A stretch of DNA of 64,000 nucleotides from Thermosipho sp. (in: thermotogales). Its GTDB lineage: Bacteria; Thermotogota; Thermotogae; Thermotogales; Fervidobacteriaceae. Positions within the stretch are counted from its first letter, which is position 1. Each line of letters opens with the position of its first letter. Of the stretch, positions 1 through 64,000 are shown one piece after another. The position numbers were made by a program, and so were the translations under genes. Below the pieces are notes generated by a model. The model did not search any database. It saw nothing but the letters and a program-made list of their open reading frames with translations, and had not been told where the DNA came from. Location of the stretch: assembly GCA_017656345.1 (NCBI GenBank), contig JACDNZ010000001.1:62001-126000 (forward strand), written 5' to 3'.

Positions 1-1343
1 CTTTCTTGTTTTTGATTACCTATATTGTATTCCTCAAATCCAGGTCTTCCCATTAATGCGTAGGTTATTTTTTTGCCAAGTTCAACACCTGGTTGATCGT
101 ATGGATTAATATTAAAGAGTTCACCAGCAATTGCGGTAGCTAATTCGTAATACATAATAAATTGTCCGACGTTAAATTCATCAATTTTTGGGAATATTAC
201 TTTTAAAGATGGTTTCCCATGTTTTAATAAAGCAGATTCAGTACCAATAAGTTCACTATTTAGAAGTTGAGAAAGTGTTTTTCCTTGTAAATAATTTAAA
301 GATTTTTCATTGTGAACTTGTGGGATTTTAATATTTCTATCAAAACATTCTGTTTTTAAAAAAGTAATAATTTTGTCATCAGGACCTTCATTATAAAGCT
401 GTATTTGAGAATGTTGATCAGTTGCCCCAAGTGCTTTTACAGGAGTTTGACCAACATTGATTTTTTGATTATCTTTTGAATATGCTTTTCCTAGACTTTC
501 TGCCCATAATTGACGATACCAATCTGCTAAGTAATATAGTTTATTTGAATAAGCCATCATAACTGAAATATTTCTGCCTTTTTGGTAATAAAGATAATGC
601 GTAAGAGCGATTAAAGCAGAAGGATTATTCCAAATATCTTCTTTAATAGTTCTTTCGAAAGCGTATCTGGCACCTTCATACAACTTTTCAATATTAATAC
701 CAGCGGCAAATGCAGATAAAAGACCTACAGGAGTTAGAACGCTAAATCTTCCACCGACATTTTCAGGAATTTCCAAAGTTTTAATATTTTCCTCATTGGC
801 AATTTTTCTTAAGACACCATTTTTTGGATCGGTTGTAAAAATTAAATGTTCTTTTGGATTAAGGCCATAAGTTTCAATTATTCCTCTAACAACAAGATAA
901 TTTGCCATTGCTTCAGCAGTACTTCCTGATTTTGAAATAACGTTAAATATTGTTCTTTTGATATCTATAGAATCAAGAATTGCAGCAACGTAGTCAGGAT
1001 CAACGTTATCAATAACAAAAATTCTTAAATGGCCATTTCGTTCTTCTTTAGAAAGGAAATTCCAGTTTAAAGGTTTTAAAGTGTTTTGAAGAGCAATATT
1101 ACCTAGAGCAGATCCTCCGATACCAACTATTACAAAGTTATCAAAATCTTTTAGAAAATTCTTAATGTTAAATACAGAATCAAGCCATTTATTGGTGAAT
1201 AAAATTTCAACAAAACCTGGCTTATTCTCATTAATGTCTTTTAAAATATTTTTTATTTTTGAAGAGTTTTGTTCAATTTCATCTTTGGTTATACCATTTG
1301 GAATATCTGAATTAAAGATGTTTGTGAAGTCAAACTTTAACAT
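1..1343 (-). CDS. pgi: glucose-6-phosphate isomerase (3' end cut by window)
   Basis: Interconverts glucose 6-phosphate and fructose 6-phosphate in glycolysis in the cytoplasm. The minus frame is open from an ATG at 1341-1343, preceded by a strong AAGGAGGAATT ribosome site, to the window edge without a stop. About 447 codons are visible. The reading frame contains a sugar-isomerase-like stretch (FVIVGIGGSALGN near residue 65) and ends at the edge in a segment reading RPGFEEYNIGNQKQE, typical of the very C-terminus of the short thermotogal enzyme. So only a few codons are probably missing. It is the last visible gene of the minus-strand run with apt; its 5' end lies 13 bp downstream of the apt stop. 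Identification rests on the visible motifs and the length; confidence is good. Confidence 0.88.
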   Translation of the reverse strand, partial: MLKFDFTNIFNSDIPNGITKDEIEQNSSKIKNILKDINENKPGFVEILFTNKWLDSVFNIKNFLKDFDNFVIVGIGGSALGNIALQNTLKPLNWNFLSKEERNGHLRIFVIDNVDPDYVAAILDSIDIKRTIFNVISKSGSTAEAMANYLVVRGIIETYGLNPKEHLIFTTDPKNGVLRKIANEENIKTLEIPENVGGRFSVLTPVGLLSAFAAGINIEKLYEGARYAFERTIKEDIWNNPSALIALTHYLYYQKGRNISVMMAYSNKLYYLADWYRQLWAESLGKAYSKDNQKINVGQTPVKALGATDQHSQIQLYNEGPDDKIITFLKTECFDRNIKIPQVHNEKSLNYLQGKTLSQLLNSELIGTESALLKHGKPSLKVIFPKIDEFNVGQFIMYYELATAIAGELFNINPYDQPGVELGKKITYALMGRPGFEEYNIGNQKQE

Positions 1344-1356
1344 TGAGAATTCCTCC

Positions 1357-1869
1357 TTATAATTCAATGAGTGAGATTATGTTTTCTCCCTCTAAGAATT
1401 TTCTTGGGTTTAGGTAAGTGAGTTCAATTAAGAATACCATTGCAACAACTTCACCGCCAGCTTTTTCGATTAATTTTTTCATTGCTTTAGCAGTACCTCC
1501 GGTTGCTAGCACATCGTCGAAAATGATAACTTTTTGCCCCTTTTCAATTGCATCTATATGCATTTGAAGTTCAGCTGTTCCATATTCTAAAGAATAACTT
1601 TCGGAAATAACCTTGTATGGTAATTTTCCGGGTTTTCTTACTGGAATAAAACCTTTGTTTAACTTATAAGAAAGTGCTCCACTGAAAATAAAACCTCTTG
1701 CTTCAGGTGCTATTATTAAATCAAAATCTAAATTATCCAATTTTTTAGACAATTCATCAATAGCAAACTTAAAAGCTTCTGGATTTTTTAGAAGGGGAGT
1801 AATATCTCTGAATATGATTCCTTTTTCAGGAAAATCTGGAATATCTCTAATATAGTCTCTTAAATTCAC
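1357..1869 (-). CDS. apt: adenine phosphoribosyltransferase
   Basis: Salvages adenine to AMP using PRPP. The 170-residue product has the family start (NLRDYIRDIPDFPEKGI) and the PRPP-binding loop IIFDDVLATGGTAKAM near residue 120; an upstream substrate segment IAPEARGF is also present. I chose the GTG at 1869 because GGAGGTG lies 6 bases ahead of it; the frame is open a further 15 bases upstream to a TTG that would overlap that ribosome site. It sits between the phosphodiester glycosidase-like gene and pgi in a tight minus-strand run that also holds a nucleoside phosphorylase, so the operon has a nucleotide-salvage flavour. Nothing odd in the sequence. Confidence 0.95.
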   Translation of the reverse strand: MNLRDYIRDIPDFPEKGIIFRDITPLLKNPEAFKFAIDELSKKLDNLDFDLIIAPEARGFIFSGALSYKLNKGFIPVRKPGKLPYKVISESYSLEYGTAELQMHIDAIEKGQKVIIFDDVLATGGTAKAMKKLIEKAGGEVVAMVFLIELTYLNPRKFLEGENIISLIEL

Positions 1870-1884
1870 AGCACACACCTCCAA

Positions 1885-3492
1885 TTATTTAATTCCGATT
1901 CCAACAGGTATTCCTCTCTGAATTTCACCATCTTGATTAACCACTTTGTTATTAACTACCATTGCACTTGATCCACCACCGTCAAGCATCATTGCAGAAA
2001 CGTATCCTTTGTTCAAAAGGAATTCAACAGCCATATCATAATTCATTCCAGGTGAATTATTATACCCTTCAATTACTATAAAATCAACTTTATTGTCTTT
2101 TGTTATAGCAATAATTGTTCTAGTAGTTTTTGAAAAAGCCAGTCCATTTCCATAACTTAATTTCTCTACATCGCTATCTTCAATTGGTTGACCATTTTCA
2201 ATCAAAAATGGGCCAGCGGCAATTGCATGTTTTATAGGTAGCTCAAAATTTGAGTTAAGATTGAATGTTACTTTAGTTCCTACATCAATGTTTATTAAAT
2301 ATTTTTCGTATTTTTTGTTAATTGCTAAGATATAAGAATCATCTGGAACTTTCTCAAAATATTCTCTTGCAACGATCCAGTTGTTCTGAATGAGAAAGTA
2401 TATCTTATCTGAATCAAAAGGAATTTTTAAACCATATTCACTAGTATACAAAAGAACTTCACCTTTAGCATTAGTGTTTACGCCTTTTACCAAAAACAAT
2501 AAGTCACCTATGTTTACATATAATTCTACAAGAATTCTTTTAATGAAAACATCATTAGTGTCTGTTATTATAAATGCAGGTCTTAGACCAAATTTGTCAG
2601 AAAGAAGCTTTCCATCGATAATAACAAGATCAATTGGGATATTTGAAGATGGATCAAAATAATTTGCATTTATTCCGGCAATAAAATTGTAATGTTGAAG
2701 CATTTCACGTAAATCCTCTCTTGTGCCTATACCTTTTGAAGAAATTAAGGGCTTGATTTCTACTTTTTTAGGATCAATGTGTAAATAGTTTACTAGGAAT
2801 TTTTGATTATTATAATTTTCAATCTTTCGTTCCCAAACAAGTCCATCTTTGATTGTTTGTTTTTCTTCTTCTGTAAATTTTATTTCAATGTCAACTGTCC
2901 TTTTTTTGATTGAGATAATTGGAACTGGTTTTAACATATCTCCTGAAATAAGAATTTCAAAAGCATTGAAGGATTTTTCAATACTGACTTTACCGAATAC
3001 CAAAGGTTCCCCGGTTATTGGTGATAGTAAAACATGTAAGGTTTTATCAATAACTTGGGATTTGATTAAGTCTAACGTTATTTCGCTGGTGAAAACTAAA
3101 CTGAGATTATTATTTTTATAATCAACTCTTATCAGTTCTGGTAGTTTATCGTAATAGATTTTTGCTCCACTTTCAAGTGTTGTTTCTTGTAAATTAAAAT
3201 ATTCTTTTAGAAATTTGGAATTTATATAGAGTTTTCTGTTTTCAACTTTATATGCATTTTGAAAAGTTTTTTCAAAATTTAAGGTTATATTTCCATTTTT
3301 TCCGATAAAGAGGTCGTTATTTTTTGCCATAAATAATTTTTCATTTAATACATAACTAAAGCCTAGGTCTTTTAAAATTTTTTCGTCTAACCATTCATCA
3401 GAAAAATAAAACGCTTTATAATTATAAATTAATGTATTGGAAAGTAATGAAATAGATAAAAATATGATTATAAATATTATCAATCTTTTCAA
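1885..3492 (-). CDS. exported phosphodiester glycosidase-like (NAGPA/DUF2233) protein
   Basis: About 535 residues. An N-terminal hydrophobic segment (residues 2-20) looks like a signal peptide or anchor. The middle part is not recognised in detail. The C-terminal half has the signatures of the phosphodiester glycosidase family (the domain of N-acetylglucosamine-1-phosphodiester alpha-N-acetylglucosaminidase): GINANYFDP, AIAAGPFLIENG, and the closing MLDGGGSSAMVVN followed by RGIPVGIGIK. Bacterial members are usually exported and thought to act on cell-wall or exopolysaccharide phosphodiesters; the substrate here is unknown. The start is uncertain: a TTG at 3492 follows GAGGTG by 10 bases and gives a clean signal peptide, while a GTG at 3510 would overlap the upstream stop but has no ribosome site. 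It lies between pdp and apt in the same run. Confidence 0.8.
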   Translation of the reverse strand: MKRLIIFIIIFLSISLLSNTLIYNYKAFYFSDEWLDEKILKDLGFSYVLNEKLFMAKNNDLFIGKNGNITLNFEKTFQNAYKVENRKLYINSKFLKEYFNLQETTLESGAKIYYDKLPELIRVDYKNNNLSLVFTSEITLDLIKSQVIDKTLHVLLSPITGEPLVFGKVSIEKSFNAFEILISGDMLKPVPIISIKKRTVDIEIKFTEEEKQTIKDGLVWERKIENYNNQKFLVNYLHIDPKKVEIKPLISSKGIGTREDLREMLQHYNFIAGINANYFDPSSNIPIDLVIIDGKLLSDKFGLRPAFIITDTNDVFIKRILVELYVNIGDLLFLVKGVNTNAKGEVLLYTSEYGLKIPFDSDKIYFLIQNNWIVAREYFEKVPDDSYILAINKKYEKYLINIDVGTKVTFNLNSNFELPIKHAIAAGPFLIENGQPIEDSDVEKLSYGNGLAFSKTTRTIIAITKDNKVDFIVIEGYNNSPGMNYDMAVEFLLNKGYVSAMMLDGGGSSAMVVNNKVVNQDGEIQRGIPVGIGIK

Positions 3493-3506
3493 GAGATTTA
3501 AACACC

Positions 3507-4811
3507 TCACTTGACTGTATCAATTATTATATTTGGGCTTTCAATAGGTGTATCTGCAATGAAATACGCTTCGTTAAGTAATTTTAGAGCTGTTTCAACA
3601 TCACTTTTGTTACTAACATGTAATTCAACAATGGGTTCACCGTTTTTAACGGTATCACCAAGTTTTTTTAGGATTTTGAAACCTACAGAGTGATCAATTA
3701 TATCATCTTTTTTAGTCCTTCCTGCTCCTAGGTAGTTACAAGCTATTCCAACTTTTTCCGTATCAATTTTTGTAATGAAACCATCTTTGCTTGCTTTAAA
3801 ATATAATTTTTTAGTTGAAATTGGTAAAATTTGCTCAGGTGAATCAATAACATCTGGATTACCTTCCTGGGCAATTATAAGATCTCTAAATTTTTCCAAT
3901 GCTTTTCCAGAATTCAATGTATTCAGTACTTTTTCTTTACATTCATCAAAACTACCAATTTCAGCAAGATAACACATCCATGTAGCCAAAGTGACACATA
4001 ATTCGACAAATTTGCTATCACCATGTCCTTTTAAAGTATTAATTGCTTCAAGCACTTCCAAAGAATTTCCGACATATATTCCTAATGGTTCATCCATATT
4101 TGTTAAAACTGCTACGGCATGTTTATTATGTGATTTGGCAATTCCAACCATAGCTTTAGCTAGTTCTCTAGCATCATTAATAGTTTTCATAAAAGCACCG
4201 CTACCAACTTTAACATCTAACACAAAAGCATCTGCTCCACCAGCAAGTTTTTTACTCATAATACTTGAAGCAATTAATGAAATTTCATCAACCGTAGCAG
4301 TTGCATCTCTCAAAGCATAGAGTTTTTTGTCTGCAGGTGCTAAGTTTGCTGTTTGACCAACAATTGCTATTCCGTATTTATTGACATTTTCGAAAAATTT
4401 TTCAAGTGTTAAACTTGTTTTAAATCCAGGAATTGACTCTAATTTATCAATAGTACCTCCTGTATGTCCAAGCGCCCTCCCGGACATTTTGGCCACGGGA
4501 ATGCCAAGTGAAGCGACTATTGGAGCAACCACAAGAGTTGTTTTATCGCCAACACCACCTGTCGAATGTTTATCGACTTTTTTTCCGTTAATGGGTGACA
4601 AATCAATCATGTCACCTGAGCGAGCCATAATATCTGTTAAATTTGCTCTTTCTTCTGCATCCAAATGTTTAAAATAAATTGCCATTAGTAATGCCGATAT
4701 TTGATAATCAGGTATTTCGCCTTTAACATATCCCATTATCATATATTCAATTTCCTCACGTGTTAGTTTTTCTCCGTTTCTCTTTTTCATTATAATGTCA
4801 TAAGGTCTCAT
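3507..4811 (-). CDS. pdp: pyrimidine-nucleoside (thymidine) phosphorylase
   Basis: Phosphorolysis of pyrimidine nucleosides to base and (deoxy)ribose 1-phosphate. The 434-residue protein matches the nucleoside phosphorylase class II family over its length: alpha domain start MRPYDIIMKKRNGEKL, the phosphate-binding signature KVDKHSTGGVGDKTT near residue 80, SGRALGHTGGTIDKLESIPG near 115, and a C-terminal domain ending near residue 430. ATG at 4811 is preceded by AAGGAGG. Its 5' end overlaps the kinase gene by 14 bases and its stop touches the next gene, so all belong to one transcript. Whether uridine or thymidine is preferred cannot be told from the sequence; the name pyrimidine-nucleoside phosphorylase covers both. 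Confidence 0.95.
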   Translation of the reverse strand: MRPYDIIMKKRNGEKLTREEIEYMIMGYVKGEIPDYQISALLMAIYFKHLDAEERANLTDIMARSGDMIDLSPINGKKVDKHSTGGVGDKTTLVVAPIVASLGIPVAKMSGRALGHTGGTIDKLESIPGFKTSLTLEKFFENVNKYGIAIVGQTANLAPADKKLYALRDATATVDEISLIASSIMSKKLAGGADAFVLDVKVGSGAFMKTINDARELAKAMVGIAKSHNKHAVAVLTNMDEPLGIYVGNSLEVLEAINTLKGHGDSKFVELCVTLATWMCYLAEIGSFDECKEKVLNTLNSGKALEKFRDLIIAQEGNPDVIDSPEQILPISTKKLYFKASKDGFITKIDTEKVGIACNYLGAGRTKKDDIIDHSVGFKILKKLGDTVKNGEPIVELHVSNKSDVETALKLLNEAYFIADTPIESPNIIIDTVK

Positions 4812-6069
4812 CGATTTTTTCCTCCTTGTTTACTGGTAATATTACTTTAAATGTAGTTCCAATACCTTCTTTGCTTGAAAACTCTATTGAACCATTATGT
4901 TTCTCAACAATTGTTTTTACAATTGACAATCCTAATCCTGTACCTCCCATTCTCCTACTTCTTGCTTTGTCTACTCTATAAAACCTTTCAAATAGTCTTT
5001 TTTGCGCATCTTCAGGGATTCCTACTCCGGTATCTTTTACCTGGAATACAATATTTTTTTCATCTTTGTATGCTTCAACTTTTACGTGTTTTTTACCTTT
5101 TTCTTTTAATGAAGTATATTTTATTGCATTGTCAACTAAATTTAATGCCATCTGGATAAGCCTATCTTTATCACCAATCATATACAATTCATCAGGATAT
5201 ACAAATTCAACTTCTACCCCATAGTCTTCAGCAAGTGGTTCGATAATATGTCTAACATGTTCGAGCACATCAGTGAAATTAATTTCTTCAAAAACAAATT
5301 GAGAGTTACCTGATTCAAGCTTTTCCAAATCAAGTAAATCATTTATTAACCGAGTCATTCTAGCTGCTTCAGATTCAATTATTCGTAAAAACTTTCTTAC
5401 TAAATCTTTATTTGATAGATCATCCTCTAACAATGCTTCTGCATAACCGTGTATAGAAGTTAAAGGTGTTCTTAATTCATGAGAAACATTTGATATAAAT
5501 TCTTTACGCATTTTTTCTAGAGTTCTCTCATTAGTTACATCATGCAAAATAATTATATATCTTTCATTATTTTCTTCAAGTGTAACAGGCATAATTTTAA
5601 CTTCATAAAATCTTTTTTCGCCGTTGATAAAGGTAGTAATTTCGCCAGAATTTAATTTTTTTGTTTTTGTTGCTTCTTCAAACATTTGATTGACATAGTA
5701 TTCTTCAAAGACTTCGTAAATTTTTCTCCCTTCAACTCCTGGACGAGTTATTTCACGAGCTGCAATATTCGCAAAAGTTATAGTGCCATCAGTTTTTGTG
5801 ATGATTATTGGTTCAATTATGTTATTTAAGATTGTTAGCTGATTTCTCATAGAGAGTTCTAATTCATAATTTCTTTCTTGAAGTTCTTTGATTTTTTTTC
5901 GTACTTTCTCAGAAATATATAGAGGAGGCGACTCAGGATCCTCCCCTATAATTTCTGCAATTTTTCTTATTGAATTATTTAATAAACGATTTTTGTTCGT
6001 GCATTTTTTAAAAAAGTAAGTAAAAATAATTAATGACAGGGTAAGAATAGTTGTTAAAACATAGAACAT
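4798..6069 (-). CDS. membrane sensor histidine kinase (PhoR-like)
   Basis: 423 residues. One membrane segment at the extreme N-terminus (residues 2-20), a short coiled linker, a PAS-like domain (about 75-180, including ILNNIIEPIIITKTDGTITF), the HisKA box with phospho-accepting His197 in FISNVSHELRTPL, and a full ATPase domain with the N box LVDNAIKYT, G1 DTGVGIPE, F box FERFYRVD and G2 GGTGLGLSIVK. There is no extracellular sensor domain, so the PAS domain is the likely sensor, as in PhoR-type kinases with short N-termini. It follows the response regulator gene by 3 bases and overlaps pdp. The partner is clearly the adjacent OmpR-type regulator; the signal is not evident. Confidence 0.93.
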   Translation of the reverse strand: MFYVLTTILTLSLIIFTYFFKKCTNKNRLLNNSIRKIAEIIGEDPESPPLYISEKVRKKIKELQERNYELELSMRNQLTILNNIIEPIIITKTDGTITFANIAAREITRPGVEGRKIYEVFEEYYVNQMFEEATKTKKLNSGEITTFINGEKRFYEVKIMPVTLEENNERYIIILHDVTNERTLEKMRKEFISNVSHELRTPLTSIHGYAEALLEDDLSNKDLVRKFLRIIESEAARMTRLINDLLDLEKLESGNSQFVFEEINFTDVLEHVRHIIEPLAEDYGVEVEFVYPDELYMIGDKDRLIQMALNLVDNAIKYTSLKEKGKKHVKVEAYKDEKNIVFQVKDTGVGIPEDAQKRLFERFYRVDKARSRRMGGTGLGLSIVKTIVEKHNGSIEFSSKEGIGTTFKVILPVNKEEKIDETL

Positions 6070-6072
6070 TAA

Positions 6073-6792
6073 TTATTCTTCCTTTCCTGGATCTCTGAAC
6101 TTGTACCCTTTACCCCTAACGGTTACAATATATTTTGGATTTGAAGGATCTTCTTCGATTTTTGTTCTTAACCTTCTTATATGAACATCAACAGTTCTAG
6201 TATCTCCGAAATAGTCATATCCCCAAAGTTTATCGAGTAAAACGTTTCTGGAGAAAACTTTTCCTTCGTTTTCGGCTAAGAATCTTAATAGATCAAATTC
6301 AAGAGGAGTAAGATTTACTTTCTTCCCTTTAATTTTAACTTCATATTTATCCACGTCAATTTCTAAATCTTTTGCAACAATTCTTTTTGGTTTTTCTTCT
6401 TTTACTTGAGCAGACATTTGCATTCTTCTAAATACTGCTTTGATTCTTGCAAGAAGTTCTCTTATACTAAACGGTTTGGTAATGTAATCATCAGCACCAA
6501 GTTCTAAACCGAGGACCTTGTCAAATTCCTCGCCTTTGGCGCTCAAGAATATGACTGGAGTAAGTTTATACTTTTCCTGGCTTCTAACGTTCCTAACAAA
6601 ATCAAAGCCGTCCATGCCAGGAAGCATGATGTCAACTAAAAACATATCAACATCTTTGTCTTTTATTTCTTCTAAAGCTTTCTCAGCATCTTCAACTGGA
6701 ATGACTTCGTATCCCTCTTTTTCGAGGGTAAAGCTTATAAGCTCAAGAATTTCAGGCTGATCATCAATAACCATAATACGCCTTTTCGCCAT
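6073..6792 (-). CDS. OmpR/PhoB-family response regulator
   Basis: 239 residues: receiver domain with the acidic pair in VIDDQPEI, phosphorylation site Asp54 in FLVDIMLPGMDG, conserved Lys in ITKPFSIREL, then a winged-helix DNA-binding domain (about 140-235, with LTPLEFDLLRFLAENEGKVF and DVHIRRLRTKIE). The ATG at 6792 lies 7 bases after GAGAGGAGG; an in-frame TTG 18 bases upstream would bury that ribosome site. It is the first gene of the minus-strand operon that continues with its kinase, pdp, the glycosidase-like gene, apt and pgi. An extended -10 promoter element sits about 60 bp upstream. Confidence 0.95.
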   Translation of the reverse strand: MAKRRIMVIDDQPEILELISFTLEKEGYEVIPVEDAEKALEEIKDKDVDMFLVDIMLPGMDGFDFVRNVRSQEKYKLTPVIFLSAKGEEFDKVLGLELGADDYITKPFSIRELLARIKAVFRRMQMSAQVKEEKPKRIVAKDLEIDVDKYEVKIKGKKVNLTPLEFDLLRFLAENEGKVFSRNVLLDKLWGYDYFGDTRTVDVHIRRLRTKIEEDPSNPKYIVTVRGKGYKFRDPGKEE

Positions 6793-6849
6793 AAAAGGGC
6801 CTCCTCTCAAATAAATTATCTAAAATGTTAAATGAGATCTTCTTGAAAC

Positions 6850-6858
6850 ATTATATCA
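6850..6858 (-). promoter_or_regulatory. extended -10 promoter for the two-component/salvage operon
   Basis: On the minus strand the sequence TGATATAAT is a perfect extended -10 element. A clear -35 at 17-base spacing is not present, which is usual for extended -10 promoters. It would start transcription about 50 bases before the response regulator start. Confidence 0.5.
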
Positions 6859-6894
6859 TATTTTTTAACAAAATGGAAATACTTGGTCATAGTT

Positions 6895-6923
6895 TTGGAA
6901 CAATTAAAATGTAAAATAATAAT
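6895..6923 (+). promoter_or_regulatory. possible promoter for the pyrophosphatase operon
   Basis: TTGGAA and AATAAT separated by 17 bases, ending about 28 bases before the hppA start. The -10 is a weak match in an A/T-rich stretch, so this is tentative. It is back-to-back with the minus-strand promoter of the response regulator. Confidence 0.35.
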
Positions 6924-6950
6924 TAAGAGTTTAAGCAAAGGAGGGGTATT

Positions 6951-9092
6951 ATGTTTTTATATTTTATTCCACCGATATTAGCAATTTTACTTGCATTCTT
7001 AAATTTTTATATCGTAACCAGGAAACCAGAAGGTACAGAAAAAATGAGAGAAATTTCTTTAGCGATTAGAAAAGGGGCTGATGCATTTATTTCACATGAG
7101 TATTCTGTCGTTTTTAAATTAGCTATTCCAATTGCAATAATTTTAGGCATTCTTACAGCTTGGTATGTTGGAATATCTTTTTTAATCGGTGCTGTGATGA
7201 GTTCATTGGCTGGATACATTGGGATGAAAATTGCTACAAGAGCAAACGTTAGAGTTTCAAATGCTGCAAGAGAAACAAAAAATATTGATAAAACTTTAAA
7301 GATAGCTTTTCAAGGCGGTTCAGTTATGGGGCTTTCAGTTGGAGGTTTTGCTTTATTAGGTCTTGTGATTGTTTTCACAGTTTTTGGTTATCAATTGAAA
7401 CCAGAAAATTTGATTATTGTAAAAAATGCTTTAGGAATCAACTTTATACCCTTTGCTATGACAGTTTCTGGTTATTCATTAGGTTGTTCGATTATTGCCA
7501 TGTTTGATAGAGTTGGTGGAGGAGTTTTTACAAAAGCAGCTGATATGGCAGCAGACCTTGTTGGTAAAACTGAATTGAAATTACCGGAAGATGATCCACG
7601 AAATCCTGCTACAATTGCTGATAATGTTGGAGATAACGTAGGAGATGTTGCGGGATTAGGAGCTGATTTATTAGAAAGCTATATTGGTTCAATTTTATCA
7701 GCTATTGTATTAGCATCATATATATTTGCTCTTACCGGCAATCGTTTTTATTTTACTGTTAAGAAATTAATATTTTATCCTCTTTCATATACAATGATAG
7801 GTCTTTTGTCTAGTATTGTTGGAATTTATTTTGTTATATTAAAAAAGGGAGCAGGAAAGCCTCATAGAGATTTAAATATTGCACTGTTTACTTCGGCAAT
7901 TTTAAGTATTACAGGAAATTTTGTATTCACTTATTTTTACCTTGGTGATACACCAAATTTGGAGAGTTTTGGTTTTAAATTTGGCCCACTTTCACCTTTC
8001 TTTTCTTCGATTTTAGGGGTTTTTGCTGGAATCATGATAGGACTTCTTGCAGAATATTACACTTCAGACGAATTTAGTCCTACAAAAATATTAAGTCAAA
8101 AATCAAGGCAAGGTACGGCAATTGTTATTAGTGGTGGTATGGCTCTTGGAATGAAAAGTGTTTTTCTACCTTCGCTGTTCCTATTTTTGGCAATAATACT
8201 TGCAGATTATTTTTCAGGTTTATATGGAGTTGCAATGGCATCAATAGGTATGCTTTCATTTGTAGCAACTTCTGTTTCTGTTGACTCATATGGGCCAATT
8301 GCGGATAATGCTGGTGGAATCAGTGAAATGGCTGAGCTGGAACCTGAAGTGAGGCAAATAACAGATGAATTAGATATGGTAGGAAACACAACAGCAGCAA
8401 TTGGAAAAGGTTTTGCAATTGGTTCTGCTGCTTTAGCTGCATTATCTTTGTTTGCTTCATTTATTTTTTCACAAACCTCACCTGGTGAAACTTTAAATAA
8501 TGTATTTGAGATGCTTAAGCTAAATATTGTTAATGCTAAAACCTTATCTGGAGCAATAATTGGTGCAGCTTTGCCCTTTATGTTTAGTGGAGTTTTAATA
8601 GAGTCTGTTGTAAAAACGGCAGCTATCATGGTTGATGAGATAAGACGCCAAGTAAAAGAGATGCCCGGGATTTTGGATGGTACTGTTAAACCAGATTATG
8701 AAAGTTGTGTAAAAATTAGTGCTTCAGGTGCAATTAAAGAAATGACTACTCCAATTATAATTGCCATAGCTACTCCAGTGATTTCTGGGTTCTTATTTGG
8801 AACAGAATTTGTGGGAGGAGTTTTAGTTGGAACAACTTTAAGTGGTATAATGCTTGCATTGTATACTGCAAATGCCGGTGGTGCTTGGGATAATGCTAAA
8901 AAGCATTTAGAACAAGGTAAATTGGAAGGTCTTACAAAGGGTTCACCAGAACATAGTGCATTAGTAATTGGGGACACGGTTGGTGATCCATTAAAAGATA
9001 CAGTAGGACCAAGTTTGGACATTTTGATTAAAATAATGTCTGTGGTATCATTAATATTAGCACCACTATTTTTAGCTTATCATTTATTCTAG
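6951..9092 (+). CDS. hppA: K+-dependent membrane pyrophosphatase (probably sodium-pumping)
   Basis: Couples hydrolysis of pyrophosphate to cation export across the membrane. The 713-residue, many-helix protein has the catalytic acidic motif DNVGDNVGDVAG near residue 223, the second acid cluster GDTVGDPLKDTVGPS near 680, and the sequence GNTTAAIGKG near 480. In this family Ala at that position (not Lys) marks the K+-dependent class; this is established for the family. The characterised Thermotoga maritima homologue pumps Na+, and I infer the same ion here. ATG at 6951 follows AGGAGGGG. The ecfT-like gene starts 8 bp after the stop, so they are probably co-transcribed. Confidence 0.96.
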   Translation: MFLYFIPPILAILLAFLNFYIVTRKPEGTEKMREISLAIRKGADAFISHEYSVVFKLAIPIAIILGILTAWYVGISFLIGAVMSSLAGYIGMKIATRANVRVSNAARETKNIDKTLKIAFQGGSVMGLSVGGFALLGLVIVFTVFGYQLKPENLIIVKNALGINFIPFAMTVSGYSLGCSIIAMFDRVGGGVFTKAADMAADLVGKTELKLPEDDPRNPATIADNVGDNVGDVAGLGADLLESYIGSILSAIVLASYIFALTGNRFYFTVKKLIFYPLSYTMIGLLSSIVGIYFVILKKGAGKPHRDLNIALFTSAILSITGNFVFTYFYLGDTPNLESFGFKFGPLSPFFSSILGVFAGIMIGLLAEYYTSDEFSPTKILSQKSRQGTAIVISGGMALGMKSVFLPSLFLFLAIILADYFSGLYGVAMASIGMLSFVATSVSVDSYGPIADNAGGISEMAELEPEVRQITDELDMVGNTTAAIGKGFAIGSAALAALSLFASFIFSQTSPGETLNNVFEMLKLNIVNAKTLSGAIIGAALPFMFSGVLIESVVKTAAIMVDEIRRQVKEMPGILDGTVKPDYESCVKISASGAIKEMTTPIIIAIATPVISGFLFGTEFVGGVLVGTTLSGIMLALYTANAGGAWDNAKKHLEQGKLEGLTKGSPEHSALVIGDTVGDPLKDTVGPSLDILIKIMSVVSLILAPLFLAYHLF

Positions 9093-9100
9093 GAGGTATA

Positions 9101-9835
9101 ATGCGCTTTATAATTGGAAAGTACGTTCCAGAAAATTCATTTATTCATTCATTAGATCCAAGATCCAAAATTATTGGAACATTTATTTTAATAACTTCAA
9201 TTTTATTGGTAACAAATTTATGGGGATATCTTATCCCCTTTTTTCTCTTTTTAGGTCTTGTTTTATTATCTAAAATCAATATTAAAATTTATTTGAATTC
9301 CGTTAAAAATTTATGGTTTTTAATTATGTTTGCAAGTGTTGTTCAATTTTTTGTCAGCGGAGTTCAAATGGCATTTTATATAGCATTGAGACTTTTATTT
9401 GTAGTTATATTTGCTTCTATTTTAACTTTTACTACTCCTCCTTTGTTAATAGCAAAAGGTCTTTCAGAAATGATGAAATGGTTTGGTATAAAAGAAAGAT
9501 ATAGAGAAGATTTTAGTATGATAATGACAATATCAATTCGTTTTATTCCTGTTTTGTTTGATGAAATAGATAGAATTACTAAAGCACAAATAGCCAGAGG
9601 TGCAAAGTTTGACCAGCCAGGATTACGATACAAAATTAAAGGGTTAGTTGTAATTGTAATTCCATTGCTTGTTTCGACTTTAAGAAAAGCTGAGGAAATT
9701 TCTATAGCATTGCAAGCAAGAAAATATGGTATTGGTAAAAGAACGAGTTATTATGTTTTAAAGTGGAAAAAAGAGGATACATATTTTGTTTTGTTAACTG
9801 TTTTTACTTTAGTTTTGGTTATTCTTTGGGGGTGA
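9101..9835 (+). CDS. EcfT-like energy-coupling factor transmembrane protein
   Basis: Transmembrane coupling component of ECF-type vitamin or metal importers. 244 residues with 5-6 hydrophobic segments, the N-terminal SFIHSLDPRSKIIGTFI signature of the CbiQ/EcfT family, and the two cytoplasmic coupling helices seen as AQIARGAKFD (an A-R-G motif) and EISIALQARKYG (a second A-R-x motif). ATG at 9101 follows AGGAGGT. No ECF ATPase or substrate-binding S component is next to it, so it presumably works with subunits encoded elsewhere. It sits between hppA and a sugar kinase, without obvious functional logic. Confidence 0.88.
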   Translation: MRFIIGKYVPENSFIHSLDPRSKIIGTFILITSILLVTNLWGYLIPFFLFLGLVLLSKINIKIYLNSVKNLWFLIMFASVVQFFVSGVQMAFYIALRLLFVVIFASILTFTTPPLLIAKGLSEMMKWFGIKERYREDFSMIMTISIRFIPVLFDEIDRITKAQIARGAKFDQPGLRYKIKGLVVIVIPLLVSTLRKAEEISIALQARKYGIGKRTSYYVLKWKKEDTYFVLLTVFTLVLVILWG

Positions 9836-9840
9836 GATAT

Positions 9841-10779
9841 ATGCTTTTTACTTTAACAATGAATCCTTGTTTGGATAGGTATGTTTATATAGATAAATTA
9901 CTTCCTGATGATACTATACGTGCGAAGAAAGTAGAAGATTATCCAGCGGGAAAAGGAATAGATGTATCAAGGGTAATAAAAGAACTTGGAGGAATTTCGA
10001 TTGCAATATCACTTTTAGGAGGAGATGTTGGGAGAAAGATAGAAGAGATGCTTGACAAAGAAGGAGTTTTGTATAGCACAATTAGAGTAGAACAAGAGAC
10101 AAGGACAAATATAATTTTAGAATCCAAAGATAATCAATATAGGATAAGTATGCCAGGAGTGAGGATAGCAAAAAGAAAGCTAGATAGTGTTTTTGAAATC
10201 TTAGAAGCCCTTGTTAGAGAAAAAGATACTATAGTTATTTCAGGAAGTTTACCAAGAGGAGTAAGTGCAGATGTATATTATGAGATTATTATGTTGTTAA
10301 AAAAGAAACAAATTAAGGTATATTTTGATTCCGATGGAGAAAAATTAAAAATTGGAATTAAAGCGTCACCAGATGTAATTAAACCGAACAAATATGAATT
10401 TTCAAGGTTAATTGGAATTGAGATAGATAATTTAGATTATAAAAGTTTGGTTATCGAAGGAAGAAAAATTATAAGAAAGTATAAGATAAAGGAAATTTTG
10501 TTAACATTGGGTTCGAAAGGCTCATTATTAATAACTGATGATGAAGCTTATTATGCTTATCCATTAAATGTTCCAGTGAAAAGTGCAGTTGGTGCTGGAG
10601 ATTCATTTCTTGCAGCTTATGTTTTGAAAAGATATGAAGGAGAAGATTTATTTGAATCATTTAAATGGGCAAATGCAGCTGGTAATGCAGCTGTTATGAC
10701 TCCTGGAACTAAATTATGTCGCAAAGAGGATGTTGAGGAATTACTGAATAAAATCCAAATAATAAGTATTAATGAGTAA
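9841..10779 (+). CDS. PfkB-family sugar-phosphate kinase (1-phosphofructokinase type)
   Basis: 312 residues of the ribokinase/PfkB fold. The N-terminus MLFTLTMNPCLDRYVYID and the following YPAGKGIDVSRVIKELGG are typical of the 1-phosphofructokinase/tagatose-6-phosphate kinase branch; the C-terminal signature GAGDSFLAAYVLKRY carries the catalytic Asp. ATG at 9841 follows GGGGGTGA; a frame extending upstream overlaps ecfT and has no ribosome site. No PTS or fructose genes are nearby, so the physiological substrate (fructose 1-phosphate, tagatose 6-phosphate or similar) is undecided. The 3' end overlaps the converging epimerase gene by 11 bases. Confidence 0.85.
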   Translation: MLFTLTMNPCLDRYVYIDKLLPDDTIRAKKVEDYPAGKGIDVSRVIKELGGISIAISLLGGDVGRKIEEMLDKEGVLYSTIRVEQETRTNIILESKDNQYRISMPGVRIAKRKLDSVFEILEALVREKDTIVISGSLPRGVSADVYYEIIMLLKKKQIKVYFDSDGEKLKIGIKASPDVIKPNKYEFSRLIGIEIDNLDYKSLVIEGRKIIRKYKIKEILLTLGSKGSLLITDDEAYYAYPLNVPVKSAVGAGDSFLAAYVLKRYEGEDLFESFKWANAAGNAAVMTPGTKLCRKEDVEELLNKIQIISINE

Positions 10780-11776
10780 ATAAAGCATATTTGATTTTTT
10801 GGTTTAAAAAATGTTCACTTAACCAACATATAGTGTCATATAATGTTGAATAAAAATCACGGGGGTTGAAGTTTAATTCTTTTTCTGCCTTTTTATGAGA
10901 AAATTCGATTTTTCTTGAAAGTGTGTGAATAGAATATGGTGTAAATAAAGGTTTTTTTCCTAATATCGAGCTTATAACTAAATTAAAGATAGAAGCAATT
11001 AAAGCAGTATTTTTATCGATGATTTTTAATTTAGTTTTTTTCCCTGTAATTTGATCTAGGATTTCGAAAATTTTTGAGATTTTAATCGTTTTATTACTTA
11101 TTATATAAAATTCTCCTTTTTTCCCTTTGTCTAATGCTTTAATTAAAATGTCAGCAACATCTCTAACATCTACAAAATCGAATTCGCCTTCAACGATTAA
11201 TTTAATTTTATTCTTTAAGTAATTTAGGAATAACTTTCCCATCTCAGAAGGTTTGTAATCGTAAGGTCCGATAATACCAGTTGGGCATATAGTTGTAACA
11301 TTTAATCCAGCTTTTGAGGCATTAAGAATTTCTAGTGCGGCTTTTGCTTTTGATTTTCCATAAATTCCACTTGTGAGTTTTGGATCAATAGTTGTATTTT
11401 CATCAATAATCCCTCCAACTTTAGGTTCAGCAAATGCATGAACAGAACTAACATAAACAAGTTTTTTATTGTATTTTTTTGCAATTTTTATGATGTTTTT
11501 TGTCCCATTAACGTTTACTTCTTCTATATATCTTTTTTTCCACGGAAGTATGGAAATTATAGCTGCTAAATGAAAAATAACGTCTGCATTTTTAGAGATA
11601 CTTTCTAATTTTTTATAATCTCGAATATCACCTTTAATTATGGGAACGTTAAGATCTTCTAAACTTTCACAGTTATCTGCAGGGTGAGTAAAAACAACAA
11701 CTTTTTCACCTAGATTAACGAGTTTACGTGTTAGAACATTTCCAAGGTGACCTGTTCCACCGGTAATTAATATCAT
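10769..11776 (-). CDS. NAD-dependent epimerase/dehydratase (dihydroflavonol reductase-like)
   Basis: 335 residues of the extended short-chain dehydrogenase fold. It opens with the nucleotide-binding ITGGTGHLGNVLTRKL, then GDIRDY, FHLAAI, a YxxxK catalytic pair in GIYGKSKAKAALE near residue 137, and PTGIIGPYD. This pattern resembles dihydroflavonol-4-reductase-like bacterial proteins; the substrate is not predictable. The ATG at 11776 overlaps the stop of the marR-type gene (ATGA), so the two form an operon and the regulator may control this enzyme. The last codons overlap the converging sugar kinase gene. Confidence 0.85.
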   Translation of the reverse strand: MILITGGTGHLGNVLTRKLVNLGEKVVVFTHPADNCESLEDLNVPIIKGDIRDYKKLESISKNADVIFHLAAIISILPWKKRYIEEVNVNGTKNIIKIAKKYNKKLVYVSSVHAFAEPKVGGIIDENTTIDPKLTSGIYGKSKAKAALEILNASKAGLNVTTICPTGIIGPYDYKPSEMGKLFLNYLKNKIKLIVEGEFDFVDVRDVADILIKALDKGKKGEFYIISNKTIKISKIFEILDQITGKKTKLKIIDKNTALIASIFNLVISSILGKKPLFTPYSIHTLSRKIEFSHKKAEKELNFNPRDFYSTLYDTICWLSEHFLNQKIKYALFTH

Positions 11777-12201
11777 ATTTTCACTCCTAAACGTTTAATA
11801 AAAATTTCAAAACCTTTGTTGATGATTTTTAAATCATGCTCCGGAATTTTATTAGTTACAATATCAATTAGTTTCGAGAAATCATTTGTTATTTGCTTAA
11901 AAACTTCAATGCCTTTTTTTGATGGAGCCAGAAATATTTTTCTTCGATCATTTGTAGAACGGATCCTTTTAATAAGTTTCTTTTCTTCTAACTTATCTAC
12001 AATGAGTGTAACGGTACTTTTTGAAATTTGAAGTTTGTTTGCAACATCTTTCATTGTGACAGGTGTGAAAAAATTTACATATAAGAAAATGTAAAACTCA
12101 TTTGTTGTCATTAGTTCAAGGTGTTTATTTTTAGGTAAGATATTAACGAACTCAATGACAAGCATAAACACTATTTTTAAAATCATGTCACTTTTAATCA
12201 C
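11773..12201 (-). CDS. MarR-family transcriptional regulator
   Basis: 142 residues with the winged-helix core VTMKDVANKLQISKSTVTLIVDKLEEKKLIKRIRSTNDRRK split over residues 55-98: helix-turn-helix about 57-80 and the wing with the conserved D-R-R. GTG at 12201 follows GAGGTG by 5 bases. It is the first gene of a two-gene operon with the epimerase. A 21-base palindrome built on TTTAAT/ATTAAA lies 15 bases upstream of the start, with a further half-site beyond it. This fits autoregulation, as is common for MarR proteins. The ligand is unknown. Confidence 0.92.
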   Translation of the reverse strand: MIKSDMILKIVFMLVIEFVNILPKNKHLELMTTNEFYIFLYVNFFTPVTMKDVANKLQISKSTVTLIVDKLEEKKLIKRIRSTNDRRKIFLAPSKKGIEVFKQITNDFSKLIDIVTNKIPEHDLKIINKGFEIFIKRLGVKI

Positions 12202-12215
12202 AATTTCACCTCACA

Positions 12216-12252
12216 ATAGTTTAATTATTAAACTATTTATATTTTAAACTAT
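12216..12252. promoter_or_regulatory. palindromic operator upstream of the marR-type gene
   Basis: A 21-base perfect palindrome (arms ATAGTTTAAT and ATTAAACTAT around a single central base) covers 12216-12236, and a third copy of the right arm, TTTAAACTAT, lies at 12243-12252. The location just ahead of the regulator start and the symmetry suit a MarR dimer site. Binding is inferred. Confidence 0.5.
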
Positions 12253-12391
12253 TTTTCGATAAAAGTAAAGCCACGAATTAATGTGTAAATTGAGGAATAG
12301 GTCAATTTTGCATCGATATTTAAATGATAGGATATATTTTAGGATATTGGAACTTGATATACATTTTGTAGAAATTAAAATTTGAAAATAA

Positions 12392-12420
12392 TTGAAGAAA
12401 AAAATTAATTGTTGTATAAT
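12392..12420 (+). promoter_or_regulatory. fabG promoter
   Basis: TTGAAG and a perfect TATAAT separated by 17 bases, ending 49 bases before the fabG start. One of the clearest sigma-70-type promoters in the window. A GTTAGC..GTTAAC-like repeat between promoter and gene (about 12432-12449) could be a control site but is not strong. Confidence 0.65.
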
Positions 12421-12469
12421 GAAAATGGAAAGTTAGCATTAGTTAACTTACATTAAAGGGGGTAGATGT

Positions 12470-13213
12470 ATGAGATTGGAAGGAAAAGTTTGTATTATAA
12501 CTGGTGCAGCAAGTGGTATTGGTAAAGCTGCTTCATTGTTATTTTCAAAGGAAGGTGCAACTGTAATTGCGTGTGATGTTTCGGAAGAAAATTTAGAGTT
12601 ATTGAGAAAAGAAAATCCAGGACCAGGGAGAATTGATACTTATGTATTAAATGTGACTGATAGAGAAAAGATAGATGAGGTTATAGGAACTGTGATTGAA
12701 AAATACGGGAAGATTGATGTTCTTGTAAATAATGCTGGGATTACAAGAGATGCTTTATTGTTAAGAATGAAAGAAGAAGACTGGGATGCAGTAATTAATG
12801 TGAATTTGAAAGGCGTCTTTAATATGACACAGGCAGTAGCACCTGTTATGATAAAGCAGGGTAAAGGAAGTATAATAAATACTTCATCAATAGTTGGAGT
12901 ATTTGGAAATATTGGACAGACAAATTACTCAGCAACAAAAGCTGGAGTAATTGGCATGACAAAAACATGGGCAAAAGAACTTGCAAGAAAAGGAGCTCAA
13001 ATTAGAGTGAATGCAGTGGCGCCTGGATTTATAAGAACTCCAATGACTGAAAAAGTGCCAGAAAAAATTTTACAAGCTTTAAATGACAAGATTCCTTTAA
13101 AAAGAATGGGAGAACCAGAGGAAGTAGCTAATCTTTATTTGTTCCTTGCATCAGATGAATCATCCTATATTACTGGACAGGTTATTGGAATTGATGGAGG
13201 GCTGGTAATTTAA
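12470..13213 (+). CDS. fabG: 3-oxoacyl-ACP reductase (SDR family)
   Basis: NADPH-dependent reduction of 3-oxoacyl-ACP in fatty-acid synthesis. 247 residues with the Rossmann motif TGAASGIG, the NNAG motif (VLVNNAGITRDALLLRM, split here as positions 83-99), catalytic Ser near 139, Tyr and Lys in NYSATKAGVIG near 152-156, and the closing SYITGQVIGIDGGLVI typical of FabG. ATG at 12470 follows AAAGGGGG. It stands alone between its own promoter and terminator, with no other fab genes nearby. The FabG family contains reductases with other substrates, so the name is likely but not certain. Confidence 0.88.
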   Translation: MRLEGKVCIITGAASGIGKAASLLFSKEGATVIACDVSEENLELLRKENPGPGRIDTYVLNVTDREKIDEVIGTVIEKYGKIDVLVNNAGITRDALLLRMKEEDWDAVINVNLKGVFNMTQAVAPVMIKQGKGSIINTSSIVGVFGNIGQTNYSATKAGVIGMTKTWAKELARKGAQIRVNAVAPGFIRTPMTEKVPEKILQALNDKIPLKRMGEPEEVANLYLFLASDESSYITGQVIGIDGGLVI

Positions 13214-13243
13214 GTTTTGAGTAGTATTTTGAAACATTTTATT

Positions 13244-13274
13244 TCTGGGCACAATTGTGCCCAGATTTTGTTTT
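13244..13274 (+). terminator. fabG terminator
   Basis: A 22-base perfect palindrome, core CTGGGCACAATTGTGCCCAG, followed by ATTTTGTTTT on the plus strand. The minus-strand side lacks a T run, so it serves mainly fabG, though it lies between converging genes. Confidence 0.75.
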
Positions 13275-13339
13275 AAGCATAATAACTATAAATGTTTGGT
13301 TGTGTTTTATTTTTTTTACATATTGAAAAACTTGTAAAA

Positions 13340-14461
13340 TTATATTTGTAGATTTAAGATATATTCTCTTAACGAGTCGATAGAAGCTCCATATTCAATA
13401 TTATTTTTCAGTCCTCTAAACTCTACGTCTATTTTCTGATGGGTAATAAGTGATAATTTTTCCTGAAGTTTTTCCGTAAACCAAGGTGATACACCTTCAC
13501 CAGATAAAATTATTTTTTTGGGAGAAAAAAGTTTAAATAAGTTTAGTACATATATTGATAGAATTTTAAAAACATCAGAGTATAAAATTTCAGCTTCTTC
13601 TGGATTTGTTAGATAAAGGTTTCTGATTTTGTCTAATTTATTTTCAAATTTTTCCTCGTTTGATATGAAATCCGAAATATTTAAATCGATTAATTTTGCT
13701 TTTTTTAAGACAGCATAATCTGAAGCTATGGTTTCCAAACATCCAATTCCTCCACAATAGCAATTATCTTTTCCACCAGCATAAAAATGTCCAAGTTCTA
13801 TAACTTTCCTTTCGCTTTTTTCATATATACCGTGTGATTCGTAAAAACAAGCTCCAACACCTGTTCCATAGTTTATAACCAAGATTTTTTTACCACCATG
13901 TTTAATGAATTCCTCAGTAGCAATTGCTTCCACATCGTTTAAAATTGTTATCTGGGATTTTGGGAATATTGTGTTAATTGTAATTTTAGGATCATAATTT
14001 TGAAGTTTAAGAATGTAAGAAAAAATCTTATTTTGGATCACATTTCCTGAGAATGCTATACCAATAGACTTTATTGAATCTTTATATGTTAACTTTAATA
14101 AAATGTTTTTTAATAGATTATCTAAATTTTTATTTCCTAAATGTTCTTTTGTAATTTTAACGGTTATTTTTTCCAATTCGTCAAAATAACCGTCAAAAAC
14201 TGTTAAGCTTACTACTTCACGACCAACGCGTATTCCAAGACTTTTCCAATTTTTTTTGTTTAGTAGAATTAAATGTTTTGGTCTACCCGCCGAAAATAGT
14301 TTTTCTGTTTTTACAGAAATAAGTTCGTTTGATATGAGATTATTAATAAAGTAAGTTAAGGTTGAATGTGAAATTTTTAATTCATTTAAAAGTTCTTCCC
14401 TGTATACTTTTCCTTTAAATAACAGTGTTAAAAGTATTTTTTTAGGATTATTAAGTCTCAA
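13340..14461 (-). CDS. ROK-family transcriptional regulator (TreR-like)
   Basis: 373 residues. An N-terminal winged helix-turn-helix (about 12-50, ELLNELKISHSTLTYFINNL) precedes a ROK sugar-kinase-like domain with the zinc-site signature CYCGGIGCLE near residue 235 and VLNYGTG-like phosphate loop (VINYGTGVGACFY). The kinase ATP motif looks degenerate, as in regulators of this family. The TTG start at 14461 overlaps the treT stop (TTGA) and follows AAGGAGG by 10 bases. It is translationally coupled to treT and divergent from the sugar ABC transporter, so it is the probable local repressor, with trehalose or a related glucoside as the likely effector (inference). Confidence 0.88.
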   Translation of the reverse strand: MRLNNPKKILLTLLFKGKVYREELLNELKISHSTLTYFINNLISNELISVKTEKLFSAGRPKHLILLNKKNWKSLGIRVGREVVSLTVFDGYFDELEKITVKITKEHLGNKNLDNLLKNILLKLTYKDSIKSIGIAFSGNVIQNKIFSYILKLQNYDPKITINTIFPKSQITILNDVEAIATEEFIKHGGKKILVINYGTGVGACFYESHGIYEKSERKVIELGHFYAGGKDNCYCGGIGCLETIASDYAVLKKAKLIDLNISDFISNEEKFENKLDKIRNLYLTNPEEAEILYSDVFKILSIYVLNLFKLFSPKKIILSGEGVSPWFTEKLQEKLSLITHQKIDVEFRGLKNNIEYGASIDSLREYILNLQI

Positions 14462-15675
14462 ACATTAATTACCTCCTTGATAACTTCCAAATATCTCTTT
14501 AAATGTGAAGTAGTGAGAAACTTTTCTTTGACCACTTTTATAGCATTTGTTCCCATCTTTGTTCTTAATTTATCATTCTGAATTAACTCTATTATAGCTT
14601 CAGCTAATTCTGCTTTATCGTATCTTAAATATCCGTTAATTCCATCATCAATTTGAACATTTACACCACCTACAGGCCTTGCGACAACTGGGTTTCCTTT
14701 CCAGAGCATTTCGGAAATTACTAGTCCAAATCCTTCTTTTGTTGCTGTATGAAGTCCGACAGTTGAAATTGTTTGGAATGCGTTAACTTCTATGTGGCCT
14801 ACTCCTTTTAAATCAGTTAAAAAATGTATATCAGGGTCTGTTCCAGCGTATCTCAAAATATCTTCGAATAGGATCCATCCTTCGGGATCATCTTTTGCCA
14901 TAGCTGAGACAATTAGTAGTTGTACATCAATTGTTTCTTTTACAATTCTATAAACATCTATTGCGCTTTTTAAATCCTTCCAAGGATCAAATCTTGCAAC
15001 TACCGTAATTATTGGGCGAGTAGGATCAATGTTGTATTTAGAGATAATTTCTTTGATAACCTTATTAGATAGTTTTTTATTTTTATCACTTAGTGGATCA
15101 ATACTTGGAGGGAACTCTATAGCGATCTCTTTAAATGGTTCCTGTATGTATTCCTTAATATGAAATAATGCCTTTGAATATTTTCCTTTGACTTTTTCAG
15201 TTAGTTTGTTCCAAACGTTTTTATTTGGAGTCGAAGTGTCTATGTGACAACGCCAAATATACTTTCCGTCTTTGAATAGTGGAATGAAAAGGGGTTGAGG
15301 ATCATGAATAATTACAACATCTGCATCTAAGTCCAATAAGGCTGCATTTTCCTTATTTACACTTTCAAATAGTTGTAATTCATCGTCAGTTATATCTAAT
15401 TTGGCACCTTGGAAAGTATTGTGCAGTTTTTTAGTTACGTTAAAAAATTCGTTGGGGGCCTCTAGTACTTCCCATTTTGCATTTAATCCTAGATCATTCA
15501 TTAATGGAACTAATGTATATAGTAATTCCGCAACTCCACCACCGTATGAAGTTGCGTTAACATGAACAACTTTTAACCCTTTTAAGTCTTTTGATAACTC
15601 AATAAGTTCATCAATTTCATTGTCTAATATATCTCTGTAGTCATCAATTTTCTTAATGGGTAAACTTACTGTCAT
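14458..15675 (-). CDS. treT: trehalose glycosyltransferring synthase (TreT-like glycosyltransferase)
   Basis: GT4-family enzyme that interconverts trehalose and NDP-glucose plus glucose. The 405-residue product has the TreT N-terminal pattern LKVVHVNATSYGGGVAELLYTLVPLMNDLG (about residues 40-70) and GT-B donor-site motifs VVARFDPWKD and EGFGLVISEMLWKGNPVVA near residue 320, with the E-x7-E arrangement. The ATG at 15675 follows GGAGGCGAAAATC; an in-frame TTG 15 bases upstream overlaps that site. Placed between a ROK regulator and a divergent trehalose/maltose-type ABC transporter, as in other thermophiles with TreT. An extended -10 element lies 36 bases upstream. Confidence 0.87.
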   Translation of the reverse strand: MTVSLPIKKIDDYRDILDNEIDELIELSKDLKGLKVVHVNATSYGGGVAELLYTLVPLMNDLGLNAKWEVLEAPNEFFNVTKKLHNTFQGAKLDITDDELQLFESVNKENAALLDLDADVVIIHDPQPLFIPLFKDGKYIWRCHIDTSTPNKNVWNKLTEKVKGKYSKALFHIKEYIQEPFKEIAIEFPPSIDPLSDKNKKLSNKVIKEIISKYNIDPTRPIITVVARFDPWKDLKSAIDVYRIVKETIDVQLLIVSAMAKDDPEGWILFEDILRYAGTDPDIHFLTDLKGVGHIEVNAFQTISTVGLHTATKEGFGLVISEMLWKGNPVVARPVGGVNVQIDDGINGYLRYDKAELAEAIIELIQNDKLRTKMGTNAIKVVKEKFLTTSHLKRYLEVIKEVINV

Positions 15676-16014
15676 GATTTTCGCCTCCAATATTTTTAAT
15701 ATTCGAAAAAATTATAACACAATTGAGATAACTATGAAAATAAGCAAATAAAATGATTTGAGGTAATTGTAGCGAATAAAGTTGAAATAATCATCCATTT
15801 TAAGGAGATTTGAAGAAAAAATTCTTTAATTAACACAAAACGAAAAAGTTATAAATGATTATTGTTAGTTAATGGTGGTTATAAGCAGTTAATTGTTGAT
15901 ATTTTAATTTTTTGACAAATTTTATGGATAATTGAAGTTTTATTTTTTAATACTAAGTATGTTAAGATAATTTCGAAAATAGAAAAAATCCATTTTTAAA
16001 TAGGAGGTGAAAGT
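15676..16014. promoter_or_regulatory. divergent control region between treT and the sugar ABC operon
   Basis: 339 bases without a gene. Besides the treT promoter it holds a pair of 16-base imperfect direct repeats at 15867-15882 and 15887-15902 (AGTTAATGGTGGTTAT and AGTTAATTGTTGATAT), 20 bases apart start to start, which could be regulator sites. TTGACA at 15912-15917 looks like a -35 but no good -10 follows at proper distance; GATAAT at 15966-15971 is another candidate -10. AGGAGGT precedes the binding-protein start. Confidence 0.45.
15711..15719 (-). promoter_or_regulatory. extended -10 promoter for treT-ROK operon
   Basis: Minus-strand TGTTATAAT, with TTTCAT at 17-base spacing as a weak -35. 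It lies about 36 bases before the treT start codon. Confidence 0.5.
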
Positions 16015-17259
16015 ATGAAGAGATTTTTAGTTTTAGTTTCTTTATTATTAGTTTTTGCTGTAGGACTTTCAATTACAACAATAACTATGACGTCGGGTGG
16101 TGTGGGAAAAGAACTAGAAGTATTGTATGCTCAACTTAAAGAATTCATGAAAGAAAATCCAGATATTGTTGTGACTGTCATTCCAATGCCTGATTCTTCA
16201 ACTGAAAGACATGATTTATATGTCACATATTTAGCTGCTGGTGAAAGTGATCCTGATGTTTTAATGCTTGATGTTATTTGGCCACCAGAATTTGCACCTT
16301 TCTTAGAGGATCTCACAAAAGATTATGAATATTTCGAACTTGATAAATTTTTACCTGGAACAGTAAAATCTGTTACAGTAGATGGCAGAATTGTGGCGAT
16401 TCCATGGTTTACTGATGCAGGTCTTTTGTATTATAGAAAAGATTTACTAGAAAAATACGGATATGATCATCCTCCACAAACTTGGGATGAACTTGTCGAA
16501 ATGGCACAAAAAATATCAAAAGCAGAAGGTATTGAAGGATTTGTATGGCAGGGTGCAAGATATGAAGGTTTAGTATGTGATTTCATGGAATATGTTTGGT
16601 CATTTGGTTCAGACGTTTTGGATGATAATGGAAATGTTATCATAAACAACCCAAAAGCTGTAGCTGCACTTCAATTTATGATTGATTTAATCTACAAATA
16701 TAAAATTTCTCCAGAAGGCGTTACAACATACATGGAAGAAGATGCTAGAAGAATTTTCCAGGCTGGCAATGCAGTATTTATGAGAAACTGGCCGTATGCT
16801 TGGTCTCTTGCTAATGCAGATGATTCACCAATTAAAGGTAAAGTTGGAGTTGTTCCACTTCCAAAAGGTCCTGGCCCAGATGGAAAACATGCTGCAACAC
16901 TTGGTGGTTGGAATTTAGGAATTAATATTTTCTCTTCAAAGAAAGAAAAAGAAGCTGCTAAAAAACTCATCAAGTTCCTAACAAGTCATAACCAACAACT
17001 TTATAAAGCGATAAATGCCGGACAAAATCCAACAAGAAAAGAAGTGTATAATGAACCGAAACTTAAAGAAGTTAATCCATTTATGGTAGAGCTCTTTGAT
17101 GTTTTTATCAATGCTCTTCCAAGGCCAAGAACAGCAAATTATGCGGAAGTTTCCGATGCAATTCAAAGATATGTTCATGCAGCTTTAACGAAGCAAATGA
17201 CACCTGAGGAAGCACTTGCAAAACTTGAAAAAGAATTAAAATTGCTTCTTGGACAATAA
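16015..17259 (+). CDS. sugar ABC transporter substrate-binding protein (trehalose/maltose type)
   Basis: Extracytoplasmic solute-binding protein, family 1. The 414-residue precursor opens with a signal peptide (MKRFLVLVSLLLVFAVGLS). It continues with the family pattern: LYAQLKEFMKENPDIVV, PDVLMLDVIWPPEFA, IPWFTDAGLLYYRKDLLEKYG, MRNWPYAWSLA, and GGWNLGINIFS. Close in pattern to trehalose/maltose-binding proteins of Thermococcales and Thermotogales. First gene of a binding protein-permease-permease operon divergent from treT and a ROK regulator; a hairpin follows its stop. The sugar is inferred from context. Confidence 0.9.
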   Translation: MKRFLVLVSLLLVFAVGLSITTITMTSGGVGKELEVLYAQLKEFMKENPDIVVTVIPMPDSSTERHDLYVTYLAAGESDPDVLMLDVIWPPEFAPFLEDLTKDYEYFELDKFLPGTVKSVTVDGRIVAIPWFTDAGLLYYRKDLLEKYGYDHPPQTWDELVEMAQKISKAEGIEGFVWQGARYEGLVCDFMEYVWSFGSDVLDDNGNVIINNPKAVAALQFMIDLIYKYKISPEGVTTYMEEDARRIFQAGNAVFMRNWPYAWSLANADDSPIKGKVGVVPLPKGPGPDGKHAATLGGWNLGINIFSSKKEKEAAKKLIKFLTSHNQQLYKAINAGQNPTRKEVYNEPKLKEVNPFMVELFDVFINALPRPRTANYAEVSDAIQRYVHAALTKQMTPEEALAKLEKELKLLLGQ

Positions 17260-17266
17260 AATAATG

Positions 17267-17292
17267 TTAATGGGGGCCAATGCCCCCATTAA
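17267..17292 (+). terminator. intra-operon hairpin after the binding-protein gene
   Basis: An 11-bp perfect stem (TTAATGGGGGC and GCCCCCATTAA) with the four-base loop CAAT begins 7 bases after the stop codon. There is no U run, so it is more likely an RNA-stability or attenuation element keeping binding-protein mRNA in excess of permease mRNA than a full terminator. Confidence 0.6.
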
Positions 17293-17312
17293 TCTTAAAG
17301 AGAGGTGAGACT

Positions 17313-18194
17313 GTGCAAAAAAATGAACCTAAAGTTGCATTCTGGATGCTATTGCCAGCTATTCTTTTGATTTCTGTTATTGCTTTTTTCCCTCTTTTTA
17401 AAACTTTTTATGATAGCTTTTTCTCATTTAGTTTGAATCCGAGATTTCCAAGAGAGTTTGTGGGATTCGGTAATTATATAAAACTTTTTAATGATTCAAG
17501 ATTTTGGGCATCTTTAAAAACAACGTTGATTTTTACTGTGGTCTCAGTTGCGTTAGAAACAGTTTTAGGTTTAATGATTGCACTTGTCGTACATCAAGAA
17601 TTTAAATTTAGAGGAGCAGTTAGAGCAGCTATGTTAATTCCTTGGGCAATTCCAACTGCGATTTCTTCACAAATGTGGCGTTGGATGTTTAATGATCAAT
17701 TCGGTATAATGTCGAGATTATACGAGTATTTACATATTATAGAACCTGGTACACCAATTTTAGGAAGACCAGGTCTTGCTTTGTGGGCTATAATCCAGGT
17801 TGATGTATGGAAAACAACGCCATTCATGGCTTTGTTGATTTTGGCTGGGCTTCAACTTATTCCTGAACAATTGTATGAAGCTGCTAAAATAGATGGGGCA
17901 AATATGATTCAAAGATTTTTCAAAATAACTCTTCCACAGTTAATTCCAACTATTGCTATAGCTTTAATTTTTAGAACTTTAGATGCGTTGAGGGTTTTTG
18001 ATGTTGTATATGTTATGACACGTGGAAGTGTAGGAACTGAAACTTTGTCGGTGTATAACCGAGTTTTGTTAATGGATAGAGCATTTACAAGCGCATCTTT
18101 CGGATATGGTTCAGCTTTGTCAGTTATAATATTTGTTTTAATTTCGATTTTTGCAATTGTTTACATAAAATCGTTGAAGCTTAAGTTTGATTAA
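17313..18194 (+). CDS. sugar ABC transporter permease (MalF type)
   Basis: 293 residues with six membrane segments and the ATPase-coupling EAA loop EAAKIDGANMIQRFFKITLP near residue 195. GTG at 17313 follows AGAGGTGAG; an in-frame ATG at 17280 lies inside the hairpin and has no ribosome site. The next permease follows 13 bases after the stop, so subunit stoichiometry is preserved. No ATPase gene is present; thermotogal sugar transporters of this class commonly share an MsmK-type ATPase encoded elsewhere (established for related systems, inferred here). Confidence 0.92.
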   Translation: MQKNEPKVAFWMLLPAILLISVIAFFPLFKTFYDSFFSFSLNPRFPREFVGFGNYIKLFNDSRFWASLKTTLIFTVVSVALETVLGLMIALVVHQEFKFRGAVRAAMLIPWAIPTAISSQMWRWMFNDQFGIMSRLYEYLHIIEPGTPILGRPGLALWAIIQVDVWKTTPFMALLILAGLQLIPEQLYEAAKIDGANMIQRFFKITLPQLIPTIAIALIFRTLDALRVFDVVYVMTRGSVGTETLSVYNRVLLMDRAFTSASFGYGSALSVIIFVLISIFAIVYIKSLKLKFD

Positions 18195-18207
18195 GGGGTG
18201 TGATGAT

Positions 18208-19047
18208 ATGCAAACTAAAAAAATAATTTATAGAACTATTTTATATATATTGGTTGCAATTATTTTAGTCTGGTGTATTTTTCCTTTTTACTGGGCGATT
18301 GTTTCATCACTAAAACCTGATAAAGATCTCTTTGAAATTCATCCAACACTTTTTCCAAAGAGGATTACTTTTGAAAATTATATAAAGGTTTTTACTGAAA
18401 GGCCTTTCCATATTAACATCTGGAATAGTATAGTAGTTGCTGGAATAACTACTATCACTTCTTTAATTATTGGTTCATTAGCTGCTTATGCTATTGCAAG
18501 GCTTCGATTTAAAGGAAAAGTTATTGTAATGTCTTTGATTTTGGCTGTTAGTATGTTTCCACAAGTGTCAATTTTAGGTTCATTATTTGTTTTGTTAAGA
18601 AGCATGAAACTTATTAATACTTATCCTGGTTTGATCTTACCGTATGTTTCTATTACTCTTCCATTAACTACATGGATTTTGCAGAATTTCTTTAGAGAAT
18701 TACCGAAGGAAGTTGAAGAATCGGCTGCTATTGATGGATGTTCAAAATTTAGAACTCTTTGGAACATTGTATTACCAATGGCAGCACCAGGGCTTGTAGC
18801 TACTGGCCTGTTAACTTTTATTTCTGCGTGGAATGAATTTTTATTTGCTTTAACTTTTATGCAAAGACCTGAGAAATATACTGTTCCAGTAGCAATTGCG
18901 TTATTTAAAGGTGCTTCCCAGTATGAAATTCCATGGGGTCAGATTATGGCAGCAGCAGTAATTGTTACAGCGCCTTTGGTTATATTAGTTTTGATATTCC
19001 AAAAGAGAATAATAGCTGGCCTTTCAGCAGGTTCTGTAAAGGGATGA
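18208..19047 (+). CDS. sugar ABC transporter permease (MalG type)
   Basis: 279 residues, six membrane segments, the MalG-type N-terminus ending in FPFYWAIVSSLKPDKDLF and the EAA loop EESAAIDGCSKFRTLWNIVLP near residue 185. The ATG at 18208 follows AAGGGGTGTGATG; the frame is open upstream to a TTG overlapping the previous stop, without a ribosome site. Partner of the upstream permease. The amidase gene starts 4 bases after its stop, so it belongs to the same transcript. Confidence 0.92.
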   Translation: MQTKKIIYRTILYILVAIILVWCIFPFYWAIVSSLKPDKDLFEIHPTLFPKRITFENYIKVFTERPFHINIWNSIVVAGITTITSLIIGSLAAYAIARLRFKGKVIVMSLILAVSMFPQVSILGSLFVLLRSMKLINTYPGLILPYVSITLPLTTWILQNFFRELPKEVEESAAIDGCSKFRTLWNIVLPMAAPGLVATGLLTFISAWNEFLFALTFMQRPEKYTVPVAIALFKGASQYEIPWGQIMAAAVIVTAPLVILVLIFQKRIIAGLSAGSVKG

Positions 19048-19051
19048 AAGT

Positions 19052-20428
19052 ATGAGGAATCTTACAGTAAAGAAATTCAATGAATTGTACGATGAAAATA
19101 AAATAACATCTGAAAAATTAGTTGAATTTTATTTAGAAAGAATTTCTAATAGTGATTTAAATGCAGTTCTTGAAATTAACCCCGACGCATTATTTATTGC
19201 AAGGGCTATGGATTATGAAAGAAAAAATGGAATAAAAAGAAGTAATTTGCATGGTGTTCCTGTTATTATCAAAGGTAACATTGATACTAATGATAAAATG
19301 CAAACTACAGCTGGAGCAAAGGCCTTTAAGGGTAATTATGCTAATAAAGATGCATTTCTCGTGAAAAAATTGAGAGAAGCAGGTGCTGTAATAATTGGAA
19401 AAGCTAATTTAACGGAATTTGCAAACTTTGTTTCATTTGAAATGCCAAATGGTTACAGTAGATTGGGTGGACAAACAAAAAATCCATATGGTAATTATGA
19501 TACAGGTGGATCAAGTTCAGGTTCTGCTGTTGCAATTGCCGCAGATTTTGCACTTGTTTCAATTGGTACGGAAACTTCAGGATCTATTTTATCTCCATCA
19601 AGTAGTAACTCCTGTGTTGGATTAAAACCAACTGTTGGAACTGTCAGTAGGTGTGGTATAATTCCTATTTCTTATACCCAAGATACTGCAGGACCGATTA
19701 CTAGGACTGTTGAGGATGCTTTTGAGGTGTTTAAGGTAATCTTTGGATACGATTTAGAAGATCCCTCGACTTTAATTGTGAAATATAAAAGTTTGCCAGA
19801 AAAAATAAAAGAAATTCCAGATTTTTCTGGTATGGTTTTTGGATATAGTGAACAATTGTTTGAATGGCTTTCTGAGGAACAAATTTTGTTGTTCAAAGAT
19901 TTGTTAAATAAAATTGAAAAACTAAACGGTAAAGTTATTAAAGTAGAATTTGAGAATCTTGAAAAAATAAATAATATAGAAGTTTTGTTCTATGAGTTCA
20001 AGCATGGAATAAATAATTATTTAAAAGATAAAAATTTGAAAGTTAAAACTTTAACGGATATTATAAAATTTAATTTTAGAAATAAAGATGCAATTCCATT
20101 TGGACAAAGTATTTTATTGAAAGCTGATGCAACAAATATTAATGATAGTAGATATGTAAAGTCTTTATTGAACGATAGAAATTATGTAAGAGAGGTTGTT
20201 GAAAAATTATTCGAAAAGCATCAGTTAACCGCACTTTTATTTCCAGCCAATTATGGTGCACATATTACTGCGAAAGCCCAGTATCCAGCTATTACCGTTC
20301 CAGGTGGTTATACGAGTACTGGACCGTTTGGATTGACGTTTTCAGCACGTAAACTTGAAGAAGAAAAATTGTTCTCATTGGTATTTTTATTTGAGAAGAA
20401 GTATCCAATAAGAAAGCTTCCGGAATAG
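19052..20428 (+). CDS. amidase-signature family protein
   Basis: 458 residues of the amidase-signature family (relatives of GatA). The catalytic Lys is K74 in PVIIKGNIDT; the Gly/Ser-rich signature DTGGSSSGSAVAIAADFA supplies the cis-Ser near residue 154, and GTETSGSILSPSS gives the nucleophile Ser178. The stretch around the signature is typical of stand-alone amidases, and the usual second Gly of GTDTGGS is replaced by Ser. ATG at 19052 is 4 bases after the permease stop. No gatB or gatC is nearby, so it is probably not the tRNA amidotransferase subunit. Substrate unknown; co-transcription with a sugar transporter is the only clue. Confidence 0.82.
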   Translation: MRNLTVKKFNELYDENKITSEKLVEFYLERISNSDLNAVLEINPDALFIARAMDYERKNGIKRSNLHGVPVIIKGNIDTNDKMQTTAGAKAFKGNYANKDAFLVKKLREAGAVIIGKANLTEFANFVSFEMPNGYSRLGGQTKNPYGNYDTGGSSSGSAVAIAADFALVSIGTETSGSILSPSSSNSCVGLKPTVGTVSRCGIIPISYTQDTAGPITRTVEDAFEVFKVIFGYDLEDPSTLIVKYKSLPEKIKEIPDFSGMVFGYSEQLFEWLSEEQILLFKDLLNKIEKLNGKVIKVEFENLEKINNIEVLFYEFKHGINNYLKDKNLKVKTLTDIIKFNFRNKDAIPFGQSILLKADATNINDSRYVKSLLNDRNYVREVVEKLFEKHQLTALLFPANYGAHITAKAQYPAITVPGGYTSTGPFGLTFSARKLEEEKLFSLVFLFEKKYPIRKLPE

Positions 20429-20450
20429 TTAAAAATTGGTTGTTATTTTT

Positions 20451-20476
20451 AGTGTGCCGAAAGGCACACTTTTTTC
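20451..20476 (+). terminator. terminator of the sugar ABC/amidase operon
   Basis: Perfect 8-bp stem AGTGTGCC/GGCACACT with a GAAA tetraloop, followed immediately by T6. A textbook intrinsic terminator, 22 bases after the amidase stop and just before the reverse gyrase promoter. Confidence 0.92.
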
Positions 20477-20480
20477 GTTT

Positions 20481-20489
20481 TGATATAAT
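20481..20489 (+). promoter_or_regulatory. extended -10 promoter of the reverse gyrase operon
   Basis: TGATATAAT directly after the upstream terminator; about 23 bases separate it from the reverse gyrase ATG, leaving a very short leader that contains GGGGAGG. Confidence 0.6.
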
Positions 20490-20511
20490 TACTTTTAGGG
20501 GAGGTTTAAAT

Positions 20512-23500
20512 ATGGGGTTGGGATTAGAGTATATTCATTCATGTGTTAATTGTGAAGAAGTTAATACCGATGAAAGGAATTTAAAGGGGTTACCTTGTAA
20601 AAAATGTCTGCCAGAGATAACTAAAGATTATATTAAAACATTAAAAAGAAAAGGCTTATTACTGAATTTATATAAATATGTTGAATTTTATGAGAAGTTG
20701 GATAACTTTGAAAAATTTTTTAAGGATAAATTAGGATTTACATTAAACAGTTATCAAAAAATTTGGGCAAAAAGAGTTATTCTCAAAAGAAGTTTTACTT
20801 TGGTAGCCCCTACTGGTGTTGGAAAAACAACATTTGGATTAATGATGTCAATTTGGCTTTCAAAAGAAGGAAAAAGATCAATTTTGGTCTTTCCAACAGT
20901 CCCCATTATTAATCAAGTGGTTGAAAAGATAAAAGAAATTGATAAAAACGTAGACGTTTTATTTTATAATTCTAATTTTAAAAGAGTTGAAAAAGAGCGA
21001 TTTGAAGAGAAGTTCAAACAAGATAATTATGACATTCTAGTAATTTCTACTCAATTTCTTTCGAAAAGAAAGAAGGATTTTAAAGATAAAGGTTTTGATT
21101 TTGTATTTGTAGATGATGTGGATTCAGTTTTGAAATCTTCTAGAAATATAGATACAATAATTTCACTAACTGGTGTATCAGAAGATATTTTAAAAGATAC
21201 TATGGAAAAGATAAAAAAAGGTGAAAAGCCCGAAATTAACAGTGTTAAACATGGAATATTGGTGATTTCTTCAGCGAGTGCTAAACCAAAAGGATTGAGA
21301 CCACTTTTGTTTAGATATATTTTCAATTTTAATTTAGGTAAGATTTCTTATCTTTCTCGAAATATAACTCATTTGAGAGTGCCAAAAAAGGATCTAGAAA
21401 AATTATGTGAAATATTAAGGATATTAAAAGATGGAATAATAATCTACGTTTTAAATGAAGATGAAGGAAAAATTTTGGAGAAAAGTTTAAAAGAAAAGGG
21501 TTTTCAAATAGGAACGAGTTGGGAAGATTTTGAAGATACATTTGAAAAGTTTAAAAGAGGTGAATTACCTATATTAATCGGAATTTCTTCTTATTATGGA
21601 AAATTGGTGCGAGGTATTGATTTACCAGAAAGAATAAAATATGCAATTTTTTGGGGCATTCCAAAATTTGTATTGAAAGATGAAAATGTTTTAATTCCAG
21701 ATTTTAATACTTATATTCAAGCAAGTGGAAGAACTTCAAGACTTCTAAATGGTAATTTGGTAAAAGGGGTAAGTATAGTCTTTGAAGCTAATGAAGAACT
21801 ATATGAAAAATTAATTTCAAGATTAATCTGGTTTTCTGATGAAGAGTTTTATAATTTCAGTGATGTTGATTTAAAAAGTTTGGTTTTTGAAGTAGAACAA
21901 TCCAGAAAAATAGTTTTAAAAAACAGAAATGAAAATAAATCAAAACTAATAATTGTTGAATCTCCTACCAAAGCTGAAACAATAGCAAAATTTTTTGGGA
22001 TTTCGTCTATAAGACAAATGAATGGTTTAATTGCCTTTGAAACGATAACGGAGAATGGGTTGGTTATATTAACTTCAACTCGTGGCCATACTTTTGATCT
22101 TGTAACAAAAAAAGGTTATCATGGTGTTGAAGTTGAGGATGAGAAATTTACTCCAATTTATAATACTATAAAAAGATGCAAAAAATGTGGATATCAGTTT
22201 ATTGAAGACAAAGATACATGTCCTAAGTGTGATTCAAAAGAAATTGACAATAAGTTAAATACATTAAAAAGCTTGAGAGAATTAGCTCTCGAAGTTGAAG
22301 AAATTTTGGTTGCTTCCGATCCCGATGTTGAAGGTGAAAAAATAGCCTATGATGTGACACAATACTTATATCCTGTAAACAGTAATATTAGTAGAATAGA
22401 GTTGCATGAAATAACACGAAATGGTTATAAAAAAGGATTGGATGAGAAGCGAGATTTAAATGAAAACTTAGTAAAAGCTCAAATAATAAGAAGAATAGAA
22501 GATAGATGGATTGGTTTTGAATTAAGTCAAATACTTCAAAAGCATTTTAAAAAAGTTCTTTCAGCTGGAAGAGTACAAAGTACAGTTTTAGGCTGGATAA
22601 TTAAAAGAGAATCAGAATATAAAAAAAGCATAAAGACATTTACAAGTTTTATATTAAAAAATGGTTTAAGGATTGAATTTGAAGGTGAGCATGAAAATTT
22701 AAAGGTAAAGATTTTGGAGGTATTTGAAGAGAAAATAAGTCCCCCGCCTCCTTTTAACACTCCGACGATATTATCAGAGATTTCGAGAAAGTATAAATAT
22801 TCTGCAAATCAAATAATGAATATTTTGCAAGATTTATTTGAAAATGGTTTTATAACTTATCATAGAACAGATTCAACAAGAATTTCGTTTAATGGTCAGA
22901 TAGTTGCTGAGAAGTTTTTGAAATCAAAGAAACTAGAACATTTGTTTAAAGGAAGAAATTGGGGAGATGAAGGTGCCCATGAGGGTATACGCCCAGTAAA
23001 GCCTGTTTCTCCGGAAGAATTAGAAGAAATGATAAGAGAAAAATTAGTAAAAATTGATAAAAAACATTTGACATTATATAAGGAAATTTTTAATAGGTTT
23101 ATGGCAAGCCAAACTAGAGAAGTGAAAGTAAAAAAGATGAAAGTATTATTTGAGTCTGGCTCAGTTAAAAAAGAAAACGAATTTGTAACAGAAATTTTAG
23201 AGAATGGTTGGAACCTTTTTTTACCAATTAAAGTCATATCAAAAATGGAAGAAAATGAAATTGTTAAGAGAGAAATTTATAAAAAGCATACTATTCCATT
23301 GTTTACTCAGGCGTCGTTAATTGATGAAATGAAATCACAGGGAATTGGAAGACCTTCAACGTATGCGAAGATAATATCAATTCTTTTTGAGAGACGTTAT
23401 ATTATAGAAGATATGTTTAAGAGAATAAAACCTACCAAATTAGGAATTTTGGTTTATGATTATTTAAGTAAAAATTATCGGAAATTTATTACCGAAGAAA

Positions 23501-23616
23501 CTACAAGAGATCTTGAATTAAAGATGAAACTTGTAGAAAAAGGTGAAAAAGATTTTCAGGAAATGTTGAAAGAAATATACGAAGAGGTAAAGGGGGGTGA
23601 GTATGAGGAAAATTGA
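20512..23616 (+). CDS. rgy: reverse gyrase
   Basis: Introduces positive supercoils using ATP; hallmark of hyperthermophiles. 1034 residues. N-terminal zinc finger (CVNC and CKKC, residues about 12-33). Helicase-like half with Walker [12 protein letters not shown] near residue 100, a DDVD box in [11 protein letters not shown], and GRTSRLLNG near residue 410. Topoisomerase IA half begins [18 protein letters not shown] near 480, with a second zinc finger [12 protein letters not shown], the Toprim acids in [13 protein letters not shown], and the active-site Tyr in [13 protein letters not shown]. It is at the short end of the family. The ATG at 20512 follows GGGGAGG; the open frame extends upstream through the terminator but cannot be used. 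It overlaps the next gene by 14 bases. Confidence 0.97.
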
Positions 23617-24313
23617 GACAGGAATTGAAGGATTAGATGAGATATTGTTTGGAGGTATTCCCGAAAAAAATGTAGTTTTGCTTAGTGGAGGTCCAGGAAC
23701 CGGAAAGACAATTTTTTCACAACAATTTTTGTGGCAAGGTTTGCAAAAAGGTGAACCTGGAATCTATGTTGCACTTGAAGAACATCCAATACAAGTGAGG
23801 CAAAATATGAAGCAGTTTGGTTGGGAAGTTAAACCATTTGAAGAAAAAGGAATGTTTATATTAGTTGATGCGTTTACAGCAGGAGTTGGTAGGTCAAAAG
23901 AATTTGAGAAATATATTGTGTTGGATTTAATGGATTTACGTGATTTTTTGGATGTGTTAAGGCAAGCAATTAAAGATATTAATGCAAAAAGAGTTGTAAT
24001 AGATTCTGTTACAACATTGTATTTAAATAAGCCTACCTTTGCGAGAAGTATAATTTTACAATTGAAACGAATTTTAGCAGGTACTGGGTGTACTTCACTT
24101 TTTGTAAGCCAAATAAGTATTGATGAACGAGGCTTTGGTGGTCCAGGCGTTGAACATGGGGTTGATGGAATTATCAGATTAGATTTAAATGAGATTGAAG
24201 GAGAACTTAAAAGGTCATTGATTATTTGGAAAATGCGAGGTACAAATCATTCGCTTAGAAGACATCCGTTTGAAATAACAAATAATGGTGTAAAGATCTT
24301 AAAATCCCAATAA
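23603..24313 (+). CDS. KaiC-like RecA-superfamily ATPase
   Basis: Single-domain KaiC/RadA-like ATPase, 236 residues. Opens with [20 protein letters not shown], then Walker [19 protein letters not shown] near residue 30, a Glu-rich [17 protein letters not shown] typical of KaiC-like proteins, the Walker B-like VVIDSVTTL near residue 135, and a C-terminal [20 protein letters not shown]. The ATG at 23603 follows GGGGGGTG; a GTG 6 bases upstream is possible. It overlaps the reverse gyrase gene and precedes an HTH gene by 13 bases, so all three share a transcript. The function of single-domain KaiC homologues is not settled; in archaea some are linked to signalling and gene regulation. Confidence 0.9.
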
Positions 24314-24326
24314 AGGAGGAGGTGGT

Positions 24327-24758
24327 ATGATGATACCACTAAATCCTATTGGGAAACGGGAAATTCATCAATTAGAAAGTACACTGTTGTTTGCTACGCT
24401 TTTTAGGAAAGAAGTTTTAGAACTGATAAAAGATCCTACAGAAAGATTGACATGGGTGGATAGTCTTGCAGTAGCATCAGGAGCAATAGCCCGGGAAAAA
24501 GCAGGTATGAAAATTCCAGAAATAGCAGAAGAACTTGGAAGAACGGAGCAAACAATTAGGAAACATTTGAAAAGAGAAAGTAAAGCTGGACAACTTGTAG
24601 GAGAAACATATGATTTGATTAAACAAGGAAAATTAGAAGAAATGAGAGTAGATATTGATTCTATTTTTGAGGAAAATAAAAAGTTAAAGAAAGAAAACGA
24701 AGAACTCAAAAATTTACTTGAGGAAATTTATGAAAAAATTGGAAAGTTGTTGAAATAA
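24327..24758 (+). CDS. HTH protein with C-terminal coiled coil
   Basis: 143 residues. Central helix-turn-helix (about 62-85, MKIPEIAEELGRTEQTIRKHL) and a C-terminal coiled coil rich in Lys/Glu/Leu (about 110-143, EENKKLKKENEELKNLLEEI). The N-terminal ~60 residues are helical and not recognised. The combination resembles small archaeal-type regulators; I cannot name the family with certainty. ATG at 24327 follows AAGGAGGAGG. Its position right behind the KaiC-like ATPase suggests the two proteins work together, for instance ATPase signalling to a DNA-binding partner (inference). Terminator follows 11 bases after the stop. Confidence 0.75.
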   Translation: MMIPLNPIGKREIHQLESTLLFATLFRKEVLELIKDPTERLTWVDSLAVASGAIAREKAGMKIPEIAEELGRTEQTIRKHLKRESKAGQLVGETYDLIKQGKLEEMRVDIDSIFEENKKLKKENEELKNLLEEIYEKIGKLLK

Positions 24759-24769
24759 TTTATAAAGAA

Positions 24770-24797
24770 GCGGGGAGAATTCCCCGCATAATTTTTT
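24770..24797 (+). terminator. terminator of the reverse gyrase operon
   Basis: Stem GCGGGGA/TCCCCGC with loop GAAT, then ATAATTTTTT. Good GC-rich stem with T6. Nearly the same stem recurs after the cpgS-like gene at 26291-26310. Confidence 0.88.
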
Positions 24798-24807
24798 AAT
24801 ACGCATA

Positions 24808-24829
24808 TTTATGCATACTCATGCATAAA
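24808..24829. promoter_or_regulatory. 22-base inverted repeat, possible operator
   Basis: Perfect 9-base arms TTTATGCAT and ATGCATAAA around ACTC. It lies between the upstream terminator and the cpgS-like promoter. No T run follows, so it is unlikely to be a terminator; a protein-binding site is more likely but unproven. Confidence 0.4.
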
Positions 24830-24883
24830 ATAGTATAGCAAAGTTTAAAGTGAATAAAAATGCTTATTTTCTGAAAAAATTAG

Positions 24884-24912
24884 TTGATAATTTTTATTTT
24901 TTTAGTTATACT
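24884..24912 (+). promoter_or_regulatory. promoter of the cpgS-like gene
   Basis: TTGATA and TATACT with exactly 17 bases between, ending 37 bases before the ATG at 24950. Confidence 0.6.
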
Positions 24913-24949
24913 TTTAATGGCAAAATATAGAAAACAAGGAGGTGTATTT

Positions 24950-26284
24950 ATGGCAAAGAAAAAGGTCATTATTATGGGAGCAGCAGGTCGTGATTTTCAT
25001 AATTTCAACACTTATTTTAGAAATAATCCAGATTACGAGGTAGTAGCATTTACTGCAACTCAAATTCCTGATATTGAAGGAAGAGTTTACCCAGCAGAGC
25101 TTGCTGGAGAGCTTTATCCAAATGGAATTCCAATTGAACCTGAAGAAAAGCTTGTTGAATTAATAAAGAAACATAACGTTGACGAGGTAGTATTAGCATA
25201 TAGTGATCTTCCTCATCAATATGTTATGGAAAAAGCTGAAACAGTAATTTCTGCAGGTGCTGATTTTAAACTTATGGGGCCAAATAATACAATGATCGAA
25301 TCAACAAAACCTGTAATTTCCATTTGTGCAATTAGAACAGGTTGTGGAAAAAGTCAAACTACAAGAAGAGTTTTAGACATTTTAAGAGGTCTTGGAAAGA
25401 AGGTTATTTCAATTAGGCATCCAATGCCATATGGAGATCTTGTAGCACAAAAAGTACAAAGATTTGCTGATTATGCTGATCTTGATAAACACAAATGTAC
25501 AATTGAAGAAAGGGAAGAATACGAACCACATATTGATAGGAATAGTGTCATTTATGCAGGTGTTGACTATGAGGCAATATTAAGAGCAGCTGAAGCTGAG
25601 GATCCTGATATTATTCTCTGGGATGGCGGAAATAATGACTTCCCATTCTATAAAACTGATTTACTTATTACTGTTGTTGATCCTCACAGGCCTGGTCATG
25701 AAATTGGATATTATCCAGGTATGGCAAATCTACTTATGGCAGATGTGATTGTAATTAATAAAGAAGAAACTGCAGATATTGAAGGAATTGAACTTGTTAG
25801 AAAAAATATTGAAAAGTGGAATCCAAATGCAATAGTTGTAGATGCAGCTTCACCAATTTTTGTTGAGGATCCAGCAGCAATTAAAGGTAAAAGAGTCTTG
25901 GTTGTTGAAGATGGGCCAACTCTAACACATGGTGAAATGAGATATGGTGCAGGATATGTTGCAGCAAAGAAATTTGGAGCAGCAGAAATTATTGATCCAA
26001 GACCATATGCTGTTGGTTCAATAATTGATACCTACAAAAAATATTCACACTTAGATAGTATTCTTCCAGCAATGGGATATGGTGAAAAACAAATTAAGGA
26101 ACTTGAAGAAACAATTAATAGAGCAGATGCAGATATTGTAATTATTGGTACTCCAATTGATCTTAGAAGAGTCACAAAACTTAATAAACCTGCAATTAGG
26201 GTTACATATGAGCTTCAAGAGATTGGAAAACCTAATCTCGAGGATATTTTAAAAGAATTTTTACAGAAAAAAGGACTTTTATAA
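24950..26284 (+). CDS. cyclic 2,3-diphosphoglycerate synthetase-like GTPase
   Basis: 444 residues. N-terminal Rossmann-like part (KVIIMGAAGRDFHNFNTYF), then a P-loop in CAIRTGCGKSQTTRRVLD near residue 128 and GGNNDFPFY with VVDPHRPGHE near residue 225. This is the family named for the methanogen cyclic 2,3-diphosphoglycerate synthetase, which makes a thermoprotective solute; many bacterial members are unproven, so the function here is open. ATG at 24950 follows AAGGAGGTG; an upstream in-frame ATG-free extension lies across the promoter and was rejected. Flanked by two nearly identical hairpins. argF follows at 52 bp with its own ribosome site. Confidence 0.75.
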   Translation: MAKKKVIIMGAAGRDFHNFNTYFRNNPDYEVVAFTATQIPDIEGRVYPAELAGELYPNGIPIEPEEKLVELIKKHNVDEVVLAYSDLPHQYVMEKAETVISAGADFKLMGPNNTMIESTKPVISICAIRTGCGKSQTTRRVLDILRGLGKKVISIRHPMPYGDLVAQKVQRFADYADLDKHKCTIEEREEYEPHIDRNSVIYAGVDYEAILRAAEAEDPDIILWDGGNNDFPFYKTDLLITVVDPHRPGHEIGYYPGMANLLMADVIVINKEETADIEGIELVRKNIEKWNPNAIVVDAASPIFVEDPAAIKGKRVLVVEDGPTLTHGEMRYGAGYVAAKKFGAAEIIDPRPYAVGSIIDTYKKYSHLDSILPAMGYGEKQIKELEETINRADADIVIIGTPIDLRRVTKLNKPAIRVTYELQEIGKPNLEDILKEFLQKKGLL

Positions 26285-26290
26285 TATAAT

Positions 26291-26319
26291 AGCGGGGATT
26301 GATCCCCGCTAACTTTTAG
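26291..26319 (+). terminator. hairpin between the cpgS-like gene and argF
   Basis: AGCGGGGA/TCCCCGCT with loop TTGA, then AACTTTT. The T run is short, so partial read-through into argF is likely, and no separate argF promoter was found. Confidence 0.6.
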
Positions 26320-26336
26320 ACAAGAGGAGGGTTAAT

Positions 26337-27275
26337 ATGGGAATGAATCTGAAAGGTAAATCCCTTTTAACGTTATTGGATTTTACTCCTGATGAAATAA
26401 GATATTTACTTGAAATCTCAAAAACTTGTAAAGCAGATAGTAGATCTGGAATTATTCACCAAAGATTTAAGGGTAAAACGCTTGCGATGATTTTTGAAAA
26501 AAGATCAACAAGAACAAGGGTAGCTTTTGAAACTGCGTTTGGAGAAGAAGGAGGACATCCATTGTTCTTGTCTACCCAGGATATTCAGCTTGGAGCAAAA
26601 GAATCAATTGAAGATACCGCAAGAGTTTTGGGTCGAATGGTAGATGCAATTATGTTTCGTGGTTTTAAACAGGAAACTGTTGAAATATTGGCAAAATACT
26701 CAGGAGTGCCAGTTTACAATGCTTTAACCGATTTGTATCATCCAACGCAAGTTTTAGCTGATTTAATGACAATTGAGGAAAATTTTGGAAGACTTAAAGG
26801 AATAAAAATGGTTTTCATGGGTGACGGAAGGAACAATATGGCAAATTCATTGATGATTGGTTCAGCAAAAATGGGATTACATTATGTCATTTGTTCTCCA
26901 ACAGAATTAAGGCCAAATGATGAATTGGTAAAAAAATGTTTAGATGTCGCAAAGGAAACAGGCGCAGTAATTGAGTTTACTGATAATGTTGAAGAAGCTG
27001 TTAAAGGTGCAGATGTTATTTACACTGATGTTTGGGCATCAATGGGTGAAGAAAGTAAAGCTGAGGAAAGAAGAAGATTACTTATGCCTTATCAAGTAAA
27101 TGAAGAAGTTATGAAGAAAACCGGAAAGGCTGAAACAATATTTATGCACTGTCTACCAGCAGTAAAAGGTGAAGAGGTAACTTTCGATGTGATCGAGGGA
27201 ATTCAAAGCAGAGTATGGGATGAAGCTGAAAATAGAAAACATACAATAAAAGCAGTTATGCTTGCAACAATTTAA
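26337..27275 (+). CDS. argF: ornithine carbamoyltransferase
   Basis: Carbamoylates ornithine to citrulline in arginine synthesis, or the reverse in catabolism. 312 residues with the carbamoyl-phosphate site STRTR near residue 60, LYHPTQVLADL near 137, FMGDGRNNMANSL near 162, the SMG loop in DVWASMGEE that distinguishes ornithine enzymes, and FMHCLPA near 270. ATG at 26337 follows GAGGAGGG; a second ATG 6 bases on is also usable. No other arginine genes are nearby; the upstream neighbour is the cpgS-like GTPase. A perfect bidirectional terminator follows. Confidence 0.95.
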   Translation: MGMNLKGKSLLTLLDFTPDEIRYLLEISKTCKADSRSGIIHQRFKGKTLAMIFEKRSTRTRVAFETAFGEEGGHPLFLSTQDIQLGAKESIEDTARVLGRMVDAIMFRGFKQETVEILAKYSGVPVYNALTDLYHPTQVLADLMTIEENFGRLKGIKMVFMGDGRNNMANSLMIGSAKMGLHYVICSPTELRPNDELVKKCLDVAKETGAVIEFTDNVEEAVKGADVIYTDVWASMGEESKAEERRRLLMPYQVNEEVMKKTGKAETIFMHCLPAVKGEEVTFDVIEGIQSRVWDEAENRKHTIKAVMLATI

Positions 27276-27276
27276 A

Positions 27277-27308
27277 AATTAAAGGCCCTCGTACGAGGGC
27301 CTTTAATT
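27277..27308. terminator. bidirectional terminator between argF and the HAD gene
   Basis: 32-base perfect palindrome centred on CTCGTACGAG, with GGCCCTC/GAGGGCC arms and A/T-rich ends that give a U run in either direction. It overlaps the last base pairs of the HAD gene stop. The same CTCGTACGAG core is used at 35485-35520. Confidence 0.88.
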
Positions 27309-27927
27309 AAAATATTCCTTCCCACTCTTCATGGTTGGCAACATGAATAAATTTGATTCCGATTTTTTCACATGCCTTATCGAAATCTGAATCTCCGATC
27401 ATTATACATTCCTCAGGTTTTGCATTTATTTTTTCAAGAATTTCTTTAAAAAATAGTGGGTTTGGTTTAGCAAAATGGGAGTTTTCCATATGTGCAATAT
27501 AATAGAAATTTTCAGGACTTAATCCAGCAAAAATGATTCTTTTTTCAGTAGCAATTTTTGGGAAAAGAGGATTTGAAGCAAATATAAGTTTTTGTTTTGT
27601 CATTTTTATTTTCTTAATTAATTTATCATTTGGAGTTATAATGTTTTTAATTTTATCAAATTCATTTTGATAAAAATCAAAAAACAAATTTGTCCAGAAA
27701 GTTTTGTCATATTTATCTTTTAACGTAATAATATCAAGAAAAGTGTCAAAAAGTAATTTATTATGTGTTTGATTTTTAATGGTTTCCATTGTTGTTTCCA
27801 TAACAATTTTATAAATAGTTTCAAATGGCAACCCTGATTTTTTGCTTAGTTCAGAAAAGTAGAATTTCATAAATTCGTCTTCAGAGTTTTTTATTATTGT
27901 TCCATCATAATCTAGAAAAATATACAT
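27307..27927 (-). CDS. HAD-superfamily hydrolase
   Basis: 206 residues. Motif I is YIFLDYDGTIIKN at the N-terminus (nucleophile Asp near residue 5), motif II FASNP, motif III near KPNPLFFKEIL and motif IV MIGDSDFDKACEKIG near residue 180. An all-helical cap inserts between motifs I and II, as in the phosphoglycolate phosphatase type. The ATG at 27927 is chosen: AAGGAGG is 7 bases upstream, whereas the ATG at 27933 is too close to it. It follows the nitroreductase gene by 2 bases. Substrate unknown. Confidence 0.85.
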   Translation of the reverse strand: MYIFLDYDGTIIKNSEDEFMKFYFSELSKKSGLPFETIYKIVMETTMETIKNQTHNKLLFDTFLDIITLKDKYDKTFWTNLFFDFYQNEFDKIKNIITPNDKLIKKIKMTKQKLIFASNPLFPKIATEKRIIFAGLSPENFYYIAHMENSHFAKPNPLFFKEILEKINAKPEECIMIGDSDFDKACEKIGIKFIHVANHEEWEGIF

Positions 27928-27929
27928 AA

Positions 27930-28511
27930 TCATTCCTCCTTATCAAATTTGTTAAATTTATTAAAAAACACTATTTCGTTTAAATTTTTCCTGTTTAGTT
28001 TTTCTTTTAAATCATCTGAATATCCAATAGGAAGTATGGCTTCCAAAGAGAAAATTTTTGGAACATTAATCAATTCAGAAATCTCTTTGATATTAGGTGG
28101 TGTATAAGTTACAGTAGATAGTTTTTTTTCTTCCAAAGCTAAAAGCATATATCCAATTGATAACCAAGTTGACTCTTTAGAAAAAGGAGCTCTTCTGTCA
28201 GCAAAGACTAAAATTAAATAAGGTGCCTCTGATAGAAATTCTTTTTTCCAATTTATATTGTTTTTCAATAAAAAATCTTTAAGAATTCCTTTAGAATTTT
28301 CATAAAAAGTTTTTTCAGCTTTTTCACAAATATTTCTAATTTTATTTTTTATATGTTGGTCATTAATGATAATAAACTTCCAAGGTTGATAATTCATGCC
28401 TGAAGGAGCTTCTTTAGCAGTTTCTATTGCGTATAATAAATTTTTTAATGGGGGGATTTCGGGTTTAAATTTCCTTATTGTTTTTCTTGATTGTGCAAGT
28501 TTGAGAATCAT
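27930..28511 (-). CDS. nitroreductase-family protein
   Basis: 193 residues. FMN-binding nitroreductase pattern: SRKTIRKFKPEIPP at the N-terminus, EAPSGMNYQPWKFIIIND near residue 36, and SIGYMLLALEEKKLSTVTYTPP near 125. Such proteins bind FMN and use NAD(P)H; the physiological substrate is unknown. ATG at 28511 follows GGAGTGATAAT; a longer form from 28526 would overlap that site. First gene of a minus-strand pair with the HAD hydrolase and divergent from the PAS/GAF-Nqr operon. Confidence 0.86.
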   Translation of the reverse strand: MILKLAQSRKTIRKFKPEIPPLKNLLYAIETAKEAPSGMNYQPWKFIIINDQHIKNKIRNICEKAEKTFYENSKGILKDFLLKNNINWKKEFLSEAPYLILVFADRRAPFSKESTWLSIGYMLLALEEKKLSTVTYTPPNIKEISELINVPKIFSLEAILPIGYSDDLKEKLNRKNLNEIVFFNKFNKFDKEE

Positions 28512-28557
28512 ATTATCACACTCCATATTTTTCTTACTAAAATTATAACATTTATAG

Positions 28558-28563
28558 TATAAT
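28558..28563 (+). promoter_or_regulatory. -10 element of the Nqr-like operon promoter
   Basis: Perfect TATAAT ahead of the PAS/GAF gene; a TTACTA 18 bases upstream is a weak -35. The ribosome site AGAGAGGAG follows at 28574-28582. Confidence 0.45.
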
Positions 28564-28589
28564 ATTTTTGCATAGAGAGGAGTGATATT

Positions 28590-29420
28590 ATTTTCGAAAA
28601 ATTATTGTATAAATTGTCGGATATAGTTGTTTTATATTGGAATGATAAAGTTGAAATCTTGCATTCAAACTATAAAAAGACTGAAGCAGAAATCATTTTT
28701 AAAATATTTTTAAGTAGCAATAAAATGAGGTTAATAAATGAAACAGGAAATGATTATTTTGAGTTGGAGTACAAAGATAAGTACTTTAAAATTGATATGG
28801 TGGAAATTAATAAGGGGTATAAGCTTTTTGCTTTTCAAGATATTTCTCTAACTAAAGAATATGAAAATTACACACACTTTTTTACTTTTATCAATTATCT
28901 TGTAAAAGCTTTTATTAGAAAGATTGTTAGTGGCAGCTTTAATAAAAAAGATTGGTATTATTTTTTAAAGAAAATAGTAATAGTTTTTGACGAGGTTGAC
29001 TCAGCAAGTTTGATTTTAGAAGATAAAGATGGGTATTTTAGATATATAAGTGTATATAATCATAATTTACAAGGGTTAAAAAGTTTAAGACTTTTTAAGG
29101 AAGATTTTGTACCTGAAAGATTTGAAAAAGTTACTGTTCTGAAATTAGATGAAGTTTTGGACGAATTTCATTTTAATGATAAAAGAAGAGAAGAAATTAC
29201 AAAAGTACTAATTAAATATGGTAATCTACCGCGAATTAAATCTTTGATGTCTATTCCAATTTTTAAAAATAATAAATGTGTTGGTTTTATTGTTTTAGAT
29301 AATTGGGATAGAGAAGATGCATTTGATAATAAATTTATGAAAAAATTCGCAAAGACTATTTCACAAATTATTTCTAATCTTTTTAGTTTCACTGCTATTT
29401 ATGAAGAAAGTTTAAAATAG
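28590..29420 (+). CDS. PAS/GAF-like sensor protein with no output domain
   Basis: About 276 residues, no membrane segments. Residues about 8-95 look PAS-like (DIVVLYWNDKVEI..., ending FAFQDISLTKEYENY). The C-terminal half looks GAF-like, ending SLMSIPIFKNNKCVGFIVLDN near residue 240. There is no DNA-binding, kinase or cyclase output. Start choice: the only in-frame TTG (28605) lies 22 bases past the ribosome site AGAGAGGAG, so the ATT at 28590, 7 bases from GGAG, is the best start. It begins the operon that continues with five Nqr-like genes, in the position nqrA would hold, but it has no resemblance to NqrA. Domain calls are moderate. Confidence 0.6.
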   Translation: MFEKLLYKLSDIVVLYWNDKVEILHSNYKKTEAEIIFKIFLSSNKMRLINETGNDYFELEYKDKYFKIDMVEINKGYKLFAFQDISLTKEYENYTHFFTFINYLVKAFIRKIVSGSFNKKDWYYFLKKIVIVFDEVDSASLILEDKDGYFRYISVYNHNLQGLKSLRLFKEDFVPERFEKVTVLKLDEVLDEFHFNDKRREEITKVLIKYGNLPRIKSLMSIPIFKNNKCVGFIVLDNWDREDAFDNKFMKKFAKTISQIISNLFSFTAIYEESLK

Positions 29421-29435
29421 CTGTGGGGTGATTGA

Positions 29436-30338
29436 ATGAATTTTTTCCAGAAGCAGCCAATGATGAGAAGAGTTTTATATGCATTGACTCCAATTTATGT
29501 TTATTCATTATTTTTGTTTGGTATCAGAATAATTCTTTTAAGTATTGTTATTTTTATTTCAGGAATTTTAACCGAATATATTATGGAGAAAAGAAGAAAT
29601 AAAAAAGTTTCAGAAGCGGTTTTAGTTACCTGTATGATTTACACTTTGTCACTTCCTCCTGAGGTTCCGTGGTGGATAGCTTCAATTGGCATAATTTTTG
29701 GAGTTTTATTTGGTAAAGAAGTATATGGAGGCTTTGGTAGGAATGTTTTCAATCCCGCAATAACTGGTCGATTATTTATTTATATAACATTTCCAACTTA
29801 TATGACTTCCGGATGGATATTTCCTCATTTCCCATACCTAAATTTAGATACAACCACATCTGCAACGCCATTAGCAATATTACGTGAAGGAAATTTAAAT
29901 TTAATAAGTTTAAAAAGTTTGTTTTTTGGTATTAGATCTGGTTCGTTTGGTGAAACCGCCGTATTTTTAATTACTTTATCAGCTATTTACTTGATAGTTA
30001 CGAAAACTGCTAGTTGGAGAATAATGTTGTCAACATTTACTTCTGCATTTTTCCTAACTTTTTTGTTAGATATTTTTAATTTTTCCTCTTCACTTCCAAC
30101 ACTTCCTGCAATACTTTCGGGTAGTTTGATTTTTGTGTCAGTATTTATTGCTACTGATCCAATAACAGCCCCCAAGAATGCTAAAATGCATTTTGTTTAT
30201 GGAATAATAATTGGGATTTCAACAGTAGTTATTAGAACTTTTTCATTGTTTTCTGAAGGAACGAGCTTTGCTATTCTATTAGGAAATACTTTTGCTCCCT
30301 TTTTGGATGAATTGTCAAAGAAGAGGGTGAATAAATGA
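29436..30338 (+). CDS. NqrB/RnfD-like membrane subunit
   Basis: 300 residues, mostly membrane helices. Carries the family signature GGFGRNVFNPAITGRLF near residue 100 and the FMN-attachment region as DTTTSATPLAIL near 138-149, where Thr144 corresponds to the flavin-binding Thr (the usual Gly of SGAT is Ser). It lacks the ~100-residue N-terminal extension of NqrB and is close to RnfD length. ATG at 29436 follows GGGGTGATTGA. Part of a B-C-D-E-F operon; stop and next start overlap (ATGA). Builds the ion-conducting core with the C, D and E subunits. Confidence 0.9.
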   Translation: MNFFQKQPMMRRVLYALTPIYVYSLFLFGIRIILLSIVIFISGILTEYIMEKRRNKKVSEAVLVTCMIYTLSLPPEVPWWIASIGIIFGVLFGKEVYGGFGRNVFNPAITGRLFIYITFPTYMTSGWIFPHFPYLNLDTTTSATPLAILREGNLNLISLKSLFFGIRSGSFGETAVFLITLSAIYLIVTKTASWRIMLSTFTSAFFLTFLLDIFNFSSSLPTLPAILSGSLIFVSVFIATDPITAPKNAKMHFVYGIIIGISTVVIRTFSLFSEGTSFAILLGNTFAPFLDELSKKRVNK

Positions 30339-30940
30339 ATAAAGAGAGTAAATTATATGTTGTATTGTTTACTTTCATTATCTCATTTATATTTATTTTT
30401 GTTTTGTCTTTAATTAATGCCTATACAATTGAGAAAATAGAACTAAATCGTGAATTTTCCAAAGTTAAGGCTATTTTAAGTTCAGCTGGTATTCAGTTTT
30501 TTGATAAAAAAGATGCTCTCGAAAAATTTAATAACCTGTTTATTAAAAAAAATATTAATGGCGTAGATTTTTATATTGTTGATAGAGAAGGGAAGGAAAT
30601 ATTTGTGTATGTATTTTCCGGTAACGGTTTGTGGGGATTAATAGAAGGAGCAATTGCAACAAATAAAACAGTGGATCAAATAATTGGAATAGAAATAATT
30701 GCTCAGAATGAAACACCAGGATTGGGTGGAAGGATTGAGGAAGAATGGTTTAAAGAACAATTCAAAAATGAAAAACTTAGTGGAAGTTTAAAATTAATTT
30801 ATACAGGAAAGCAGGGTGATGATGATAAAACAAATTCAGCAGTTGATGCTATTACAGGTGCAACTCTGACTTCAAAATTTTTTGTAAAAATAATTAATGA
30901 CTCAATTGAAATAATGAGAAGTGCTTTGAGGAGTGAATAA
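30335..30940 (+). CDS. NqrC/RnfG-like FMN-binding subunit
   Basis: 201 residues with one N-terminal membrane helix (about 8-28) and an extracytoplasmic FMN-binding domain. GNGLWGLIEG near residue 97 and ETPGLGGRI near 126 match the NqrC rather than the RnfG pattern. The covalent FMN site is TGATLT with Thr177. ATG at 30335 overlaps the upstream stop and follows GAGGGTGA. A flavin transferase (ApbE) would be needed to attach FMN; none is in the window. Confidence 0.9.
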   Translation: MNKESKLYVVLFTFIISFIFIFVLSLINAYTIEKIELNREFSKVKAILSSAGIQFFDKKDALEKFNNLFIKKNINGVDFYIVDREGKEIFVYVFSGNGLWGLIEGAIATNKTVDQIIGIEIIAQNETPGLGGRIEEEWFKEQFKNEKLSGSLKLIYTGKQGDDDKTNSAVDAITGATLTSKFFVKIINDSIEIMRSALRSE

Positions 30941-30941
30941 T

Positions 30942-31544
30942 ATGAATAGATACAAAGAAGTTTTAATTAAGAACATTTGGGTTGAAAATCCAGTTTTTGT
31001 TTTGGTTTTGGGAATATGTTCAACATTGGCTGTCACAAATAATTTAAAAAATACTTTAATAATGACGGTTGGAGTAACTCTGGTAATAGCTTTTTCAAAC
31101 TTTACTATTTCAATTTTGAAAAGTTTGATTCCAGGAAAAGTGAGAATGATGATACAAGTATTAGTTATTTCTTTTTATGTAATTATTGTTGATATTTTTT
31201 TAAAAGCATTTGTTTCTGATGTAAGTAAAGCATTGGGACCTTATGTTGGTTTGATAATTACTAACTGTATAATAATGGGACGAGCTGAGGCTTTTGCACA
31301 AGCAAATAATGCTTTAATTTCTTTTTGGGATGGTTTAACTTCTGGCTTAGGGTACATGTATGTGCTAATTATTGTAGCATTTTTTAGAGAATTATTAGGA
31401 TTTGGAACCGTTTTTGGGTTTCGAGTGCTACCGGATAATTTTGTAAATTGGACAATAATGGTTATGCCCCCTAGCGCATTTTTTATGCTTGCAATTTTTA
31501 TTTGGATAGCAAAAAGTTTCAAGAAAAAGGAGGAATCAAAATGA
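30942..31544 (+). CDS. NqrD/RnfE-like membrane subunit
   Basis: 200 residues, six predicted helices. Family features: NPVFVLVLGICSTLAVTN near residue 14, GPYVGLIITNCIIMGRAEAFA near residue 100, and FRELLGFGTVFG near 150. The cysteines in GICSTL and NCIIMG correspond to those that hold an iron centre between the D and E subunits in characterised complexes. ATG at 30942 follows GAGGAGTG. Stop overlaps the next start. Confidence 0.92.
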   Translation: MNRYKEVLIKNIWVENPVFVLVLGICSTLAVTNNLKNTLIMTVGVTLVIAFSNFTISILKSLIPGKVRMMIQVLVISFYVIIVDIFLKAFVSDVSKALGPYVGLIITNCIIMGRAEAFAQANNALISFWDGLTSGLGYMYVLIIVAFFRELLGFGTVFGFRVLPDNFVNWTIMVMPPSAFFMLAIFIWIAKSFKKKEESK

Positions 31545-32134
31545 TTCCTGATTTAAATCCTCTACTTTTATTTTTTGCCTCGGTATTTACAAGCAATATT
31601 TTACTTTCGAATTTTCTTGGAATGTGTTCATTTATATCGATATCGAGGGATTTCAAGTCTTCAAATGGATTAGGTATGGCCGTAACACTTGTTATGACAA
31701 TTACAACAGTTTTAAACTGGATTGTGGAGAAATATATTATTGTTCCTTTTGGATTGGAATATTTAAGGTATATAATCTACATTATTGTTATTGCAGCTAT
31801 AGTACAGATTCTTGAAATGATTATTGATAGAATCTCACCAAATTTATACATTAGCCTTGGAATATTTTTGCCGTTAATTACAGTTAATTGTGCAATATTA
31901 GGTGTTGCGTTATTCATGCAGCTTAGAAATTATTCCTTGATTCAATCAGCATTTTTTGGATTTGGTTCAGGAATAGGTTGGTGGCTTGCTATAGTATTGC
32001 TTGCCGCTATAAGATTGAAGGTAGACAAAGCTCCGGTTCCTGCCCCTTTAAAGGGAGTTGGAATAACGTTGATAACTATTGGAATTATGGCTATGGCATT
32101 TATAGGTTTTGCTGGTATGATAAATGTTCAATAG
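31541..32134 (+). CDS. NqrE/RnfA-like membrane subunit
   Basis: 197 residues, six helices. Features: NILLSNFLGMCSFISIS near residue 23, ISLGIFLPLITVNCAILGVALF near residue 105 (the second Cys for the shared iron centre), and a GIGWWLAIVLLAAIRLK segment near 150. ATG at 31541 follows AAGGAGGA and overlaps the previous stop. Pairs with the NqrD-like subunit in inverted topology, as known for the family. Confidence 0.93.
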   Translation: MIPDLNPLLLFFASVFTSNILLSNFLGMCSFISISRDFKSSNGLGMAVTLVMTITTVLNWIVEKYIIVPFGLEYLRYIIYIIVIAAIVQILEMIIDRISPNLYISLGIFLPLITVNCAILGVALFMQLRNYSLIQSAFFGFGSGIGWWLAIVLLAAIRLKVDKAPVPAPLKGVGITLITIGIMAMAFIGFAGMINVQ

Positions 32135-32144
32135 AGGTGATTGT

Positions 32145-33248
32145 ATGAATTTATTATTAGCACCATTAATTGTTAGTCTAATTAGTTCATTGTTGGCTTC
32201 ATTGATAGTTATTGTTGATTCGATTGTTAATAATTATGGAGAAGTTAATATAAATATTAATAATGGTAAAAAAATCTTGAAAGTAAAAGGTGGATCTCCT
32301 TTACTATTTACGTTAGCTTCTCAAGGAATTTTTGTGCCTTCAGCGTGTGGTGGGAAAGGCAGTTGTGGGGCATGTAAAGTTAAAGTTTTAACTGATGTTG
32401 GTGAATATCTTCCGACAGAACTTCCGTTTATGTCTAAAGATGAAATAAAAGAAAATATTAGGTTAGCGTGTCAAATAAAGGTAAAAAAAGATCTAAATAT
32501 AGTATTACCAGAAAAATTATTTAATGTAAAAAAATACAAAGGTAAAGTAATTTCACTTAAGAATATAACTCATGATATTAAAGAAGTTAAAATACAACTT
32601 TCAGATAAAATATATTTCAAAGCTGGACAGTATATACAGGTAGTTATACCACCGTACGGAAAAATTAAACAATCAACACAAAGAGCATATTCAATTGCAT
32701 CGCCTCCGAGTAAAAATACCGAGATTGAACTTTTGGTAAGATTGGTACCAGATGGTATTGCTACTACTTATATTCATACGATTTTGAATGTTGGTGATGA
32801 ACTTGAAATAATAGGCCCGTTCGGTGATTTTTATTTGCGAGATACAAATGCAGAGATGATTTGTGTTGCGGGTGGTTCGGGTGTGGCGCCTATAAAATCA
32901 ATATTAATTGATATGTTTGAAAAAGGAATTACTGATAGAAATGTATGGTATTTTTTTGGAGCACAAAGTGAAAAAGATTTATTTTATTTAGAATTGTTTA
33001 GAAACTTTGAAATGAAATGGAAGAATTTTAGATTTATACCAGTACTTTCAAAACCACAAGAACCTGATAAATGGGACGGGGAAGTAGGATTAGTAACAGA
33101 AGTAATGGCAAGATATCTTGAAACAATAATTGATAAGAGTTTACCAAAGGAAGGCTATTTGTGTGGAAGTCCTGGAATGATTAATGCATGTGAAAGTTTA
33201 ATGCGAAAATTTGGAATTGATAAAGTATATTATGACAAGTTTGCATAG
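32145..33248 (+). CDS. NqrF-like NADH dehydrogenase subunit (2Fe-2S and FAD)
   Basis: Accepts electrons from NADH. 367 residues: one N-terminal membrane helix (about 5-25), a plant-type 2Fe-2S domain with Cys68, Cys74 and Cys77 (SACGGKGSCGACKVKV) and Cys109, an FAD domain with RAYSIASPP near 188, and an NAD-binding part with GGSGVAPIKSIL near 250 and YLCGSPGMI near 347. This is the full NqrF layout and is not found in Rnf complexes, where RnfB and RnfC take that role. ATG at 32145 follows GAGGTGATTGT. Last recognisable Nqr gene of the operon. Confidence 0.93.
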   Translation: MNLLLAPLIVSLISSLLASLIVIVDSIVNNYGEVNININNGKKILKVKGGSPLLFTLASQGIFVPSACGGKGSCGACKVKVLTDVGEYLPTELPFMSKDEIKENIRLACQIKVKKDLNIVLPEKLFNVKKYKGKVISLKNITHDIKEVKIQLSDKIYFKAGQYIQVVIPPYGKIKQSTQRAYSIASPPSKNTEIELLVRLVPDGIATTYIHTILNVGDELEIIGPFGDFYLRDTNAEMICVAGGSGVAPIKSILIDMFEKGITDRNVWYFFGAQSEKDLFYLELFRNFEMKWKNFRFIPVLSKPQEPDKWDGEVGLVTEVMARYLETIIDKSLPKEGYLCGSPGMINACESLMRKFGIDKVYYDKFA

Positions 33249-33260
33249 GGAGTTGATAAA

Positions 33261-33713
33261 ATGAAAATGACACCAGAAATGATTAGAGCCCAAGAAAATA
33301 TGAAACCGGGAGTTATAACAGCAGAAGGATTTTTGGGGCATGATGATAGAAATATAATTGATATTATTATTGCTGATGAAATTGAAATGGAAAAACTGGG
33401 GTTGCATTTTTCAGAAGTAGCAGAAAGAATGAAAGAAATATTAAAATTTGGCGAAAAAGGGCTTGGCGAATTAGTGTCATATGAACATTTTTTAATAAAA
33501 GTGGATGAAGCCCGTGGGTTTTTGCCATGTCCTTTTCAAGATGGAGTATATAGAAAAAAAGTTGTATATGTAAAAAACAATGCAAATAATGAAAATCTGA
33601 TGTTTAGTGTTCTTTCGATTCACTTGATTGAAAAGCATCATTTTTTACAGGGGAAAGGTTCAAAGTTTCGTTTAGAACCTTTTAAAATAAAGAAAGTCTT
33701 ATTTGAGAAATAA
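33261..33713 (+). CDS. unknown conserved-looking protein at the end of the Nqr-like operon
   Basis: 150 residues, soluble, no recognised domain. Visible features: an N-terminal stretch PGVITAEGFLGHDDRNIIDII, a predicted helical middle, FLPCPFQDGVY near residue 90 with the only Cys, and a basic C-terminus. ATG at 33261 follows GGGAGTTGAT, 12 bases after the NqrF stop, so it is in the operon. It does not resemble NqrA, NqrM or ApbE. A redox or assembly role is possible only by context. Confidence 0.7.
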   Translation: MKMTPEMIRAQENMKPGVITAEGFLGHDDRNIIDIIIADEIEMEKLGLHFSEVAERMKEILKFGEKGLGELVSYEHFLIKVDEARGFLPCPFQDGVYRKKVVYVKNNANNENLMFSVLSIHLIEKHHFLQGKGSKFRLEPFKIKKVLFEK

Positions 33714-33823
33714 GGAGCAACTACAAAAAATTCAAAAATGTTTAAAAATTATAGTGGAAATTAGCAAAATAATAATAGAAATAAGTTTTGAATTTGGAAA
33801 ATTGTTTGAAACCAAAGTATTGT

Positions 33824-33832
33824 TGATATAAT
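33824..33832 (+). promoter_or_regulatory. extended -10 promoter of the wHTH-Ogg-DUF364 operon
   Basis: TGATATAAT about 37 bases before the small HTH gene, with TTTGAA 16 bases upstream as a possible -35. Confidence 0.55.
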
Positions 33833-33868
33833 ATTATTAAGAAATTAAATCAGGAAGGGGGGGAAAAG

Positions 33869-34048
33869 ATGGAAGATAAAGTAAAATTAGTTCTTGAAGT
33901 ATTGAAGAAAGAAGGGAAAGAAATGAAAACAGGAGAAATTGCAGAAAAGGCTGGGTTAGAAACAAAAGAAGTTTCTAAGATTATTAGTCAACTAAAAAAG
34001 GCAGGAAAAGTGGAGAGTCCAAAAAGATGTTACTATAAAGCAAAATAA
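33869..34048 (+). CDS. small winged-helix DNA-binding protein (59 residues)
   Basis: ATG at 33869 follows GGAAGGGGGGG by about 5 bases and the frame reads 59 residues to a TAA. The product is nearly all a helix-turn-helix/winged-helix module: MKTGEIAEKAGLETKEVSKI then ISQLKKAGKVESPKRCYY, similar in plan to small archaeal-type wHTH proteins. It precedes the DNA glycosylase gene by about 17 bases, so they share a transcript. Target unknown; it could be a local regulator or a chromatin-associated protein. Confidence 0.75.
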   Translation: MEDKVKLVLEVLKKEGKEMKTGEIAEKAGLETKEVSKIISQLKKAGKVESPKRCYYKAK

Positions 34049-34065
34049 AAATAGGAGTGATTAAA

Positions 34066-34698
34066 ATAAGAAAAATTAAAATTTTACTTGAAGAAATAAA
34101 CACGATTTATGATGAAGCAAAGGAATTGGTTGAAGCTCGCTGGAAAGAATTTGAAAACCTTGGAAAAAATGGAACAGAAGAAGATTTATTTAGCGAGCTC
34201 TCTTTTTGTGTTTTAACTGCAAATTGGTCAGCTAAAAGTGGAATTAAAGCTCAAAAAGAAATTGGAGATGGTTTTTTAAGATATACATTGGAAGAATTGG
34301 AAGTTGCCTTAAGAAGAGTTGGACATAGGTTTCCAAAAGCACGTTCGAAATATATTTTTAAGAATAGATGGATTTACGGGAAATTGAAGGAAATAATTTT
34401 GTTGGATGTTAATGAAGCAAGAGAATATTTAGTTAAAAATGTTATGGGAATTGGATGGAAAGAATCATCACATTTTTTAAGAAACGTAGGGAAATGTGAT
34501 GTTGCAATTTTAGATAAGCACGTTTTAAGAATTTTATACAAATTTGATTTAATCGATGAAATTCCACAAACATTGCGCAAAACTTCATATCTGGAAATTG
34601 AAAAAATTTTTAAAGAAGTTTCAAAAGCTTTTGGTGAATGCCCTGGAAAATTTGATTTGTATATTTGGTATTACCTGAAAAATGTTGTTGAAAAATGA
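34066..34698 (+). CDS. ogg: 8-oxoguanine N-glycosylase/DNA lyase (Ogg2/AGOG-like)
   Basis: Excises 8-oxoguanine and cleaves the strand. About 210 residues, matching the archaeal/thermotogal Ogg family: EEDLFSELSFCVLTANWSA, GHRFPKARSKYIF, then the helix-hairpin-helix GPD core NVMGIGWKESSHFLRNVG with the catalytic Lys and VAILDKHVLRIL with the catalytic Asp. The start is unusual: AGGAG at 34053-34057 points to the ATA at 34066 (8 bases) or ATT at 34060 (2 bases); the GTG at 34057 overlaps the ribosome site itself. The family start lies at about this point. Followed by a DUF364 gene. Confidence 0.9.
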   Translation: MRKIKILLEEINTIYDEAKELVEARWKEFENLGKNGTEEDLFSELSFCVLTANWSAKSGIKAQKEIGDGFLRYTLEELEVALRRVGHRFPKARSKYIFKNRWIYGKLKEIILLDVNEAREYLVKNVMGIGWKESSHFLRNVGKCDVAILDKHVLRILYKFDLIDEIPQTLRKTSYLEIEKIFKEVSKAFGECPGKFDLYIWYYLKNVVEK

Positions 34699-34714
34699 TA
34701 AAGGAGGGTAAGAG

Positions 34715-35494
34715 ATGCAAACAAGTTCTCAAAAATTATTTGAAGCAGCGAAGGGGTATACAGGGAATTCTACAATAGATGATTTTGTTATAGGTATAGG
34801 ATTAACTGGTGTAAAGTTGAGTGATGGAAGAACTGGGGTAAGTTACACAAACAAAGGTGATACTTTGGGAAGGTGTGAAGAGTTTTATTCTTGTACTGGT
34901 GAAGAAGGCAATCCACAAAGTAAAGTAAAAATAGGTATGAAAACTGAAGAATTACTTAAAATTGGACTATTTTCTGGAGATCCACTTTTGAGATCGGTTG
35001 CATATGCTGCATTAAATGCAGTGTTTGCAGTTCCAGAAATTGAAGAGAAATATACTGTAGGAGATATAAGTAAATTTTTAGAAGTTGATTTGAATGATAT
35101 AGTGGGAATGATTGGAGAGATAACACCGTTAATAAATTTATGGAAACCATTGGTATGGGATGTCTTAATTTTCGATAGGAACAGAAAAAAGGAAGAAATA
35201 TTTCCTGATTGGGCAATCGTGGATTTTCTTCCAAAATGCTCAGTAGTAGTAATAACAGGTTCAGCAGTTGCCAATGGAACTATTGATTGGATATTAAATT
35301 ATGTTAGAACTGACAGAACAGCTATAATTGGACCATCAACTCCATTAGTCCCAAATGTATTTGATGTTAAGGTTTTAGCCGGGGTTAAAGTGATTAATTC
35401 AGAGAGGTTATTTGATTTAATCTCAAAAGGTGCTGGAACAAAGAAAATTGTTGCTGAGAAAGTTGTAGAAAAAGTTGTATTAATAAATGAATAA
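34715..35494 (+). CDS. DUF364/DUF4213 family protein
   Basis: 259 residues. Pattern of the DUF4213 N-terminal domain (VIGIGLTGVKLSDGRTGVSYT) followed by the DUF364 domain, with VVITGSAVANGTIDWIL near residue 185 and GPSTPLVPNVFD near 207. This family has been proposed to be metal-chelate related; function is not established. ATG at 34715 follows AAAGGAGGGTAAG. Its last codons (INE and stop) lie inside a 36-base palindrome shared with the converging lepB gene. Confidence 0.78.
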   Translation: MQTSSQKLFEAAKGYTGNSTIDDFVIGIGLTGVKLSDGRTGVSYTNKGDTLGRCEEFYSCTGEEGNPQSKVKIGMKTEELLKIGLFSGDPLLRSVAYAALNAVFAVPEIEEKYTVGDISKFLEVDLNDIVGMIGEITPLINLWKPLVWDVLIFDRNRKKEEIFPDWAIVDFLPKCSVVVITGSAVANGTIDWILNYVRTDRTAIIGPSTPLVPNVFDVKVLAGVKVINSERLFDLISKGAGTKKIVAEKVVEKVVLINE

Positions 35495-35520
35495 AGCCTC
35501 GTACGAGGCTTTATTCATTT
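35485..35520. terminator. bidirectional terminator shared by DUF364 gene and lepB
   Basis: 36-base perfect palindrome centred between 35502 and 35503, core GCCTCGTACGAGGC with A/T-rich flanks giving a U run both ways. It contains the last three codons and stops of both converging genes, so both proteins end in a hydrophobic residue followed by Asn-Glu. Confidence 0.88.
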
Positions 35521-36377
35521 AAAATAGGTTGAACGGGTCCAAAATTATTAATTGGCCAGATTCTCAAAATAGGTCTTCCAATTACTGCATTTTTTGGTAC
35601 AAATCCAAAATAACGGCTATCAAGACTTTCTGGAGAGTTATCACCCATGAAAAAGTAAAAACCCTCTGGAATTTTTATATAAACCTGCCCATCTTTTTCC
35701 CAAATATAGTCATCAAAGTTTATATTGTTTGGTTTAATATATTTATCGATATATTCATGATATGGTATTCCGTATGGTACAGGATCCATTCCACCAATGA
35801 TGCTGAATATGATATTTGCTAGTTCAGTTCCTTCTTTTAGCGCAATTGTGTAAAGAAAATCTTTGTATTTTTGTGGATTATCTCTTAAGCGACTTGCTTC
35901 ATCAAGATAATTCCAAAGTTTAGGATACTTGAAAATACCGTCTGGTTGATAATTTACTTTTTTTAGATTTTCAGGTATTTTTCCATTAACAAATAATTTC
36001 CATTTTCCATCGACTAGTTTTAAAGTAAGAATATCTCCCTCTTTGCCTACAATTCTTTTTACGTATTTTACATGTCCTTTAAATTCTTTAGGAGAGAACA
36101 TATCCATTATTTTATCAAATGTTCTAAGCATTCGTTCGGCCCTTTCGTCGCGGAAAGGTGTCCAAAATACAACAATCTCCCCAATCTCAGGTTCTCTAGC
36201 TTGGTAAGTGATTTTTTCGATAAAAAGACGGTCCCCAACATTTATAGTAGGGATCATTGATCCTGTGGGGACCAGCATTGTTTCAAATACAAATAATCTT
36301 ATAATTGTTGCTGCAACTATTGCATATAATAAAGTTACAACAATTTCCTTAAATATTTTTGAAGGAGATTTTTTCAT
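35511..36377 (-). CDS. lepB: signal peptidase I
   Basis: Cleaves signal peptides of exported proteins. 288 residues; one N-terminal membrane helix (about 10-32), catalytic Ser40 in LVPTGSMIPTI, box GDRLFIEK, catalytic Lys107 in YVKRIVGKEGD, and a C-terminal FFMGDNSPESLDSRYFG. Between the Lys box and the C-terminal box is a longer-than-usual insert (about 120-240). ATG at 36377 follows a run of AGAAAGAAGGT. Last gene of the rpsP-trmD-rplS operon; the rplS stop is 5 bases upstream of its start. Confidence 0.94.
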   Translation of the reverse strand: MKKSPSKIFKEIVVTLLYAIVAATIIRLFVFETMLVPTGSMIPTINVGDRLFIEKITYQAREPEIGEIVVFWTPFRDERAERMLRTFDKIMDMFSPKEFKGHVKYVKRIVGKEGDILTLKLVDGKWKLFVNGKIPENLKKVNYQPDGIFKYPKLWNYLDEASRLRDNPQKYKDFLYTIALKEGTELANIIFSIIGGMDPVPYGIPYHEYIDKYIKPNNINFDDYIWEKDGQVYIKIPEGFYFFMGDNSPESLDSRYFGFVPKNAVIGRPILRIWPINNFGPVQPILNE

Positions 36378-36382
36378 GAAAA

Positions 36383-36730
36383 TTACCTTCTTTCTTTAAT
36401 TTTCACCTTTCCGCGTATATCTCTAAGATAATATAATTTTGCTCTTCTGACTTTACCTCTTCTAACTACTTCGATTTTTTCAATGACTGGTGCATATAAT
36501 GGGAAAATTCTCTCAACACCGATTCCATTTGCACCAATTCTTCTAACAGTGAATGTTTTGTTAATTCCTGATCCTCTTTTGGATATTACAATTCCCTCAA
36601 AAGCTTGTGTTCTTTCTTTGTTTCCTTCTTTGAATTTTACGTATACTCTAACGGTATCACCAGGTCTAAATTCTGGGACTTCTTTGATTTGATCTTTTTC
36701 AATTATTCTTACAAGGTTATCCATACTCAT
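36383..36730 (-). CDS. rplS: ribosomal protein L19
   Basis: 115 residues; conserved core [41 protein letters not shown] and the C-terminal [15 protein letters not shown]. Length is normal for bacterial L19. ATG at 36730 follows AAAGGAGGGA. It lies between a SPOUT-type methylase and lepB; rplS next to trmD is the usual bacterial arrangement, here with one gene inserted. Confidence 0.98.
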
Positions 36731-36743
36731 GTAAATCCCTCCT

Positions 36744-38036
<1,293 letters not shown>

Positions 38037-38040
<4 letters not shown>

Positions 38041-38573
38041 TCTAACCACTCCGGAATTTTAACAATAATTTTTTTATTTTTTTTGTCAATGACCTTTATA
38101 TAATCTTTAATAACTGGAATAAGAATTTCATTTTCTTTATTTTTGTTAATTACTAATACATCGTTACTTCCAGTTTGAATTATTTCATCAACCTTTCCAA
38201 GTTTGTTGCCAGCCTCATCACTAACTTCGGAGCCGATTATTTCATAGAAATAATATTCATCATTTTTAACGGTTGGTAATTCAGATTTATCAATATACAC
38301 TTTACTGCCAGACAATCTTTTAGCATTTTCAACACTGTCAATTCCTTGTATTTTCACAAGATATACACCATTTCCTAGACGCATATCAACAATTTTTGCT
38401 AACAAATAAACTTTCTGTTTTTCATTAAATAGAACAACTTCTGACAATGATTCTATTATTTCAGGAACATTGGTCAAAGGATGAAGCTTTAACTCTCCAT
38501 TAAGCCCATGTGTTTTTCCCAAAATAGCAACTGCAATTTTTTCTTGCAAGAGCTCTTGGAGAGTTTTTATCAT
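38037..38573 (-). CDS. rimM: ribosome maturation factor RimM
   Basis: 178 residues: N-terminal barrel VAILGKTHGLNGELKLHPLT and the PRC-barrel part YYFYEIIGSEVSDEAGNKLGKV. Assists 30S maturation with S19. ATG at 38573 overlaps the khpA stop (ATGA) and follows AAGGTGG. Length normal. Confidence 0.95.
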
Positions 38574-38794
38574 CTTACCACCTTCAAAATAAAATCATTT
38601 TCATCAGTTATGGATGAAAGAAGAATTTTAATTGACTTAATTGTTCTCCCATCTTTTCCAATAACTTGACCAACATCTTCTGAATTCACTGAAATTTCGA
38701 AAACTTTTTTTCCATCTTCTTCAAATTCAAGCACTACAACCTCTTCGGGATTCTTTACAATTCCCTTGAGTATGTACTCAAGGAGGTCTTTCAT
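38570..38794 (-). CDS. khpA: KhpA-type KH-domain RNA-binding protein
   Basis: 74 residues with a single KH domain; the GxxG loop is GKDGRTIKS near residue 45. In Firmicutes KhpA works with KhpB in RNA binding and division control; a similar general RNA role is inferred. ATG at 38794 overlaps the rpsP stop (ATGA) and follows a GGAGG. Usual position between rpsP and rimM. Confidence 0.93.
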
Positions 38795-39075
38795 TTATTT
38801 TCCTCCTTTTTTCTGTTCTTTATTTCATCAACCTTTTTGAATACTCCTGCTTTACTAAGTAAATTTCTTACTGTATCACTTGGTTGGGCACCTTTCAATA
38901 TCCATTCAACAGCTTTATCAACATCAACGTTTAAAATATATGGATCTTTAATCGGGTTGTAGTAGCCTAAGCTTTCAATGTATGCGCCATCTCTTCTTTT
39001 CTTTTGATCAACAACTACGATTCTGTAAAATGGTTGTTTTTTCTTTCCCATACGTGTAAGTCTAATCCTTACCAC
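38791..39075 (-). CDS. rpsP: ribosomal protein S16
   Basis: 94 residues: [35 protein letters not shown] and [14 protein letters not shown]. Slightly longer than average because of a charged tail. GTG at 39075 follows GGAGGTG. Starts the conserved run rpsP-khpA-rimM-trmD. Confidence 0.98.
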
Positions 39076-39114
39076 ACTAACACCTCCGTTTTATTTTTTG
39101 ATGATGATTATTAT

Positions 39115-40422
39115 TTAAAATTTTAAACCTTTCAAACCAAATGGCATTTTCCCTTTCTTGAACATTTTCATAAGTTTTCTCATTTCTTCGTAATTTTTAA
39201 GTAATTTATTTATATCTTGAACACTTGTACCACTGCCTTTTGCGATTCTTTTTTTTCTGCTTGCGTTTAGAATTCTAGGATTTCTTCTTTCCTCAGGTGT
39301 CATTGAATTTATTATTGCTTCAATAGTTTTTAGTTCTTTTTCACTAGATACTGGATCAACCTTGGGTGCTCCCGGTAGCATTTCAACAATTTTAGAAATT
39401 GAACCAAGTTTCTTGATTTCTTTTAATTGCTCTTGAAAATCTTCCAAAGTAAAATCAGCTTCAAGCATTTTTTTGCCTAACTTTTGCATTTTTTCTTTGT
39501 CCAATTCTTGCTCAGCTTTTTCAATTAAAGTAAGAACATCACCGAGACCAAGAATTCTATTTGCAATTCTATCAGGATAAAATTCTTCAATGTCGTCTAT
39601 TTTTTCGCCAATACCTATTAATTTTACTGGTTTATTTGTGATATATCTGATAGAAAGTGTGACACCACCTCTTGCATCGCCGTCCATTTTGGTTATAATA
39701 TATCCTGTTATATCTAGCCTTTCGTTAAAAACTTTTGCTGAATTGACAGCGTCTTGTCCGGCCATTGCATCTACAATCATAAGTGTTTCATCAGGATTTG
39801 TCATACTTTTTATTTGTTCGAGCTCTTTCATCATTTCATCGTCAATATGTAATCTCCCAGCTGTGTCAAGAATTGCAACATTATACCCGCTATCTTTGAT
39901 TTCATTAATGGCTTTTTCAACAATTTTGATAGGATTTTTCCTGTCACCAGTAATTACGGGAATATTTATTTTTTTCCCTAAAGTGATTAATTGGTCAATT
40001 GCAGCAGGTCTATATGTATCAGCAGCGATTAAAACAGGTTTTTTGCCTTTCATTTTAAGCAAATTTGCTAATTTTGCTGCCGTTGTAGTTTTACCACTTC
40101 CTTGCAACCCAACTAGCATAACAAACGAGGGTGAATGAATTAAATTTAATGGTGCTTTTTCACCCATTATTTTTACTAATTCATCCTTAAGTATCTTAAT
40201 AAACATCTGATCTGGAGTAAGTGATCTAAGAACTTCTTCACCTAATGCTTTTTCTTTAACATCATTAATGAAGTTTTTAACAACCTTATAGTTTACATCA
40301 GCTTCTAATAATGATAGTTTGACTATTTTTATAGCATCTTGAATATTTTTTTCAGTAATTTTACCTTTTCCAGATAGAGTCTTCAAAGCTTTTGAAATTT
40401 TTTCTTGAAGACCTTCAAACAA
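39115..40422 (-). CDS. ffh: signal recognition particle protein Ffh
   Basis: GTPase of the signal recognition particle. 435 residues: N domain starting MFEGLQEKISKALKTL, G1 LVGLQGSGKTTTAAKLA near residue 105, G3 DTAGR near 190, G4 TKMDGDARGG near 248, and a Met-rich M domain ending KKGKMPFGLKGLKF. The TTG at 40422 is preferred: the reading frame starts the family-typical MFEGLQ, 10 bases after AAAGGA; a GTG 9 bases upstream would be nearly on top of the ribosome site. Upstream of rpsP by 39 bases, probably same transcript. Confidence 0.96.
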   Translation of the reverse strand: MFEGLQEKISKALKTLSGKGKITEKNIQDAIKIVKLSLLEADVNYKVVKNFINDVKEKALGEEVLRSLTPDQMFIKILKDELVKIMGEKAPLNLIHSPSFVMLVGLQGSGKTTTAAKLANLLKMKGKKPVLIAADTYRPAAIDQLITLGKKINIPVITGDRKNPIKIVEKAINEIKDSGYNVAILDTAGRLHIDDEMMKELEQIKSMTNPDETLMIVDAMAGQDAVNSAKVFNERLDITGYIITKMDGDARGGVTLSIRYITNKPVKLIGIGEKIDDIEEFYPDRIANRILGLGDVLTLIEKAEQELDKEKMQKLGKKMLEADFTLEDFQEQLKEIKKLGSISKIVEMLPGAPKVDPVSSEKELKTIEAIINSMTPEERRNPRILNASRKKRIAKGSGTSVQDINKLLKNYEEMRKLMKMFKKGKMPFGLKGLKF

Positions 40423-40458
40423 AAAAATCACCGTCCTTTTACTTTCTAGATAAAGTAT

Positions 40459-40464
40459 ATTATA
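40459..40464 (-). promoter_or_regulatory. -10 element for the ffh-rpsP operon
   Basis: Minus-strand TATAAT about 37 bases before the ffh start. No convincing -35 was found. Confidence 0.4.
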
Positions 40465-40591
40465 CTTTTTCGATATTTCAATTAAATTAGTCTCACAAAT
40501 GAAAATTTGCAGGAAATTATAAGTAACAATTATGTTACAAGTAATAAGTCGGTTAACTTAATTGAGGAGTATTTTGTAATATTTTATTAAC

Positions 40592-41293
40592 TTATAAACA
40601 TAGGGGCAAAATTTTTTTGAAGTAAACATGTTGAGTTGATTTGGAGTAAAACAATTGAACAGGAATAACTTCCACAAATTTGTCTAATGCTTCATAAAAG
40701 ATTTTTGAAAAATTTTTATCTATGAAGTTATTTGGTGAGAAACAATGGGAATTTGGAAATACTAAAATTAATAATATGGCTTTAAAACCTAATTTTTGTG
40801 CTTTAATTAGTTCATTTAAATGCTTTGTACCTCTTTTAGTAGGAGCATCTGGAAATAATGCTATACCATCTGTTGATAATGTGCAACCTTTAACTTCTAA
40901 CAGTGCAGTGAATTCTTTGGTTTTTATCAGATAGTCCAATCTGCTTTGATCAAATTTTACCTCGGGTTTTATGAAAATTATATCTTCCCTATTTGTGAAA
41001 ATAATTTTTGATTTTAAAATTGCTTCGGAGATTTTTCTATGATACATTGAATTAACAATAATCCACTCACTGTCTTTTTTTGCAGCAATTAAATCATATG
41101 AAGTTTTCCTGGTTTTTGATTCAACATAATTTATTAAGACTTCATTACCAGAATAAAGAAGTTTGTTTAATCTTCCAGGGTCGTGAATATGTGTTTCAAT
41201 TATTTCTTTATTTACTTTTATTTTTCCAAGATATTTGTTTGTTCTTTCTAAAAATATTCCTTTTTTAGAGAATGGAATTTTCAAAAGTTTCAT
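40592..41293 (-). CDS. sfsA: SfsA-family protein
   Basis: 233 residues of the SfsA (sugar fermentation stimulation) family: ETHIHDPGRLNKLLYSGNEVLI near residue 34, IFIKPEVKFDQSRLDYLI, then LEVKGCTLSTDGIALFPDAPTKRGTKHL with the family signature near residue 132. The fold contains a nuclease-like core with an OB part; biological role is uncertain. ATG at 41293 has no ribosome site upstream; a -10 TATAAT lies 8-13 bases ahead, so the mRNA is probably leaderless. Divergent from the TPP riboswitch. Confidence 0.9.
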   Translation of the reverse strand: MKLLKIPFSKKGIFLERTNKYLGKIKVNKEIIETHIHDPGRLNKLLYSGNEVLINYVESKTRKTSYDLIAAKKDSEWIIVNSMYHRKISEAILKSKIIFTNREDIIFIKPEVKFDQSRLDYLIKTKEFTALLEVKGCTLSTDGIALFPDAPTKRGTKHLNELIKAQKLGFKAILLILVFPNSHCFSPNNFIDKNFSKIFYEALDKFVEVIPVQLFYSKSTQHVYFKKILPLCL

Positions 41294-41300
41294 ATTATAA

Positions 41301-41306
41301 ATTATA
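41301..41306 (-). promoter_or_regulatory. -10 element of sfsA (leaderless mRNA)
   Basis: Minus-strand TATAAT ending 7 bases before the sfsA ATG, so transcription would start at or one base before the start codon. Confidence 0.5.
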
Positions 41307-41314
41307 CATGAAAT

Positions 41315-41343
41315 TTGATAAATAACTAATTATGTTGTATAAT
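41315..41343 (+). promoter_or_regulatory. promoter of the thiamine transporter operon
   Basis: TTGATA and TATAAT with exactly 17 bases between; the predicted transcript start (~41350) is about 12 bases before the riboswitch aptamer. Confidence 0.75.
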
Positions 41344-41361
41344 ATCAACGAAGTCAATAGT

Positions 41362-41453
41362 AATCCCAAGGGGAGCTCCTATTCCGGGGCTGAGAGGAAG
41401 GTGGAAGCCTTCGACCCTTTGAACCTGAACCGGGTAATACCGGCGGAGGGATT
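41362..41453 (+). promoter_or_regulatory. TPP riboswitch (THI element) aptamer
   Basis: Contains the conserved CTGAGA (41390-41395), CCTTTGAACCTGA, and GGTAATACCGGCG. P1 is formed by AATCCC (41362-41367) and GGGATT (41448-41453). The 3' part of P1, GGAGGGAT (41445-41452), is identical to the 3' arm of the downstream terminator and can pair with the terminator's 5' arm ATCCCTCC. So without TPP an antiterminator can form; with TPP bound, P1 forms and the terminator is released. It regulates the thiB-thiP operon. Confidence 0.95.
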
Positions 41454-41472
41454 GGGGAACATAAAAAAACTA

Positions 41473-41504
41473 ATCCCTCCAATATTGGAGGGATAAATTT
41501 TTTT
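41473..41504 (+). terminator. riboswitch-controlled terminator
   Basis: ATCCCTCC/GGAGGGAT with loop AATATT, then AAA and T7. It is the expression platform of the TPP riboswitch. The thiB ribosome site GAGGAGGGAT begins right after the T run. Confidence 0.92.
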
Positions 41505-41517
41505 GAGGAGGGATATT

Positions 41518-42492
41518 ATGAAAAAATTTTTATTGGTGCTTTTTGTTCTAATTGCTTTTACTTCAATTTCTTCAGAATTAATTGTATATACATATGATAG
41601 TTTTGTGTCAGGAATAGGTCAAAAAGTTGTTCCTATATTTGAGAAAATGTATGGTTGTAAAGTGAAGTTGCTTTCATATGGAGATGCTGGTGCAGTATTA
41701 TCAAGACTTATTGCGGAAAAAGATAATCCAAGAGCAGATGTAATTATTGGACTTGATCAAGGATTATTAAGTAAGGCAATTAAATATGATGTGTTAGATA
41801 AATACAAACCTTTGAATTATGGTTTATTAAAATATTCCGAATTAATGAATGATTATGGTGTTCCTTATGATTTTGGCGCATTAGCAATAGTTTACAACAA
41901 AGAGACAATTAAAAATCCTCCAAAGTCTTTTGAAGATTTACTAAAACCAGAATATAAAAGAAAAATTGTAGTTGAAGATCCAAGAACTTCAAGTACTGGT
42001 CTCAGTTTTCTATTATGGACAATAGCTGTTTATGGGGAGAATTATTTAAACTTCTGGAAGCAATTTAGAGAAAACTTATTAAATATAACACCAGGATGGG
42101 ATGAAGCATTTGAAATGTTAGAATCAGGTGAAGCTGATATAATGGTAAGTTACGTAACTGATGGGGCTTATAGTTACTATTATTATGGAAATATTAAATA
42201 TGTACCTATCGTTATGTCAGAAGGGGCATTTGTGCAGGTTGAATATGCATCAATTGTAAAGAATGCAAAAAACAAAGAATTAGCAAAAAGGTTTTTAGAA
42301 TTTATTCTAATGGAAGAATTTCAAAAAGAAATACCGCTGAATCAGTGGATGCTTCCAGTTACGGAAATTGAAATGCCAGAGGCATTTAATTACGTTCCAA
42401 AAATTGAAAAAACTTTGCAGATTCCAGCTACTATTTATGACAATCTTGAGGAGATTTTGAAAAAATGGTCAAAAATAGTTATTGGTGGTTAA
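41518..42492 (+). CDS. thiB: thiamine ABC transporter substrate-binding protein
   Basis: 324 residues with a signal peptide (MKKFLLVLFVLIAFTSISS) and the family pattern ELIVYTYDSFVSGIGQKVVPIFEKMYG, DVIIGLDQGLL, PYDFGALAIVYNKE and EDPRTSSTGLSFLLWT. Binds thiamine or its phosphates outside the membrane. ATG at 41518 follows GAGGAGGGAT. Directly under a TPP riboswitch, which supports the substrate. Overlaps thiP by 28 bases. Confidence 0.93.
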   Translation: MKKFLLVLFVLIAFTSISSELIVYTYDSFVSGIGQKVVPIFEKMYGCKVKLLSYGDAGAVLSRLIAEKDNPRADVIIGLDQGLLSKAIKYDVLDKYKPLNYGLLKYSELMNDYGVPYDFGALAIVYNKETIKNPPKSFEDLLKPEYKRKIVVEDPRTSSTGLSFLLWTIAVYGENYLNFWKQFRENLLNITPGWDEAFEMLESGEADIMVSYVTDGAYSYYYYGNIKYVPIVMSEGAFVQVEYASIVKNAKNKELAKRFLEFILMEEFQKEIPLNQWMLPVTEIEMPEAFNYVPKIEKTLQIPATIYDNLEEILKKWSKIVIGG

Positions 42493-44009
42493 TTCCAATA
42501 ATCTACATTATAGGGGGAATTTTATTCCCTCTTGTTTTCCTTTTTATTTTTGCAGGTGGTTTTGATTTTTCAGCAATAGTTGAAAATAAAAATTTGATAT
42601 TTTTTACAATTAAGCAAGCTTTGGTTTCTTCGTTTTTTACAATGTTGTTAGGTTTGCCAGGAGCTTATATTGTTGCAAGAACAAATTTGAATAATTTTTT
42701 GAAATCATGTTTTAGGATAATGTCTTCAATTCCGTTTATTTTACCTGGTGTAACGATGAGTATAGGTTTTTTGTTTGCATTTGGTAAAAATGGATTAATA
42801 ACTAAATTATTAGGACTTTTGGGTTTTAAAGGTCAAATCTTGTATACTTTCGCGGCAATTATTTTGGGACATGTGTTTTATAATTTTCCTTTGTTTATCA
42901 GAATTGTTGGGGAAACGTGGGAAAAAATCGATTCGACAATTTTGGAAGCTAGTAAAGTTGATGGTTCGAATAAATATAAAAGTTTTATTTATATTGAGCT
43001 GCCTTTATTATTACCATCAATTTTAAAGGCGTTTCTTCTCACATATGTTTATACTTTTACTAGTTTTGCAGTTGTTTTAATTTTAGGGGGTATAAGATAT
43101 TCAACAATTGAAGTAGCAATTTATATGTATACAAAAATTCTTTTTGATTTTAAAAGTGCTTTAACATTAGCTTTATTTCAAATTTTGTTTATTTCACTGG
43201 TTTCATATTTTTTAAATATAAAGCATTTTGAAGATTTTCTTAGTGGCGTTTCCTTAAAAGAAAAGTTTCCGATCTGGGGTTATCTGTATTTTGGATTTTC
43301 AATTTTATTTGTATTTGTTCCATTAACTTATTCAATTCTATCAGGTTTTTTGAATTATGGTGGTGGTTTTGGAATAGATAATTTTAAAAGACTTTTAAAT
43401 CTAAACATCGAGCAATATATAAATACGAGTTTTTTTAATATGCTGTTTTTTTCATTTGTAATACCATTAATAGCAAGTTTAATTTCCATAATTATAACTT
43501 CGATTGCTTCTTATTATTCTTCACGTGGGAAAAAATTAGATTATCTGATAATTTTACCTGCTGCAATTTCACCTGTAACAATCGCATTTTCATACGTTAT
43601 ACTAAGAATCACTCCATTTTTTGCGCTAGTTTTTATTTACTCGCTTATTTCAATTCCAATAGTTTTTGGGATTTTGGAAAGCGGTTGGAGGACTTTAAAC
43701 CCCGAAATAGAACAAGCAGCAATTCTAGAGGGGGCAAATAGATTGATTTTAAACTTGAAAATTAGATTCCCGATGATTAAATTTCATATTTTGACCACGT
43801 TTGTTTATTCTTTAACAATTGGACTTGGTGAAATGTCAGCAACTATAACTGTTTCAGAACCACCAATTTCTACTTTTTCAATAGCAATTTATAGGTTATT
43901 AAGTTCGAGAAGAATACCTGAAGCAAGGGCTTTGAATACTATTTATACGTTTGTAGTTATTATTCTTTTTAGTTTGATTGAATATTTAAGAAGTAAGGAG
44001 AAAAAATAA
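42465..44009 (+). CDS. thiP: thiamine ABC transporter permease (fused double domain)
   Basis: 514 residues, about 12 membrane helices, two fused permease domains. The two EAA loops are EASKVDGSNKYKSFIYIELP near residue 165 and EQAAILEGANRLILNLKIRFP near 425. ATG at 42465 lies inside the thiB end, with GAGGAG about 14 bases upstream. The usual ATPase gene thiQ does not follow: a strong terminator comes next. Confidence 0.92.
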   Translation: MVKNSYWWLIPIIYIIGGILFPLVFLFIFAGGFDFSAIVENKNLIFFTIKQALVSSFFTMLLGLPGAYIVARTNLNNFLKSCFRIMSSIPFILPGVTMSIGFLFAFGKNGLITKLLGLLGFKGQILYTFAAIILGHVFYNFPLFIRIVGETWEKIDSTILEASKVDGSNKYKSFIYIELPLLLPSILKAFLLTYVYTFTSFAVVLILGGIRYSTIEVAIYMYTKILFDFKSALTLALFQILFISLVSYFLNIKHFEDFLSGVSLKEKFPIWGYLYFGFSILFVFVPLTYSILSGFLNYGGGFGIDNFKRLLNLNIEQYINTSFFNMLFFSFVIPLIASLISIIITSIASYYSSRGKKLDYLIILPAAISPVTIAFSYVILRITPFFALVFIYSLISIPIVFGILESGWRTLNPEIEQAAILEGANRLILNLKIRFPMIKFHILTTFVYSLTIGLGEMSATITVSEPPISTFSIAIYRLLSSRRIPEARALNTIYTFVVIILFSLIEYLRSKEKK

Positions 44010-44037
44010 GCGGAGTTTAAACTCCGCTTATTTTTTT
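44001..44037. terminator. bidirectional terminator between thiP and glgP
   Basis: 36-base perfect palindrome, core GCGGAGTTTAAACTCCGC, ending in T7 on the plus strand and a U run on the minus strand. It contains the end of thiP and touches the glgP stop. Confidence 0.92.
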
Positions 44038-46510
44038 AGATTTTTTCAATTTTCCAAATTTCTTCAGCATATTCTTTGATAGTTCTGTCGCTTGAAAACA
44101 TACCAACTCTTGCGACATTTAATAGTGCTTTTTTATTCCAAGAGTATTTATCTCTGTAAAGTTGATCGATTTCTTTATGTTTAGTTTTATAACTATCGAA
44201 ATCTGCAAGAAGCATGAATTCATCAGGTTGATTCCCATTTATGCCGAAAAGAAGAGATTGGAATATATCACTGAAAAGATTTGGATTTTCTTTGGAAAAG
44301 AAACCTGAATTTATAGAATCAAGTATTTTTTTGATGGTTTCATTTTTAAGATAAATTTCATATGGGTTATACAATCGGCTTTCTTTTAGTTTAGTTACTT
44401 GTTCAGCAGTAAGACCAAAAATGAAGATGTTATCATCTCCAACGCATTCTTTGATTTCAATGTTTGCACCATCAAGAGTACCAATAGTTATGGCTCCATT
44501 AAGGGCAAGTTTCATATTACCTGTTCCTGAAGCTTCTTTTCCGGCTGTAGAAATTTGTTCGCTGACATTTGCTGCTGGAATAATAATTTCTGCGAGTGAG
44601 ACGTTATAATTTGGTATGAATACCACTTTTAATTTTTCGTTAACGTCTGGATCATTATTAATAACTTCCGAAATATTGTTGATTAGCTTTATTATTAATT
44701 TTGCCATTTTGTATCCTGGCGCAGCTTTTGCACCAAAAATAAAAGTTCTTGGGTAAATATCAATATTGGGGTTTTCCTTTATCTTGAAATAAAGATAAAT
44801 TATATGCATGGCGTTTAATAACTGTCTTTTATATTCATGAAGTCGCTTGATTTGAACATCGAAAATTGACTCAGGGTCAACTTTTATTCCAAGATTATTC
44901 ATAATATAGTTAGAAAGATTTATTTTATTATCTTGTTTTACCTCATAGAATTTATCAAGAAAAGTTCTATCGTCAGCGTATTTTTCGAGTTTTTTTAATT
45001 GATCAAGTTCAATTACCCAGTTATCCCCGATATATTCTGTTATAAGCTTTGAAAGTTTTCTGTTACATTGAAGGAGCCATCTTCTTTGAGTAATTCCATT
45101 GGTTTTATTGTTGAATTTTTCCGGCCAGATTTCGTAAAAATCTTTAAATACTTTGTTTTTAAGAATTTCTGTGTGAAGTTTTGATACTCCATTTATGGAG
45201 AATGAACCAATAATTGATAAATTCGCCATTCTAACTTGTTTTGTGCTACCTTCCTCGAAGATTGAAACATTTCTTATTTTTTGTAAATCATTGGGGAATT
45301 TTTTTGAAACATTGTTTAAAAATCTTGAGTTTATTTCATAAATAATTTCAAGATGTCTTGGTAGGAGTTTTTCAAATAGCTGAACTTCCCACTTTTCTAG
45401 AGCTTCAGGCATTACTGTATGATTGGTGTATGCAAAAGTTTTTGTGGTAATTTCCCATGCTTCTTCCCATGGAAGGAATTCTTCGTCTAATAGTATTCTC
45501 ATTAGTTCTGGAATGGCAAGTGCAGGGTGAGTGTCATTGAGTTGAATAACATTTTTTTCAGGGAAAAGTTTAAAATTGTTTCCATATTGTGCTTTGAATC
45601 TTCTGATAATATCTTGAAGTGATGCAGAAACAAAGAAATATTCTTGCTTTATTCTCAATTCTCTTCCAGCGTAGAATGCATCATTTGGATATAAAACTTT
45701 TGAAATAGCTTCAGCAATGGCTTTTGATTCAGTTGCTTTTACGTAATTGCCTTTTTGAAAATTGTCAAAGTCGAATTCATTTATTGGTTTAGCCGACCAT
45801 AGTCTTAAAGTGTTAGCGACATTATTTCCGAATCCTACAATAGGTACATCATATGGAACAGCTAAAATGTCATAAGTATCTGTCCATCTAAATCTTAAAT
45901 TCCCATTTTTATCTGTATATGCTTCGGATTTTCCGTAGAATTTTACCTTTACTGTTTTATCCTTTCTTTCAATTTCCCAAGGATATCCATTTTTAAGCCA
46001 ATCATCTGGCAATTCCTTTTGATATCCATTTTCAAAGATTTGCTTGAATATACCATATTCGTATCTTAAACCATAACCATATCCTGGATAACCTAATGTG
46101 GCAATTGAATCTAAAAAACAAGCAGCAAGTCTTCCGAGACCGCCATTGCCTAGACCAGGATCAGGTTCTATTTGTGAAAGTTCATCTAATGAAATATTTA
46201 ATTCATCTAATGCTTCTTTAATTTTGTCTTCAATTTGTAAGTTTAAAATATTATTGTAGAGCAACCTACCAATTAAAAATTCAATTGAAAAGTAATACAC
46301 TCTTTTTGTTTTATTATTTTCATAATATTTTTTTTTGGTTTCTAGCCACTTTTCAATAACTCTATCTCGAATTATTAATGAGAGGGCGAAAAATTTATCC
46401 CATAAAGTAGAATTACTTAGATCTTTTCCTAAAGTTAAGTTTAAATGATTTTTGTAATTTTCTTTAATAATATCGATATTTAATGATGTTCTTAAGTTGT
46501 CAAAATTCAT
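44036..46510 (-). CDS. glgP: glycogen/maltodextrin phosphorylase
   Basis: Phosphorolysis of alpha-1,4-glucans to glucose 1-phosphate. 824 residues. YYFSIEFLIGRLLYNNIL near residue 50, DPGLGNGGLGRLAACFLDS near 110, QLNDTHPALAIPELMR near 325, and the PLP-lysine region EASGTGNMKLALNGAITIG near 665 with DGANIEI after it. The ATG at 46510 follows AAGGAGGG by 9 bases; ten more in-frame codons upstream cross that site. The length and motifs are those of the GT35 E. coli/rabbit-type enzyme rather than the shorter archaeal type. Stands alone; monocistronic between terminators. Confidence 0.95.
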   Translation of the reverse strand: MNFDNLRTSLNIDIIKENYKNHLNLTLGKDLSNSTLWDKFFALSLIIRDRVIEKWLETKKKYYENNKTKRVYYFSIEFLIGRLLYNNILNLQIEDKIKEALDELNISLDELSQIEPDPGLGNGGLGRLAACFLDSIATLGYPGYGYGLRYEYGIFKQIFENGYQKELPDDWLKNGYPWEIERKDKTVKVKFYGKSEAYTDKNGNLRFRWTDTYDILAVPYDVPIVGFGNNVANTLRLWSAKPINEFDFDNFQKGNYVKATESKAIAEAISKVLYPNDAFYAGRELRIKQEYFFVSASLQDIIRRFKAQYGNNFKLFPEKNVIQLNDTHPALAIPELMRILLDEEFLPWEEAWEITTKTFAYTNHTVMPEALEKWEVQLFEKLLPRHLEIIYEINSRFLNNVSKKFPNDLQKIRNVSIFEEGSTKQVRMANLSIIGSFSINGVSKLHTEILKNKVFKDFYEIWPEKFNNKTNGITQRRWLLQCNRKLSKLITEYIGDNWVIELDQLKKLEKYADDRTFLDKFYEVKQDNKINLSNYIMNNLGIKVDPESIFDVQIKRLHEYKRQLLNAMHIIYLYFKIKENPNIDIYPRTFIFGAKAAPGYKMAKLIIKLINNISEVINNDPDVNEKLKVVFIPNYNVSLAEIIIPAANVSEQISTAGKEASGTGNMKLALNGAITIGTLDGANIEIKECVGDDNIFIFGLTAEQVTKLKESRLYNPYEIYLKNETIKKILDSINSGFFSKENPNLFSDIFQSLLFGINGNQPDEFMLLADFDSYKTKHKEIDQLYRDKYSWNKKALLNVARVGMFSSDRTIKEYAEEIWKIEKI

Positions 46511-46671
46511 TGTAACTACCCTCCTTGGGAACGTTTCCATATGAATCTTTTTTTAATTTACCTCTTTAATTCTACATTTTTTAATACAAAATGTCAAGGA
46601 ATTTGCAGGAAATTGGCAAAAAATGACAATATTTAACATTAATTAATCTCTTTTAGATGGAAATGCTATAA

Positions 46672-46702
46672 AATAAAAAAATCCTGGCCCGAAGCCAGGA
46701 TT
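46672..46702 (-). terminator. rubredoxin terminator
   Basis: On the minus strand AATCCTGGC/GCCAGGATT with loop TTCGG, followed by a T7 run. It begins about 20 bases after the rubredoxin stop. Confidence 0.85.
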
Positions 46703-46721
46703 GTAAAGGTTATAAAAAGAA

Positions 46722-46880
46722 TTATTCGAGAGGTTCAAACATACTTTTATCTACACCACAAACAGGACATACCCAATCATCTGGTAAATCTTCGAAAGAT
46801 GTTCCTGGGTCTATACCATTATCAGGATCTCCTTCCTCTGGATCGTAAATATACCCACAAACTGTACATTTATATTTCAT
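46722..46880 (-). CDS. rubredoxin
   Basis: 52-residue electron carrier with one Fe bound by four cysteines: [18 protein letters not shown] at the N-terminus (Cys5, Cys8) and [11 protein letters not shown] near the C-terminus (Cys38, Cys41). Between them [12 protein letters not shown] is standard. ATG at 46880 follows GGGGGGATATT. It has its own promoter and terminator and follows htrA on the same strand. In anaerobes rubredoxin often serves oxygen or peroxide detoxification; partner genes are not next to it. Confidence 0.97.
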
Positions 46881-46918
46881 AATATCCCCCCTTTTTTTAT
46901 CATAGAGATTCTAATAAA

Positions 46919-46927
46919 ATTATATCA
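46919..46927 (-). promoter_or_regulatory. extended -10 promoter of rubredoxin
   Basis: Minus-strand TGATATAAT, just after the htrA stop and about 38 bases before the rubredoxin ATG. Confidence 0.55.
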
Positions 46928-46929
46928 TA

Positions 46930-48291
46930 TTAATATCCAAACGAGAAAATACCAGTTCCGCCTTTAAAGTAATAGAAAATTGCAACGTAATCTCCTTTTT
47001 TGATTTTGTCAATTACTTCGTTCCAATCACTAAGATTTTCAATCTCATATGTTTTACCGTTTACGGCTATTCTGAAAATAACATAACCTTTAGAAATATA
47101 GTTATTTGTACTTTCTTTAACGATTACACCTTTAATTTTTTCAGGTATTTGATAAGTTTCTCTATCACCATTTGAAATTTCATCAACTTTTATTCCAGCA
47201 AATTCTTTTGCTTCAATATTATCTTCATTGTTATCGCTTGCTTGTCCTAAGGTAACTATAATTTCTTTAATTGTTCCTTTTCTATCAAATTTAATTTTTA
47301 CTCTAGAACCTGGAGTATAATTGTGTATGATAGAGGCAAGTTCACTTGCAGATGTAACTGAAAGACCTTCGACTTCTAAAATTACATCTCCTTCTCTTAG
47401 ACCAGCTTTTTTAGCGGGTGAATTTTCGATAACCTGTGCTATGTATACCCCTTTACTAACTTTCAATCCTAATGCTTTTTGTAATTCCGGTGTAACTGTT
47501 TGCATATAAATGCCTAAGAATGCTTTTACAGCTTTCCCTGTTTTGATTATACTATCAATAAATCTTTTAGCTGTGTTAATTGGAATAGCAAATCCAATAT
47601 TCATAGCTTCAGAGGGTGCAATGATTGCAGTATTTATTCCTATAACTTGTCCATGTATATTCAAAAGTGGTCCCCCACTATTTCCAGGATTTATTGCCGC
47701 GTCAGTTTGTATTAAATTAGTATAATAACCACTTCTATCGGGTTTAGGAATTTTTCTTCCAACGGCTGAAATTACCCCTAGGGTAACTGTATGTTGAAAT
47801 CCCAAAGGATTACCAATAGCAATAGCCCATTCTCCAATCTTCAGTTTATCTGAATCTCCAAATTCTAATGTTGGTAATTCTTGACCTTTAGGATCAATTT
47901 TAATAATAGCAATATCTAATTCCTCATCACCACCAATATATTCAGCATCGAATTCATTGCCATTTAATAAAATAACTTTAATTTCTTCAGCTTTTTCTAC
48001 TACATGATAGTTGGTGAGAATATATCCATTTTTGTCGAAAATAAAACCAGAACCTAAACTTGTTCCTTTTTGTTGGTATTGTTTTGGGATATCACCAAAC
48101 CATCTTTTGAAGAAATCCTGGATAAATGGATCAATGTAAGTAGTTGAATACACTGTGGCTTCAATTTTTACAACTGCTGGTGCAGCAGCCTCTACAACCT
48201 TTACTACGGGACTTTCATAGTTTGGATTTACAAAAGCAAATAGTGAAACAGTTATGAAAAGAGTGAATATGAGTAGTATTCGTTTGTTCAT
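46930..48291 (-). CDS. HtrA/DegP-type serine protease
   Basis: Envelope quality-control protease. 453 residues: signal peptide or anchor (MNKRILLIFTLFITVSLFAF), trypsin-like domain with His96 (ILTNYHVVEKAEE), Asp126 (EELDIAIIKID) and Ser205 (INPGNSGGPLLN), and a PDZ domain (about 265-340, MQTVTPELQKALGLKVSKGVYIA). A second, shorter C-terminal domain follows that may be a degenerate PDZ. ATG at 48291 follows AAAGGAGGTG. Divergent from the TPR gene. Confidence 0.94.
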   Translation of the reverse strand: MNKRILLIFTLFITVSLFAFVNPNYESPVVKVVEAAAPAVVKIEATVYSTTYIDPFIQDFFKRWFGDIPKQYQQKGTSLGSGFIFDKNGYILTNYHVVEKAEEIKVILLNGNEFDAEYIGGDEELDIAIIKIDPKGQELPTLEFGDSDKLKIGEWAIAIGNPLGFQHTVTLGVISAVGRKIPKPDRSGYYTNLIQTDAAINPGNSGGPLLNIHGQVIGINTAIIAPSEAMNIGFAIPINTAKRFIDSIIKTGKAVKAFLGIYMQTVTPELQKALGLKVSKGVYIAQVIENSPAKKAGLREGDVILEVEGLSVTSASELASIIHNYTPGSRVKIKFDRKGTIKEIIVTLGQASDNNEDNIEAKEFAGIKVDEISNGDRETYQIPEKIKGVIVKESTNNYISKGYVIFRIAVNGKTYEIENLSDWNEVIDKIKKGDYVAIFYYFKGGTGIFSFGY

Positions 48292-48404
48292 TTAAACACC
48301 TCCTTTAAAATAAGTTTAACAAGATAAATTAGCATTTTCTAGTTTATTTGACTATATTTTATGGAATATAGTTCTAAATTCTAGTTTTCAAATTTTACAT
48401 AATA

Positions 48405-48413
48405 TGTTATAAT
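48405..48413 (+). promoter_or_regulatory. extended -10 promoter of the TPR-peptidase operon
   Basis: TGTTATAAT with TTTTCA 17 bases upstream as a weak -35; 39 bases before the TPR gene ATG. Confidence 0.55.
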
Positions 48414-48452
48414 GTAAATGAAAAGTAACAGTGATTTTTGGAGGTGATAACT

Positions 48453-49517
48453 ATGAAGGTAGAATTAATGGTAAAAAATAACATTATAACCATAGCCGAA
48501 GAAACACCTTTCTTTATTATGTTAAGGGATTTATTTTATGGTAGTGACTGGATAAATTTAAAAAAGGATTTTAAAGAAGAAAATTTTATAAATCATATAA
48601 ATGCTTTAGAATTTTTGGAAAAAAATATAGTTATACTTGATGAAAATTTTTATGAACCTGTTATTTGGTCAGAATTGATGGCATTTTTTAATGAATATTC
48701 AATTACTCCTGAGAAGTTTGAACATGCAACTGTTGATGGATTGTACGATTTAGCTTTAGAATACGCTGATAAATCTTTAATTGGTGACGCTAAGAATATT
48801 TTGGAGTTTGCAATTAAAATTGACAAAAATTATGCGCCCGCATATGAATTGCTTGGAAGTTTATTAATTGAACAGGGTGAAACTGAAGATGCTTTAAAAT
48901 ATTTAGAGCGGGCAATTGAAATAGATCCATGGTTAGTTCAAGGTTATTCTACACTTGGTGAGGTATATTATAATATGGGTAGATACGAAATGGCAGTTAA
49001 ATATTGGGAGAAGGAAGTTGAATATGCACCTAATGACTTGTTTACTTATTTTATGTTAGCTGACGCATACACAAGAATGAACAAATATCAAAAAGCTATT
49101 GAGGTATTGAATAGATTGTTAGATATTGATAAAAATAATATTATTGCAATGTTTGAACTTGCACAACTATATAGAAAAATTGGTAAGGAAGCTGAAGCAA
49201 GAACTGTTGAGGAAGAAATTCTTCGTTCTAAACCAATAGATATTAATGGAATTGAAATTTGGGCAAAAATACAAATGAAATATGGTAGATATAATGAGGT
49301 GATTAAGGTAATTGAACCAATGTTAGAATCTAAATATAATGCAGTGGATTTAAAAACATTATTAATAGTTCCGTATATGAAAATAGGTGAAATTGAAAAA
49401 GCCAGGAAATTGTTTGAAGAAGTTAAACAAAATGATTTTTGGTACGCATATAGTAAAAAGGAAATTTTCGATCAATTCTTGACTGAAAGGGAGAAAGGAC
49501 TTTGTGGTATTTCGTAA
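48453..49517 (+). CDS. TPR-repeat protein
   Basis: 354 residues, cytoplasmic by absence of signal or membrane segments. Tetratricopeptide repeats fill about residues 105-330: for example YAPAYELLGSLLIEQGETED, AYTRMNKYQKAIEVLNRLL and YNEVIKVIEPML. The first ~100 residues are not recognised. ATG at 48453 follows GGAGGTGATAACT; a TTG 15 bases upstream would cover that site. Its end overlaps the prepilin peptidase gene, so it may have a role in type IV pilus-like assembly, but that is only context. Confidence 0.85.
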   Translation: MKVELMVKNNIITIAEETPFFIMLRDLFYGSDWINLKKDFKEENFINHINALEFLEKNIVILDENFYEPVIWSELMAFFNEYSITPEKFEHATVDGLYDLALEYADKSLIGDAKNILEFAIKIDKNYAPAYELLGSLLIEQGETEDALKYLERAIEIDPWLVQGYSTLGEVYYNMGRYEMAVKYWEKEVEYAPNDLFTYFMLADAYTRMNKYQKAIEVLNRLLDIDKNNIIAMFELAQLYRKIGKEAEARTVEEEILRSKPIDINGIEIWAKIQMKYGRYNEVIKVIEPMLESKYNAVDLKTLLIVPYMKIGEIEKARKLFEEVKQNDFWYAYSKKEIFDQFLTEREKGLCGIS

Positions 49518-50209
49518 ATTTTATATTAGGAGCAATTTTAGGTAGTTTTTTAAATGTTATCATTTATAGAAGCGTGGAGGGATTAAGTATAAACAATCCT
49601 CCACGTTCTTTTTGTCCCAATTGTAAAACTACGTTGAAATGGTATGATAATATTCCAATTTTGAGTTACATAATTCTTCGTGGAAGGTGTAGATACTGTC
49701 ACCAAAGAATACCGATAAGGTATCTTCTTGTTGAATTGGTAATGGCTTTTGGTTTTTTGATTCATTCACTGTTTTTCATCTGGCAGGTTAATTTAATTTT
49801 GAATGCAATTTTATTTGTAACTATTGCTGTAATATTCATAGATTTGAAAATTATGATGATTCCGGATTTTGCTTGGATTATTATTGGTGTTGTTTCAATT
49901 GTTGATTTAATCTTAAATGGTGAATTATTCTTGCGTTTAATATCTTTTGTTGTTGTATTGAGTATTCTTTTAATCTTAAAGGCTATTTATAAAGAAGGAA
50001 TGGGATCAGGGGATATATTTTTAATGTCTGTTTTTTCCTTTTTGCTTTCTCTCCCGTTTGCTTTCTATATGATGATACTCTCTTCCGTTTTGGGGATATT
50101 TTTTGCATATCTTAGAAAGTCTAAAGTCATACCTTTTGGCCCTTTTATTTCCCTGAGTGGCTATTTTTTGTATATTTTAGATATTTTAATTATGGTAAAA
50201 TATTATTGA
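49502..50209 (+). CDS. prepilin peptidase (leader peptidase/methylase)
   Basis: 235 residues, several membrane helices. N-terminal part with the four-cysteine zinc site (CPNCKTTLKWYD and CRYCHQRIPIRY), then the catalytic Asp pair in FIDLKIMMIPD and GMGSGDIFLM. Both domains of the type 4 prepilin peptidase (PilD/GspO) are present. The TTG at 49502 overlaps the TPR stop; GGAG lies 8 bases ahead. Followed by a lytic transglycosylase gene. Confidence 0.95.
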   Translation: MWYFVNFILGAILGSFLNVIIYRSVEGLSINNPPRSFCPNCKTTLKWYDNIPILSYIILRGRCRYCHQRIPIRYLLVELVMAFGFLIHSLFFIWQVNLILNAILFVTIAVIFIDLKIMMIPDFAWIIIGVVSIVDLILNGELFLRLISFVVVLSILLILKAIYKEGMGSGDIFLMSVFSFLLSLPFAFYMMILSSVLGIFFAYLRKSKVIPFGPFISLSGYFLYILDILIMVKYY

Positions 50210-50231
50210 ATACTTTTTTGAGGTGTTTGCT

Positions 50232-50690
50232 TTGAGAGGACTCTTGATTTGCTTCAATTTAATTTTTCTCATAATGTTATTTTTTTTATCGCAGTTATAT
50301 CCTGTGAAATATTTTGATAATATTTTTTCGAAGTATTTCGATAAATTACTAATATTAAGTATGATAAAAGTTGAAAGTAATTTTAAGCAAAATGCAGTTT
50401 CAGCGGTTGGGGCATATGGGTTGATGCAGGTTATGCCAGTAACTGCGGATTGGTTGAATGAAAAGTATTCTTTGAATTATGATTATAAAAAACCTGAGGA
50501 CAATATAAAATTAGGAATTATATATTTAGATTATTTGTACGAACTAACTGGAAGCATTGAAGAAAGTATAATGTTCTATAATACTGGTCCGAATGCTTCA
50601 TTAGAAATAAAAGTAAAATCTGGGCAAAGGTATATAAGTAAGGTGAAAAAAACGTATTTTATTTATAAATTTTTGTATTGGAGTGATTAA
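50232..50690 (+). CDS. lytic transglycosylase (SLT domain)
   Basis: 152 residues with an N-terminal hydrophobic anchor (about 5-22) and a transglycosylase domain: catalytic Glu in LSMIKVESNFKQNAVSAVGAYGLMQVMPVTA. Short for the family, the domain plus an anchor only. The TTG at 50232 follows GAGGTG by 6 bases; the GTG at 50223 lies inside the ribosome site. Overlap-free but 1 base from the next gene start. Confidence 0.9.
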   Translation: MRGLLICFNLIFLIMLFFLSQLYPVKYFDNIFSKYFDKLLILSMIKVESNFKQNAVSAVGAYGLMQVMPVTADWLNEKYSLNYDYKKPEDNIKLGIIYLDYLYELTGSIEESIMFYNTGPNASLEIKVKSGQRYISKVKKTYFIYKFLYWSD

Positions 50691-50691
50691 T

Positions 50692-52236
50692 ATGAATATT
50701 GTTAATTCACGTGAAATAAAAGAATTGGATAAGCAAACAATAAATAAAGCAGGAATCGATTCGTTGATTTTAATGGAACGTGCAGGGGTTTCTGTTATTG
50801 AAATTCTAAAAAAATATTTAAAGAGATTATCTGATAAAGTTTTTACTGTGGTTTGTGGAAAAGGTAATAATGGAGGAGATGGATTAGTTGTAGCACGGGA
50901 ATTATTAAATTATACAAATAACGTTAATTTAGTTATTGTTGAAGATTTTTCAACAAATGAAAGTAAAGTTAATTTTCAAATTTATAAAAATTTGGGTGGA
51001 AAGTATGTAAAGTATTCCGAAGAATGTGTGAATACAGTAAAAGAGATTATTCTAAATAGTGATGTAGTAATTGATGCAATTTTTGGAGTGGGATTGTCAA
51101 AAAATATTGAAGGCAATTATTATTCATTGATTGAATTAATAAATAAATTTTCGAAATTTGTTGTTGCCATTGATATTCCTTCAGGAATTTCAGCTGATAC
51201 TGGAAAAGAATTAAATATTGCTATCCGTGCAAATTTAACTGTAACATTTGAGTTTCCAAAGGTTGGTAACTTTTTGTTTCCCGGGAGGGAATTCACTGGC
51301 AATTTAGAAGTTGTTAAAATAGGTTTTCCAAAATATGTTATCGATAATTTTAGGTTTGATAAGTTTTTAATCACACCTGAATTAATAAAACTTCCAGAAA
51401 GAATAAGTAATTCAAATAAAGGAACATATGGGAAAGTAATAGTAATTGGAGGAACAGAGGAATATTATGGCGCACCACTGCTGAGTTCTTTAGGAGCTAT
51501 GAGAGCAGGTGCGGGTAAGGTTATTATGTTTGGTTCTAAAAATATCGTAAGAAATGCTGTGAATTTTGAACCAGGAATTATTGGAGTCTCGTTTGAAGAG
51601 GAAAAAGTATTTACTCAAAAGTACATTGAGAAGATTCTTTCATATGAGGATAGTAAAACAGTTTATATTTTGGGACCTGGTCTTGGTAGAAGTTCAAAGG
51701 CAAAGAATTTTGTGGAAAAATTTATAAAAATTGTCAAAAAACCGTTGGTTTTGGATGCGGATGGAATTATAAATATTTCAAGTTTTAAAGAAGAAATAAT
51801 GGGTAAAAATAATTTGATATTGACACCCCATCCTGGGGAATTTTCGTATTTTCTTGATTTACCAATATCTGAGGTTAAATATAATTATGATTTGGTAAGA
51901 AAAATTGCCAGTGAAATGGGGATAATAATTAATTTAAAGGATTCAACTTCAATAATTTCTGATGGAAATTATGTTTACTTTAATATTACTGGAAATTCTT
52001 CTCTTTCAAAAGGGGGAAGTGGTGATATTTTATCAGGTTTAATTGCAGGTTTTATAGCTCAGGGCTTGCCATTAATTGAAAGTGTGAAAACAGCTTCATA
52101 TGTTTTGGGAAAAGCTGCTGAATTATATAAGCCGGAAGGTATAAATTTAGTTAGTGAGATTCTAAATTATATACCAGTAGTTATAAATGAACTACGTAAA
52201 AAGGAGGAAGTCGATGGTAATATATCCGGAGTATGA
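50692..52236 (+). CDS. nnr: bifunctional NAD(P)HX epimerase/dehydratase
   Basis: Repairs hydrated NAD(P)H. 514 residues: YjeF-N epimerase domain (GKGNNGGDGLVVARELL near 57 and DIPSGISADTG near 162) and a C-terminal ADP-dependent dehydratase domain (GTYGKVIVIGGTEEYYGAPLL near 245, TPHPGEF, and GSGDILSGLIAGFIAQG near 442). The Thermotoga maritima homologue TM0922 is structurally known. ATG at 50692 follows GGAGTGATTAAT. Ends overlapping trmB by 23 bases. Confidence 0.95.
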   Translation: MNIVNSREIKELDKQTINKAGIDSLILMERAGVSVIEILKKYLKRLSDKVFTVVCGKGNNGGDGLVVARELLNYTNNVNLVIVEDFSTNESKVNFQIYKNLGGKYVKYSEECVNTVKEIILNSDVVIDAIFGVGLSKNIEGNYYSLIELINKFSKFVVAIDIPSGISADTGKELNIAIRANLTVTFEFPKVGNFLFPGREFTGNLEVVKIGFPKYVIDNFRFDKFLITPELIKLPERISNSNKGTYGKVIVIGGTEEYYGAPLLSSLGAMRAGAGKVIMFGSKNIVRNAVNFEPGIIGVSFEEEKVFTQKYIEKILSYEDSKTVYILGPGLGRSSKAKNFVEKFIKIVKKPLVLDADGIINISSFKEEIMGKNNLILTPHPGEFSYFLDLPISEVKYNYDLVRKIASEMGIIINLKDSTSIISDGNYVYFNITGNSSLSKGGSGDILSGLIAGFIAQGLPLIESVKTASYVLGKAAELYKPEGINLVSEILNYIPVVINELRKKEEVDGNISGV

Positions 52237-53146
52237 AATTAAACCTCAAAATTTTAGTTACTTTCCTTTAGATTGGAAAGAGATTTTTAATAATGAAAAC
52301 CCTATTCATGTTGAATTAGGATTTGGAAATGGTGAATTTGCAGCGTATTATTGTAAGAAAAACCCTGAATTAAATTATATTGGTTTTGAATTGTCAATTA
52401 CTTCAATGATAAAGGCTCAGAGGAAATTAAAGAATAGTAATGTTCAAAATGCAAAATTGATATTATTAGATGGTAAATTTGGATTAAGAGAGTTGTTTCC
52501 AGATGGTTCAATTGAAAAAGTTATTATGAATTTCCCAATACCTTGGTATAAAAATTATCAGGCAAAGAGAAGGATTATAATAACAGAATTTTTTGAAATA
52601 TTGTCAGTTGTATTAAAGAATGGTGGAACTTTTGAACTTCTAAGTGATCAGGATTGGTATGTAATTGAAGCAAGAGAAAATGCTTTGAAATCGGGTTTTT
52701 TTGAAATTGTTGAGTTTGAAAAAAATCCGAAAAGGGAATTTTATACAAGATATGAAAAAAAATGGATAAAATTTGGTCGAGATATATATAAGTTAGTAGT
52801 TTCAAAAAAGGATTGTGGGAAAATTGTGAGGTTAATTGGAGGTGCAATTGAAATGCCACATGCTAAAGGAAAAGCTAATATAGAAAAATTACCAGCGTTG
52901 TTAAATAATGTTTTTAAAGAAAACAATCAAACCTTCGTTGTGAAAGGTATTTATAAATCTCTTGATAATGAAAGATATTTGATAAAAGTAATTTCTTCTG
53001 ATAAAGATTTTGTTCAACATTATTTTTTAACTTTATACAGAAAAGATGACGATGAATGGGTTATAAAACTTGATAGTGAATCAAATCCATATAGAACACC
53101 TGCAGTAAAATGGTCTGTGCAAAAAATAATGGAGGTGTTGAGTTGA
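52214..53146 (+). CDS. trmB: tRNA (guanine-N7)-methyltransferase with C-terminal extension
   Basis: Methylates G46 of tRNA. 310 residues. The N-terminal ~210 match TrmB: NPIHVELGFGNGEFAAYYCKK (SAM motif), FELSITSM, and VIMNFPIPWYK plus YEKKWIKFG. The extra ~100 residues (about 210-310, AIEMPHAKGKANIEKLPALL...) are not in most TrmB proteins; extended forms occur in some thermophiles. ATG at 52214 follows AAAAAGGAGG. The coding end overlaps gpsA. Confidence 0.9.
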   Translation: MVIYPEYEIKPQNFSYFPLDWKEIFNNENPIHVELGFGNGEFAAYYCKKNPELNYIGFELSITSMIKAQRKLKNSNVQNAKLILLDGKFGLRELFPDGSIEKVIMNFPIPWYKNYQAKRRIIITEFFEILSVVLKNGGTFELLSDQDWYVIEARENALKSGFFEIVEFEKNPKREFYTRYEKKWIKFGRDIYKLVVSKKDCGKIVRLIGGAIEMPHAKGKANIEKLPALLNNVFKENNQTFVVKGIYKSLDNERYLIKVISSDKDFVQHYFLTLYRKDDDEWVIKLDSESNPYRTPAVKWSVQKIMEVLS

Positions 53147-54123
53147 GATTTGGAATCCTTGGAGCTGGTAGTTGGGGAATAGCATTTGGAAATTTGTTGG
53201 TTGAAAATAATCAGGAAGTTTTAATTTGGGGTCGAAGAAAGGAATATGTTGAAAGAGTAAATAAAAATAAAGTTACACCATATTTAGCTGGAGTATCGGT
53301 TAAGCCAAAACTTACACATGAAATTTATGAACTGGTTAATTTTGCTGAAATATTGGTTATAGCTGTTCCGGTTCAATACATAAGAAACGTATTGGAAGAG
53401 GTAAGCAATGTCAATGATAAAAAGATTACCTTAATTTTGAATTTATCAAAAGGGCTGGAAATAAGTTCTTTCAAACGGGTATCAGAAATAGTTGGCGAGT
53501 ATTTTGAAAATACGACTTATGCAGTATTATCTGGACCTTCACATGCTGAAGAAGTAGCCAGAAAAATTCCAACGGCTGTAACTATTGCTGGCGGGGAATA
53601 TGATTTATTGCAAAGATTAATTAGTAATGAATATTTTAGAGTTTATACTTCAGTTGATGTTGTAGGAGTTGAAATAGCTGGAGCTTTGAAAAATGTTATG
53701 GCAATTGCTGCAGGAATACTTGATGGATTAGGTGGTTGGGATAATTCTAAAGCAGCTTTAATGACTAGAGCTTTATTTGAAATGATTAAGTTTGGAAAAT
53801 TTTTTGGTGCCAAAAGGGAAACTTTTTTTGGTCTAGCTGGTATGGGGGATCTCATGGTTACATGTAACAGTCGTCACAGTAGAAATAGAAAGCTTGGTGA
53901 ACTAATTGCAAAAGGTCAAACATTGACTGAGATATTAAATGGTACCTCAATGGTGGCGGAAGGTATGTATACGGTTAAAGCTGTTTATAATTTTTGTAAA
54001 TTGCATAATATTGATATGCCAATTTCTAAGGAAGTTTATGAAATTTTGTATTGTGGTAAGGATCCAAAATTATCAATGATTGAATTAATGAGTAGACCTT
54101 TAAAAGAAGAGTGGTATATATGA
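53143..54123 (+). CDS. gpsA: glycerol-3-phosphate dehydrogenase [NAD(P)+]
   Basis: Makes sn-glycerol 3-phosphate for lipids. 326 residues: FGILGAGSWGIAFGNLLVEN at the N-terminus, SGPSHAEEVARKIPTAV near 135, catalytic Lys in GALKNVMAIAAGILDGLG near 190, GLAGMGDLMVTC near 235. The TTG at 53143 overlaps the trmB stop (TTGA) and follows GGAGGTG by 5 bases. Ends ATGA-overlapped with the mrpE-like gene. Confidence 0.95.
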   Translation: MRFGILGAGSWGIAFGNLLVENNQEVLIWGRRKEYVERVNKNKVTPYLAGVSVKPKLTHEIYELVNFAEILVIAVPVQYIRNVLEEVSNVNDKKITLILNLSKGLEISSFKRVSEIVGEYFENTTYAVLSGPSHAEEVARKIPTAVTIAGGEYDLLQRLISNEYFRVYTSVDVVGVEIAGALKNVMAIAAGILDGLGGWDNSKAALMTRALFEMIKFGKFFGAKRETFFGLAGMGDLMVTCNSRHSRNRKLGELIAKGQTLTEILNGTSMVAEGMYTVKAVYNFCKLHNIDMPISKEVYEILYCGKDPKLSMIELMSRPLKEEWYI

Positions 54124-54470
54124 TTGGGTTATTTGTAAATTTATTAATTGGCTTTGTGTTTCTTCAAGTTTTTTTCGATTTTAATAATATTATAATTAGT
54201 CTAATTGTGGCATTTTTAGCTTGGGCAATATTGTATCCTGGAAAGTTTAACTTTTCTTTGCTCGTATTTGATGCTTTGAAAAAGATACCACGTGTTATCT
54301 TTGAAGGAATTATTATTTTATTTTCAAAACGTGAGTTAGTTGAGTCTGAGAAATATAAAGATAATTTTGAAATATTACGTAAAATAATTAATATTACTTT
54401 AACCCCAAAAACAATTGTATTCGAGCATGATGATGATTTTATTTACATACATAAATTAGATAGGGAATGA
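54120..54470 (+). CDS. MrpE/MnhE-like small membrane protein
   Basis: 116 residues; two hydrophobic N-terminal helices (about 3-20 and 24-40). The stretch NITLTPKTIVFEHDDDFIYIHKLD near residue 90 is the MrpE signature. Shorter than standard MrpE (~160). ATG at 54120 overlaps the gpsA stop. First of four consecutive Mrp/Mbh-type genes; MrpA, B, C and D are not present. Confidence 0.82.
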   Translation: MIGLFVNLLIGFVFLQVFFDFNNIIISLIVAFLAWAILYPGKFNFSLLVFDALKKIPRVIFEGIIILFSKRELVESEKYKDNFEILRKIINITLTPKTIVFEHDDDFIYIHKLDRE

Positions 54471-54475
54471 TAAAT

Positions 54476-54727
54476 ATGGTGGCAATTTTTGGGATTTTGT
54501 TGTCAGTTATTTTTGCAATTTATTTTACAATAAAAGGTAAGAATATATTTGAAAAATTGATTCCACTTCTTTCGATTTCAACGAAAATATCATTGTTGAT
54601 AATTGTATTTTCGTTTGTTTATGACTTACCTTTTATGTTTGAGTTAGGTATATTTTATCTACTCATTTCAATTGGTGGAGCTTTTATCATTTCATCGTTT
54701 ATCTCACGGAGTGATTTTTATGATTAA
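54476..54727 (+). CDS. MrpF-like small membrane protein
   Basis: 83 residues, three hydrophobic helices, typical size and layout for MrpF. The ATG at 54476 follows AGGGA by 9 bases; a second ATG 9 bases upstream is too close. Sequence match is mostly by hydrophobicity and position between E and G, so moderately sure. Ends overlapping the mrpG-like gene. Confidence 0.72.
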   Translation: MVAIFGILLSVIFAIYFTIKGKNIFEKLIPLLSISTKISLLIIVFSFVYDLPFMFELGIFYLLISIGGAFIISSFISRSDFYD

Positions 54728-55004
54728 AATTATTCAAATTTTTTTGTTGGTTATTGGAGCTACATATATGGTAATTGGAAATTATTTAGCTTTAAGGTCG
54801 AAAAGTATTTTGAATAAAATTCACTATTTAAGTGCTGCGGATACGATTGGAGGAATCTTTATATTGGTTTCAATACTACTTTCAAAAGAATATTTTTTCA
54901 AAGCACTTATTGCTTTGATAATTTTATTAATTGGTTCTCCATCGATTACTTATTTTGTCGCTAATGCTTTATCAAAAAGGGGTAAGAAAATTGGTGGTTA
55001 TTAG
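54720..55004 (+). CDS. MrpG-like small membrane protein
   Basis: 94 residues, three helices. NKIHYLSAADTIGGIFILVS near residue 35 and LLIGSPSITYFVANALSKRG near 68 match MrpG. ATG at 54720 follows GGAGTGATTTTT and overlaps the mrpF-like gene. Its end overlaps the following fusion gene. Confidence 0.8.
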   Translation: MIKIIQIFLLVIGATYMVIGNYLALRSKSILNKIHYLSAADTIGGIFILVSILLSKEYFFKALIALIILLIGSPSITYFVANALSKRGKKIGGY

Positions 55005-55650
55005 ATCTGTGTTTTTAATTTTAATGATTTCAATCACATTATTTGCGATATTTTCGCGCAAACCATTCAATTCATTCATTTTTAGAACAATCTTGAGTAT
55101 ATTGGCTGTTGGCTTGTATGTATTGTATTTTGCTCCTGATGTAGCATTAGCAGAAGCAATGTTAGGTGCTTTACTTACTACTTTTATATATCTTCTTGCT
55201 TTTAAAATACATTCTGAAATCAAAGTAGGTATTGTAAAAATGCCTGTTATTTGTGAAAAATATCAGGAAAATTTTAAAGGAATTATTCCTGAGATATTGA
55301 ATGAATTTGCAAGAAAAAGGAATTATAAAGTTCATTTTATTGAAGTAAGTGATTTGAATAAGATTAAAATGTTGCTAATAAATTCTGAAATTGATATTGG
55401 AATATGTTACGACGGTGATTTTGAAATTCTTGAAGTACCTGTGTATTTGTTTGAAAATAGTGAAAAAAATTATTTTGAAATTCATGAGTTATTGGAACTT
55501 AACAAGAAGATCACTGAATTAAAAAAAGTGAAAAATGTAAAAATTTCATTGTGTTTCTCAGATAAAAATTCGATTTTATTTGAAGAATTTTCAGAATTTT
55601 ATTCACAAGAAAAAATTGAAAATATAGTGAAAAAATATATAAGGAGGTAG
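54991..55650 (+). CDS. DUF4040/MbhD-like membrane protein fused to solute-binding-like domain
   Basis: 219 residues. The N-terminal ~75 have three helices and LYFAPDVALAEAMLGALLTT near 45-64, the signature of DUF4040/MbhD (and MrpB-type) subunits. The C-terminal ~140 residues are soluble and read KVGIVKMPVI, FKGIIPEILNEFARKRNY, KVHFIEVSDLNKIKMLLI then NSEIDIGI, which strongly resembles the first lobe of family 3 solute-binding proteins. I know no standard subunit with this fusion. TTG at 54991 follows AAGGGG by 8 bases; GTG 54994 is also possible. Confidence 0.7.
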   Translation: MVVIRSVFLILMISITLFAIFSRKPFNSFIFRTILSILAVGLYVLYFAPDVALAEAMLGALLTTFIYLLAFKIHSEIKVGIVKMPVICEKYQENFKGIIPEILNEFARKRNYKVHFIEVSDLNKIKMLLINSEIDIGICYDGDFEILEVPVYLFENSEKNYFEIHELLELNKKITELKKVKNVKISLCFSDKNSILFEEFSEFYSQEKIENIVKKYIRR

Positions 55651-55654
55651 TAAC

Positions 55655-56686
55655 ATGTCATACGTTCAATTTAGTATTGAAAAAATTGTGGAATTATGTT
55701 CAATACCAAGTCCTACTGGTTTTACTCATAAAGCAATTCAATATTTAATAGAAGAATTTAAGAAGTTAGGCTTTAGTTATAAGTTGACACCAAAAAATAG
55801 TCTTATAGTTGATCTTGGACATGGGGAAAGTAATGCTTTATTACTGGTGGCACATGTTGATACATTGGGGGCAATGGTTAAATCAATAAAAAATAATGGA
55901 CGTTTGAGTATAACAAAAATAGGTTCTTATCCGTATAACCATATTGAAAATGAAAATTGTATTATTCACACAAGAGAAGGAAAAGAATTTACTGGAACAG
56001 TATATCTAACACATCCTTCTGTTCATGTATATAACGATGTTGGAACTTTAAAAAGAACCGAAGAAAATATTGAGGTGGTATTAGACCAGAAGGTTTCAAA
56101 TGAAGAAGAAGTTAGAGAATTGGGAATAATGCCAGGAGATTTTATCTCATTTGAACCAAGAACTGTAGTTACAAAAACTGGTTTTATAAAAAGTAGACAT
56201 TTAGATGATAAAGCTGGTGTAGGAATTTTACTTGGTTTAGCTAAAGCAATAAGAGATTATTCTACTGAGCCGACGAGGAAAGTATACATGATGTTTACAA
56301 GTTATGAAGAAGTTGGGCATGGAGCTGCAAGTTCTATTCCAAATGATGTTACTGAAATTATTTCAGTTGATATGGGAGCGGTAGGTGCAGATTTAAATTC
56401 AAATGTTTATTCAGTGTCTATTTGTGCTAAAGATTCTGGGGGGCCGTACGACTATGAAGTTATTAACAAATTAATAAAAGCAGCTAATATTGCGCAGGTT
56501 AACTATACTGTAGATGTATACCCATATTATGGTTCTGATGTGGAAAGTTCATTGAGAGCAGGTTATGATATAAAACATGGACTAGTAGGTCCAGGAGTTT
56601 ATGCTTCACATGGTTATGAAAGAACTCATATTGATGCACTTGAGGCTACGTTAAAACTTTTACAATCATATCTAGAGTTGGAATAA
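55655..56686 (+). CDS. M42-family metallopeptidase
   Basis: 343 residues of the M42 glutamyl aminopeptidase/endoglucanase-M family, which form dodecameric shells. Metal and catalytic residues: LLVAHVDTLGAMVKSI near 65, RHLDDKAGVGILLGL near 190, TSYEEVGHGAA near 220, SVDMGAVGADL near 240 and HGYERTH near 325. ATG at 55655 follows AAGGAGGT. Follows the Mrp-type cluster by 4 bases, so it is probably co-transcribed with it. Confidence 0.93.
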   Translation: MSYVQFSIEKIVELCSIPSPTGFTHKAIQYLIEEFKKLGFSYKLTPKNSLIVDLGHGESNALLLVAHVDTLGAMVKSIKNNGRLSITKIGSYPYNHIENENCIIHTREGKEFTGTVYLTHPSVHVYNDVGTLKRTEENIEVVLDQKVSNEEEVRELGIMPGDFISFEPRTVVTKTGFIKSRHLDDKAGVGILLGLAKAIRDYSTEPTRKVYMMFTSYEEVGHGAASSIPNDVTEIISVDMGAVGADLNSNVYSVSICAKDSGGPYDYEVINKLIKAANIAQVNYTVDVYPYYGSDVESSLRAGYDIKHGLVGPGVYASHGYERTHIDALEATLKLLQSYLELE

Positions 56687-56706
56687 CTTTTGTTTTAATA
56701 TGGTTG

Positions 56707-56715
56707 TGGTATAAT
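56707..56715 (+). promoter_or_regulatory. extended -10 promoter of the DtxR-like gene
   Basis: TGGTATAAT about 35 bases before the DtxR-like ATG; TTGTTT upstream is poorly spaced (14 bases). Confidence 0.5.
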
Positions 56716-56749
56716 TTAATTAGACTGTTCTTATTTAGGAGGTATAAAA

Positions 56750-57241
56750 ATGGAAGTTGGATATAAATTATCTTCAGCAGAAAGAAAGTATTTGCTTATA
56801 ACGTATTTAACACTTAACGAGATGGGTTGGACCCGTCTAAAAAAGATATCGGATTTTGCAAGTGTGAAAATGCCATCAGCAAAACAGTCTCTTGACTCTT
56901 TGGCTAAAAAAGGTTTGATTTATTATGAAAGAAGAGGAGCTATTACATTAACAAAAGAAGGAAAAATAATTGCAATAAGAGAGAATGAGAATATTCAAGC
57001 TGTAAAAAAGTTCTTTACTGAAGTTTTACTTCTTTCACCTGAAAAAGCAAATGAAGCTTGTTGGAAAATCTATTTTGATATGGATGAAGAAATTTTAGAG
57101 AAATTTGTTTTGTTTGCTAAATTTTTGAACCAATCACCAATTGAAAAACCATTGTTTATTGCACATTTTAAAGAATTTGTTAAAAATGGGAAGGTAGTTT
57201 CTGAATGTCCTTACATTAAAAAGGGACAGGGAGGAAAATAA
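56750..57241 (+). CDS. DtxR/MntR-like regulator with lost metal-binding residues
   Basis: 163 residues with the DtxR plan: N-terminal winged helix (about 12-75), then a dimerisation domain (ENIQAVKKFFTEVLLL, EKANEACWKIYFDMDEEILEKF). DtxR uses His79, Glu83, His98, Cys102, Glu105 and His106 for metals; by alignment only the Cys (Cys104 here) is retained and the others are Asn, Val/Lys, Asn, Ile and Tyr. A C-terminal Cys occurs in SECPYIKKG. ATG at 56750 follows AGGAGGT. Starts a plus-strand run; no iron or manganese transporters nearby. Not likely to sense metals in the DtxR manner. Confidence 0.75.
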   Translation: MEVGYKLSSAERKYLLITYLTLNEMGWTRLKKISDFASVKMPSAKQSLDSLAKKGLIYYERRGAITLTKEGKIIAIRENENIQAVKKFFTEVLLLSPEKANEACWKIYFDMDEEILEKFVLFAKFLNQSPIEKPLFIAHFKEFVKNGKVVSECPYIKKGQGGK

Positions 57242-57243
57242 CT

Positions 57244-57474
57244 GTGGAATTGGATGTCTTATTGAAAATTGAAAAGGAAAAGGTACATTTGTTGAGTTAT
57301 ATTTTAGAAGCAGAAGATAATCTTTTAAATATTAGAAAATATGAGGGGGGGATTTTGAGAGTCATTGTTCCAGAAAAGCTGTTGGATGATGCTCTAAAAC
57401 TTATTAATAGTTTAAAGTCTGAAATTGGTTTTGAAATTGTTGAAATTCGTAAAAATTCGGGAAGTGCTGATTGA
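57244..57474 (+). CDS. DUF4911-type small protein
   Basis: 76 residues with an alpha/beta pattern (ELDVLLKIEKEKVHLLSYIL, EGGILRVIVPEKLLDDALKL). Matches the DUF4911 style of small proteins in anaerobes; function unknown. GTG at 57244 follows GGGAGGAAAATAA, 2 bases after the DtxR-like stop. Overlaps the metallophosphoesterase start by one base. Confidence 0.75.
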   Translation: MELDVLLKIEKEKVHLLSYILEAEDNLLNIRKYEGGILRVIVPEKLLDDALKLINSLKSEIGFEIVEIRKNSGSAD

Positions 57475-58319
57475 TGAAAAAGATAGTTAGTTTGTTATTG
57501 GTAATTCTATCGCTATTTTTATTTTCAAATACTGTTTTCATGAAAGTTGAAAATGAGATAGTTGTGAAGAATTATGAGAAAAATTTTGAGTTTAAGTTCC
57601 CTGAAGAAACTCAAAATTTTTTTGTTGCAGTATATGGAGATAGTAGATGGGGAAATAGAATTCACAAAAAAATTGTTCAAAAGATACAGGAGTATTCTCC
57701 CTTGGCAGTTGTACATTTGGGGGATATGGTAAATAGAGGGGATGTCTTTGATGAATGGCAAACATTTTTTGAAATTACGGAACCTTTGAGACAGATTTCA
57801 TATTTCCAGGTTGTAAAAGGAAATCATGAAAAACCTGACATATATTTTAGAAAGTATTTTGGAGTTTATAATTATTATTCTGATTTTGGGGATTGGAGAT
57901 TTATTTATCTGGATTTAGAAACTGGAATTGAAAAAGCAATTAGTTTTTTGAATCAATATCACAATTCTAAAACGATTGTTTTTATGCATTTTCCCGTATT
58001 TACAGTGGGACCGTATTGCGAAAATAAATTTGTATTGTCATTAAAAAAATTACATGAAGTTTTTAAAAATAACAATATTAAGTTAGTTTTTTCAGCACAC
58101 GAACACAATTATCAAAGGTTTTTTGTGGATGGAGTTGTGTATGTTATTTCAGGAGGAGCGGGAGCATTTTTGTATGGGAAGAAATGTGAAAATGAACATT
58201 TGATTAAGTTTTGTAAAGAACATAATTTTGTAATACTTCATTTCGTAGAAAATAAAATTGACATAAAAGCATTTTCTGAAACTGGAGAGTTGTTAGATGA
58301 ATTTATAGTAAGTTATTAA
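57474..58319 (+). CDS. exported metallophosphoesterase
   Basis: 281 residues, N-terminal signal sequence (about 3-18). Calcineurin-type motifs: VYGDSRWGNRI, VVHLGDMVNRGDV, KGNHEKP, FMHFPVF and SAHEHNYQRFF, all present. Resembles purple-acid-phosphatase-like bacterial enzymes; substrate unknown. ATG at 57474 overlaps the preceding TGA (TGATG). The next gene starts 14 bases on, so an operon with the unknown membrane protein. Confidence 0.88.
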   Translation: MKKIVSLLLVILSLFLFSNTVFMKVENEIVVKNYEKNFEFKFPEETQNFFVAVYGDSRWGNRIHKKIVQKIQEYSPLAVVHLGDMVNRGDVFDEWQTFFEITEPLRQISYFQVVKGNHEKPDIYFRKYFGVYNYYSDFGDWRFIYLDLETGIEKAISFLNQYHNSKTIVFMHFPVFTVGPYCENKFVLSLKKLHEVFKNNNIKLVFSAHEHNYQRFFVDGVVYVISGGAGAFLYGKKCENEHLIKFCKEHNFVILHFVENKIDIKAFSETGELLDEFIVSY

Positions 58320-58333
58320 AAAGGAGTGTTAAT

Positions 58334-58954
58334 GTGAAGAAAATTTTGTTTTTAACAGTAATTATAATTTTGATGTTTTTTCCATTAATTTTGTTTATTA
58401 TTGATAAAAATCAGACACTTTATGAATTTCAAAATTTGAAAAGTTTGCTAAATACTGAAATTTATAATTACAAGCGTTTTGTAAAGGAATTGGTGAAGTA
58501 CAAACAACCTGATGGCTATATCGTAGATGATGAAAAAATTTATTATAAAGGAAATTTGATTGAAGAAAAAGTAATTGATAAAGGGTTTATCGTTTTGAAT
58601 ATTGATGGTAATTATGAATTGTTTTTTATCTGGGATTCAAAACTTTTTTTGATACCAAAAATAAAGTCCAATTTCTTAATTTTTGATATTAATGGAAGGA
58701 TAATAACAGAGGATAATTTTTCACATTTGATTGGGGACATTTTTCCAAAAATTAATGACAACATTACATTTTATAAAGGGTTAAGAGTATATTATGAAAA
58801 AATTGAGTTAGGGAATAATATTGATGCGATTGTTTATTTAAAAGTTCCAATACATCACTTGTTATTGTATTTTCTTTTTATTCCAATTTCAATCTTTTTA
58901 TTTTTGGAATCTGATATTTTGAAATCAAAAGTGTCAAAAGATAAGGAGGAATAA
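58334..58954 (+). CDS. unknown membrane-anchored protein with two terminal helices
   Basis: 206 residues. An N-terminal membrane helix (about 3-22) and another near the C-terminus (about 178-195) flank a soluble domain of about 150 residues with no recognised motif; it may face outward. GTG at 58334 follows AAGGAGTG; the ATG two bases earlier is in another frame. Sits between the metallophosphoesterase and the cobalamin adenosyltransferase, without a known link. Confidence 0.7.
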   Translation: MKKILFLTVIIILMFFPLILFIIDKNQTLYEFQNLKSLLNTEIYNYKRFVKELVKYKQPDGYIVDDEKIYYKGNLIEEKVIDKGFIVLNIDGNYELFFIWDSKLFLIPKIKSNFLIFDINGRIITEDNFSHLIGDIFPKINDNITFYKGLRVYYEKIELGNNIDAIVYLKVPIHHLLLYFLFIPISIFLFLESDILKSKVSKDKEE

Positions 58955-58955
58955 T

Positions 58956-59465
58956 ATGATAACGACAAAATTAGGTGATGGAGGGAACACAAGATTGGCA
59001 AATGGTGAAATGGTTTCAAAAGATCATGCAAGGGTAGAAGCATACGGGACTTTGGATGAATTAGATTCTTTTTTGGGTTTTGCAAAAAATTTTTTAAGTG
59101 AAAATGAAAAACAAGTATTAGAAAAAATTCAAAGAATGATATTTAGTGTTTCAGCAGAACTTGCGAAGGTTGAAAAGCACAATAAATTAATTGATGAAGA
59201 GGATATCGAAGAATTGACAGCTTTGGTTCAACAATATGAGAAAAATTTAGATTTAAAAGGATTCGTTTTGGTTGGTTCAACCAAAGAAAGTGCATTAGTA
59301 GATATTTGTAGAACAATTGCAAGGAGAGCAGAAAGAAGAATAGTAGCGTTATCGAAAACTGAAAGTGTGCGAAAAGAAATATTAGCATTTATTAACAGAG
59401 TATCTGATTTACTGTTTGTAATTGCAAGATTTATTGAAAAACAAAATAAGGAAAATAAAAAATAA
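58956..59465 (+). CDS. cob(I)alamin adenosyltransferase (PduO type)
   Basis: Converts cob(I)alamin plus ATP to adenosylcobalamin. 169 residues: the ATP-binding N-terminus TTKLGDGGNTRLANGEMVSKD and HARVEAYGTLDELDSFLGFA, and the RRAERRIVAL plus NRVSDLLFVIARF motifs near the C-terminus, all typical of PduO-type enzymes. ATG at 58956 follows AAGGAGGA. Suggests use of B12; no B12 transport or synthesis genes nearby. Confidence 0.94.
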   Translation: MITTKLGDGGNTRLANGEMVSKDHARVEAYGTLDELDSFLGFAKNFLSENEKQVLEKIQRMIFSVSAELAKVEKHNKLIDEEDIEELTALVQQYEKNLDLKGFVLVGSTKESALVDICRTIARRAERRIVALSKTESVRKEILAFINRVSDLLFVIARFIEKQNKENKK

Positions 59466-59480
59466 AAAGGAGTGAAGATC

Positions 59481-60962
59481 TTGGTCAAAATCGATGGAAA
59501 TTCACTCGAACTTGAGCATATACATAAAGTGGCCAGAAAATTTGAAAGGGTTACATTAGACGATAGTGCAAAAAGAAAAGTTGAGGAAACAAGGAAAAAA
59601 ATAGAAGAAATTTTAAAAGCCGGAAAACCAATTTATGGGGTAAATACCGGATTTGGAGCATTAGTGAATGTGAAAATTTCAGAAACACAACTTGAGGAAC
59701 TTCAAAAAAATATTGTTCTTTCGCATTCAGCAGGTGTTGGAAAACCTTTAAGTAAGGATATTGTGAGAGCTATTATGTTGTTAAGGGCAAATTCACTTTC
59801 AAAAGGTTTTTCAGGTGTGAGGTCAGAAGTTATAAACAAATTAATTGAATTCTTGAATAATGATATCTATCCATTTGTGCCGGAAAAAGGAAGTGTAGGA
59901 GCTAGTGGTGATCTTTCACCTTTAGCACATATTGCCATGGCTTTGATTGGTGAAGGTTATGTAATTGAAAATGGTGAAAAAATTGAGACGTATAAAGTTT
60001 TAAGTAAAAAAGGTATAAAGCCTTTAAAGTTAAAAGAAAAAGAAGGTTTGAGTTTACTAAATGGAACACAATTTATTACTTCTATTTTATCATTGGTAAT
60101 AAGAGATTCATTAAAATTAATGGAGTATTCCACACTAATTGCTGCGGCATCGGTTGATGCTTTGTTTGGTACTCCAAAAGCTTATGATGAAAGATTGCAA
60201 AATGCAAGAAATCATGAAGGTCAGAAGATAATTGCTGCTCTTTTAAGAGAATATTTAAAAGGAAGTGAAATAAGGGATTCGCATAGAAACTGTAATAAAG
60301 TCCAGGATGCGTATACTTTGCGTGCAATTCCACAAGTATACGGTGCGGTTTTGGACACGTTAGTTTATGCTAAAAAAGTTGCATTAAATGAAGTAAATGC
60401 AGCTACGGACAATCCCCTAATATTTGATGAAGAAGTTATAAGTGGTGGAAACTTTCATGGAGAGCCTGTAGCATTAGTTTCAGACTTTGTTGCAATTGCA
60501 TTGACTGATCTTGGAAATATGATAGAGAGGAGAATTGATAGGCTAGTTAATCCATTGGTAAATTCAAACCTTCCACCATTTTTAGCTTCAGGCAAAGAGG
60601 GCTTAAATTCTGGGTATATGATATGGCAATACACTGCTGCAGCTTTATGTAATGAAAATAAAGTTCTTGCTCATCCGGCTTCAATAGATACGATCCCCAC
60701 CTCAGCTTATCAGGAGGATCATGTAAGTATGGGGGCAACTTCTGCAAGAAAATTGCTCAAAATCTTTGATAATTTAGTATCATTAGTTTCTATAGAAGCT
60801 ATGCTAGCAAAGGTGGCATTGGAATATAGAAGACCGCTAAAATCTTCACCAAAAATTGAAGAATTTTTCTCGAAAATTAATGTAGAAATTAGTGGTGATA
60901 GATACTTTGGGGATGATTTTAATAGGATCAGGGAAATAATAATTTCTGAAATAATGAAATAA
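59481..60962 (+). CDS. hutH: histidine ammonia-lyase
   Basis: Deaminates histidine to urocanate. 493 residues; MIO prosthetic group from Ala141-Ser142-Gly143 in GSVGASGDLSPLAHIAMALIG, YGVNTGFG near 52, LSHSAGVGKPL with His82 as in histidine enzymes, and QEDHVSMGATSARK near 410. TTG at 59481 follows AAGGAG by 8 bases; the GTG nine bases earlier overlaps the ribosome site. No other hut genes adjoin, so the fate of urocanate is unclear. Confidence 0.93.
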   Translation: MVKIDGNSLELEHIHKVARKFERVTLDDSAKRKVEETRKKIEEILKAGKPIYGVNTGFGALVNVKISETQLEELQKNIVLSHSAGVGKPLSKDIVRAIMLLRANSLSKGFSGVRSEVINKLIEFLNNDIYPFVPEKGSVGASGDLSPLAHIAMALIGEGYVIENGEKIETYKVLSKKGIKPLKLKEKEGLSLLNGTQFITSILSLVIRDSLKLMEYSTLIAAASVDALFGTPKAYDERLQNARNHEGQKIIAALLREYLKGSEIRDSHRNCNKVQDAYTLRAIPQVYGAVLDTLVYAKKVALNEVNAATDNPLIFDEEVISGGNFHGEPVALVSDFVAIALTDLGNMIERRIDRLVNPLVNSNLPPFLASGKEGLNSGYMIWQYTAAALCNENKVLAHPASIDTIPTSAYQEDHVSMGATSARKLLKIFDNLVSLVSIEAMLAKVALEYRRPLKSSPKIEEFFSKINVEISGDRYFGDDFNRIREIIISEIMK

Positions 60963-60970
60963 GTTAGAAA

Positions 60971-60999
60971 AAATGGCTCCTTGATGGAGCCATTTTTTT
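60971..60999 (+). terminator. hutH terminator
   Basis: 10-bp stem AAATGGCTCC/GGAGCCATTT with loop TTGAT, then TTTT. Near-perfect intrinsic terminator; on the minus strand it also follows the acidic unknown gene, with an A-rich 3' side that gives a U run. Confidence 0.9.
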
Positions 61000-61003
61000 A
61001 ATA

Positions 61004-61417
61004 TTAATAATCATCATCATCATTTTCGTTATAGCTTAAAAAATCAACAAGATCATCGTCCATAAGTATTATGTTTTCATCTTCATCCATACTGTCAATA
61101 GTTCTTTCGGTTATTACTTCCTTTGATTGTCCAAAAGGATTTTTTGGATCAAGTTTTCCGTTAAAGATTTCAACTTTAGATTTCCCATCTATTAGATATG
61201 CTTTTGCTTTAACCGGACCTTTTAAAATTAACAAAATTTTTTTGACTAATTCTTCATCTATATCCTGATTTTCCGCACATATCAATCTTAAAATTCCATT
61301 GTTGTATTCTAAGGTCGTGTTGTTTTTTTTAGCTAATTCAATAATATTTGGGTTTTTAAGTATTGTATTTGCTTTAGGTTCACCAATTGCAATCTCTATA
61401 ATGTAATGAAAAGGCAT
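61004..61417 (-). CDS. unknown protein with acidic C-terminal tail
   Basis: 137 residues, no recognised domain, no signal or helices. The N-terminal ~100 residues look alpha/beta (IIEIAIGEPKANTILKNP...). The C-terminus is strongly acidic (DEDENIILMDDDLVDFLSYNENDDDDY split over about 105-137), giving an ATC repeat on the plus strand. ATG at 61417 follows GGAGGTGCAATA. Lies downstream of rpsT by 19 bases, so it is probably transcribed with metK and rpsT. The acidic tail could bind cations or basic proteins, but this is speculative. Confidence 0.7.
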   Translation of the reverse strand: MPFHYIIEIAIGEPKANTILKNPNIIELAKKNNTTLEYNNGILRLICAENQDIDEELVKKILLILKGPVKAKAYLIDGKSKVEIFNGKLDPKNPFGQSKEVITERTIDSMDEDENIILMDDDLVDFLSYNENDDDDY

Positions 61418-61436
61418 TATTGCACCTCCGAAGAAA

Positions 61437-61709
61437 TTACTTTGAAAGATATTTGTTTACTTTGTCCATTAATCTGGATTTTCTTCTTGCTGCTTCATTT
61501 TTGTGAATTGCACCAATTTTCGCTGCTTTGTCTATAAAGCTTTGTGCTTCTTTTAAAAGAGCCTTGATTTCTTCTTCAGGTTTATTTTCTTCAATTGCCT
61601 TTAAAACTTTCTTTATTGAATTTTTCATTCTTGTTTTGTATGCTTTGTTTATCAATCTATTTCTTTCAGAAACTTTAACTCTTTTTTTTGCAGATTTTAT
61701 ATTTGGCAT
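61437..61709 (-). CDS. rpsT: ribosomal protein S20
   Basis: 90 residues: [20 protein letters not shown], then [10 protein letters not shown] and [20 protein letters not shown] near the end. Length normal. ATG at 61709 follows AAGGAGGTTG. Between metK and an unknown gene on the minus strand. Confidence 0.98.
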
Positions 61710-61724
61710 AATTATTCAACCTCC

Positions 61725-62912
61725 TTAAAATATTCTTTTTAGTTCATCAACCATATCTAGTTTTTCCCAGGTGAATTCTGGTTCATTTCTTCCAAAATGT
61801 CCATAAGCTGCTGTTTTTCTATAGATTGGTCTTAAAAGATCTAGTTTTTTAATAATAGCACCAGGTCTAAAATCAAATAATTCAATAATTGATTTTAGGA
61901 TTTTATCTTCATCAACTTTTGCAGTTCCAAAAGTATTAATCATAATTGAAACAGGTTTTGCAACACCAATTGCGTATGCTACTTGAAGCATAAATTTGTC
62001 TGCAAGTCCTGCAGCAACAACATTTTTAGCAACGTAACGTGCAAAATAATGTGCTGATCTATCAACTTTTGTTGGGTCTTTTCCACTAAATGCACCACCA
62101 CCGTGTGGTATTGCGCCACCATATGTATCAACAATAATCTTTCTACCGGTAAGGCCTGTGTCGGCTGAAGGTCCACCTAATACAAACCTACCAGTTGGAT
62201 TTACCAAAATTTTCATTTTATCATCTCTAAGATTTTCAGGAATTATTGGATTAATTACGTGTTCAATTAATGCGTTTTTAATTTCTTCGATGGTTACATC
62301 TGGTTCATGTTGTGTAGAAATTAAAACGGTATCGATTCTCACAGGATTGTCATTTTCATCATACTCAACAGTAACTTGAGTTTTACCATCAGGTCTTAAA
62401 AATGGAAGAGTTTTATTTTTTCTAACCTCAGTCAATCGCATTGCCAATTTATGAGCAAGCATAATTGGTAATGGCATGAATTCTTCTGTTTCATTTGTTG
62501 CGTAACCAAACATCATCCCCTGATCTCCTGCACCAACTTTTTCTAATTCATCTTCAGTGATGATTTCTCCTTCTTTAGCTTCAAGAGCGTTATCAACACC
62601 CAAAGCAATATCTGGTGATTGACTATGGATTGAAGATATCACCGAACAGGATTCGCCATCAAAACCAAATTTCGCTCGGGTGTACCCAATATCAAGAATA
62701 GTTTTTCTGACAATATCTTGAACGTCAACATATGCCCTTGTTGTTACTTCACCCGAAACAAATGCTAGACCCGTGGTTACTAATGTTTCAACTGCAACCC
62801 TTGATTTGGGGTCTTGTTCTAAAATCGCGTCCAAGATGGCATCACTAATCTGGTCTGCCACCTTGTCAGGGTGTCCCTCAGTGACACTTTCACTCGTAAA
62901 AAGTCTTTTCAT
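61725..62912 (-). CDS. metK: S-adenosylmethionine synthetase
   Basis: 395 residues: N-terminus [33 protein letters not shown] near 115, and [19 protein letters not shown] near 260, with the C-terminal part containing [11 protein letters not shown]. Makes AdoMet from methionine and ATP. ATG at 62912 overlaps the upstream stop and follows AAGGAGGTTG. Operon with the two genes upstream and rpsT. Confidence 0.98.
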
Positions 62913-63229
62913 CGCTCAACCTCCTTTTCGTATTCTTCTTTGGTGATAAACTTACCACCACTTATTTCAAAACTTACTGGTTTATATGAACCAGTAAATT
63001 GTGCTTTTAATTCAATTTTGTTTGGACATTTTGAACCAACATATATCTTTTCAATTTTATATGGAATATTTGGATTATCGTAATTAACTAGAAAATCATA
63101 TCCTTTTCTCAAATGGCTTCTAAATAGCTCACCACATTTTTCGCATTTTATATAAACGACTAAATTGTTTCCATCTTTGTAAAAAGGATTAACATCTAAA
63201 TTTTTTTTCTTTTTTTTGAAAAAAAACAC
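62909..63229 (-). CDS. small unknown protein with a C-x2-C motif
   Basis: 106 residues. Basic N-terminus made of a Phe run then five Lys (FFFKKKKKN), a C-x2-C in [10 protein letters not shown] near residue 30 and a further Cys in VGSKCPNKI near 68, suggesting a zinc-binding site. GTG at 63229 follows GGGGGGATTAA. The first codons are coded by three runs of 8 identical bases (T8, T8, A8 on the plus strand), which may be prone to slippage. Between the M23 peptidase and metK genes. Confidence 0.7.
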
Positions 63230-63230
63230 T

Positions 63231-64000
63231 TTAATCCCCCCGTTTAAGATTAAAATTGAAAGTTTTAACTCTCCCCCAGGGATCTTTTAATTCCAAAGTT
63301 ACTGGGAAGAAGTCTATATTAAGATTTAATGTTGGGAAGTTATTTGCCTTAACTACGTATCCAGTTTTTTCAGGATACAATTTGTAATAAGCCTTATATA
63401 TATATCCTGCTGCTATTGATTCTTCAGAGTAAACTGTGTAAGGTTTATCAATCTCTTCATAAGGTATTTCATCGAACAATATATGATACACCAATTTATT
63501 TGAAAAATAAAGTTTTATTTCTTTCAATCCAATTATATTTTTGTTAACTTGAAGATAAGAATTTATTTCCAAGTGTGGAAAGACTCCTGAGAATTCATAT
63601 GTTTTTCCATTAACGAATTCTTGTTTTTTGCCATCAATAACTATTTCTTTGATAATTATTTCTCCATTTAGAGGAGCAACTTTAATAAAGTCAAGAGGAT
63701 CAAAAATCATTGTTTCTTTTGAATTTCTTATTTCAAGGTGACAATGTGGTTGTACAGCTTCTCCCGTTTTCCCGGAATATGCAACAACTTCACCTTGAGA
63801 GAATTTAATTTCATTTTCTGGAAATTCAACAATTATATTGCTGTTTCCATATTCACTTATCAAATCATCAACTATTGATTGAATTTTTGATGAAAACATA
63901 CTTAAATGAGCGTAAAGTGATTTGTATCCATTGGGATGTTGAATAACAACGACATTACCATAGATAGTGTTATTTATTTCAATTCTAGCAAGATAACCAT
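63231..64000 (-). CDS. M23 (LytM-type) peptidase, 5' end cut by window
   Basis: Cell-wall metallopeptidase-like protein. The frame is open to the window edge with no start, giving at least 256 residues. The visible start region reads NTIYGNVVVIQHPNGYKSLYAHLS, then GEVVAYSGKTGEAVQPHCHLEIRN: the AHL and HCHLE motifs of the LytM domain. The remaining ~150 residues C-terminal to the domain (FINGEIIIKEIVIDG...) are an unrecognised beta-rich part. The N-terminal H-x3-D region lies outside the window. The next gene starts one base after its stop. Confidence 0.82.
   Translation of the reverse strand, partial: GYLARIEINNTIYGNVVVIQHPNGYKSLYAHLSMFSSKIQSIVDDLISEYGNSNIIVEFPENEIKFSQGEVVAYSGKTGEAVQPHCHLEIRNSKETMIFDPLDFIKVAPLNGEIIIKEIVIDGKKQEFVNGKTYEFSGVFPHLEINSYLQVNKNIIGLKEIKLYFSNKLVYHILFDEIPYEEIDKPYTVYSEESIAAGYIYKAYYKLYPEKTGYVVKANNFPTLNLNIDFFPVTLELKDPWGRVKTFNFNLKRGD

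Follow-up and report, generated by a model that had tools for sequence, protein, structure and literature searches.

A conserved AUU codon as the probable start of a PAS-GAF-like sensor gene in Thermosipho

At which codon does translation begin when a gene has a strong Shine-Dalgarno (SD) site and an ATT, instead of an ATG, GTG or TTG, stands at the expected distance behind it? The question is raised by a gene for a sensor-like protein in a stretch of 64,000 nucleotides of Thermosipho DNA (the window). The features that bear on it are:

28558 to 28563, + strand: TATAAT, a likely -10 element of the promoter, 26 nt ahead of codon 1 (from orthologue comparison)
28560 to 28562, + strand: TAA stop, in frame with the ATT and closing the frame ahead of it (read from the sequence)
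28574 to 28582, + strand: SD site AGAGAGGAG, duplex energy -9.6 kcal/mol for the codon at 28590
28587 to 28589, + strand: ATT in frame immediately before the proposed start (ATT in 4/8 orthologues, TTT in 3, AAT in 1)
28590 to 28592, + strand: proposed AUU start codon (AT[T/C] in 8/8 orthologues)
28605 to 28607, + strand: TTG, first canonical in-frame codon, unsupported as a start (without SD; Leu in 8/8 orthologues, TTG in 2/8)
28590 to 29420, + strand: gene for a PAS-GAF-like sensor protein, 276 codons plus TAG (weak Pfam GAF match, AlphaFold2 model)

A conserved AT[T/C] codon behind the Shine-Dalgarno site

The initial annotation had singled out the ATT at 28590 as a rare start codon, seven bases behind the SD site at 28574-28582 and with the first in-frame TTG 22 bases from that site. 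These positions are right to the base, and there is indeed no nearer start, since not one ATG, GTG or TTG lies from the TAA at 28560-28562 to 28605. Further in-frame canonical codons follow at 28614, 28659 and 28725. The second ATT, at 28587, had been passed over, although it stands directly ahead of 28590; of the two, only 28590 is conserved.

We calculated SD duplex energies for each codon around the site. They were -7.2 kcal/mol for ATT 28587, -9.6 for ATT 28590 and -11.1 for TTC 28593, compared with -0.1 for TTG 28605 and +0.8 for TTG 28614. The energy maximum thus falls on TTC 28593 and not on ATT 28590, a point that counts against the explanation we prefer. Ungapped alignment to AAGGAGGTGAT places ATT 28590 at a spacing of 6 nt, ATT 28587 at 3 nt and TTG 28605 at 21 nt. 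Among 87 ATG genes of the same contig, which were picked for a good SD and serve as the spacing reference, spacings run from 4 to 11 and 7 is the commonest; a near-cognate codon therefore stands at the proper SD distance at 28590.

Orthologues were sought in the window's genome and those of 60 relatives; 44 of these 61 gave matches, mostly to the GAF part only. A profile search matched 19 of the 20 family genomes at E <= 1e-10. Full-length matches were found in eight of these 20, namely in all four genomes of the window's genus (g1) and in all four examined of genus g5; in genera g2 and g3 the match was confined to the GAF part, and in the single g4 genome the profile search gave no match to the sensor. 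The set compared below therefore consists of G000 (the window's genome), G001, G002 and G003 from g1 and G014, G007, G010 and G012 from g5. The gene is open in 7/8 genomes, with 53-56% identity within g1. In G012 (G012:C1:456010-456802) it is split between two frames, by pseudogene formation or an assembly error, and that copy counts for less because of the break.

The initial annotation had proposed looking at this position in orthologues for a normal start. In all eight, the codon that aligns with 28590 behind the SD site is ATT (G000, G002, G007, G010 and G012) or ATC (G001, G003 and G014), and no ATG, GTG or TTG stands at a usable SD distance in any of them. Nor did a clear downstream start appear, which had been named as grounds for giving up the ATT: the first downstream canonical codon is number 6 in G000, 41 in G001, 24 in G002, 5 in G003, 6 in G014, 5 in G007, 10 in G010 and 5 in G012. 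The SD energy at the AT[T/C] codon was -9.6 kcal/mol in G000, -10.8 in G001, -16.5 in G002, -11.3 in G003 and -15.5 in G007, and canonical codons over the first half of the reading frame reached at best -1.9, -2.9, -3.3, -5.2 (at codon 112) and -0.4, respectively; near the N-terminus the best canonical codon had a positive energy in G001 and G002. A canonical start further upstream was considered and rejected, as the in-frame candidates in G001, G002, G014, G007 and G010 overlap or precede the SD site and are not shared; G000, G003 and G012 have no upstream in-frame canonical codon. A well-placed canonical start is thus lacking both upstream and close downstream. The weak point is codon 5 or 6, far from the SD site, which is TTG or ATG in 5/8 genomes (G000, G003, G014, G007 and G012), so that a minor second start there is possible.

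All eight sequences align in a single register from codon 1, with Leu at codons 6 and 9, Asp at codon 11 and Ile at codon 12. This alignment bears on the reading in which TTG 28605 is the start, used either without an SD or by ribosomes sliding from the upstream SD site. These genomes do use TTG as a regular start codon, as in 26 of the 154 SD-supported starts counted in the G000 stretch, and G014 likewise has TTG at codon 6. Against this, the codon has an SD energy of -0.1 at a spacing of 21 nt, its position is occupied by CTT, CTT and CTG in G001, G002 and G003 (and by TTA in G007, G010 and G012), and the first downstream canonical codon of G001 is number 41 and that of G002 number 24. Moreover, codons 3-5, ahead of the TTG, keep Glu-Lys-Leu within the genus. 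Codon 6 encodes Leu in 8/8 genomes; what is kept is the leucine and not the start codon, so that TTG 28605 is, by alignment, an internal leucine codon, and we consider initiation at it quite unlikely. Codons 2-5 taken alone carry a modest sign of coding constraint: all six g1 pairs show third-position differences only (five pairs differ at all), yet the three pairs involving G003 contain a Phe/Leu change within these codons, and second-position differences occur in the pairs G007/G012 and G010/G014.

The tandem arrangement allows a further reading, in which ATT 28587 is the start or both ATTs are used. G001, G010 and G014 also have ATT at the place of 28587, and similar tandems are seen in infC and ahead of an nfeD-like gene (see below). 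The place is TTT or AAT in G002, G003, G007 and G012, however, and the spacing of 3 against a mode of 7 and the energy of -7.2 against -9.6 also speak for 28590; we regard a start at 28587 as very unlikely. That the gene is silent or decaying and its start codon unconstrained, as the split copy in G012 might suggest, is most improbable in view of seven open copies, the identity within the genus and the retention of the -10-like hexamer, the SD site and AT[T/C]. The ATT at 28590 as the start is thus well supported by comparison, through the anatomy of the site, its conservation, the missing well-placed canonical start and the shared register.

Leader, product and gene neighbourhood

TATAAT is found 22-26 nt ahead of codon 1 in 6/8 orthologues, and the remaining two have TAAAAT at 31-32 nt. 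Between the -10-like hexamer and codon 1 lie 26 nt in G000 and G014, 22 nt in G001, G002 and G003, 25 nt in G010, 32 nt in G007 and 31 nt in G012. As these distances are not all multiples of three apart, the leader gains and loses bases regardless of frame. A consensus promoter scan that also required a -35 element returned 11 sites, against 9.3 in shuffled sequences, and TATAAT 28558 was not among them. From the comparison we infer that the mRNA probably starts a few bases past TATAAT 28558-28563, which would give a short leader of about 20 nt.

The product looks like a PAS-GAF sensor in its predicted fold. The Pfam GAF match (E=8.7e-4, 20.3 bits) is below the curated cut-off of 22.4, and at E up to 1 GAF matches were obtained for 5/8 orthologues. 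An AlphaFold2 model, built from 3 sequences and of moderate quality (pLDDT 70.5), had PAS-GAF structures as its top PDB matches in Foldseek (best E=7.5e-7), with PAS followed by GAF. The predicted fold order is that of the PAS-GAF bidomains of phytochrome photosensory modules, from which the protein differs by an identity of only 7-13% and a query TM of 0.34-0.48 (among the 50 Foldseek matches listed) and by the lack of any chromophore evidence. No output domain was recognised in the sensor protein.

The gene had been described as the first of an Nqr-like operon, which is true of the window genome, where it is followed by:

29436 to 33248, + strand: nqrB/rnfD-, nqrC-, nqrD-, nqrE- and nqrF-like genes

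The description does not extend to the relatives, since other genes follow in 7/8 genomes; sensor and nqr genes are adjacent in 1/8, and the association with Nqr/Rnf is not conserved. The closest nqrB (69-71% identity) lies elsewhere in the genome in G002, G007, G010, G012 and G014, and no matching nqrB was found in G001 and G003, which have only a 37% match. Downstream of the sensor gene we found a PPC-domain gene and then an amylase-like gene in G001, an amylase-like gene in G002 and G003, and a gene on the other strand in G014, G007, G010 and G012. Upstream, an argF-like gene is the direct neighbour in G010 and G014, HAD and nitroreductase genes intervene in g1, and a HAD-like gene on the other strand is present in G007 and G012. 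The names argF-like and amylase-like, and HAD and nitroreductase outside the window, come from reading sequences by eye, and the window's HAD and nitroreductase genes from a Pfam search. In G003 (L093:9531-11097) an nqrF-like gene and a gene similar to window positions 33261-33713 were seen by eye near the sensor gene, and part of the nqr operon was probably lost there. In the window, 33261-33713 is a 150-residue ORF after nqrF, for which no Pfam match was obtained at E up to 0.001.

Frequency of candidate near-cognate starts in Thermosipho and its relatives

An SD site followed by ATT in one genome could be chance, and the case draws its weight from the eight orthologues together with the rarity of such sites in a survey. 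We surveyed 740 kb from five genomes (G000, G001, G002, G003 and G007) with 668 ORFs of at least 100 codons, of which 592 had a reciprocal best hit. In 540/592 ORFs the N-terminal region contains a canonical start whose SD energy is at least as good as -5, which speaks against the idea that ATT starts would be seen everywhere in AT-rich DNA. An SD-supported ATT, ATC, ATA or CTG without a comparable canonical start was found in 9/592, comprising the sensor gene and an ogg-like gene in 4/4 g1 genomes each and one further ORF in G001 (G001_190). The sensor gene of G007 also qualifies as having an SD-supported near-cognate start.

A control rule accepted sites with an SD of -9 or better, at most 30 codons from the opening of the frame and lacking an SD-supported canonical codon nearby. 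It picked out 26 sites in nine Thermosipho-clade sets (1275 ORFs, including G006 of g4), and 19 of the 26 sites have ATT, ATC, ATA or CTG. Of the 38 codons at these sites, 20 were near-cognate where codon usage predicts 3.9, and the control codons GTT, GTC, GTA and CTT occurred once against 3.2 expected; these counts are not independent, because orthologous sites were counted once per genome. In the control sets G011, G028, G033 and G056 (474 ORFs), which are unmatched in base composition (G028 has a GC content of 0.50 against 0.28-0.34 in the clade sets), 4 of 19 sites had a near-cognate codon, that is, 4 of 22 codons against 2.1 expected. The rules varied between surveys, with SD thresholds from -5 to -9 and differing ranges for competing canonical codons. 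Two of the 26 clade sites deserve separate mention: G006 128473 resembles a transposase with frameshifting, and G001b 200234 is doubtful. An initial pattern scan of the genome contigs had given 31 matches, none of which was confirmed.

The ogg-like gene is the second candidate within the window:

34066 to 34698, + strand: ogg-like glycosylase gene (PF22175), near-cognate start candidate ATA 34066, SD -9.3

Its ATA stands behind GGAGTGAT, and the sole nearby canonical codon, an in-frame GTG at 34057, overlaps the SD site (+1.9). The codon at this place is ATA in G000 and G002 and ATT in G001 and G003, with an SD-overlapping in-frame GTG in all of these except G001; in the sister genus it is GTG in G014 and ATG in G010.

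Further stretches yielded nine candidate ORFs, and four of these (pth, SPOR-like, rseP-like and nfeD-like) were traced in relatives. The SPOR-like gene, whose SPOR match is weak (17.2 bits, cut-off 21), has a CTG after GAGGAGGG in 9/9 g1, g5 and g4 genomes; in G000 a TAA immediately precedes the CTG, and no canonical codon follows until 22 codons later. SPOR-like matches occur in 15/20 genomes; the three g2/g3 loci that were read lack a CTG at this position, and their divergence is too great for comparison. The nfeD-like gene has ATA followed by ATT or ATC in 8/9 genomes and ACA-ATC in G001; at the same position ATG or GTG stands in 11/11 g2/g3 genomes. For pth the codon at the candidate start is ATA in G000, G001, G002, G003 and G010, ATT in G007 and G012 and TTG in G006; G014 gave no row. 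The rseP-like gene was set aside as ambiguous. It has ATA or ATT at SD distance in all nine g1, g4 and g5 genomes, but an in-frame GTG overlaps the SD site in 9/9, and in 7 of 9 this GTG is the codon at which 10/11 g2/g3 rows show ATG. In G001 the PPC-domain gene directly after the sensor gene (L091:5422-5886, minus strand) has an ATC, where 7/9 other loci have ATG and 2/9 have ATG one codon earlier.

The gene infC encodes IF3, starts with AUU, AUC or AUA and is autoregulated by IF3. In the window genome it reads TGGGAGGGGAAA ATT ATC, and the six readable g1/g5 genes have ATT ATC or ATC ATC. Matches to infC were obtained in 59 genomes; 30 loci were retrieved and 23 were readable, the seven unreadable ones including those of G007 and G012.

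That infC, pth and the nfeD-like, ogg-like and SPOR-like genes lack a well-placed canonical start suggests that Thermosipho-type bacteria are unusually rich in near-cognate starts. We lean slightly towards a wider view, that AUU, AUC, AUA and CUG starts are ordinary in these bacteria, conserved between species and genera, account for perhaps 1-2% of genes and form a low-expression class tuned by IF3 and the SD, misannotated by gene callers restricted to ATG, GTG and TTG. The sensor gene, infC, pth, the ogg-like and nfeD-like genes and the CUG-started SPOR-like gene would be its members. An altered initiator tRNA behind such relaxed starts was considered and discarded; there is no sign of one, because the stem-loop GGGCTCATAACCC is present in 18/20 family genomes (none in G004 and G018).

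Proposed initiation and comparison with known systems

On the evidence above, AUU 28590 very probably serves as the start codon from which the sensor gene is translated, held by the SD site and with an output that would be low and probably restrained by IF3. The site AGAGAGGAG would hold the 30S subunit and put the AUU into the P site. Initiator tRNA would match two of the three AUU bases and IF3 would destabilise the mismatch, from which we infer a low production rate, set by SD strength and IF3 level. The protein would begin fMet-Phe-Glu-Lys. In this scheme the SD would make up for inefficient initiation at AUU and IF3 would probably keep it in check; by analogy, it is plausible that the AUU reduces how much of the sensor is made from an mRNA with a good SD.

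Few bacterial genes outside infC have been shown to use near-cognate starts. Our search of the literature on non-canonical starts in bacteria, Thermosipho and Thermotogae, covering titles and abstract openings of open-licence papers, found no report. The sensor gene probably has such a start, conserved across two genera, and its genomes contain other candidates, one of them a CTG kept in 9/9 genomes of three genera. Interest is raised by the apparent frequency of near-cognate starts in the lineage, CTG among them; in excerpts of one source CUG accounts for 0.024% of bacterial initiation codons (PMC11497404). The candidates form a tractable group in which to study how start-codon stringency in a thermophile is set jointly by SD strength, initiator tRNA and IF3, and the N-termini of such genes will be wrong or missing where only ATG, GTG and TTG are allowed.

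One close parallel is infC, which shares with the sensor gene an AUU/AUC start behind an SD site. According to excerpts of PMC5472188, IF3 destabilises 30S complexes on codons other than ATG, GTG and TTG, and infC is autoregulated in this way. The product of infC is IF3 and that of the sensor gene a PAS-GAF-like sensor, so a direct autogenous loop is not expected for the latter. The same excerpts describe sigR of Streptomyces, which has a GTC start and is repressed by IF3 (PMC5472188). Its regulatory role, its strong SD and the conservation of its non-canonical start recall the sensor gene, from which it differs in having GTC instead of ATT/ATC and in encoding a sigma factor with a coupled antisigma gene (PMC5472188). 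In Staphylococcus aureus, as excerpts of PMC13009471 report, conserved AUU (cvfC1) and AUA (ccpN) starts are accompanied by extended SD motifs, and AUU and AUA reporters reach about 10% of AUG in poor medium, ccpN up to 30% in rich medium. The conserved non-canonical start and extended SD are features shared with the sensor gene, as is the position of cvfC1, a possible regulator, first in its operon (PMC13009471). These genes belong to another phylum and encode unrelated proteins, and their starts are supported by ribosome profiling and reporters, whereas that of the sensor gene is supported by comparison (PMC13009471). The ATT start of the sensor gene is thus of a known kind, that of infC, sigR with its GTC, cvfC1 with its AUU and ccpN with its AUA.

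Follow-up and report, generated by a model that had tools for sequence, protein, structure and literature searches.

A single-antiporter Mrp gene set dispersed over three loci in Thermosipho, with half a solute-binding protein fused to its MbhD-type subunit

Mrp antiporters are close relatives of the membrane arm of complex I, and their regulation is poorly known. The window analyzed here, a stretch of 64,000 nucleotides from a 2.1 Mb draft genome (88 contigs) of Thermosipho or a close relative, carries four overlapping open reading frames on the plus strand at 54120-55650, directly after gpsA and followed by an M42 peptidase gene. An earlier note on this DNA had read them as an orphan, possibly reduced set of MrpE, MrpF, MrpG and a DUF4040/MbhD-like subunit, the last of which is fused to an additional domain. 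The locus raises two questions: where the remaining subunits of such a machine are encoded, if they are encoded at all, and what a domain resembling a solute-binding protein does on a membrane subunit of an antiporter.

Four subunit genes and their partners at two other loci

The proposed identities of the four small genes were confirmed by their reading frames, by Pfam and NCBIfam searches, and by alignments. The features are as follows:

54120..54470, plus strand: MrpE-like subunit, 116 aa (PF01899, E 0.018; TIGR00942, E 0.0025)
54467..54727, plus strand: MrpF-like subunit, 86 aa (NCBIfam PRK08381, E 7e-7, below cut-off; alignment)
54720..55004, plus strand: MrpG-like subunit, 94 aa (PF03334, E 4e-12, over cut-off)
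54991..55650, plus strand: MrpA-C/MbhD-type subunit with a domain derived from a solute-binding protein (SBP), 219 aa (PF13244, PRK07377, AF2 model)
55018..55206, plus strand: MbhD/DUF4040 domain of the 219-aa protein with three TM helices (PF13244 at residues 10-72, E 2e-13, over cut-off)
55216..55647, plus strand: C-terminal domain of the same protein, lobe 1 of a family 3 SBP (N- and C-terminal segments both present) without lobe 2

The ATG of the first gene (54120-54470) overlaps the stop codon of gpsA (ATGA). Its product matches MrpE only marginally in a single-sequence search (E 0.0025-0.018 in Pfam and NCBIfam), and the identity is backed by the conserved position of the gene and by alignment with the E genes of intact operons. 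MrpF, also weak in the single-sequence search, aligns with F of the intact operons. The 219-aa protein, called A' in the following, starts at a TTG codon with GGGG upstream; a mechanical reading of the frame from 54931 gives 239 aa. It matches PRK07377 with an E-value of 2e-12 and 47 bits and is a relative of this family rather than an equivalog member, since the equivalog cut-off of NCBIfam is 149 bits.

Further genes were recorded on either side. A TrmB-type tRNA methyltransferase (PF02390; 52187-53146) has a C-terminal extension of about 115 residues past the Pfam domain. A small DtxR-like (iron-dependent repressor) regulator, which stays below Pfam cut-offs, is encoded at 56750-57241, with genes for a DUF4911 protein (57244-57474) and a metallophosphoesterase (57471-58319) after it.

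As had been noted before, no MrpA, MrpB, MrpC or MrpD gene is adjacent to the four genes. The missing subunits were found in whole-genome searches for PF00361, PF04039 and PF00420. Exactly three Proton_antipo_M genes (PF00361) exist in the genome: two lie on contig C4, and the third, on contig C16, encodes an MrpD (E 7e-21) accompanied by an MrpC gene. Contig C19 carries the second MrpB of the genome, which has an MbhE-type N-terminal part. B, C, E, F and G are all present across the loci, with E, F and G in the window, C on C16 and B on C19. No MrpA with a NuoL-like N-terminal half goes with the set, as the other two Proton_antipo_M genes belong to the cluster on C4; hence, the layout is that of the MrpA-less group 3 and not that of groups 1 or 2. 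In a tree of MrpD proteins, which has several long branches, the C16 protein falls inside the clade of the Thermotogota operons (99/91) and both C4 antiporters fall outside.

In those other Thermotogota, the same genes form one operon with the order C-D-E-F-G-A'-B, in which A' is the MbhD fusion. The operon read in detail (L048) is bounded by unrelated genes.

In a comparison of 61 related genomes, the occurrence of the fusion matches that of the C16-type MrpD and the C19-type MrpB. Within the family of the window (f1), nine genomes (G000-G003, G006, G007, G010, G012 and G014) possess each of the three unlinked loci, and in the other 11 all three are absent or represented only by C4-type homologs, a pattern whose statistical weight is smaller than the genome count because the co-loss in the other genera may amount to one or two events, maybe predating the split. 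G006 and G010 are single-contig genomes, and their three loci are separated by hundreds of kb; the dispersal is thus not an assembly break of the 88-contig draft. The neighborhoods pfk-MrpD-(comB)-MrpC and HTH gene-MrpB are identical in all nine genomes; lgt directly follows MrpB in genus g1 and lies slightly further on elsewhere. Based on the single-contig dispersal and the conserved neighborhoods, we conclude that the split is old and real. In genus g1 and in G006, mrpD and mrpC are separated by a ComB-like gene (region L039:4986-7272, minus strand), presumably 2-phosphosulfolactate phosphatase-like; in genus g5, the two are adjacent without such a gene.

Gene identities, dispersal and co-occurrence are thereby shown by computation, and the labels "orphan" and "reduced" have to be dropped: the partners C, D and B belong to the same lineage, lie at two other loci and occur together with the genes of the window. 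The alternative offered in the earlier note, a module of an antiporter-like machine encoded elsewhere, is supported by the partners on C16 and C19; the genome search for MrpA/D-like subunits suggested there led to the MrpD of C16. We consider it probable, with good confidence, that the four genes make up one third (E-F-G-A') of a complete, dispersed single-antiporter Mrp exchanger (cyanobacterial "group 3"), whose A' subunit bears an SBP-derived cytoplasmic clamp or regulatory domain. Such an exchanger would comprise C, D, E, F, G, A' and B from three loci, assembled into one complex. Protons would pass through MrpD from C16, and the cation route would be built by A' from the window, B from C19, C from C16, and F and G. 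Presumably, the complex would exchange cytoplasmic Na+ (or K+) against protons and would not rely on the redox-driven Mbs/Mbh-type complex encoded on C4.

Origin, distribution and predicted membrane side of the fused domain

The last approximately 144 residues of A' match family 3 SBPs in a sequence profile and in a confident AlphaFold model. For the window protein alone, the match to PF00497 (SBP_bac_3) is weak (E 0.037). Among 24 Thermotogota orthologs, the MbhD match is present in every one and the PF00497 match in 23, at best with an E-value of 1.2e-9. A profile of the C-terminal domain found family 3 SBPs in the PDB (E 1.8e-7) in two segments: profile positions 1-70 correspond to the start of the SBP chain and 107-149 to its end, and the roughly 110 chain residues skipped in between are lobe 2. 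AlphaFold (AF2) predicted three TM helices followed by an alpha/beta domain for the whole protein (pLDDT 88.8), and the C-terminal domain alone was modeled with a pLDDT of 91.2 and a pTM of 0.83. When both models were used in Foldseek, SBP-fold proteins ranked top with query TM-scores of about 0.6-0.75, including SBPs as well as SBP-type sensor or enzyme domains (GluR0, BvgS VFT, MltF). A chance resemblance is ruled out by the 23 ortholog matches, the PDB profile search and Foldseek. Thus, the suspected membership in the SBP family was borne out by the profile matches, and the structure prediction recommended as a check returned the SBP fold.

Two lobes enclosing a ligand in a cleft are not present, as lobe 2 is missing in both the profile alignment and the Foldseek matches. 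Ligand carboxylates are bound in family 3 SBPs by a [TS]x[ED]R motif that follows the third strand. This motif is absent in 23 of the 24 orthologs, the window protein included, and the single match may be due to chance. Where the domain begins, Thermotogota share a Glu that hardly varies (E89) and a Gly that never does (G97).

The fusion is kept not only in the Thermotogota orthologs: a scan of a genome collection detected it in several further phyla, namely Cyanobacteria, Synergistota, Kiritimatiellota (Pontiella) and Thermodesulfobacteriota (Desulfoferrobacter), nearly always within C-D-(D)-E-F-G-A'-B clusters. A' of the window has the group 3 architecture of MbhD plus SBP-derived domain, with its B gene at another locus. 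The cyanobacterial and the Thermotogota C-terminal domains are homologous according to hhalign (96% probability, E 1e-9), and the cyanobacterial profile finds periplasmic binding proteins weakly (best E 0.0025). In NCBIfam, related proteins are filed as PRK07377, "hypothetical protein"; three of 14 control genomes, Synechococcus elongatus included, match this model at all, and one does so over the cut-off. Given this relationship, the fusion is not unique. The earlier statement that no standard subunit with such a fusion was known is only half right: in Thermotogota and Cyanobacteria, the C-D-E-F-G-A'-B Mrp clusters regularly carry this protein as their MrpA-C subunit. A cluster with the same gene order, mrpCD1D2EFGAB of Aphanothece halophytica, has been reported to be a Na+/H+ antiporter, in a review whose consulted part groups Mrp clusters by gene order and does not mention the fused domain (PMC5703873). 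In the literature searched, no description of the half-SBP domain was found.

The distribution of charges indicates on which side of the membrane the domain may lie. On average, loop 1 contains 2.6 and the flank after TM3 2.9 Lys and Arg residues, compared to 0.04 in loop 2, which carries one acidic residue; by the positive-inside rule, this predicts a cytoplasmic C-terminal domain. The MBS complex has a peripheral arm that also lies in the cytoplasm. In MBS, the C-terminal extension of MbsD contacts the peripheral arm of the neighboring complex and helps to hold the dimer (PMC7684303). From the charges and these contacts we infer a cytoplasmic clamp or lid, its exact role being the least certain step of the proposal. 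The domain of A', a lobe 1 that lost its lobe 2 and would sit beside the antiporter at the cytoplasmic face, would most likely act as an assembly or dimerization clamp or as a regulatory lid over the cation entry, and not as a receptor for an external solute. Gating by a ligand, which had been proposed as a possibility, is unlikely in the classical sense, and by an external solute in particular, because lobe 2 and the arginine motif are gone and the domain is predicted on the cytoplasmic side. Regulation by some cytoplasmic ligand is possible.

This leads to a tentative reading, compatible with the dispersed exchanger, in which the half-SBP is a genuine sensor that binds a cytoplasmic small molecule or ion and gates the antiporter, either by itself or as a dimer whose other copy would take the place of lobe 2. 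It would agree with the retention of the lobe 1 fold across several phyla, with E89 and G97 at the domain start, and with dimer contacts already made by the C-terminal tails of MbsD (PMC7684303). However, half of the usual pocket is absent, the arginine motif is missing in nearly all orthologs, and the cyanobacterial version is reduced still further. More speculative is the idea that an SBP lobe was captured once, turned cytoplasmic and was kept in Thermotogota, Cyanobacteria, Synergistota, Kiritimatiellota and Thermodesulfobacteriota as a gating or dimerization domain, a half-receptor completed by its twin in the dimer. If true, the complex I/Mrp superfamily would have a regulatory element that is so far undescribed.

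Ion-path residues and the state of the proposed exchanger

Acids of the cation path are in place in A' and B. The key Glu of A', E55 in the motif APDVALAEA, is at least 90% conserved in the 24 orthologs and invariant in the 30 rows of alignment A3; it probably corresponds to the conserved E58 of MbsD (PMC7684303). MrpB from C19 has D54/E58 in its MbhE-type part, aligned with MbsE. Of the proton-path residues in MrpD from C16, GluTMH5, LysTMH7 and LysTMH12 are present and LysTMH8 is Gln, which rules out that all catalytic Mrp residues are intact. In the split-operon family, this position is Gln in eight of nine genomes and Tyr in the remaining one (L039:5992-7272 and orthologs), and Lys is kept in nearly all cyanobacterial and Thermotoga-type MrpD orthologs. 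Because LysTMH8 is replaced, proton transfer may be altered or lost. In addition, MrpF of the window lacks the canonical Asp (D35), a residue thought to lie on the cation path, and carries the signature S-x-S-T-K, which takes the place of the Asp in most rows of the C-D-E-F-G-A'-B clade, cyanobacteria included. In view of both changes, the exchanger may treat ions or protons differently or have decayed in part.

Decay in the strict sense would mean that the proteins are made while the complex no longer moves protons efficiently. The loss of LysTMH8 to Gln or Tyr, the broken-up operon and the 11 relatives without the set fit such a course. Yet the reading frames are all intact in the nine genomes with the set, the start-stop overlaps in the window and the gene neighborhoods are conserved, and the other key acids and lysines are kept. 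Decay therefore appears improbable to us.

On contig C4, an Mbs/Mbh-type cluster carries its own E, F, G, D, B and C genes together with redox subunits; no redox subunits were found near the window genes or the loci on C16 and C19. The C4 cluster (G000:C4, L006:643-11611, minus strand) contains E, F, G, D, MbhE-B, C, two antiporter subunits, NADHdh, Oxidored_q6, Complex1_30kDa and 49kDa. Behind them lie genes for an NfnB-like flavoprotein that has Fe-S domains and for a rubrerythrin-like protein. The E-F-G-A' genes might be a relict or accessory set that docks on this respiratory complex and replaces or regulates its E-F-G-D. A suitable partner would exist, with a full E-F-G-D-B-C-H-H' set plus Complex1_49kDa, 30kDa, Oxidored_q6 and NADHdh-like subunits, but its E, F, G and D are already complete. 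Moreover, the related genera g2 and g3 have only a C4-type DUF4040 and MnhB match and no fusion set; the latter is therefore dispensable for the C4-type complex. As the fusion set co-occurs with the genes on C16 and C19 and the MrpD tree separates both lineages, we regard docking as very improbable. Least credible is an extracytoplasmic domain by which an external solute gates the antiporter: ordinary SBPs and SBP-type sensor domains do lie outside the cytoplasm, but the charges place loop 1 and the C-terminal flank inside, the homologous MbsD C-terminus reaches the peripheral arm in the MBS structure paper, and lobe 2 is missing.

With the dispersed exchanger, the puzzle of the orphan genes has an ordinary solution in the dispersal of an operon. 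The feature that stays of interest is the half-SBP domain of the single-antiporter Mrp family, which is conserved, apparently undescribed, and predicted at the cytoplasmic face. Since it also occurs in cyanobacterial Mrp clusters, it offers a concrete regulatory or assembly element which is testable in such tractable organisms as Synechocystis or Anabaena. As the spread over three loci suggests, a complex-I-like membrane module can persist for a long time without an operon, and partners of "orphan" Mrp genes should be sought elsewhere in a genome before such genes are called reduced.

Comparison with known systems

With family 3 SBPs (PF00497; GlnPQ SBD2, BvgS VFT, MltF), the fused domain shares the lobe 1 fold made of the N- and C-terminal segments. 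Unlike these proteins, it has neither lobe 2 nor the ligand Arg motif, is predicted to be cytoplasmic, and is joined to an antiporter subunit.

The Bacillus-type group 1 MrpABCDEFG complexes (7QRU, 6Z16) have homologous B, C, D, E, F and G subunits, a homologous C-terminal domain of MrpA, and most proton and cation path residues in common with the dispersed set. In contrast to them, the set lacks the NuoL-like N-terminal half of MrpA and the Asp of MrpF, and possesses an extra domain, predicted to be cytoplasmic.

The membrane arm of MBH and MBS from Pyrococcus furiosus (6CFW, 6U8Y) resembles the dispersed set in three respects: the MbhD-type subunit is separate from the antiporter subunit, an MbhE-type segment is fused to MrpB, and MbsD has a C-terminal extension on the side of the peripheral arm. 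However, the dispersed set comes without genes for a redox arm, and the extension of MbsD is a short Trp-rich tail instead of the SBP domain found in A'.

Cyanobacterial group 3 Mrp (e.g., mrpCD1D2EFGAB of Aphanothece halophytica) shares the gene order C-D-(D)-E-F-G-A'-B around the fusion, the combination of MbhD with a homologous C-terminal domain, and the S-x-S-T-K signature of MrpF. Compared to Thermotogota, its C-terminal domain is shorter and more degenerate, usually without the last SBP helix. Several cyanobacterial clusters carry a second MrpD gene, whereas the Thermosipho set has a single MrpD, with LysTMH8 replaced, and is spread over three loci.
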